A stretch of DNA of 24,116 nucleotides, taken from IMG/VR virus record IMGVR_UViG_3300042691_036419, positions 1-24,116 of that record, one strand, 5' to 3'. This stretch comes from a virus. Positions 1 through 24,116 of this stretch are shown here, piece after piece (position 1 is the stretch's first letter; every line of letters starts with the position of its first letter). Position numbers and translations under genes: made by a program. The notes beneath the pieces were generated by a model. That model was not told the DNA's origin, ran no database searches, and saw nothing but the letters and a program-made list of their open reading frames with translations.

Positions 1-3000
1 GTGGAGGGGTTGGAGCTGTCACCGGACTCGTTCTTACTCCAACCGAGGCAGGCGCTCAAGGTCAAGGTCAAGGCGAAGGTGGGGGTGTGGGCCTTCCTGC
101 GGTCCTTGCCGCGGCGGCTGCTGGTGGCCCTGCGGCGCTGCGTGGACGCGGAGCCGCGGTAAGGGCGGGTCTCCGGCAGGCAGCGACTAGCCCTGCTATC
201 AGTGCAGCAATAGGGGCTGGTGTAGGGGCGCTAACAGACGAAGAGGACCGCTTTGGTGGAGCGGCAGTTGGCGCACTGGCTGGTGCTGGGTTAGCCGGAG
301 CCACGGTCGGGACACGGCAATTGCTGCAGGCGCGTCGGGCGCTTCGGTCGGAAGGCTTGCCGACCGCCTTGGATAAGGCATACGCGATTGCCAAGGGTGG
401 CATTGACTTCACCGGGGCGGCTGGCAAGCAGATTGCCAAGCGGGCCAAACTTGGATTCCAAGATTCGCTGAAACGAATGGTTGACGGGATGTATCGGTTT
501 GCGGAGCTAGACGTATTGGCCCGCGATACTGGTATACGCCCAACGCAATCAGTGGAATCTGCCGTTAATACCGCGCTTGGGTCGCAGGTCACTGCAGCCC
601 GAGCCCTCGAGGAAGGGCGCGGGGTCGAAGCGGGCGGCATCATCGACCCTGACACGCAAGAGATTGTTGCCCCGTCCCTACAGCGGGTCTTTGAGGTACT
701 TGGTGGGAGTCCGCTGAAGAATGAGCAAGGCATGACGTATGCGGTGGCGCTGCGTCGTGTTGGACGATACGAACGGGCGGAGGCGCAGGCACGTCAGTGG
801 GACAAGCTCGCCGATGACGCGGCACGGGACGCTGAGGCCAACCTGCTCACGCCAGAGCAGGCAGCGGCGGAACAGCAAGCTATTGCGACGTATAGAGAGC
901 AAGTTGAAGCGGCTCGAAAGGCAGGACAGCCATTTCCTGCTACGATTCCGACGCCGACGACAGCACGGCCGGAGGTGGGAGTAGACGAGCCAGCGCTCGC
1001 TGAGCGGCTGCGTCTCATTGGGGAAGCGGAAGCAACGGCAGCGCTTGGACCGCGGCCTAATCCCAATCAAGTTTACGGCAATAAGCCGGACGCGCAGGCC
1101 AAGCTGGAGGCTGACCGCGCCTACATTGCAGGCGTCGGACAGAAGCCAGAGTTTGTGCAGTTTGCCGAAATGCTGCGGCAATACACCGATGGCTTAGCGA
1201 ACTATGCTGTCAAGACGGGTTTGTGGACGCCAGAAATGGCGAAAGCGTTCCGTGATTCTGACGCGCTTTACGTTCCGTTCAAGCGACTTATTGAGTCTAC
1301 TACGCAGAAGCCGCGTGGCCCCGTGCGTGGCGGGGTTACGCCGGGAACGGTGACGCCGGGTGTCCAGCAATTCCGCGGGTCTGACCTTATGCTTGGCAAC
1401 CCGGCCGAGGCGTTGGCCGAATATACGGTGGCCCTTATTCAACGCGCTGACGCCTACCGCGTAGGCGCAGCGACGATTGAAACAGTCGAGGCATTGGGCG
1501 AACGTGGAGCTGGCATCTTGACCAAGATTGACGGCACCGACCCAATAGCTAAGGCGGCTGCCGTTGACGAAGCGGAGAGAGCGTACCGCGCCATCGGGAT
1601 GGACGAGTCTGAAGCGGAAACAATGGCGGACGTGTTTGCCAGACTGTCCACCAAGAACGATGTGATTTGGCGCAATGGACCAGAGGGTCGCGAGTATTAT
1701 CTGGTCAATGACAAGACACTTGTCAACGCGCTCACGACGCTCAACGTGCAGGATGGCGATGCCGTCCGCGCTTTGTTGGCCATCTTTGGTCCAATGAAGC
1801 GATTGGCTACGGCCTTTTTGACTGGCAATAACCCGGCTTTCTTACTCGGTACCAACCTGCCGCGTGACCTGCAAATGGGGACACTGCAGACCACGGGGAT
1901 TCGCCCCGGCGACATCGCCGCGGGGATGGTGGAATCGATTAAGTCTATCTTCGGACGGTCCGCTGAGGTAGAAGCGCTAAGCCGTGCGGGCGCTGGCGTG
2001 GTGTCGCAGTACGGCGGCGGGGACATCTCAGCTGCTGGCGTGGCGCGGCGAATTGCTCCTGTCACTGCTGGTCAGCAAGCAATGGCGACGGCCGGGCGTT
2101 ACGTCGGCGCTCCGCTCCGTGAAATCGAACGGATTGGCCGTGCCTCAGAAATGCCAATGCGTATTGCGGCGTCTCGCGTGGCTCGCCGACAGGCGGCCGC
2201 GGCAGGCTTGTCCGAGGCTGACCAAATGGCCTTGGCTTCCCGTAAGTTTGCCGAAGCGACGGTCGATTTCCGACGGCGCAGTGGTTACGCGCTGGACCGA
2301 TTAGCGGAAGGGTCAGTGCCGTTCTACGGAGCGGCCAAGAAGGGCTTGGCGCAATTTATTAAGGTCTCCGGCCGGAATCCGAAGCGGGTCGGTGCGGCGC
2401 TCGGGCTGATTGGATTGGCGGTGGTGATGGAGGACATTAGCCTCGGCGAAGGGCAGGAGCGCGTCGAGGCGCTGGACCGTCCGGCGTATGAGCGGGCCAA
2501 GTACCTACGGATTGGCGACACCAAGATTGCCCTCCCGCAAGAACTAGCGGCCTTTGCAGCGGCCTATCGTGTTGGGCTGGCGCAATTGAGAGAGGACGAC
2601 CCATACGTCTACGAGCAGTTTAAGCAGGCCGTCATGAACCTGACGCCGCCGATTCTTGGCGACGTGATTCGCGGTAAGTTTGTGCCAATCCCAGTGGTGG
2701 GGCAGCTCGAGGAATTGGCTGCCAATCGGTCGGCCTTCACTGGGCGTCCGATTGTGTCTGAGGCGATGCAGCGCCGGATGCCGTCTGAGCGTCGGTATGA
2801 AACGACCGCTCCCACCTTCGATGTGCTGGCGGCCGCGGCCCGAAAGATTCCCGGATTGGAGCAAGCATCTCCCATACAAGCAGAGTTTTTGCTGCGTGGA
2901 TTGACTGGCGGGTTTACCCCAGCGGTGACCGCGGTCACCGACATTCCGGCGCAACTGCTGGCTGGTGAGGCGGCGCGTGAGCGAGTGCCACTACCGTTTA

Positions 3001-3470
3001 TGCGGCAACCGCTTAACCCTCTTGCGGCAGTGCGGATTCAGCCGACGCGAGCCAGTGAGAGCGAGCGTGAATACTATGCGTTGCGCGACAAGTACCAACA
3101 GGCACGAGGCACGGTAAATAACTTTACTACGCAATACGAGCGAGCGCAGGCGGCCAATGATACCGATGCGTTGAATCGGTTAAGCGCCCGCGAACAAGTG
3201 CTATTGCGTGACCCCGTGTATAGGCGGGCAAGGGCTGATGTTGATGCAGGGAAGGGGGCTCCCTCTGCTCTAACTGTCGATAGCGAATTGCAGAATATTC
3301 TCGATGTGCTGCAAGCTGACATAGACCGCACTAACGCGGACTTTGCCAACGGCCGCATTACATCTCGCCGAGCTAGGCAGCTGATTGACCATTACAACAA
3401 GGAGCGTCAGATGCGGATGCGTGAAGCCGCCAAGCTGATGCGCCAAAATGTTCCGAGTGGCCGCCAATGA
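1..3470 (+). CDS. Large virion/polyvalent protein with LPD38-like region (5' partial)
   Basis: The reading frame is open to the left edge (first full codon at base 3), so this is the C-terminal part, about 1155 residues, of a larger protein. Early on (about bases 90-330) is a Gly/Ala-rich, membrane-friendly segment with a glycine-zipper look, followed by long alpha-helical stretches. Around 1825-1875 the motif NPAFLLGTNLPRD, and around 2320-2440 a segment with FYGAAKKG and SGRNPKR followed by a hydrophobic helix, resemble the LPD38 domain of phage polyvalent/ejected proteins; this match is from memory. The C-terminus after about 3050 is charged and probably coiled-coil. Inference: an internal virion protein delivered with the DNA, because it sits just before the lysis genes in the late region. 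By eye this gene is less GC-rich than the genes to its right. The exact function is unknown. Confidence 0.72.
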   Translation, partial: GGVGAVTGLVLTPTEAGAQGQGQGEGGGVGLPAVLAAAAAGGPAALRGRGAAVRAGLRQAATSPAISAAIGAGVGALTDEEDRFGGAAVGALAGAGLAGATVGTRQLLQARRALRSEGLPTALDKAYAIAKGGIDFTGAAGKQIAKRAKLGFQDSLKRMVDGMYRFAELDVLARDTGIRPTQSVESAVNTALGSQVTAARALEEGRGVEAGGIIDPDTQEIVAPSLQRVFEVLGGSPLKNEQGMTYAVALRRVGRYERAEAQARQWDKLADDAARDAEANLLTPEQAAAEQQAIATYREQVEAARKAGQPFPATIPTPTTARPEVGVDEPALAERLRLIGEAEATAALGPRPNPNQVYGNKPDAQAKLEADRAYIAGVGQKPEFVQFAEMLRQYTDGLANYAVKTGLWTPEMAKAFRDSDALYVPFKRLIESTTQKPRGPVRGGVTPGTVTPGVQQFRGSDLMLGNPAEALAEYTVALIQRADAYRVGAATIETVEALGERGAGILTKIDGTDPIAKAAAVDEAERAYRAIGMDESEAETMADVFARLSTKNDVIWRNGPEGREYYLVNDKTLVNALTTLNVQDGDAVRALLAIFGPMKRLATAFLTGNNPAFLLGTNLPRDLQMGTLQTTGIRPGDIAAGMVESIKSIFGRSAEVEALSRAGAGVVSQYGGGDISAAGVARRIAPVTAGQQAMATAGRYVGAPLREIERIGRASEMPMRIAASRVARRQAAAAGLSEADQMALASRKFAEATVDFRRRSGYALDRLAEGSVPFYGAAKKGLAQFIKVSGRNPKRVGAALGLIGLAVVMEDISLGEGQERVEALDRPAYERAKYLRIGDTKIALPQELAAFAAAYRVGLAQLREDDPYVYEQFKQAVMNLTPPILGDVIRGKFVPIPVVGQLEELAANRSAFTGRPIVSEAMQRRMPSERRYETTAPTFDVLAAAARKIPGLEQASPIQAEFLLRGLTGGFTPAVTAVTDIPAQLLAGEAARERVPLPFMRQPLNPLAAVRIQPTRASESEREYYALRDKYQQARGTVNNFTTQYERAQAANDTDALNRLSAREQVLLRDPVYRRARADVDAGKGAPSALTVDSELQNILDVLQADIDRTNADFANGRITSRRARQLIDHYNKERQMRMREAAKLMRQNVPSGRQ

Positions 3471-3781
3471 GCAAGACCAAGAAGCTCGTCGAAGAGGCAA
3501 TGTCGAAGAAGTACAAGACCGCGGCGTGGCAACGCGCTGAGGGGCAGGACCCAGAGGGCGGCCTGAACGAGAAGGGCCGCGCCAGCTTGCGGGCGCAAGG
3601 GCAGGACATCAAGCGCCCCGTCAAGCGTGAAGAAGCCGAGCGCTCGGACGCGGCCGCTGGACGCCGCAAGTCCTTCTGCGCCCGGATGCAGGGGATGAAG
3701 GAGAAGCTGACCTCATCCAAGACCGCCAATGACCCTAACTCCCGCATTAACAAGTCCCTCCGTGCGTGGGACTGCAACTGA
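3467..3781 (+). CDS. DUF6321-like small basic phage protein
   Basis: 104 residues, rich in Lys and Arg. The ATG overlaps the stop of the large upstream gene (ATGA), which implies translational coupling. The pattern AWQRAEGQDPEGGLNEKGR, then RRKSFCARMQGMK and NDPNSRINKSLRAWDC near the C-terminus, matches what is remembered of the DUF6321 family, known mainly from marine and freshwater phages. No catalytic motif is visible. The role is unknown; the high charge suggests nucleic-acid contact, and the position between the late virion protein and the lysis genes suggests a structural or lysis-linked role, which is inference. The family call is fairly secure because the whole length carries the pattern, but it was not checked by search. 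Confidence 0.8.
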   Translation: MSKTKKLVEEAMSKKYKTAAWQRAEGQDPEGGLNEKGRASLRAQGQDIKRPVKREEAERSDAAAGRRKSFCARMQGMKEKLTSSKTANDPNSRINKSLRAWDCN

Positions 3782-3784
3782 CAT

Positions 3785-4072
3785 ATGACGCACTCACTCT
3801 CTGCCTCCCTCTTGGTCGGAGCCGTGACGGGCTCCGCCTCGGCCTTTATGCAACAGGCCCCTGCCGCGACCCCCACGATGTCGATGGCCATTCCCCTCCT
3901 TTCCGCGGCCATTGGCGCTATCTCGAGCTATGCGGTCTTGAAGACAACCGTCCAGACGCTCGAGCGGGATGTGCATCAGATGCGCCGGGACATCGGCCAA
4001 ATCTACGACCTGACCCGCGACTTGGCGGTCAAGGTGGCCCGTATCGAAGGTGAGCTGGAGCGCGAGCGGTGA
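3785..4072 (+). CDS. Small membrane / coiled-coil protein of the lysis region
   Basis: 95 residues. A hydrophobic N-terminus (residues about 5-20) and a clear membrane segment at about 33-55 (AIPLLSAAIGAISSYAVL) are followed by a charged heptad-like helix (TLERDVHQMRRDIGQIYDL and onward) that is probably coiled-coil. The ATG lies 3 bases after the preceding stop with no good Shine-Dalgarno, so coupling is likely. A frame-shifted ORF over the same bases looks like a shadow because its composition is Pro/Gly/Arg-rich and lacks a plausible membrane helix. The setting just before a holin candidate and an amidase suggests a lysis accessory, possibly a holin or antiholin. The family is not recognised. 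Confidence 0.7.
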   Translation: MTHSLSASLLVGAVTGSASAFMQQAPAATPTMSMAIPLLSAAIGAISSYAVLKTTVQTLERDVHQMRRDIGQIYDLTRDLAVKVARIEGELERER

Positions 4073-4254
4073 CCAAGCTGGGCGGCCGCAAGTTCGTGCT
4101 GTCGCTGATTGGCGTGGCCGCCATCTGTTTCCTCGCGATGCACGGCAAGGACGTGGCGGCCTTCGGGTCGATTGCGCTCATCGTCACTGCCTATTCCGGC
4201 GCGAACAGCTACATCGAGGGGCGTCACGCGGGGCGTGACAAACCGACGGAATAA
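4069..4254 (+). CDS. Putative holin
   Basis: 61 residues with GTG start overlapping the previous stop (GTGA). The N-terminus has the pattern GGRKFVLSLIGVAAI, typical of small phage holins, with two hydrophobic segments (about 8-23 and 29-44) separated by the short polar stretch HGKDV, and a hydrophilic charged tail. Two transmembrane helices with a short charged tail fit a class II holin, which would accumulate in the inner membrane and open it to the endolysin at a set time. It lies immediately before the amidase gene, with a one-base overlap between the TAA stop and the next ATG. The holin role is inferred from topology and position, since holins have little sequence conservation. Confidence 0.72.
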   Translation: MTKLGGRKFVLSLIGVAAICFLAMHGKDVAAFGSIALIVTAYSGANSYIEGRHAGRDKPTE

Positions 4255-4709
4255 TGGCCGACCTCACCCATCCCTCCCCGAACCACAACGACCGCAAGGG
4301 CAAGGACGTGCAGGTCATTGTCCTCCACGCGGACGCCAGTCCGACTGAGAAGGGGTGCGTCTCGTGGATTCAATCGTCCCAATCCAAGGTGAGCTACCAC
4401 TGCCTCGTGGGACGGCAGGGCGAAGTCTACCGATTCGTGCCGTTCGACCGACGGGCGTGGCACTCGGGCAAGAGCGACTGGCACGGGGAGAAGGATGTGA
4501 ATAGCATCTCCGTGGGGTTGGCCTTCAGCAACCGGAACGACGGGAAGGAGCCGCTGACCAAGCCCCAAATTGCGGCGATGCGGGACGTGGTGCAGGAGGT
4601 CCGGGAGCGGTACGGGATGCTTCCGGTGACGACCCACGCCGCGGTCGCCCCGGGGCGGAAGACAGACCCGGACATCGTGCCCGGCTTCAAGCTCGAGGAC
4701 TACCAGTGA
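4254..4709 (+). CDS. Endolysin: N-acetylmuramoyl-L-alanine amidase (Amidase_2)
   Basis: 151 residues, the usual size for a single-domain T7-lysozyme/AmpD-type amidase that cuts the bond between N-acetylmuramic acid and the L-Ala of the peptide stem. Visible zinc ligands are His25 (VLHADAS), His128 (TTHAAVAPG) and Asp138 (GRKTDPD); Lys136 is the conserved basic residue in the same motif. The middle carries YHCLVGRQGEVYRFVP and the AWHSGKSDW motif usual in the family. No signal peptide is seen, so release would depend on the preceding holin. The ATG overlaps the holin stop by one base. The third ligand is Asp, as in AmpD, rather than Cys, as in T7 lysozyme. Family assignment is strong. Confidence 0.93.
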   Translation: MADLTHPSPNHNDRKGKDVQVIVLHADASPTEKGCVSWIQSSQSKVSYHCLVGRQGEVYRFVPFDRRAWHSGKSDWHGEKDVNSISVGLAFSNRNDGKEPLTKPQIAAMRDVVQEVRERYGMLPVTTHAAVAPGRKTDPDIVPGFKLEDYQ

Positions 4710-4723
4710 CCCGGAGGGCGGGG

Positions 4724-5263
4724 ATGGAATGGCTATTCACGGCGGCGTTAGTGGTGGCGGTGGCAGGCCTCTACGGCCACGTCGTCCGGTCCGAGGAACG
4801 CCAGCGGCTCAAGACGGAGGTCGCGAACGCCGAACGTAAGCGGCAGGCCTATGACAGCACCCGCACCGCGGCCATCCAGTCCCAGTATGCCGCCAAGGCG
4901 GCGACCAAGCGAACCCTCGAGCGGGGGGCCAAGCTGGATACTAGCGTGGCCCAATTACAGAAGGCCGCTCTGGCCGTGGATACGATAACGCCCGCAATAA
5001 CGGCGTTACTGGCGCAGGTTGATACGGTCCGGATGGCGGCCCTGCTGTACCGGACGCAGGTGGACTCACTGGTCTATGCCCACGAGCGGGACCGGAAGAC
5101 GTGGCAGGAGGCGTTGGACGCCGCGGACCGGGCGCTGGTGGCGCACGACCGGGTTATTCAGCAAATGCGGGCATCGGAGTGCCGGGTTCTTGGCCTTCCC
5201 TGCCCGACCCGCACCCAGAGCTTTCTGGCGGGGACCATCGTCCTGTTGTGGTTGGCGCGATAA
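4724..5263 (+). CDS. Rz-like inner-membrane spanin candidate
   Basis: About 179 residues. The chosen ATG at 4724 has GGAGG six bases upstream; an alternative GTG at 4706 overlapping the amidase stop would add six residues (MTRRAG). An N-terminal transmembrane segment (MEWLFTAALVVAVAGLYG) is followed by a long Ala/Gln/Arg-rich helical region that looks coiled-coil, which is the layout of an i-spanin that would connect the inner to the outer membrane. The C-terminal 20 residues contain a second hydrophobic stretch (SFLAGTIVLLWLAR), unusual for Rz. No lipobox-bearing partner (Rz1-like) was found inside or after it. Position directly after the endolysin supports the spanin role, but sequence evidence for the family is weak. 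Confidence 0.68.
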   Translation: MEWLFTAALVVAVAGLYGHVVRSEERQRLKTEVANAERKRQAYDSTRTAAIQSQYAAKAATKRTLERGAKLDTSVAQLQKAALAVDTITPAITALLAQVDTVRMAALLYRTQVDSLVYAHERDRKTWQEALDAADRALVAHDRVIQQMRASECRVLGLPCPTRTQSFLAGTIVLLWLAR

Positions 5264-5271
5264 GCTGGGGC

Positions 5272-5300
5272 TTGACACAGCACGGCGGTGATGTTACCTA
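5272..5300 (+). promoter_or_regulatory. Promoter candidate for the 5326 gene
   Basis: A perfect TTGACA (5272-5277) is followed after 17 bp by TACCTA (5295-5300), a poor -10 with only the first two bases matching. The -10 lies within an inverted repeat (5287-5315). The site is in the short gap after the lysis genes and before a new gene block, where a promoter is expected. Confidence 0.45.
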
Positions 5301-5315
5301 AGAGTAACCATCACC
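5287..5315. repeat. Inverted repeat overlapping the 5272 promoter
   Basis: The left arm GGTGATGTTAC (5287-5297) pairs with the right arm GTAACCATCACC (5304-5315), with one extra base in the right arm and a 6-base loop. It covers the presumed -10 and +1 region and could be a repressor operator or a 5' hairpin in the mRNA. There is no T-run, so it is unlikely to be an intrinsic terminator. It ends just before the G-rich ribosome binding site of the gene at 5326. Confidence 0.55.
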
Positions 5316-5325
5316 GGGGGTGCTA

Positions 5326-5550
5326 ATGGCACAGTTTGTCAATGTGGTCTGTCCGGCGTGTGAGGGCAGTGGGAGCTGCGGCGATTACGGCTGCACCTAC
5401 TGCATGACGCAGGGACATATCGGGGTCAATCGGCAAGAGGACGGAACGGTTCCAGCGGGGTTCCAAGAGTGGGTGGACGCAGAGTTCGCGCCCATCCCGA
5501 ACAATCCCCTGACCCTTCGCTCCGAGGCGGTTCGTGCCAGCACGACATGA
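5326..5550 (+). CDS. DnaJ-type zinc-finger microprotein
   Basis: 74 residues from the ATG at 5326, with a G-run (5316-5320) as ribosome binding site; a GTG two codons earlier is possible. The N-terminal half holds CPACEGSGSCGDYGCTYC, with the CxxCxGxG form of a DnaJ-type cysteine-rich zinc site and enough Cys residues to bind one zinc. The C-terminal half has no recognisable motif. Such proteins are common in phages and have no assigned function; nucleic-acid or protein binding is a guess. The 3' end overlaps the next gene by 17 bases. It is the first gene after the 5272 promoter and its inverted repeat. Confidence 0.75.
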   Translation: MAQFVNVVCPACEGSGSCGDYGCTYCMTQGHIGVNRQEDGTVPAGFQEWVDAEFAPIPNNPLTLRSEAVRASTT

Positions 5551-6877
5551 CCAAACCCCGTGGTCGCCTGAAGAATACGTTCGCTTTACCGTCCTCACTG
5601 CCTCTGGTGTCTCCGCCGCGGAAACTGCGGCGCAGCTAAACGCCGAGTTCCACGACGGCGTCCCCATCCGGACGCAGTCGAGCATCGTCAATAAGCGGAC
5701 CCGGGCCAAGCTCAAGGTCGGGCCCAAGCCCATTACTCCGCTCCCCCCTGCGGGCCTGCCCATTGCGCGGGAGCAAGAGGTCGAGCGGTCCGAGAGCGAC
5801 GACGGCATCACCGCCCGCGCCGTGGGCACCCGCATCCGGACGGTGGACGACCTGCTGGCCCATATCGAGGCCGACCTGACGCGCTTCGAGGTGGCCGAGA
5901 GTCAGGCCACCAAGTACGAGACGGCGGCCAAGGACCCCAACACGGGGCAGGTGATAGTCACTGAGCTGCACCGCGTCTACGTCAAACTCCGGCCCAAGGC
6001 GGGGCCGTCTATCCTTGAGGCGGTCGAGTCGCTCATCGCGGGGGCCGTTAAACCGCGGCTGACGATTCGGCCCGTCGTGCCTAAACCACGGGTGAATACG
6101 TCGGTCCTGCAGGCGCTGGTTGTGGCTGACCCGCACGTTGGGAAGTATGCGTGGGGGCAGGAGACGGGCGACAAGGACTACGACATCGGCATCGCGACAA
6201 AGCTCATCCGGGAGGCGAGTACAGAGCTGCTCGAGGATGGGGCGCACCGCGGCGTCGGGCATCGGGCCATCCTGCTCCTCGGCGACTACTTCCACTACGA
6301 CACCCCGCACGGCCAGACTACCAAGGGCACCCCGCAGGACCGCGACGGGCGGGTGGATAAGATGCTCGAGGCCGGGTCCGAGGCGCTCTTCGACCTCATC
6401 GAGACCTCGGCGCAGATGGGGCCGACCGCGGTGGTGCTGGTCCCCGGAAACCACGACGCCGTGCTGACGGTCGCCCTGCGGCAGATGCTGGCCGCCTACT
6501 TCCGCGGCGACAGGCGGGTGAGCATCGAGGCCGGGAAGACCACCCGCAAGTACCTGACCCACGGCAGGTGCCTCATCGGCCTGACCCACGGGGACAAGGC
6601 CAAGAAGCGGCTCGGCGAGCTGATGGCCGCAGAGGTCCCGCATCTCTGGGGGCAGTCCACCTACCGCGAGATTCATACGGGTCATCTCCACGGAGAGGCC
6701 GAGGTCCAGACGGTGGCTGGGGTGGTCATCCGGACAGCCCCGGCCCTCTGCCCACCGGACGGCTGGCACTCCCTCGAGGGGTATGTTGCCAAGCCTCGCG
6801 GGATGCAGGCCTTCTACTACCACCCCGACGGCGCACTCCTCGGCATGACAGTTAGCAATCCCGACCGCGGACGTTAG
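5534..6877 (+). CDS. Metallophosphoesterase (calcineurin-like nuclease) with N-terminal Myb/SANT-like domain
   Basis: 447 residues, GTG start with a GAGGCGG purine stretch just upstream. Residues about 8-60 (TPWSPEEY ... SSIVNKRTR) look like a Myb/SANT-like DNA-binding helix bundle, followed by a Pro-rich linker. The C-terminal half carries the full calcineurin-type metal set: DPH at 199-201, GDYFHYD at 250-256, GNHD at 305-308, THGDK, and GHLHG at 383-387. These bind two divalent metals and hydrolyse phosphodiesters. Similar proteins occur in phages and are usually called DNA-repair-exonuclease-like (SbcD/Mre11 relatives), but the substrate is unproven. The combination suggests a DNA-targeted nuclease acting in replication or host DNA breakdown. 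The start overlaps the preceding gene by 17 bases. Confidence 0.88.
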   Translation: MPARHDQTPWSPEEYVRFTVLTASGVSAAETAAQLNAEFHDGVPIRTQSSIVNKRTRAKLKVGPKPITPLPPAGLPIAREQEVERSESDDGITARAVGTRIRTVDDLLAHIEADLTRFEVAESQATKYETAAKDPNTGQVIVTELHRVYVKLRPKAGPSILEAVESLIAGAVKPRLTIRPVVPKPRVNTSVLQALVVADPHVGKYAWGQETGDKDYDIGIATKLIREASTELLEDGAHRGVGHRAILLLGDYFHYDTPHGQTTKGTPQDRDGRVDKMLEAGSEALFDLIETSAQMGPTAVVLVPGNHDAVLTVALRQMLAAYFRGDRRVSIEAGKTTRKYLTHGRCLIGLTHGDKAKKRLGELMAAEVPHLWGQSTYREIHTGHLHGEAEVQTVAGVVIRTAPALCPPDGWHSLEGYVAKPRGMQAFYYHPDGALLGMTVSNPDRGR

Positions 6878-6880
6878 ATT
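6852..6880 (+). promoter_or_regulatory. Promoter for a leaderless transcript (6887 gene)
   Basis: TTAGCA (6852-6857), 17-bp spacer, TAGATT (6875-6880), then six bases (GGCGGT) and the ATG at 6887. The predicted transcription start therefore falls on the ATG itself. No Shine-Dalgarno lies before this ATG. The -35 overlaps the last codons of the metallophosphoesterase gene. Confidence 0.62.
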
Positions 6881-6886
6881 GGCGGT

Positions 6887-7108
6887 ATGCCCACCTGCCT
6901 CCCGGACCGCGCTGAAGCCTGCCCCGAGCGGCATACGGCCGTTCGGGACGGGCGATGCTGGTACAGCTGGGAGGGGAAGGGCTGGCTGATTATCCGAGGC
7001 GGGATACCGACAGGCTACACCCGATGCCCGTGGTGCGGGGGGAAGCTCCCGACGCTGGTCGATGCAGTTCTTCGGGCCATTGCGGAGCGCGAGGACGATG
7101 GCCGCTAG
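6887..7108 (+). CDS. Cys-rich zinc-ribbon-like small protein
   Basis: 73 residues. Four Cys residues lie at CLPDRAEAC near the N-terminus and CPWCGGKLP at about residues 46-54; the latter is a typical zinc-ribbon knuckle. A tryptophan-rich stretch (CWYSWEGKGWLIIRGG) lies between them, and a short charged helix ends the protein. Similar zinc-knuckle proteins occur in many phages without known function. The start is supported by the -10 element six bases upstream rather than by a ribosome binding site. The 3' end overlaps the next gene by 11 bases if that gene starts at 7098. Confidence 0.72.
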   Translation: MPTCLPDRAEACPERHTAVRDGRCWYSWEGKGWLIIRGGIPTGYTRCPWCGGKLPTLVDAVLRAIAEREDDGR

Positions 7109-7388
7109 ACGCCGGAAGTCCTCGGTCTTTACCAACCGCAAGGCCTCGGTCTCGGTCCACCGGAACGGGCTGTCCATCGAGATTGGCGACGTGCCTGCCG
7201 TGGATGCGGGGGTCGTGGCGAAGGAGCTCTTGGACATCGTCCGCCAGCTCTGGAGCGCAGGCTACGAGGAGCTGACGCTGGACCGTGGAGCCCTGCACGG
7301 CGGCGTGTTTGAGGTGGCCGAGGAGTACGAGGGCGAGGATTACGTCATCCCGCCAGAGGCCAAGCGGCGCATCGGCTTCCACGCCTAA
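7098..7388 (+). CDS. Hypothetical acidic phage protein
   Basis: 96 residues from ATG 7098; an upstream in-frame ATG at 7062 would add 12 residues but has no better ribosome binding site and would lengthen the overlap. The N-terminus is basic (AARRRKSSVFTNRK), the middle alternates strand and helix (SVHRNGLSIEIGDVP, then a helix with KELLDIVRQLW) and the C-terminus is acidic (EVAEEYEGEDYVIPPEAK). No family is recognised. It is the last rightward gene before the convergent hairpin region and shares a transcript with the 6887 gene. Confidence 0.68.
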   Translation: MAARRRKSSVFTNRKASVSVHRNGLSIEIGDVPAVDAGVVAKELLDIVRQLWSAGYEELTLDRGALHGGVFEVAEEYEGEDYVIPPEAKRRIGFHA

Positions 7389-7398
7389 TGGGCATCTG

Positions 7399-7486
7399 GC
7401 TACCCCTTAAAGGCTGATTTCCACCATATCGGGTAGCATTCTACCCCGTAAAACGCACGAACCCTAGCGCAAAGGCTAGGGTCGTG
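7399..7486. terminator. Convergent hairpin region, probable bidirectional terminator
   Basis: The main hairpin is CACGA (7456-7460), a bulged A, CCCTAGC (7462-7468), loop GCAAAG, then GCTAGGG (7475-7481) and TCGTG (7482-7486): 12 pairs with one bulge. Upstream, GGGTAG (7431-7436) can pair either with GCTACCC (7399-7405) or with CTACCC (7441-7446), giving two mutually exclusive stems. No clear U-tract follows on either strand. The position between a rightward operon ending at 7388 and a leftward operon ending at 7543 fits a two-way stop for transcription. Confidence 0.55.
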
Positions 7487-7487
7487 G

Positions 7488-7535
7488 GTCACACACAGGG
7501 GGAGCATGACAAGTCGCCCGTCTACACAGGCGTGA
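7488..7535 (+). other. Orphan leader motif with a 9-codon mini-ORF
   Basis: Bases 7489-7505 read TCACACACAGGGGGAGC, close to the leaders found before other genes of this phage, and are followed by an ATG at 7506. The frame is only nine codons (MTSRPSTQA, stop at 7535). It may be a leader peptide, an antisense transcript start against the leftward operon, or the remnant of a lost gene. Expression is unproven. Confidence 0.3.
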
Positions 7536-7542
7536 TGGTACG

Positions 7543-7764
7543 TTAGGGCCGGAACCGCCCAGTGTCAAGGGGGGTGCCGTATTGCTGGGCCGTCGCCCGG
7601 GCGAGCTGGACTTGCGCCCAGTGCTCGGGGTAGACGTGGCTGATAATGCGGTTCCCGCGGAACTGGGAGAGCAGCGTGACCGCCTCAGGCTGGCGACGCT
7701 TGGTGACCCGCTCGCTGAGGCTCGGGGTCGGCTCGACCATCTCCTGCACGTCGTCAATCGTCAT
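7543..7764 (-). CDS. Hypothetical small protein, last gene of the leftward operon
   Basis: 73 residues from the ATG at 7764, chosen because AAGGAG lies seven bases upstream; a longer in-frame ORF upstream lacks such support. The product starts MTIDDVQEMVEPTPSLSE and has a basic middle (RVTKRRQPEAVTLL), a FRGNRIISHVYPEHW segment and a helical tail. No family is recognised. It overlaps the upstream gene by 11 bases and is probably cotranscribed with it and the HTH gene from the promoter at 8158-8186. Its stop is just beyond the convergent hairpin region. Confidence 0.66.
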   Translation of the reverse strand: MTIDDVQEMVEPTPSLSERVTKRRQPEAVTLLSQFRGNRIISHVYPEHWAQVQLARATAQQYGTPLDTGRFRP

Positions 7765-7918
7765 TGTCTCGCTCCTTGAGGCAGGTGGCACAGAGGGCTT
7801 CCTCGCAATGCTCGCCGTAGCGGTTCTCGTAGCACCCGTAGGCAACGGCATCCTCCTCTCCACAGCCGTCGCACTCGACGGCGTAGGGCAACTCGGTCGG
7901 CAGATAGCTAATCGACAT
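7754..7918 (-). CDS. Cys-rich zinc-binding microprotein
   Basis: 54 residues from the ATG at 7918, which has GAGG seven bases upstream. Six Cys residues in ECDGCGEEDAVAYGCY and HCEEALCATCLKE could bind one or two zinc ions in a treble-clef or ribbon fold. The tail (KERDNDD) is acidic. The function is unknown; small zinc proteins next to an HTH regulator in phages are often accessory regulators, but that is inference. It overlaps both neighbours by about 11 bases, which is typical of a tightly coupled operon. Confidence 0.7.
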   Translation of the reverse strand: MSISYLPTELPYAVECDGCGEEDAVAYGCYENRYGEHCEEALCATCLKERDNDD

Positions 7919-8150
7919 TGCTGAACCTCGCTGGTTGGGGGTCGGTGTCCATCTCGTGGCAGTAGACGCGTAGCCGCTCACGCACAGCAAACGGGATAGG
8001 GTGGGCCTTCCGGAGCCAGCGCCAGATGCTGACCCGGGAGCGGCCCAGCACCTGCTTGGCAAAGTCGTCAATGGTGCCGCCGTGGAGCTTTATCGCTCGC
8101 TTGAGGAGCGTCGTGCCCGGGCGGTTCGGGCGGGGCTGTGTGGTCGTCAT
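7908..8150 (-). CDS. Helix-turn-helix regulator candidate (leaderless)
   Basis: 80 residues from the ATG at 8150. Residues about 15-60 form a likely HTH: TTLLKRAIKLHGGTIDDFA, then VLGRSRVSIWRWLRKAHPI, where the second part resembles the recognition helix of Cro-like or transposase-type HTH domains. No Shine-Dalgarno precedes the ATG, and a -10-like TATCGT ends seven bases before it, so the mRNA is probably leaderless. It heads the leftward operon and faces a rightward promoter, an arrangement typical of a regulator controlling both directions and itself. Whether it represses or activates cannot be told. Confidence 0.75.
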   Translation of the reverse strand: MTTTQPRPNRPGTTLLKRAIKLHGGTIDDFAKQVLGRSRVSIWRWLRKAHPIPFAVRERLRVYCHEMDTDPQPARFSNVD

Positions 8151-8157
8151 GTGCCAG

Positions 8158-8186
8158 ACGATAGTGCCGATTTCTCCGCGGCGCAA
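8158..8186 (-). promoter_or_regulatory. Leftward promoter for the leaderless HTH operon
   Basis: Read on the minus strand: TTGCGC (8186-8181), 17-bp spacer, TATCGT (8163-8158), then seven bases and the ATG at 8150. It is back-to-back with the rightward promoter at 8217-8245; 30 bp separate the two -35 boxes, room for an operator. Confidence 0.62.
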
Positions 8187-8216
8187 GTCCCCCCTGAAAC
8201 ACGTTGCATTTGGCAC

Positions 8217-8245
8217 TTGCGTAAGTACAGGCCCACGCATAGATT
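8217..8245 (+). promoter_or_regulatory. Rightward promoter for the SSB operon
   Basis: TTGCGT (8217-8222), 17-bp spacer, TAGATT (8240-8245). The -10 is the same as that of the 6852 promoter. The expected start near 8252 gives a leader of about 20 bases containing CACTCACACAGGGAGG before the ATG at 8273. Confidence 0.62.
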
Positions 8246-8272
8246 CAAGGGACACTCACACAGGGAGGCTGT

Positions 8273-8449
8273 ATGCACGATGTAATTCCGCTCGAGCAGC
8301 AGGTGGAGGACCTGACCAAACTGGTCGGGCTGTTGTTCCGGAAGGTGGCGTTGCTCCAGCAGGAGGTGACTGAGCTGGACCGCGCCCGCATCCTCGACGC
8401 GCAGATGGCGTGGAGCGAGGTGCAGAGCCTGAGCCGGGAGATTATGTAG
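8273..8449 (+). CDS. Small coiled-coil protein
   Basis: 58 residues: ATG at 8273 with GGGAGG (8263-8268) upstream, TAG at 8447-8449. The product is almost wholly helical, with heptad spacing of Leu/Val (for example EQQVEDLTKLVGLLFRK and LLQQEVTELDRARI), so it is probably a coiled-coil dimer. No family is recognised. It is the first gene after the rightward divergent promoter and lies just before the SSB-like gene, so it may be an early regulator or replication accessory. The good ribosome binding site and the position after a promoter support it despite its small size. Confidence 0.68.
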   Translation: MHDVIPLEQQVEDLTKLVGLLFRKVALLQQEVTELDRARILDAQMAWSEVQSLSREIM

Positions 8450-8520
8450 GACCGCAGGACCCGCCGTGGCACGTCGGCCGCGGCGGCACACTTACGGGGT
8501 CGCGCCCCAAGGAGACACAG

Positions 8521-9174
8521 ATGGCTACCAAGTTGACGCTGGAAAACGCAGGAGACCGCGCCGTGATGACGGTGACGGAGTGCAAGTCGGTGACGACCAA
8601 GTTCGGCACCAAGCTGGTGTTTACGGGGACCACGGACGAGGGCGAGCTCGTCGAGACCCCGCTCATTCCGGATACGACCGGACTCAAGCAGCTCGACCGC
8701 CTTGGCCTCACCGCGGACACTGCGGTCGGCGAGCGCCTCGAGTTCTCCCGTGCCGCCAACCCGAGCGGCAAGCCCTACTGGAACATCGACCCCGCCCGTT
8801 CGGGTGGTGCGGCCCCGTCGAAGCGGATGGCCCCGCCTAGTGCAACGGTTGCACCAGCGGCTACGCCAGTGACGGATAGGACACCGGACCAGCGCCGCGA
8901 TGCGGTGGTCTCGCAGTACCTCCTGCTCTGGCAGACGGTCGCCACACAGCTCTCGCAGGTGCAGTCGGTCAAGGTGGATGCCGCGGTGGTGCAGGCGGCA
9001 ACCGCCACGCTCTGGATTAGCCTCAAGGACCACGGCCTGCAGGTGACCCAGCCTGCGGCCAAGGCGGCTCCGGCTCCGGTGGTGCCGACCACGCCTGCCC
9101 CGAGCGGGAAGCGCATTCAGCCACCTATCTCCCTGCCACCCGAGGACCCGGCGGATGACGACCTCCCGTTCTGA
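8521..9174 (+). CDS. Single-stranded-DNA-binding-like protein
   Basis: 217 residues from the ATG at 8521, with AAGGAG six bases upstream. The N-terminal ~95 residues are beta-rich (KLTLENAGDRAVMTVTECK, KFGTKLVFTGTTDEG) and could form an OB fold. After a Pro/Ala-rich linker comes a helical segment (about 120-175), then another Pro/Ala-rich linker ending in DDDLPF. An acidic tail of the form DDDxPF is the hallmark of bacterial and phage SSBs, which use it to recruit replication and repair partners. The helical insert between OB-like domain and tail is not usual. The identification rests mainly on the tail plus the fold pattern. Confidence 0.68.
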   Translation: MATKLTLENAGDRAVMTVTECKSVTTKFGTKLVFTGTTDEGELVETPLIPDTTGLKQLDRLGLTADTAVGERLEFSRAANPSGKPYWNIDPARSGGAAPSKRMAPPSATVAPAATPVTDRTPDQRRDAVVSQYLLLWQTVATQLSQVQSVKVDAAVVQAATATLWISLKDHGLQVTQPAAKAAPAPVVPTTPAPSGKRIQPPISLPPEDPADDDLPF

Positions 9175-9337
9175 GTGGGATGACGACGCGATGGAGTTCG
9201 GGCGCTGGTCGGAGCAGTCGGTGGATGGGGAGCTGGTGACGGTCTGGGTGCCGCACTGCCCCTACCACCCCGGCTTCGAGCAGCCCTGCCGCGTGTGCGA
9301 ATCGCTGCCGCTGAGTCCGGCGGAGGGGGCGGAGTGA
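9155..9337 (+). CDS. Cys/His microprotein
   Basis: 60 residues; the ATG at 9155 lies inside the last codons of the SSB-like gene, with GAGGA about eight bases upstream. The segment HCPYHPGFEQPCRVCE (about residues 34-49) could bind zinc. The N-terminus is acidic with aromatic residues (EWDDDAMEFGRWSEQ). No family is recognised. It overlaps the genes on both sides, which argues for coupled translation in the SSB operon. An internal ATG at 9191 is a possible alternative start. Confidence 0.6.
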   Translation: MTTSRSEWDDDAMEFGRWSEQSVDGELVTVWVPHCPYHPGFEQPCRVCESLPLSPAEGAE

Positions 9338-9783
9338 TACGCTGCGAGCTCCAGCGCTGTCGACAGGTGCTGGTCGAGCGAGTGGACCAGCTGGGGCGGG
9401 TGACGTATGCCTGCCCCGGCTGTACGCGCCGGAAGAAGGGCCAGTGCCAGCTCTGTCCCAAGGCGGTGGTCGGCACGGTCGGCGTGGCCTATTACTGCGC
9501 CGAGTGCCGTCGGGTCAAGCAGCGCGAGTCGGTGATGCGCTGGCAGCGTAACCATCTCGACAAGGTCGCGAAGAACCAGCGCCGTCGGCGGTGGGCCGCG
9601 CAGGGGAAGCGGATGCCTGCGGAGCCGATGACGCCAAGCCAAGCGGGCAAGCTGGGCGGCAAGAAGGGGGCCGCGGCGCGGGTCAAGGCGCTGGGGCCTA
9701 AGCGAGTCAAAGAGATAGCGCTCAAGGCGGTCCGCATCCGGTGGGCCAAGCACTGGGAGCGCCAACGACAGGGGGATGTATGA
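9334..9783 (+). CDS. Zinc-finger protein with basic KGG-type C-terminal repeat
   Basis: 149 residues from the GTG at 9334, chosen because GGAGG lies about seven bases upstream and it overlaps the previous stop (GTGA). The N-terminal half has at least three Cys pairs (CELQRC, CPGCTRRKKGQCQLC, YYCAEC), giving one or two zinc sites, followed by a basic helix (WQRNHLDKVAKNQRRRRW) like that in some HNH-associated phage proteins, although no HNH His/Asn triad is clear. The C-terminal TPSQAGKLGGKKGAAARV ... RIRWAKHW is the short Gly-Lys/Arg-Trp motif found in many small DNA-binding proteins. Probably DNA binding; a nuclease role is not supported. Confidence 0.7.
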   Translation: MIRCELQRCRQVLVERVDQLGRVTYACPGCTRRKKGQCQLCPKAVVGTVGVAYYCAECRRVKQRESVMRWQRNHLDKVAKNQRRRRWAAQGKRMPAEPMTPSQAGKLGGKKGAAARVKALGPKRVKEIALKAVRIRWAKHWERQRQGDV

Positions 9784-10283
9784 CACTTGTAATACGCGAG
9801 CCGCTCGCGCAGACGCGGCTCACCTTGAACCCCGGCGAGATTGCCGTGGCGACCACCATCGCGGGTATCCGGCAGGGCGTTAACCGCGAGCGGGGCATCG
9901 TCAACCAGAAGGCGGGCTCGCAGGACCCAATTACTACGGACATCATCGGGATGCTGGGCGAGCTGGCCTTCGCCAAGTGGGCGAACGTCTGCCCGGACCT
10001 GAGTACGCACCTACGTTCAGGCACCCCGGACGCCATCTTCCGGGGCTACACGGTGGATGTCAAGTCCACCCGAAACCCAATAGGGCCGCTGTACGTCGAT
10101 GCGCGGCCCGATAAAGCGCCGGACCTCTATGTGCTCGTCCACGTCGAGTATGCGACCTGCACCTTGCTGGGCTGGGTCTGGCGGTCGGAGCTGAATGAGT
10201 ACCTGACGCCGGAGGAAAACCGTATCCCGGCGAACCAGCTGACCGAGATGCGCTGGCTGGCGGAGATTGAGCCGAAGGCTTGA
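9780..10283 (+). CDS. PD-(D/E)XK nuclease-like phage protein
   Basis: 167 residues from the ATG at 9780, which overlaps the previous stop (ATGA). The core fits a restriction-endonuclease-like fold: Glu61 in GELAFAKW, Asp84 in TPDAIFRG, and Asp93-x-Lys95 in YTVDVKSTR, followed by alternating strands (LYVDARPDKAPDLYVLVHV) and a small hydrophobic strand with GWVW. This is the usual pattern of small phage PD-(D/E)XK proteins that cut DNA or recombination intermediates; the exact substrate is unknown. It is the last protein gene before the non-coding stretch, and the next promoter starts within its stop region. Confidence 0.72.
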   Translation: MTLVIREPLAQTRLTLNPGEIAVATTIAGIRQGVNRERGIVNQKAGSQDPITTDIIGMLGELAFAKWANVCPDLSTHLRSGTPDAIFRGYTVDVKSTRNPIGPLYVDARPDKAPDLYVLVHVEYATCTLLGWVWRSELNEYLTPEENRIPANQLTEMRWLAEIEPKA

Positions 10284-10308
10284 CGCCGTGACGCCAAAGC
10301 GTTAGCTT
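10280..10308 (+). promoter_or_regulatory. Promoter of the non-coding 10313-10720 stretch
   Basis: TTGACG (10280-10285), 17-bp spacer, TAGCTT (10303-10308). Bases 10300-10314 match the -10/+1 part of the 6852 promoter at 14 of 15 positions. Here no start codon follows at +1: the next bases are GCGTAG, the start of a hairpin. Confidence 0.6.
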
Positions 10309-10312
10309 GGCG

Positions 10313-10720
10313 GTGCGTAGTTCACGGCTATGCACGAGTAGTCACAAGAGAACGGCCCCGATAAGTACCCCCTCGGACGCGGAACTAAGAACCGCAGTCC
10401 GCCGTGAAGGGAGGGAACGTCGGGGCCTCTTGTTTGTCTGCGGGCCTACTCTCGGTCTCCCGCAGGTGACCTGAACCGACAGGCCACACTCAATCCTGAC
10501 CGTGCTGGCGACACCCGGTAACACAAATCCACGCTCTGCCTGCCTGCAACGTGGTCGGTCGTCTCGGGTCGTTCGCTGGGAGCAACACGGGGGCACAGCG
10601 GCCCCGCAGGTCACCCGTCGAGGGACTTCGCTCGAGCACCCCCGAGCAAGCGCAGACGGCCCCACCGCTGGCCTTCGGTCCCGCGTAGCACCGCAACCCC
10701 CGCCGACGACCGGGAATGGC
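10313..10720 (+). ncRNA. Candidate structured non-coding RNA
   Basis: The 467 bases between two genes (10284-10750) hold no convincing coding frame but many complementary arms: GTGCGTAG/CTATGCAC (10313-10320 with 10328-10335, one G-T pair); GGCCCCGAT/GTCGGGGCC (10354-10362 with 10419-10427), enclosing CGGAC-GCGG/CCGC-A-GTCCG (10374-10382 with 10392-10401) and a CCCT/AGGG pairing; CTGCGGG/CCCGCAG (10438-10444 with 10459-10465); and a long-range GGTGACCTG/CAGGTCACC (10465-10473 with 10607-10615). A promoter lies directly upstream, with expected start near 10314. No match to tRNA, tmRNA, RNase P or group I intron was recognised. The 3' end is uncertain; a TCTTGTTTG stretch after 10427 could be an earlier end. 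The RNA could also be an unusually long 5' leader of the 10751 gene. Confidence 0.5.
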
Positions 10721-10750
10721 CGGGGTGTATCCTTCCACCAGACACGCCCT

Positions 10751-11233
10751 ATGCCACTCGCCATTGCCACTGAGACCGGACAATTCCACGAGCACCGCGG
10801 CCGCCAGTTGCTCGAGGCCTTCGCTCGCCATACGCACAGCGAGCTCGTCGTCTCCGACCCGCAGGCCACCGCGGCCCTCGATGCGGTCTTTCACCGGGAC
10901 GGGGTGCTGGTCGCGGTCGCCGAAGCCAAGACCCGCGTCAAGTACGACTACGCCGCCATCGCTGAGTACGGGACCTACCTCATCACCCACGATAAGCTCG
11001 AGACACTCCAGCAGGTGAGCGCCGCCCTTGCCGTGCCGTCCTTCCTCGTGACCGAGCTGAGCGATGGGGTCCGGCTCTACTGGCAACTGACCGATGCCAG
11101 CGGCCGCGAGACCCTGCGCTACCGGGTGAACGCCACCGAGACGCTGGCCACATCGGTCGGGACTGAGCGGGTGGTCCGGGTCAATGCCTTCCTGCCACTC
11201 GAGGCCGCCACCATCTGGGGCACGGGCGAATAA
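10751..11233 (+). CDS. PD-(D/E)XK nuclease-like protein
   Basis: 160 residues from the ATG at 10751. The same frame is open upstream to 10502, but that extension is Arg/Pro/Thr-rich, has no structure and lies over the RNA stems, so it is taken as non-coding. The core has Asp44 in AALDAVFHRDG and Glu58-Ala-Lys60 in AVAEAKTR, matching the metal-binding pattern of the PD-(D/E)XK fold, followed by helix/strand elements (YGTYLITHDKLETLQQV, SFLVTELSDGVRLYW). No Shine-Dalgarno is visible; a TATCCT at 10728-10733 with a poor -35 could give a very short leader. The substrate is unknown. It differs in sequence from the other two nuclease-like proteins here. Confidence 0.68.
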   Translation: MPLAIATETGQFHEHRGRQLLEAFARHTHSELVVSDPQATAALDAVFHRDGVLVAVAEAKTRVKYDYAAIAEYGTYLITHDKLETLQQVSAALAVPSFLVTELSDGVRLYWQLTDASGRETLRYRVNATETLATSVGTERVVRVNAFLPLEAATIWGTGE

Positions 11234-11239
11234 TTTCTC

Positions 11240-11268
11240 TTGCGCGACCAGCGTGTCGGCGCTATACT
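11240..11268 (+). promoter_or_regulatory. Promoter of the small HTH gene
   Basis: TTGCGC (11240-11245), 17-bp spacer, TATACT (11263-11268), the best -10 in the window. The expected start is near 11275, giving a leader of about 43 bases to the ATG at 11318. Confidence 0.75.
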
Positions 11269-11282
11269 CAGCGTGTCGCGAC
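11250..11282. repeat. Operator-like direct repeats and palindrome at the 11240 promoter
   Basis: AGCGTGTCG occurs twice, at 11250-11258 and 11270-11278, exactly 20 bp apart (two helical turns), on either side of the -10. The second copy runs into the palindrome GTCGCGAC (11275-11282) at the expected start site. The arrangement is typical of repressor binding sites; the downstream HTH-like protein is the natural candidate for autoregulation. Confidence 0.6.
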
Positions 11283-11317
11283 AAGACAGCGACTCACACA
11301 TAACCTCTGGGGGGAGT

Positions 11318-11545
11318 ATGCACGACCCGGCAACGGCCACGAAGGCCGTCCATCCTGTGGTGTCCGCGGTGCTCGAGCAGTTGCGGGGGCCAGAGGAGCG
11401 GTCCCACGCCAAGGCCAAGATGCGGCTGGCGATGACCATCAACTACAACATCCACACGGTCCAGCACTGGGCGGCGGGTCGCCGTCAGCCCTGCGCGGAT
11501 GCCATCGCCAAAATGGAGGAGGTGCTCAATGCCGCTCGTGCTTGA
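11318..11545 (+). CDS. Small helix-turn-helix (Cro-like) regulator candidate
   Basis: 75 residues from the ATG at 11318, with a GGGGGGAG ribosome binding site just upstream; a longer frame from 11240 would run through the promoter. The likely HTH is in residues about 35-70: KMRLAMTINYNIHTVQHWAA, then GRRQPCADAIAKMEEVL, where the second helix would read the DNA. The size and pattern fit a phage Cro-type or YdaS-like regulator. Its promoter carries paired direct repeats suited to self-control. The 3' end overlaps the exonuclease gene by 17 bases, so the regulator and the following genes are probably one operon. Confidence 0.7.
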   Translation: MHDPATATKAVHPVVSAVLEQLRGPEERSHAKAKMRLAMTINYNIHTVQHWAAGRRQPCADAIAKMEEVLNAARA

Positions 11546-12260
11546 CATCGAAACCATCCCGCTCGAGGCCTCGCTCACGCGGCCCTACCCCACGGACCGC
11601 CAGCCGCCTGCCAACTACAAGTCCGAGGAGACCATCGCCAAGTGGCGCGAGCAGGACCGCCAGCGCTGGGACACGGACCGCGCCAAGGAGTACAGCTTGA
11701 ACCCACGGCTCGGGCGTGTCCTCTGCCTTGGCTGGGCCACAACGGACGAAGAGGGCAACCTCCTGACGCACGGCCTCGAGTACGCTGCGGAAGAGGCTGG
11801 AGAAGCCGAGGTCCTCGAGCGGTTCTGGCGGATGGCGCTCGAGGCGGATGGCCGCGTCGTGACGTGGAACGGCAGCTGGGACCTGCGCTTTCTCGTGATG
11901 CGCTCGCTCGCCTGCGGGGTGCAGCCCAGCATCGGGGCCTACTACATCCGCGAGTGGTTCCGCAAGTACGTTACGCAACCGCACTTCGACTGCAAGGCCG
12001 TCGTCCTCAACTGGGATGTGCGCGTCTCCGGCGAGGGCCTCGATGAGTGGTCCAAGTTCTTGGGGCTGCCGGGGAAGACCGAGGGCATCAGCGGCAAGGA
12101 TGTCTGGCCGCTCTTCCAAGGCGGGATGCACGACGAGATTGCTGAGTACTGTGTCCGTGATGTGCTGGCCACCTCGGCTGTCTATCACCGCCTGCTCCCC
12201 TTCTTCGGCACCAAGCTCGCGCCCTCGCTCGAGATTGAGTTCGCCAGCGCGGAGGACTAG
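11529..12260 (+). CDS. DEDDy-type 3'-5' exonuclease
   Basis: 243 residues from the ATG at 11529, which overlaps the HTH gene. Exo I is LDIET (Asp6, Glu8); Exo II is TWNGSWDLRFL (Asp118); Exo III is EYCVRDVLAT with Tyr207 and Asp211 spaced as Yx3D, which is the DEDDy form of the DnaQ/RNase H-like superfamily. These proteins remove nucleotides from the 3' end of DNA or RNA using two metals. No polymerase domain follows, so it stands alone; it resembles the 'predicted PolB-type exonuclease' family seen in phages. It could act in proofreading, recombination or host nucleic acid breakdown. The assignment to the superfamily is strong, the substrate open. Confidence 0.88.
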   Translation: MPLVLDIETIPLEASLTRPYPTDRQPPANYKSEETIAKWREQDRQRWDTDRAKEYSLNPRLGRVLCLGWATTDEEGNLLTHGLEYAAEEAGEAEVLERFWRMALEADGRVVTWNGSWDLRFLVMRSLACGVQPSIGAYYIREWFRKYVTQPHFDCKAVVLNWDVRVSGEGLDEWSKFLGLPGKTEGISGKDVWPLFQGGMHDEIAEYCVRDVLATSAVYHRLLPFFGTKLAPSLEIEFASAED

Positions 12261-12264
12261 CCCA

Positions 12265-12489
12265 ATGGACTACCGCCAAGCGCCCTGCCCGGACTCGGAC
12301 TTCCCCGGCTACTCGGACAAGACCGCCTATGCCCCAGTCACGGGAGAATACAAGATTCCGTGGCCGCCGAAGACTACGCTGCATAAGCACCCGTCGGACT
12401 TTGCGTTCTGGTTGGTGATTGCTCTCCTCGCGATGTGGGCCATCTGCGGCATCCTCGGCCTTGTGATGGTGCTCCGATGGCTGTTCTAA
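12265..12489 (+). CDS. Single-pass membrane protein
   Basis: 74 residues; ATG at 12265 with GGAGG nine bases upstream. The N-terminal 45 residues are polar with many Pro, Tyr and Asp (for example PCPDSDFPGYSDK), and one transmembrane helix follows at about 48-70 (FAFWLVIALLAMWAICGILG), ending in the short tail LRWLF. No signal peptide or known family is seen. The orientation is probably N-in or tail-anchored like. It overlaps the start of the VRR-NUC gene by 13 bases. A membrane protein in an early operon may act in superinfection exclusion or host takeover, but this is only a guess. Confidence 0.66.
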   Translation: MDYRQAPCPDSDFPGYSDKTAYAPVTGEYKIPWPPKTTLHKHPSDFAFWLVIALLAMWAICGILGLVMVLRWLF

Positions 12490-12893
12490 AGCCCCGCAAG
12501 CGGCCGCAGTACCTCGAGGCCATCGAGCAGCGGCTCTTCGTCAAGCGGCTCCGCACGGACCCGCGCACCAAGGACCTGCCGTGGTGCTCGGTGCCGAACG
12601 GCGGCAAGCGCAGTGCCCGCGAGGCCGCGCTGCTCAAGGCCGAAGGAGTGCAGGCTGGCGTCCCGGACTGGCTGCTCTTCGTCGAGGTCCAAGATGGCGA
12701 CACACCAGAAGGAAACGCTATGCTGTGGAACGGCCTTGCCATCGAGTTCAAGTCGCCAAGCGGCAAAGGTCGCGTGAGTGAATCGCAGGAGCGCTGGCAC
12801 GAGATGCTCCGCAACAATTTCTGGGATGTCCGTATCTGCACCACCGCCGAAGAGGCGTGGCACGTCACGATGGAGTATCTCGGTGAGCTATAA
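12477..12893 (+). CDS. VRR-NUC domain nuclease
   Basis: 138 residues from the ATG at 12477, inside the end of the membrane protein gene. It has the standalone VRR-NUC pattern of the PD-(D/E)XK superfamily: N-terminal helix with EQRLFVKRL, SVPNGGKRS, then GVPDW with Asp64, GLAIEFKSP with Glu90 and Lys92, and the downstream SESQERWHEML with Gln104. Phage standalone VRR-NUC proteins are structure-selective nucleases that can resolve Holliday-like or flap DNA. About the right length for the family (100-150 residues). A short insert, VQDGDTPEGNAMLWN, lies between the Asp and the Glu-x-Lys strands. This is the best-supported of the three PD-(D/E)XK proteins here. Confidence 0.88.
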   Translation: MAVLKPRKRPQYLEAIEQRLFVKRLRTDPRTKDLPWCSVPNGGKRSAREAALLKAEGVQAGVPDWLLFVEVQDGDTPEGNAMLWNGLAIEFKSPSGKGRVSESQERWHEMLRNNFWDVRICTTAEEAWHVTMEYLGEL

Positions 12894-13107
12894 GCCAATC
12901 GCCTGTCACTGCCACGATGTCTGTCCCGAGTGCGCGGGCTGGTCCGCCACCGCGCAGACTATCGCCCAGCACAACCTCCGCTGTGCCTGTCACGGCGAGC
13001 GGAGCTACCCGACCACACGCTATCACACCATCGCCACGGAGTCTCTATGTCCAACACCGCCTTCGTCCTTCTCGTTTTCATCATCGTCGCGCCGGGTCTC
13101 GTTCTAG
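12883..13107 (+). CDS. Cys/His-rich microprotein with overlapping tail
   Basis: 74 residues from the GTG at 12883, which has GGAG eight bases upstream and overlaps the VRR-NUC stop. The first half contains ACHCHDVCPECAGW and RCACHGE, seven Cys/His ligands suitable for one or two zinc ions. The last 20 residues are a Ser/Pro/Phe stretch (PPSSFSFSSSSRRVSF) that lies over the start and membrane helix of the next gene in another frame and may not be under selection. No family is recognised. The overlap of about 60 bases is longer than elsewhere in the window. Confidence 0.6.
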   Translation: MSYKPIACHCHDVCPECAGWSATAQTIAQHNLRCACHGERSYPTTRYHTIATESLCPTPPSSFSFSSSSRRVSF

Positions 13108-13292
13108 CGGGCATCGTCATCACCGACCTGCAGCGGCAGGTCGCTCAGCTTACCGAGGCCCTGCGGGCACTGACACGGCCCACCATCACGGCGTCCACCA
13201 ACCCACCGGAGAGTGTCAACAAGGTGGACATCACCGCGGCAAAGACCGCGACCAAGGCGCGGAAGCCTCGCGCCATTCGGGGGGCACGATGA
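13047..13292 (+). CDS. Small membrane protein with coiled-coil
   Basis: 81 residues from the ATG at 13047, with CGGAG five bases upstream. An N-terminal transmembrane helix (FVLLVFIIVAPGLVLAGIVI) is followed by a short heptad helix (DLQRQVAQLTEALRALT) and a Thr/Ala/Lys-rich basic tail ending RKPRAIRGAR. The layout is that of a membrane-anchored protein with a cytoplasmic or periplasmic coiled-coil. No family is recognised. The stop overlaps the next ATG (ATGA), and the 5' end overlaps the preceding Cys/His gene. Confidence 0.66.
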   Translation: MSNTAFVLLVFIIVAPGLVLAGIVITDLQRQVAQLTEALRALTRPTITASTNPPESVNKVDITAAKTATKARKPRAIRGAR

Positions 13293-13468
13293 ATGGCAAG
13301 GGAGATGCCGCTCGCCCGATGAGCGTGACACAGGAAGAGTACGCCCGCCGCTGGGCGCTGGCCTTCGGCTCAGCGGAGGACTACGAGGCCGCCATCCGTG
13401 AGGCGGACGCGCACTGGGAAGTCATCAAGGAGCTCGAGCAGGCCACGCGACGCGAGACGTTACTGTGA
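13289..13468 (+). CDS. Small phage protein of the GKGD type
   Basis: 59 residues; the ATG at 13289 overlaps the previous stop. It starts MNGKGDAARPMSV and continues with EEYARRWALAFG, a pattern remembered from many short phage proteins of unknown function that begin with 'GKGDxPRP' and have a following Trp and Phe-Gly. The rest is an acidic/basic amphipathic helix (YEAAIREADAHWEVIKELEQ). No enzyme motif is present. The gene is coupled on both sides (ATGA before, GTGA after). Confidence 0.68.
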   Translation: MNGKGDAARPMSVTQEEYARRWALAFGSAEDYEAAIREADAHWEVIKELEQATRRETLL

Positions 13469-13614
13469 CGGATGACCCACGCTTTCGGGCAATCTGGACG
13501 CAGTTGAAGAAGCTGTGGGTGACGCAGGACACTGGGACGCCAGAAGACGTTGAGCGCGAGCATACCATCCTCACCACCCTTGTCGCCGAGTGGCAAAAAC
13601 ACAATGAGCCATAA
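13465..13614 (+). CDS. Hypothetical 49-residue protein
   Basis: GTG at 13465 overlapping the previous stop, TAA at 13612-13614. The product is helical (DPRFRAIWTQLKKLWV, then PEDVEREHTILTTLVAEWQ) with amphipathic character. No family is recognised. The support is the continuous overlap chain (GTGA before; an 11-base overlap with the ATG at 13604 after) and a sensible residue pattern. The ribosome binding site is weak, so translation probably depends on coupling. Confidence 0.5.
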   Translation: MTDDPRFRAIWTQLKKLWVTQDTGTPEDVEREHTILTTLVAEWQKHNEP

Positions 13615-14158
13615 CATCGACCTGCCCCACCACCGCTACGTCTGGGTCATCGAGAACGCGGTGTATCGCAAGGGGTCGCAGGATAAGACCATCCCCGCGG
13701 TCTGGTGGGGGATGAGTGCCACGCCCGGGCGGATGTTCGGGTGCCACGTCCTCCTCGAGTCCGGCGCGATGGTGGTGGACCTTCCGCTCCACGCGCTGCG
13801 CCACGAGCCTGACGCGACCCACTACGTCCTGCCGGAGCTGTCGCAACGCTGGGATGCCTATGGCTGGCACCTCGAGGCGCACCAGCCGGAGTATCTCTCG
13901 GGCCTCGACTGCCGCGTCTTGACCGAAGACCACAAGCACATCGCAGGCACCGGGAATCTCTGGTTCTATGTGGACCACGTCGGGGACGGCTACTCGCTGG
14001 AGCCCGGACAGCACAAGCACCATTGGGTGGTCGGGATGCACGAGGGCCACTTCGACTGCGTCCCGCAGGATATGGTGCTGGTCGAGGAGAAGAGCTTCAC
14101 CGCGGTGGACGGCATCCCGCCCGTCAAGCGGCAAACCAAAGTCTGGAGCTGTGAATGA
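13604..14158 (+). CDS. Hypothetical His/Trp-rich phage protein
   Basis: 184 residues from the ATG at 13604. Rich in His and aromatic residues (LPHHRYVWVIENAVY, HVGDGYSLEPGQHKHHWVVG, MHEGHFDCVPQD), with several predicted strands; the many His residues could bind a metal. No known domain is recognised. It overlaps the glycosyltransferase gene by four bases (ATGA), so the two are coupled and may work together. No signal peptide or membrane segment is visible. The regular structure and codon use like its neighbours make it a secure gene of unknown role. Confidence 0.72.
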   Translation: MSHNIDLPHHRYVWVIENAVYRKGSQDKTIPAVWWGMSATPGRMFGCHVLLESGAMVVDLPLHALRHEPDATHYVLPELSQRWDAYGWHLEAHQPEYLSGLDCRVLTEDHKHIAGTGNLWFYVDHVGDGYSLEPGQHKHHWVVGMHEGHFDCVPQDMVLVEEKSFTAVDGIPPVKRQTKVWSCE

Positions 14159-15450
14159 GCGAGACCGCCACGCTGTCCGACCACGAGCTGCTCACCATCA
14201 TCGCCGCGGCCTACGACAAGCACCAGTGGGCCACAGTTGTCGAGCTCACCGATGCGTGGCTCGAGAGCCGTGGCACGATGCCACCGGGCGCGTGTCACTT
14301 CCGCGCTGCAGGGCTGCAGGGGCTCGGCGAGTACGAGGCGGCGCTGGCGTGGGGTGGGCTGGCCTGCAAGGTCACCCCGCTCTCGACCAAACCGAAGGAA
14401 GCCGAGCGCACGATGTTCGTCTCCACGCGCATCGGGATGGGGATGTGCCTCGGTCGGCTCGGCCAGTGGGATGACGCGCTGCGGTTCTTCCGTGCTGCGC
14501 TGCGGGTGCCGACCAAGGACCCCTATGTCGCGGTCGCGCAAGCGCACCTCAGGCTCGCCATCACCGATTCGTGGAAGAAGGCGTGGCGCGAGCACGAGCA
14601 GCGCATCGGCACCGACCGCTCGCCTGTGCTGCCCAACATCCCAGAGTGGGACGGCAAGCCGACCGACGGCCCCGTCGTGGTCCTGCACGAGCAGGGCATC
14701 GGCGACGCGGTCCTCTTCGCTCGCTGGCTGCCGTGGATTGCCGAGCGGTCCGGCCACCCGGTCATCTGGGCTGGGCCGAAGTTCCTGCACCGCTGGATAG
14801 CGGCCATCCCCGGCGTTGGGTCCGTCGTGCCGCCAGAAGCCGCCCTGCTTGAGAAAGTCGGCGAGGGGGCGACCGATGTCCGCCTCGTCCTCGGTTCGTG
14901 CGTCACGCGGGCAATGACTGCTCCCTACCTGCACGGCACGACCCGCAAGAGCATCCCCGCCGTACAAGCACCGCCGCTCGAGAAGCCGACGCGCCGCGGA
15001 CCGATGCGGGTGGGCGTGTGCTGGGCTGGGGCGGCGTCTGGGCATCACGACTTCGAGCGCTCGATTCCCGTGGAGGACTTCGCCCTGCTCTGGGAGGGGG
15101 ACCTGCCTGTCGAGTGGGTCAGCCTGCAGTATGCCACCGAGCCGCCGGAGGGTGCACCCTTCACCGCGATGCCGACGGGCGACGTGTACGAGACGGGCGA
15201 GCGGGTCAGGTCCTGCGACTTGGTCGTGACGGTGGATACCAGCATCCTGCATATCGCGGGGAGTCTCGGGGTCCCGACCTTGTGCCTGACGCCCACCACC
15301 CCCGACTGGCGCTACCCGCACTGGCCGGACGGTGACTCGACCCCGTGGTATCCCTCGGTCTCGCTCATCCGACGCGACAACGCCCGAGCCACGGCAGACC
15401 AAGTCCGCACGGCCCGGGCGTTGTTAGAGCTGCTCCTGCAGTCCCGCTAA
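14155..15450 (+). CDS. TPR-linked glycosyltransferase (GT9/GT41-like)
   Basis: 431 residues, ATG at 14155 with GGAG six bases upstream. Residues about 1-150 are helical and carry TPR-like repeats (for example CHFRAAGLQGLGEYEAALAW, and CLGRLGQWDDALRFFRAALR). From about 165 on there is a GT-B type region: VVVLHEQGIGDAVLFARWLP, RVGVCWAGAASGHHDFERS, and the C-terminal VTVDTSILHIAGSLGVPTLC with PDWRYPHWPDGDSTPWYPS, which is the signature of TPR-containing ADP-heptose or O-linked GlcNAc-transferase-like enzymes. It would transfer a sugar from a nucleotide donor; the acceptor could be phage DNA, a virion protein or a host surface glycan. Complete in length, with no signal peptide. It is the last protein gene of the rightward early region. 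Confidence 0.85.
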   Translation: MSETATLSDHELLTIIAAAYDKHQWATVVELTDAWLESRGTMPPGACHFRAAGLQGLGEYEAALAWGGLACKVTPLSTKPKEAERTMFVSTRIGMGMCLGRLGQWDDALRFFRAALRVPTKDPYVAVAQAHLRLAITDSWKKAWREHEQRIGTDRSPVLPNIPEWDGKPTDGPVVVLHEQGIGDAVLFARWLPWIAERSGHPVIWAGPKFLHRWIAAIPGVGSVVPPEAALLEKVGEGATDVRLVLGSCVTRAMTAPYLHGTTRKSIPAVQAPPLEKPTRRGPMRVGVCWAGAASGHHDFERSIPVEDFALLWEGDLPVEWVSLQYATEPPEGAPFTAMPTGDVYETGERVRSCDLVVTVDTSILHIAGSLGVPTLCLTPTTPDWRYPHWPDGDSTPWYPSVSLIRRDNARATADQVRTARALLELLLQSR

Positions 15451-15454
15451 TCGG

Positions 15455-15525
15455 TCCCCTCTCGTCTAACGGCAGGACCCCGCACTTTGGATGCGGTAGT
15501 CGAGGTTCGAGTCCTCGGGGGGGAA
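15455..15525 (+). tRNA. tRNA-Gln(TTG)
   Basis: 71 bases fold into a full cloverleaf: acceptor TCCCCTC/GGGGGGA with one U-G pair and discriminator A; D stem GTCT/GGAC with loop AACGGCA; anticodon stem CCGCA/TGCGG with loop CTTTGGA, giving anticodon TTG (reads CAA, and CAG by wobble); short variable loop; T stem CGAGG/CCTCG with loop TTCGAGT. CCA is not encoded, so the host must add it. It lies five bases after the glycosyltransferase stop, and its 3' end meets the stop of the leftward gene ending at 15527. Confidence 0.93.
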
Positions 15526-15526
15526 T

Positions 15527-15748
15527 CTATCCGCGGCGCTTCGCTCGCCGCGCTGCCTGCTTGGCTCGCCTATCGGCCTCGACGGCCAGCTTGACGGCCT
15601 GCAGGAAGGCGGTGCCGTAGGGCAGCAGGAAGCCGGAGCGGCGTCGCGGTTCCCGCAGCAGCAGGCCCTCAGGGGTCAGGGTGGCGACCAAGGTCTCGCC
15701 GCGGAGCGTGGTCACCTTGCGGGTGACGGGGCGGGTGAGCTCGGTCAT
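15527..15748 (-). CDS. Hypothetical basic protein, last gene of the ArdC operon
   Basis: 73 residues; the ATG at 15748 lies three bases after the ArdC stop with GGAGGG just upstream, inside the ArdC gene. It has beta-like segments (KVTTLRGETLVATLTPEG), the motif LREPRRRSGFLLPYGTAF, and a strongly basic helical tail (RRAKQAARRAKRRG). I recall similar short proteins next to phage replication or antirestriction genes but cannot name a family. The tail suggests nucleic-acid contact. Cotranscription with ArdC is very likely. The gene stops one base beyond the tRNA on the other strand. Confidence 0.7.
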   Translation of the reverse strand: MTELTRPVTRKVTTLRGETLVATLTPEGLLLREPRRRSGFLLPYGTAFLQAVKLAVEADRRAKQAARRAKRRG

Positions 15749-15751
15749 CGC

Positions 15752-16660
15752 TTAGCCCTCCACCGCCGCGGGAGCCTCAGCCCCCGCGAGGTAGTCGGCC
15801 GCCTTCCCGGCGAGGCTGGCAGCCCGAGCGAGCAGGTCCGGATGCTCGCGGCAGGCCTTCGCCCAATTCTGCAGGTAGGCCGCGCTCTGGCTGATGGTTT
15901 CAACCCCGAAGCGCGATGAAACAAAGGCGGCCCCCAGCTCGGCGACCAGCTCCTCGAAGGCGTAGGTCTCGCTGCCGAACTTGGCCGGGGTGATGCGCTT
16001 GAGGCGCGTCTCGTGCCCGGTCCAGTGCGTGAGCTCGTGGAAGAGGGTGCCGTAGTAGGCCTCGCGCCCGGTGAAGGCGTCCGCCTCGGGCATCTGAATG
16101 ACATCCCGCGTGGGGTTGTAGCAGGCGCGGTGGCCGCCGTGCTGGATGACCGCTCCGCTCCGCTCGACCAGCTCCTCGCAGGCCTCGATGCGGTCGAAGC
16201 TGGTGAGGGTCGGCGGGGTGCCGTGCCGCGCCTTCAGGGCCTCGAGATTCCCGGCGTCCAGACCCTCGAGCTGTTCCACGTTGAACACCACGAAGCTGCG
16301 AGCGAAGAAGTAGCTGGAGGGCTCGTCGTCCTTGTCGCGCTGGCCGTCCTCGCCGTGGGCCTGCTTCTTGACCGCCTTGGACATGAAGAACACCGTCGCG
16401 CCCTTCTCGCCCTTCCGGACCACGCATCCCGCTTCCAGTGCCTGCTTGAAGGTGACCCAGCCGTTCGAGGCATACCCGCGGACCATCCCCTGCGCCCAGA
16501 GGGCCAGCACGTTGCCGCCTGTGTAGTGCCGCCCGGTCGCGGCGTTGTAGGGGGTGGAGGACTCGCCCGTCCACGGCCGGACCCACGGCGCGACGCCCTG
16601 CTCCATCTGCTGGATGACCTGCTCGAAGACCTTCGCGTAGACGCCCTGTGTGCTGTTCAT
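15752..16660 (-). CDS. ardC: ArdC-type antirestriction protein
   Basis: 302 residues, the usual length for ArdC. The N-terminal half (YAKVFEQVIQQMEQGVAPWV, PWTGESSTPYNAATGRHYTG, GWVTFKQAL, VRKGEKGATVFF) is the ArdC ssDNA-binding domain; the C-terminal half is the MPTase-like metalloprotease domain, with HELTHWTGH (His208, Glu209, His212) and the following FEELVAELGAAF. Family members bind single-stranded DNA and protect incoming DNA from host restriction. A ribosome binding site AGGAGG precedes the ATG at 16660. It is the third gene of a leftward operon led by the gene at 17389. The symbol is used in the family sense. Confidence 0.92.
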   Translation of the reverse strand: MNSTQGVYAKVFEQVIQQMEQGVAPWVRPWTGESSTPYNAATGRHYTGGNVLALWAQGMVRGYASNGWVTFKQALEAGCVVRKGEKGATVFFMSKAVKKQAHGEDGQRDKDDEPSSYFFARSFVVFNVEQLEGLDAGNLEALKARHGTPPTLTSFDRIEACEELVERSGAVIQHGGHRACYNPTRDVIQMPEADAFTGREAYYGTLFHELTHWTGHETRLKRITPAKFGSETYAFEELVAELGAAFVSSRFGVETISQSAAYLQNWAKACREHPDLLARAASLAGKAADYLAGAEAPAAVEG

Positions 16661-16663
16661 CGC

Positions 16664-16864
16664 TTACGCCTCCTGCGGGATGGGGGTGATGGGCCGCTCG
16701 ATAAGCCCGGCCTCGGCCAGCGCGTCGGCAATCTTGCGGTAGCGGCGCGGCAGGGCATTGACCAAGCCGCTGTCAATCAGCCGCTGGAAGAGGTCGACAA
16801 TCTCCTCCGGGCTCAGGTCCCCGGCCTCGTAGTTCTGCAGCTCCTGCAGCTTCACGTTCAGCAT
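16664..16864 (-). CDS. DUF7417-like small phage protein
   Basis: 66 residues from the ATG at 16864, preferred over the ATG at 16888 because CACACAGGGAGC lies five bases upstream of it. The body (LQELQNYEAGDLSPEEIVDL, FQRLIDSGLVNALPRRYRK, ADALAEAGLI) matches a short family seen in many phages, remembered as DUF7417, with a conserved YE-G-L-EE and FQ-LIDSG. The function is unknown. It precedes ArdC with a three-base gap and is probably cotranscribed. Its leader resembles those of the 17389 and 8273 genes. The family name was not checked. Confidence 0.72.
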   Translation of the reverse strand: MLNVKLQELQNYEAGDLSPEEIVDLFQRLIDSGLVNALPRRYRKIADALAEAGLIERPITPIPQEA

Positions 16865-16957
16865 CTCAAGCTCCCTGTGTGTCGGCATTCTGGCCTCGTC
16901 AGTCGCGGCACTTACCGCGAGACGCCCCCGCCCAAGCTGGGGACGTTTCGGCCTGTC

Positions 16958-17389
16958 TTACGCGCTGTGGCTGTAGTACTCGCGATTCGCCTTGCTCAGC
17001 GTCCGCTTGCTGATGGACCCGCGGCGGAAGTACTCCGCGATGAATCGGGCGGCCTTGTACTCCTCTCCGGGGTGAAAGTAGGTCGCAGCCTCGTAGACCT
17101 CATCGCTGGGGATGTAGGTGTTCATCGCAAAGTCCTTGCCCCAGTCCTGCCCCTCGCCCAGATAGACCACCGTCGCGTCGCTGTTCCGATGCTCCGAAAA
17201 GACCGCGGTCAGCCACTGGTCCGCCTCCCCTCGCACCGACACCGCATAGCCCTTCTCGCGGCCGTTGCGGTACGGCTCGACCATCACATAGCCAATCTCC
17301 TCGCCGTTCACGTCCTCGAGCGCCACTTCCTGCAGGTAAGAAAGGACCCGCACCGCGTTGTTGGAGATTGCCTTGCCGAACGTCGTCAT
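16958..17389 (-). CDS. Hypothetical protein, first gene of the ArdC operon
   Basis: 143 residues from the ATG at 17389, which has CACACACAGGGAGC upstream; an in-frame start farther upstream would run through the promoter. Alternating strands and helices (GYVMVEPYRNGREKGYAVSV, DATVVYLGEG, YKAARFIAEYFRRG), Tyr-rich, with a basic C-terminus. No family is recognised. It is the promoter-proximal gene of an operon containing ArdC, so it may be an early host-takeover or anti-defence protein; this is inference from position. About 90 bases of sequence without a gene separate it from the next one, including CCCC and GGGG stretches that could form a weak hairpin. Confidence 0.72.
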   Translation of the reverse strand: MTTFGKAISNNAVRVLSYLQEVALEDVNGEEIGYVMVEPYRNGREKGYAVSVRGEADQWLTAVFSEHRNSDATVVYLGEGQDWGKDFAMNTYIPSDEVYEAATYFHPGEEYKAARFIAEYFRRGSISKRTLSKANREYYSHSA

Positions 17390-17440
17390 CGTCTGCTCCC
17401 TGTGTGTGAGTGTTGTGCCGCGTCGTGCTGCACGGGGAGT

Positions 17441-17469
17441 AGAGTACCAGTACCCCGTCGTGCCGTCAA
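17441..17469 (-). promoter_or_regulatory. Leftward promoter of the ArdC operon
   Basis: On the minus strand: TTGACG (17469-17464), 17-bp spacer, TACTCT (17446-17441). The leader of about 45 bases ends in ACTCACACACAGGGAGC before the ATG at 17389. Confidence 0.6.
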
Positions 17470-17506
17470 GGGCCAGTTTCAAGTTCCCAGAAATTGTTAC
17501 ATAACG

Positions 17507-17526
17507 TTCGGGGTCTCTTCGGGGTC
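17507..17526 (+). repeat. Tandem 9-bp repeat upstream of the terminase promoter
   Basis: TTCGGGGTC occurs at 17507-17515 and again at 17518-17526, 11 bp apart, which is one helical turn. It lies between the divergent promoters at 17441-17469 and 17543-17571 and ends 16 bp before the -35 of the latter. It could bind an activator or repressor that times the packaging genes. There is no direct evidence of binding. Confidence 0.5.
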
Positions 17527-17542
17527 CGCTCCCCAGCTCGCC

Positions 17543-17571
17543 TTGCGTCCGCCCCTGCTTCGGGTTATGTT
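17543..17571 (+). promoter_or_regulatory. Promoter of the leaderless small terminase gene
   Basis: TTGCGT (17543-17548), 17-bp spacer, TATGTT (17566-17571), then six bases (CGGCCT) and the ATG at 17578. No ribosome binding site is present, so the mRNA probably starts on the ATG. Confidence 0.68.
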
Positions 17572-17577
17572 CGGCCT

Positions 17578-17982
17578 ATGGCGAAAGCCGATAAGCCCTC
17601 AGCCAAGAAGCCGCCCACGCATCCCGATTTCCGGCTGGATGTCATGCGCCGTATCTGTGAGCGCATCAGCCGCGGGGAGCTGGCGGCCGCTGCCGCGCAA
17701 GCGGAGGGTATCAGTGCGCCAACGGTCTGGCGGTGGACCGCGGAAGACGACACGGCGCGAACGATGTACGCACACGCGAAGCATCAAGCCGCTGACGCGC
17801 TCGCTGAGGAAGCCATCCGCATCGCGCTTGAGACGACGAACGAGACCTACTCCGCGGACAGGCTGAAGGTGGATACGCTGAAGTGGGCGGCAGCCAAGCG
17901 CAGGCCGAAGGAGTACGGCGAGCGGCAAGCGGTCGAGACCAGCGGCGAGCAGACGCTGAACGTCGTCATCCGCAGCGAGTAG
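17578..17982 (+). CDS. Terminase small subunit
   Basis: 134 residues from the ATG at 17578, set by the promoter spacing; an upstream start at 17494 would lie in the promoter. The N-terminal half has an HTH-like DNA-recognition part (DVMRRICERISRGELAAAAA, EGISAPTVWRWTAED), and the C-terminal half has the oligomerisation helices typical of TerS (EEAIRIALETTNETYSADRL, DTLKWAAAKRRPKEYG). It recognises the packaging site of phage DNA and hands the DNA to the large subunit. The next gene, 13 bases on, is the large terminase, which supports the call. Length is normal for small phage TerS proteins. Confidence 0.88.
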   Translation: MAKADKPSAKKPPTHPDFRLDVMRRICERISRGELAAAAAQAEGISAPTVWRWTAEDDTARTMYAHAKHQAADALAEEAIRIALETTNETYSADRLKVDTLKWAAAKRRPKEYGERQAVETSGEQTLNVVIRSE

Positions 17983-17995
17983 CACGACACTTCGC

Positions 17996-19435
17996 GTGTC
18001 CACGCTCTTCCTGCCTGCGGCACTCCCTCACCAGCGCGAAGTCTTGGATGCGCCCGACCGCTTCAAGGTCTGGCGAGCTGGCCGACGCACAGGCAAGTCT
18101 CGCGCTGCGCTGATTGCTGCGATGCTAGGCCACGGCAAGGGGAAGCACGTCGGTGCACTCAAGGGCGGGAACATTGTCTGGCTCACCCCCGACTACCCGC
18201 AGAGCCGCGCTATCTGGCGGGAGGAAATCAAGCCACGGCTGGCAGGCTTGCCGGGTGTCACGCTCCACGAGACCGACCGCCGCGTGAGCTTCGCAGGGCT
18301 AGGCTCGCTCGAGCTACGTTCCGCGGAGTCTATCGACAACCTGCGCGGCCGCTCGCTCGATGGCGCGGTCATCGACGAGGCGGCGTACCTCGACCTCGAG
18401 TACGCACTCAGCGCTGTCGTGCTGCCTGCCCTGCTCGATAAGGGCGGCTGGTGCATCGTCGTCTCCACGCCCTCCGCGGGCTGGGACGGCAACGCCGCAC
18501 GGCAGACGCCCAGCTACTTCAACCGCCTCTGCCAGCAGGTCGAGGCCGGACGCGAGGGCTGGCGGCACTGGCACCACCCGACCGAGTCCAACCCGAAGCT
18601 GAGCCAGCACGACATCCAGCTGCTCCGCTCAGAGTATCCGGCTGGCTCCGCTCACGCGCAGCAGGAGCTTGACGCCAGCCTCACGGCCAGCGGGGCCAGC
18701 TTCTACCCCGAGCTCGCCAGCCTCGAGGACTACGTCGTGCCGCGGGACCATCTGCCGACCTACCTGCCCGACTGGTGGCAGGCGTGGTCGGGCTACGACT
18801 GGGGCTATGCCCACCCCGCGGTCTGGGTGCCTGTCGTGGACGACGGCCGCCACGTCTACGTCTTGGACGCCGTGTATATGCACCGCGAGCAGGACCACGA
18901 GCAGGCCGCCAGCATCCGCGCCCAGCTTGCCCTCCCCGGCAACGAGGGCCGCGTCCCATCGGCCTGCGCCAAGCGGGTCTATGCGGGGCACGACGCCTTT
19001 GCGATGCGGCAGGCGCACACGGCCAGCCCCGAGTCCGTGGCCGACATTTTCGACCAGTACGGGCTGGCGCTTGCCAAGGCCAGCATCGACCGCGAGGCGG
19101 GGGCCAAGGTCCTCCGCCGCCTCATCACCAACGACCGCTTGCGGTTCGTGGACACCATCGGCACCCGTCGCCTCATGCGCGAGCTGCAGGGGCTGGTCCC
19201 GGACCCCAAGCGACCCAACGTGCCGCTCAAGCGGGACGCCGACGAGCGGGGCGAGGGCGGGGACGACGGAGCCGACGCCCTGCGCTACGCGCTGGCCAGC
19301 CTGCCGTACCTCGTGAGCGAGCCTGCCCCGGACCGCGGCATCGGCGAGGAGGGCCAAGACCCGAACGACTGGACGCTCTACGTCCCCGACGCCGACCCGG
19401 ACTACCGGGAGACCGCAGGCGGGATGGTCCTCTAA
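17996..19435 (+). CDS. Terminase large subunit (packaging ATPase/nuclease)
   Basis: 479 residues, GTG start. ATPase domain: Walker A GRRTGKS (29-35) and Walker B AVIDEAAYL with Asp127 and Glu128, then the coupling-type motif VVSTPSAG. Nuclease domain: Asp268 in GYDWGYAHP, and C-terminal DDGADAL (Asp423, Asp424, Asp427) as metal ligands in an RNase H-like fold. It drives ATP-powered DNA translocation into the prohead and cuts the concatemer. No good ribosome binding site is seen before the GTG, and translation may be coupled to the small subunit. Together with a P22-like portal this suggests headful or related packaging. The gene is complete and the call is secure. Confidence 0.95.
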   Translation: MSTLFLPAALPHQREVLDAPDRFKVWRAGRRTGKSRAALIAAMLGHGKGKHVGALKGGNIVWLTPDYPQSRAIWREEIKPRLAGLPGVTLHETDRRVSFAGLGSLELRSAESIDNLRGRSLDGAVIDEAAYLDLEYALSAVVLPALLDKGGWCIVVSTPSAGWDGNAARQTPSYFNRLCQQVEAGREGWRHWHHPTESNPKLSQHDIQLLRSEYPAGSAHAQQELDASLTASGASFYPELASLEDYVVPRDHLPTYLPDWWQAWSGYDWGYAHPAVWVPVVDDGRHVYVLDAVYMHREQDHEQAASIRAQLALPGNEGRVPSACAKRVYAGHDAFAMRQAHTASPESVADIFDQYGLALAKASIDREAGAKVLRRLITNDRLRFVDTIGTRRLMRELQGLVPDPKRPNVPLKRDADERGEGGDDGADALRYALASLPYLVSEPAPDRGIGEEGQDPNDWTLYVPDADPDYRETAGGMVL

Positions 19436-19446
19436 TCGGCGGGGTC

Positions 19447-19474
19447 TTGCGCGGCAAGGGGTTCGGGGTATATT
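19447..19474 (+). promoter_or_regulatory. Promoter upstream of the DUF3006-like gene
   Basis: TTGCGC (19447-19452), 16-bp spacer, TATATT (19469-19474), a good -10. The expected start near 19481 gives a leader of about 35 bases with GGAG before the ATG at 19515. It probably serves the virion-protein, portal and scaffold genes downstream. Confidence 0.68.
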
Positions 19475-19514
19475 CGGGTGGGGTGTCAGGCTAGTCTTCT
19501 GCACGGAGTGTGCG

Positions 19515-19784
19515 ATGTTGCAAGGGAAGCCGAAGCGTTACGCCGTAGACCGCATCGAGGGCGACCGGGTCGTGCTGGTGCCGGATGCAGGTGGCGCAGC
19601 CGTGGAAGTCCCAAAGGCGCGACTCCGGAATGCGCGAGAGGGCGCGGTCTTCTCGGTGCCGATGCAGAACGGCAAGATGGCGTGGGAGTCGGCAATGCTC
19701 GACACGGGCGAGGAAGAGGCCCGACGCAAGCAGATGCGCCAAGCCGTGGGCAAGCTCCGCGGCACCTTCACGCCGGGGTACTGA
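19515..19784 (+). CDS. DUF3006-like small protein
   Basis: 89 residues; ATG at 19515 with GGAG (19505-19508) upstream. The first 50 residues (YAVDRIEGDRVVLVPD, then AAVEVPKARL and REGAVFSV) match the DUF3006 pattern, a small beta-barrel-like domain known from bacteria and phages with unknown function. The C-terminal helix is charged (DTGEEEARRKQMRQAVGKL). The stop overlaps the next tiny ORF (TGATG). It lies between terminase and the head genes; a role in virion assembly is possible but not shown. Confidence 0.72.
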   Translation: MLQGKPKRYAVDRIEGDRVVLVPDAGGAAVEVPKARLRNAREGAVFSVPMQNGKMAWESAMLDTGEEEARRKQMRQAVGKLRGTFTPGY

Positions 19785-19846
19785 TGCCCTACGCAATCGC
19801 CGCCGCTCGGCGGAAGAAACTGTTGCTCCTACTCACTGAGGCCTAA
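19784..19846 (+). CDS. Possible 20-residue microprotein
   Basis: ATG at 19784 overlapping the previous stop (TGATG), TAA at 19844-19846, four bases before the next ATG. The product has a basic patch followed by five Leu residues (RRKKLLLLLTEA). Coupling and exact fit between two genes suggest it may be translated, if only to keep ribosomes moving into the next gene. Its size makes it unprovable here. Confidence 0.38.
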   Translation: MPYAIAAARRKKLLLLLTEA

Positions 19847-19849
19847 CCG

Positions 19850-20311
19850 ATGGCGAACGAGACCGCGGTCTTTTCGACCGAGAAGAAGTACCAGCAGGCA
19901 GCGTGGAACGGGCAGGGGCTGCTCGTCCTGACCAGCGTCCCCTCTGCCGCGGCCAACGGCCTCATCGGCACCAAGCTCGTCGATGCGGGCGCACTGACCG
20001 TCGCGGGGGACTACATCTGCCTCGTGCCGCTCGCCGGGATGGTGAGCGAGGTCGAGGTGCATCTCAAGGCGACCTTCGCCGCAGGGACCGTGAGCTCGGC
20101 GAACGACACGCTCTACACGATTCGCGACTTCACCGCGCCGTCAACGTGGACCACGAAGACGGGCTTCACCAGCGACGGCTCGCTGACCACCGCGACCCTC
20201 CAGACCTCGACCTGCTCCACGCTCAAGGGCGAGCAGTACGCGCAGGTCAAGATTACCATCGGTGCGACCACCTCGGCGACCTTCACCGTCGCTGAGTACA
20301 ACGGGCTCTAA
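19850..20311 (+). CDS. Putative virion protein (head decoration or fibre type)
   Basis: 153 residues. The composition is rich in Thr, Ala, Ser and Gly with few charged residues, and the pattern is almost wholly beta-strand (VAGDYICLVPLAGMVSEVEV, KATFAAGTVSSANDTLYTIR, VKITIGATTSATFTVAEYNG), as in head-decoration or fibre-like virion proteins. No family is recognised. The start is ATG 19850, with a GAGG about eight bases upstream. Its place between terminase and portal, on a likely strong late promoter, supports a structural role. A non-structural function is possible. Confidence 0.66.
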   Translation: MANETAVFSTEKKYQQAAWNGQGLLVLTSVPSAAANGLIGTKLVDAGALTVAGDYICLVPLAGMVSEVEVHLKATFAAGTVSSANDTLYTIRDFTAPSTWTTKTGFTSDGSLTTATLQTSTCSTLKGEQYAQVKITIGATTSATFTVAEYNGL

Positions 20312-20331
20312 GCCCACAACCTCACGGAGCT

Positions 20332-20475
20332 ATGCCGACCTTCGCGATTCCGCAGGACCTGCTCGAGAAGATTCTCGCCTACCTCGCCAGCCGCCCGTAC
20401 CACGAGGTGGCCGCTGGCATCGAGGCGCTCAAGGCGCTGCAGCCTATCGAGACCAAGCCGCAGGCGGTGGAGTGA
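20332..20475 (+). CDS. Hypothetical 47-residue helical protein
   Basis: ATG at 20332 just after GGAGCT, stop TGA at 20473-20475. Two amphipathic helices (DLLEKILAYLASRPYHEV, and AAGIEALKALQPIE) with a short polar tail. I recall similar short proteins with a 'LARYLxxRPYxEV' pattern next to phage head genes, function unknown. The next gene starts inside its last codon (GTGA overlap), which supports translation. The spacing from GGAG to ATG is short. Confidence 0.62.
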   Translation: MPTFAIPQDLLEKILAYLASRPYHEVAAGIEALKALQPIETKPQAVE

Positions 20476-20762
20476 TTCAGCTCGTCTGGGCTGGCGTGGT
20501 GGTCTTCGCGCTCGTCCGAGGCGAGCGAGTCCTGCGGGACTGGTGGACGCATCGCTACCCGCCTGTGCAGCTGACCGAGCAGGATGTCGAGGTGCCGCAG
20601 GACATCGTGGCGCTGGCGATGCGGGAGTCCGAGGAGTGGGCGCAGGAGCAGGTGCTGCAGACAGCGAAGGAGCGGTACCTGAAGGTGCAGGATGCGTCGA
20701 TGCCTGACGCCCAGAAGTGGAACCTCGTGCGCCGTGCGCTCGGCATCGGAGACTTAGGATGA
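20472..20762 (+). CDS. Small membrane-anchored protein upstream of portal
   Basis: 96 residues from the GTG at 20472, overlapping the previous stop. A short N-terminal hydrophobic helix (IQLVWAGVVVFALV) is followed by a polar body with long helices (EEWAQEQVLQTAKERYLKV and a C-terminal NLVRRALGIG). It overlaps the portal ATG by four bases. No family is recognised. An upstream in-frame extension exists but runs over the 47-residue gene and has shadow-like composition. A role with the portal or in head assembly is only suggested by position. Confidence 0.66.
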   Translation: MIQLVWAGVVVFALVRGERVLRDWWTHRYPPVQLTEQDVEVPQDIVALAMRESEEWAQEQVLQTAKERYLKVQDASMPDAQKWNLVRRALGIGDLG

Positions 20763-23092
20763 CCATCCCGAACCTGAACCCCGACTACGAGGCCCTGCTC
20801 CGCGAGATGGCCGCCCAAGTCCCCAGCGACGACGCGATGGATGTCGAGCTGGAGGACGTGGACTACGGCGAAGGCGAAAACGAGCAAGACATCCCCGGAG
20901 CCGCGGAGCCGTATGTCGCCGCCTCGAGCGGCACGACGACCGTGGTGCTGGATGCTAACGGGCAACGCGCCAACGAGGAGGTTGCGACCAACGACCTCGA
21001 GACCGCGGCCCGCATCACCCTGCCACGCGATGAGCAGCTTCGGGCGCTCTCCCGTGCGCTGTACGGTGATGACTTCCCGCTGGCCGAGGACAACGACGGC
21101 GAGGACCCGCAGCAGTGGGTGGACTGGGTGCGCAACCGCTGGAACGAGCGGCGGATGGCCATCGAGACGCATATGCACTTGGTCGAGCGGAACCGCTTGT
21201 TCCGTGCAGGCCAGCAGTGGGTGAGTGCGACCGGACTCGGGCCGTGGCGTGAGCCTGTCCGCCCGACCGAGTCGAGCCGCATCGTTTACAACCTCATCGA
21301 CAAGGCGCTGGACCAGCGGCTCGGCATCATCACCGAGCAACGCCCGGGCTTCAGCATCAACCCGATGACGCTGGACCCCGACGACCAGCGCAAGGCCGAA
21401 GCGCGGCAGACCGCACTCGAGTTTGCCTACGACGCGCAGCAGATGGCGCAGGTGATTCACGAGGCCTGCTACTGGGCGCAGACGGACGGCATCTCTGGCC
21501 TGCACGTCTTCTGGGACCCCGATGCGGGGCCGTGGGACGAGGCGATGGGTGAGGGCGGGATGCAGAAGCCGCTCGGCGATTTGCGGACGGATGTCGTGCG
21601 GGTCGAGCAGTTCCGCGTCTCAGCCAACGCCAGCGCCACCAAGAAGCCCTACTACGTCATCCTGCGCGAAGTCATCCCGGCGATGGAGGCCGCGCAGCGC
21701 TACGGCTCGACCGGGGCGATTGCCGCTGGGGGCCAGTCGACGGTCGCGCTGAGCGATGGGGCCGACGCGCTGGGCGACAACGGCGCACTGGCCAACTGGA
21801 CGATGTCGCTCTCCAATCCCTACGAGGCGGACCGCTTGCGGAACGCGGACGTGGTGGAACGCTACACGGTCTACGTCGATAAGCACCCCGAGCTGCTCCC
21901 CGAGGGGATGCAGTGCGTCATCGTCGGCAACGCCGTGGTGACGGGACCGATGCCGCTGCTCTTTGGCACGATTCCCTTCGTGCGGGTGAGCGATGGCTCG
22001 ACCGACCCGAGCTACTACCCGCGGCCGATTATGGAGCAGTGGCTGCCCCACCAGCAGCGCATCAACGCGCTGATGAGCAAGTGGGTAGACTCCATCCGCG
22101 TCAACTCAGGCGGTCGCCTGCTGGCGCGTCCGGGCGTCATCTCGAAGGAGACCTTCGTCGGTGGCCTGACCTCGGTGGTCGAAGTCACGGGTGCAGGCTC
22201 GCTCAATGACAGCGTCGTGCCATTCCCGTCCTTCTCGGTCGCCAATGACGTGAAGGAGGCGCTGGCCTTGGAGAAGAAGGCGTTCGAGGATGCCTCGGGT
22301 TACAACGACACCAGCCGCGGCCAGTTCTCGAGCTCGGCGTCTGGCCGGGCGATTCTCGCGGCGCGTGAGCAGCTGGACCGCGTAATCGCGCCGTCGGTGC
22401 TGGCGATTGCCAACGCGATGACCGACTGGGCGAAGGTGCAGCTGGCCGGGATGGCGTGGGGCTACGATGTGCCGCGTGACTTGGGGGCGGTGGGCAAGAG
22501 CCGACCGGACCTCGCTCGCGCACTCAAGGCCGACGACTTCGACGGCACCGCGGATGTGAAGGTCGAGCCGGAGACGCTGATGCCGATGCCCAAGGCGATG
22601 CGGCTCTTCCTGCTGGACGAGATGTTCAGCAAGCAAATCATCGACCCGACGCAGTATCGCAAGCTCCTGCCGTTCGCACTGACCAAGGCGATTCAGTCGC
22701 CGGATGCGGACCAAGAGGCGCGGGCAAACCGCATTGCGGACGCCATCCTGACGCGGCAGAACGTGCCGCCGATGCGCTGGCAGGACAACGAAGCGATTCA
22801 CCAAGACGTGCTCGAGCGCAAGATTCTCTTGCAAGACGACATTGACGAGGACGTGATTCAAGTGGCTGACGCCCGCTGGCGCGAGCTGGCAAACCAAGCG
22901 GCCACCAAGCAAGGCGGTGGGGCTCCTGCCCCGCAGTCGGAACAAGCAGGACCCCAAGCGATGGGTGGGGAAAGTCCCTTCGCTCCTTCACCGGGAAGCG
23001 CCCCGACGCAAGCGCTGCTCCCCGGCATCGCGGTTGAACCCGCGGTCGCCCAAGGCGCAGCCAATACGTTCGAGGCGTTCGCCCCGCAGTAA
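20759..23092 (+). CDS. Portal protein (P22-like)
   Basis: 777 residues, ATG at 20759 overlapping the previous gene; an upstream start at 20717 would add 14 unlikely residues. The N-terminal 90 residues are acidic. The conserved core begins about residue 120 (WVDWVRNRWNERRMAIETHM, NRLFRAGQQW), continues with SRIVYNLIDKALDQRLGII, and near residue 523 has SSASGRAILAAREQLDR, the Ser-Gly-x-Ala-Ile ... EQ motif of P22-type portals. It forms the dodecameric ring at one vertex through which DNA enters and leaves and to which the tail binds. The size is close to P22 gp1 (about 725). The C-terminal 60 residues are Gln/Pro/Ala-rich. Confidence 0.9.
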   Translation: MTIPNLNPDYEALLREMAAQVPSDDAMDVELEDVDYGEGENEQDIPGAAEPYVAASSGTTTVVLDANGQRANEEVATNDLETAARITLPRDEQLRALSRALYGDDFPLAEDNDGEDPQQWVDWVRNRWNERRMAIETHMHLVERNRLFRAGQQWVSATGLGPWREPVRPTESSRIVYNLIDKALDQRLGIITEQRPGFSINPMTLDPDDQRKAEARQTALEFAYDAQQMAQVIHEACYWAQTDGISGLHVFWDPDAGPWDEAMGEGGMQKPLGDLRTDVVRVEQFRVSANASATKKPYYVILREVIPAMEAAQRYGSTGAIAAGGQSTVALSDGADALGDNGALANWTMSLSNPYEADRLRNADVVERYTVYVDKHPELLPEGMQCVIVGNAVVTGPMPLLFGTIPFVRVSDGSTDPSYYPRPIMEQWLPHQQRINALMSKWVDSIRVNSGGRLLARPGVISKETFVGGLTSVVEVTGAGSLNDSVVPFPSFSVANDVKEALALEKKAFEDASGYNDTSRGQFSSSASGRAILAAREQLDRVIAPSVLAIANAMTDWAKVQLAGMAWGYDVPRDLGAVGKSRPDLARALKADDFDGTADVKVEPETLMPMPKAMRLFLLDEMFSKQIIDPTQYRKLLPFALTKAIQSPDADQEARANRIADAILTRQNVPPMRWQDNEAIHQDVLERKILLQDDIDEDVIQVADARWRELANQAATKQGGGAPAPQSEQAGPQAMGGESPFAPSPGSAPTQALLPGIAVEPAVAQGAANTFEAFAPQ

Positions 23093-23116
23093 CGGACCCC
23101 TTTTCAGGAGTAGTGC

Positions 23117-24116
23117 ATGACCGCCCCAACGTTCCCCGGAGACGCCGCATCCGCCCCAGCCGAGGCCACGCCTGTCGATACAGGCGCGTACTTGGACCAG
23201 CTCGCAACCGAGGCAGCCGCTGCAGCCCTGCCCGTAGACGAGGCGTATGAGCAAGCCCGGGACGACAAAGGCCGCTTCACCAAGGTGAGCGACGTTGAGA
23301 CCGACGAGACCGACGCCAACCCCGCGCCCGAGGCCACGGCAGCAGCCGACGCGCCTGCGGCAGAGGGTGAGGCAGAGGCTCCGGCCGACGAGACCACCGA
23401 GACCCCGAGTACGTTCGACATCCCTCTCGCCGAGCGCGAGCCGATTGTCCCGCTGACCGTGCAGGTCGCTGGGGCAGAGGTCAAAGGGTTGCCGGACATG
23501 ACCATCACCTACACCACGCCGGGTGGCAAGACCCGCACCGACCCGCTGGACAAGGTCGTGCGCCTCGCCGCGGACGGCATCTACTCGGAGCAGCGCGAGC
23601 AACGCTTCCGCTCGATTGAACAGCAGGCGCTTCAGGCCCAGCAAGAGCTCGAGGCCTACAAGCAAGAGCTGGCGCAGCAGAATGCCTACCTCGAGCAGCT
23701 GATGGCGGATGAGAACCGCTATCTCAACGAGAAGGACGTGTGGGACCGGATGAACACCCCGGAGATGCGCCTCCAGCGCGAGCGCGAGCAGCTCGAGGCT
23801 CAGCGTCAGCAGATGGAGCTCCAGCGCATCGCCAGCTCGGGCGAGCAGTACTTCACGCAGACCCTGACCCCTGCGCTCGACCTCATCGCCTCGGCCGTGC
23901 CGACGGTGGAGCCGGAAGAGCTGGTGGCCAAGGTGACGCTCTATGTCAAGCAACTGGAAGGGCGAAAGGGCTACCTGACGCCGGACCAGTATGATGCGGT
24001 AAGTCAGTATCTGGTCGAGGAGGTCGCGCCGTGGGCGCAGAGCTTAAACGAGGCCCGCAACGAGAAGTGGGGCAAGCGCTCCGCTCCAGCGGCCGCGCCA
24101 GCTCCGACGCCTGCGG
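23117..24116 (+). CDS. Scaffold-like protein (3' partial)
   Basis: ATG at 23117 with AGGAG nine bases upstream; the frame stays open to the right edge, giving 333 residues with the C-terminus missing. Residues about 1-100 are acidic and Ala/Glu/Thr-rich and probably disordered; a short beta-like part follows (TITYTTPGGKTRTDPLDKVV), then a long Gln/Glu coiled-coil (about 155-245: EQQALQAQQELEAYKQELAQ, QREREQLEAQRQQMELQ) and a helical end. This form and the place right after the portal match phage scaffolding proteins, which shape the prohead and are removed before packaging. A large antisense frame over this gene is regarded as a shadow. Confidence 0.78.
   Translation, partial: MTAPTFPGDAASAPAEATPVDTGAYLDQLATEAAAAALPVDEAYEQARDDKGRFTKVSDVETDETDANPAPEATAAADAPAAEGEAEAPADETTETPSTFDIPLAEREPIVPLTVQVAGAEVKGLPDMTITYTTPGGKTRTDPLDKVVRLAADGIYSEQREQRFRSIEQQALQAQQELEAYKQELAQQNAYLEQLMADENRYLNEKDVWDRMNTPEMRLQREREQLEAQRQQMELQRIASSGEQYFTQTLTPALDLIASAVPTVEPEELVAKVTLYVKQLEGRKGYLTPDQYDAVSQYLVEEVAPWAQSLNEARNEKWGKRSAPAAAPAPTPA

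Follow-up and report, generated by a model that had tools for sequence, protein, structure and literature searches.

To our knowledge, few RNA classes reach the complexity of the one described here, and those that do are catalysts, riboswitches or unexplained ornate phage RNAs. GOLLD and ROOL, two representatives of the last group, form homo-oligomeric RNA nanocages. Both are ornate RNAs of phages and prophages, and no protein partner of ROOL has been identified (PMC12286853). The put RNA of phage HK022 is about 70 nt long, consists of two stem-loops, contains a triple helix and acts alone (PMC9378689). The RNA analyzed here resembles GOLLD and ROOL in being phage-borne, large, elaborate, pseudoknotted and of a function that is not known. 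However, it does not match their Rfam models, it is about 290–415 nt long as compared to >800 nt for GOLLD, it does not lie in a tRNA array whereas GOLLD and ROOL are found near tRNA islands, and it is absent from the bacterial genomes searched whereas GOLLD and ROOL occur in both phages and prophages. Membership in either class was rejected on the Rfam gathering threshold and on the occurrence in tRNA islands and prophages. Like HK022 put, the RNA is located near an early promoter and has no fixed downstream gene; unlike put, it is at least four times longer and pseudoknotted, it can be antiparallel to its neighbours and it often ends just before the next promoter.

The RNA was identified in a window of 24,116 bases, the whole stretch of DNA analyzed, which belongs to the IMG/VR virus record IMGVR_UViG_3300042691_036419 and has the gene content of a tailed phage (DNA repair exonuclease, PolB-like exonuclease, Holliday junction resolvase, terminase and portal). 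It is flanked by two variable cargo genes on the same (+) strand, encoding a DUF5843 protein (9780..10283) and, outside the RNA, a PDDEXK_14-type nuclease (10751..11233). The initial annotation had found no plausible gene between positions 10284 and 10750 and had regarded the in-frame extension of the nuclease gene over this stretch as non-coding. Both statements hold, since all relatives that carry the stretch conserve it as RNA, insertions and deletions do not come in threes, the changes track pairing, and homologues exist without the nuclease frame. Indeed, the frame-breaking indels and pairing-driven changes read in the alignment rule against a protein-coding gene. Elsewhere, the window holds a large polyvalent protein gene with an LPD38 domain (positions 3–3470, 1155 codons, open at the contig start), a match to the phage "ferredoxin" family phrog_3704, an unusual cargo gene (13550–14158), and a tRNA-Gln (UUG) gene at 15455–15525, 4.7 kb from the RNA. 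A pattern search of viral contigs found no protein relatives of P0001.

Fold of the conserved core

Comparison of the relatives shows that the predicted fold of the core is multiply pseudoknotted and conserved. This core (Domain II, 10438..10730, + strand, as all features below; ~290 nt) comprises 13 helices, four of which are crossing, i.e., form pseudoknots. The statistics were obtained with alignment A3, containing 26 distinct core sequences and a structure of 72 pairs. Standard pairs occupy 92.9% of the pair cells, against 75.6 ± 0.6% with shuffled partners and 33–46% with slid structures, the latter comparison favouring the real version because the structure was derived by hand from the same sequences. 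Compensatory double changes occur in 53 of the 72 pairs (32.7 expected from shuffles), and the covariation score is 0.457 as compared to 0.148 in the control. Two approaches are free of the hand-derivation bias, namely the test on unseen sequences described below and an unbiased ranking of column pairs (G-test with average-product correction), whose top ranks are mostly core helices. Furthermore, 83 G-U cells versus 31 A-C cells are counted when the alignment is read on the + strand, which fits transcription of this strand. The core also contains clusters of invariant unpaired residues. The folding energy of 10284–10750 is unremarkable (z = −1.26) and the minimum free energy uninformative; energy alone would not have revealed the RNA, for which the evidence is covariation, and several of its most informative helices are pseudoknots, which are invisible to energy-based folding.

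Starting from the 5′ end of the core, hairpin P1 (10438–10444/10459–10465) is paired in 98.4% of the cells with double changes at 5 of its 7 pairs, and the adjacent hairpin P2 (10466–10473/10480–10487) shows double changes at all 8. The first pseudoknot, PK1 (10454–10457/10498–10501; GGUC/GACC), is 100% paired, as is hairpin P4 (10529–10533/10550–10554, with an inner helix at 10537–10539/10546–10548). The core covariation table further includes P3a (10505–10511/10573–10579), P3b (10513–10517/10565–10569), hairpin P5 (10588–10592/10602–10606) and P6 (10615–10619/10655–10659), which encloses hairpin P7 (10630–10634/10643–10647). The latter is only 61% paired in the table owing to its misalignment in some rows. 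The P5 loop (10596–10601) pairs with 10665–10670 to give PK2, found in both the covariation table and the unbiased ranking, while the P7 loop (10638–10642) pairs with the 3′ end (10722–10726) to give PK3, whose ACCCC/GGGGU is replaced in relatives by GCCGG/CCGGC or UGACUA/UAGUCA. Finally, the long-range helix LR1 (10556–10562/10706–10712; CGGUCGU/ACGACCG) is 100% paired, has double changes at 5 of 7 pairs, is likewise found in the unbiased ranking and is probably extended by the pair 10563–10705.

One of the stems listed in the initial annotation did not withstand this comparison. A perfect 9-bp long-range pairing of 10465–10473 with 10607–10615 turned out to be spurious: it is present in 2 of the 26 sequences, namely the window and L006, its near twin, matches of this kind occur at chance level in shuffled sequence, and the true partner of 10466–10473 is the local strand 10480–10487. 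On the other hand, the nested stems between 10354 and 10427 covary, and both the core and the 5′ domain that contains these stems covary beyond their controls.

Three columns of the core vary together. Positions 10446, 10457 and 10498 are always C/C/G (19 sequences) or U/U/A (9 sequences), i.e., in 28 out of 28, and they occupy ranks 7–9 of the unbiased column-pair scan. Since PK1 ends with the pair 10457–10498, a base triple is the simplest explanation of the third column, and this three-way covariation suggests a putative Y.R-Y triple at 10446/10457/10498. The same alternatives recur independently in a distant clade, where L089 and L095 have U/U/A and L098 and L103 have C/C/G.

The unseen sequences were collected with R1, a covariance model that covers the first half of the core and whose training set consisted of near relatives alone. 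R1 found L103, L098, L095 and L089 with E values of 8e-13 to 2e-10 and, when run on whole records, a further clade consisting of G012, G019 and G020 (L117–L119; E values of 8e-21 to 1e-17). Neither distant clade was part of the training set. By reading, the distant clades have GCUC/GAGC instead of GGUC/GACC in PK1 and UAGCACG/CGUGCUA in PK2, while compensated versions are seen of LR1 in L117 (CGGACAUC/GAUGUCCG) and of PK3 in L118 (GCCAA/UUGGC) and L119 (GCCAG/CUGGC). On this reading, the pseudoknots of the distant clades appear to be maintained through compensation.

The optional 5′ domain and the candidate promoter

Many near-clade RNAs include a second structured region 5′ of the core, Domain I (10313..10435, + strand; ~125 nt). 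In 16 sequences, 93.6% of its pair cells are standard (78.8 ± 1.0% when shuffled) and 24 of the 37 pairs show double changes. The domain begins with hairpin P0 (10313–10320/10328–10335), whose loop UUCACGG (10321–10327) is predicted to form a kissing pseudoknot with CCGUGAA (10402–10408), located in a bulge of the long hairpin that follows. This kissing helix covaries, with double changes at 6/8, and its variants are GUCAGAAG/CUUCUGAC in L031, CUCGAAAG/CUUUCGAG in L021, CUAAGAAG/CUUCUUAG in L013 and UUCGUGG/CCACGAA in L038. The long hairpin itself (10344–10349/10428–10433 and 10354–10361/10420–10427) is GC-rich, terminator-like and supported by covariation; it encloses a loop-E-like internal loop, AAGUA/(G)GAACG, and the nested stems mentioned above are paired in 98.4% of the cells with double changes at 6 of 8 pairs. 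The loop-E-like motif and the kissing loop presumably resemble elements of some riboswitch aptamers; a riboswitch-type attenuator differs in that no Rfam class was matched by Domain I.

The terminator-like closing hairpin of Domain I carries UUGUUUGU and ends with UUGUUUG or UUGUUUU. Domain I thus shares with intrinsic terminators and attenuators a GC-rich hairpin, an ACAA/UUGU closing stem and a short U-rich tail; unlike in an intrinsic terminator, the U-tract of the window type is interrupted (UUGUUUG). Clearer terminators are found at the same place in other near-clade phages. The position of the domain is also attenuator-like, as it lies directly 5′ of genes in L013, L014, L037 and L038. 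These records show that Domain I is separable from the core: a gene for a DUF5843 relative is inserted between the two in L014 and L038, and an N6/N4-type methylase gene takes this place, downstream of Domain I, in L013 and likewise in L037. The distant clades are without Domain I, and their order is upstream terminator, candidate promoter, core and next promoter.

The promoter-like sequence TTGACG-17-TAGCTT noted previously is present at 10280..10308 (+ strand), where it overlaps the DUF5843 stop codon; it is weak (8/12) and falls below the standard scan cut-off. In L014 and L038, Domain I is preceded at the corresponding position by TTGACG-16-TAGATT, and by reading L002–L004 have TTGCGG-16/17-TAAGTT/TATCTT. 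The 3′ end of the core has no clear terminator. Given this and the weakness of the promoter, the core may sit in a longer operon transcript in most phages.

Distribution and genomic context

Homologues of the RNA were found in 46 IMG/VR phage records, including the distant clades. A search with the nuclease yielded three viral contigs, all with homologous DNA just 5′ of the nuclease gene and with differing other neighbours. A search pattern made of two conserved strings, CAATCCTRACNGTG...CAAATCC, gave 35 matches in viral contigs, 31 of them genuine by context; with a second, looser pattern, all 36 matched viral contigs were genuine. In 257 Gb of bacterial and archaeal genomes, the first pattern had 31 matches, close to what our own estimate predicts for chance alone, and none was accompanied by the neighbouring motifs. 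R1 had no match in 687 bacterial genomes, a weak result as this set holds no known positive. No relative of the RNA was detected in a cultured-phage collection, in which matches H1 and H3–H9 were due to chance (H1 lies inside a CDS on the opposite strand), or in a plasmid collection queried with L019. A host or prophage origin was rejected in view of the chance-level pattern matches in prokaryotic genomes and of the R1 result. In the collections searched, the occurrence of recognizable homologues is shown to be restricted to viruses.

Rfam 15 returned nothing at gathering score for 10284–10750 and nothing meaningful at E 10; the sub-threshold matches (sX5, SNORA57, Guanidine-III and similar) were weak and inconsistent. 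ARAGORN called no tRNA or tmRNA in the RNA, and a tRNA-like or tmRNA-like identity was discarded. In L036 and L072, a T-arm-like string, GUCGGUUCGAUUCCGGC, is found ~50–100 nt 5′ of the core, in what appears to be a degenerate tRNA or a tRNA-like element; ARAGORN predicts no tRNA there and the motif is not general. A tRNA-Gln (UUG) gene lies just downstream of the core only in L012 and L018. Overall, the proposal of a new or divergent phage ncRNA receives strong support from the covariation, the Rfam 15 result and the phage-only occurrence.

When 27 whole records were searched with the covariance model, the RNA was detected once in 22 and was undetected in 5. Among the latter, G011 and G021 encode terminases related to that of the window. 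Relatives of this terminase were found in only 6 of 36 records, many of which are fragments in which terminases may be missing; the RNA thus seems common to phages with different terminases. Its presence as a single copy per genome and its independence from particular neighbours are shown by the recognizable homologues. Indeed, the genes downstream of the core include those for a PDDEXK nuclease, an HNH protein, a C5 cytosine methylase and ArdC, as well as an HTH-like/exonuclease operon. In L002, and at the matching place in L037, a small HNH-like gene (L002:3651–3992) with a zinc-ribbon-like C-terminal part and no Pfam match above cut-off lies between the RNA and the next gene. In L072, an ArdC-like anti-restriction protein (ArdcN + MPTase-PolyVal; 6478–7356, − strand) is encoded directly downstream of the RNA, and the locus, with ArdC here and methylases and nucleases in other phages, resembles an anti-restriction island.

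This anatomy speaks against the suggestion that the RNA is an extreme leader of the nuclease at 10751, as the same core precedes other genes, the nuclease is upstream of the RNA in L012 and the arrangement is antiparallel in L015. An IRES or leader of whichever gene comes next was likewise rejected, since the genes differ and the distance to the start varies from ~28 to >110 nt. The RNA of L015 occupies the + strand, while the exonuclease (9885–11261) and the operon on the other side of the RNA are on the − strand, the 10/12 promoter of this operon at 9033 being divergent from the RNA. This layout argues against a role as leader or 3′-UTR of a neighbour and for an independent RNA. In most records the RNA is co-directional with the next operon, as expected of a cis element, the reversed orientation being confined to the L015/L023 lineage; in the distant clades, a terminator precedes it and the promoter of the next operon follows. 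The anatomy supports the view that the RNA is its own transcription unit, apparently placed beside changing genes.

The window is 95–95.5% identical to L002 over 10307–10463, in the 5′ part of the RNA, and 96% identical to L003 over 10415–10760, in the 3′ part, whereas the neighbouring genes are only about 87% identical. This mosaic identity suggests that recombination may have occurred inside the RNA.

Possible modes of action

Most likely, judging from these comparisons, we are dealing with an independently transcribed phage RNA whose activity would be exerted in trans. Action in trans is suggested by the differing neighbours, by the reversed orientation in L015 and by the location of the RNA between a terminator and the next promoter in the distant clades. 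Taken as a whole, the picture that we consider probable is that of a new class of phage ncRNA with its own transcription unit, a trans-acting core and a Domain I serving in cis as attenuator or terminator. Transcription would start from the candidate promoter near 10280, and RNA polymerase would pass through Domain I before reaching the core and any cargo gene. The core, folded into a compact shape, would then be trans-acting and probably bind a protein complex of the host or the phage early in infection. The restriction and DNA-modification cargo nearby makes a counter-defence role thinkable; a more specific version, in which an RNA-only trans effector of an anti-restriction island blocks a host defence or machine while the Domain I attenuator times its synthesis, is in our opinion unlikely.

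The co-directional layout of most records, together with the location of the RNA where the early region of the distant clades begins and its indifference to which gene follows, would also suit a cis leader of the early operon that modifies RNA polymerase leaving the promoter, so that downstream terminators and pauses are ignored as with HK022 put, which acts alone and has a triple helix (PMC9378689). A put-type cis position is compatible with most records, but not with L015, where the RNA is directed toward the 3′ end of a convergent gene, with the early operon in the opposite direction. Moreover, a new promoter often directly follows the core, the terminator-like Domain I is located before the core and not after it, and the core does not have the size and shape of put (~70 nt, two stem-loops). 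We regard such a leader as rather unlikely. Another candidate role of the RNA is in phage DNA replication or packaging, as an origin primer or a pRNA-like molecule. The single copy per genome, the proximity to genes for recombination and replication (ERF, PolB-like exonuclease, resolvase) and the conservation in phages with terminases that show no detectable relation to that of the window speak for it. However, a packaging RNA should track one terminase type, whereas the terminases differ, and the RNA is much larger than pRNA, is not beside the terminase and is inverted relative to its neighbours in L015, which makes this explanation very unlikely.

The compact core with several pseudoknots and clusters of invariant unpaired residues calls to mind a ribozyme, either self-cleaving or self-processing, or the remnant of a mobile self-splicing RNA with cargo such as the HNH gene adjoining the RNA in L002 and L037; the exchange of modules and cargo genes around the RNA, seen in the mosaics of the window with L002 and L003, points in the same direction. 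The crossing of LR1 and PK3 recalls the P3/P7 pseudoknot of group I introns, and the AAUCCUGA...AAAUCC string is, as we assume, reminiscent of tRNA-Leu introns. Yet Intron_gpI, like every other ribozyme or intron model of Rfam, has no match even at E 10, and the helices are arranged differently from those of group I introns (there is no P8), so that the intron idea raised by this string was abandoned. The sequence of PK3 is free, unlike the conserved guanosine-binding P7 of these introns, no gene is split or interrupted, the neighbours are intact, and the HNH gene lies outside the fold. A catalytic or formerly mobile RNA is therefore quite unlikely.

The reading that we favour remains that of a separately transcribed RNA with a trans-acting core, and the newness claimed here is that of the RNA class and not of a function. 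Its complexity lies in four crossing helices and a probable base triple, which are retained in phages whose terminases are unrelated. At the same time, its short length makes the RNA accessible to cryo-EM, probing and in vitro assays, and with it the purpose of elaborate phage RNAs becomes a more tractable question.
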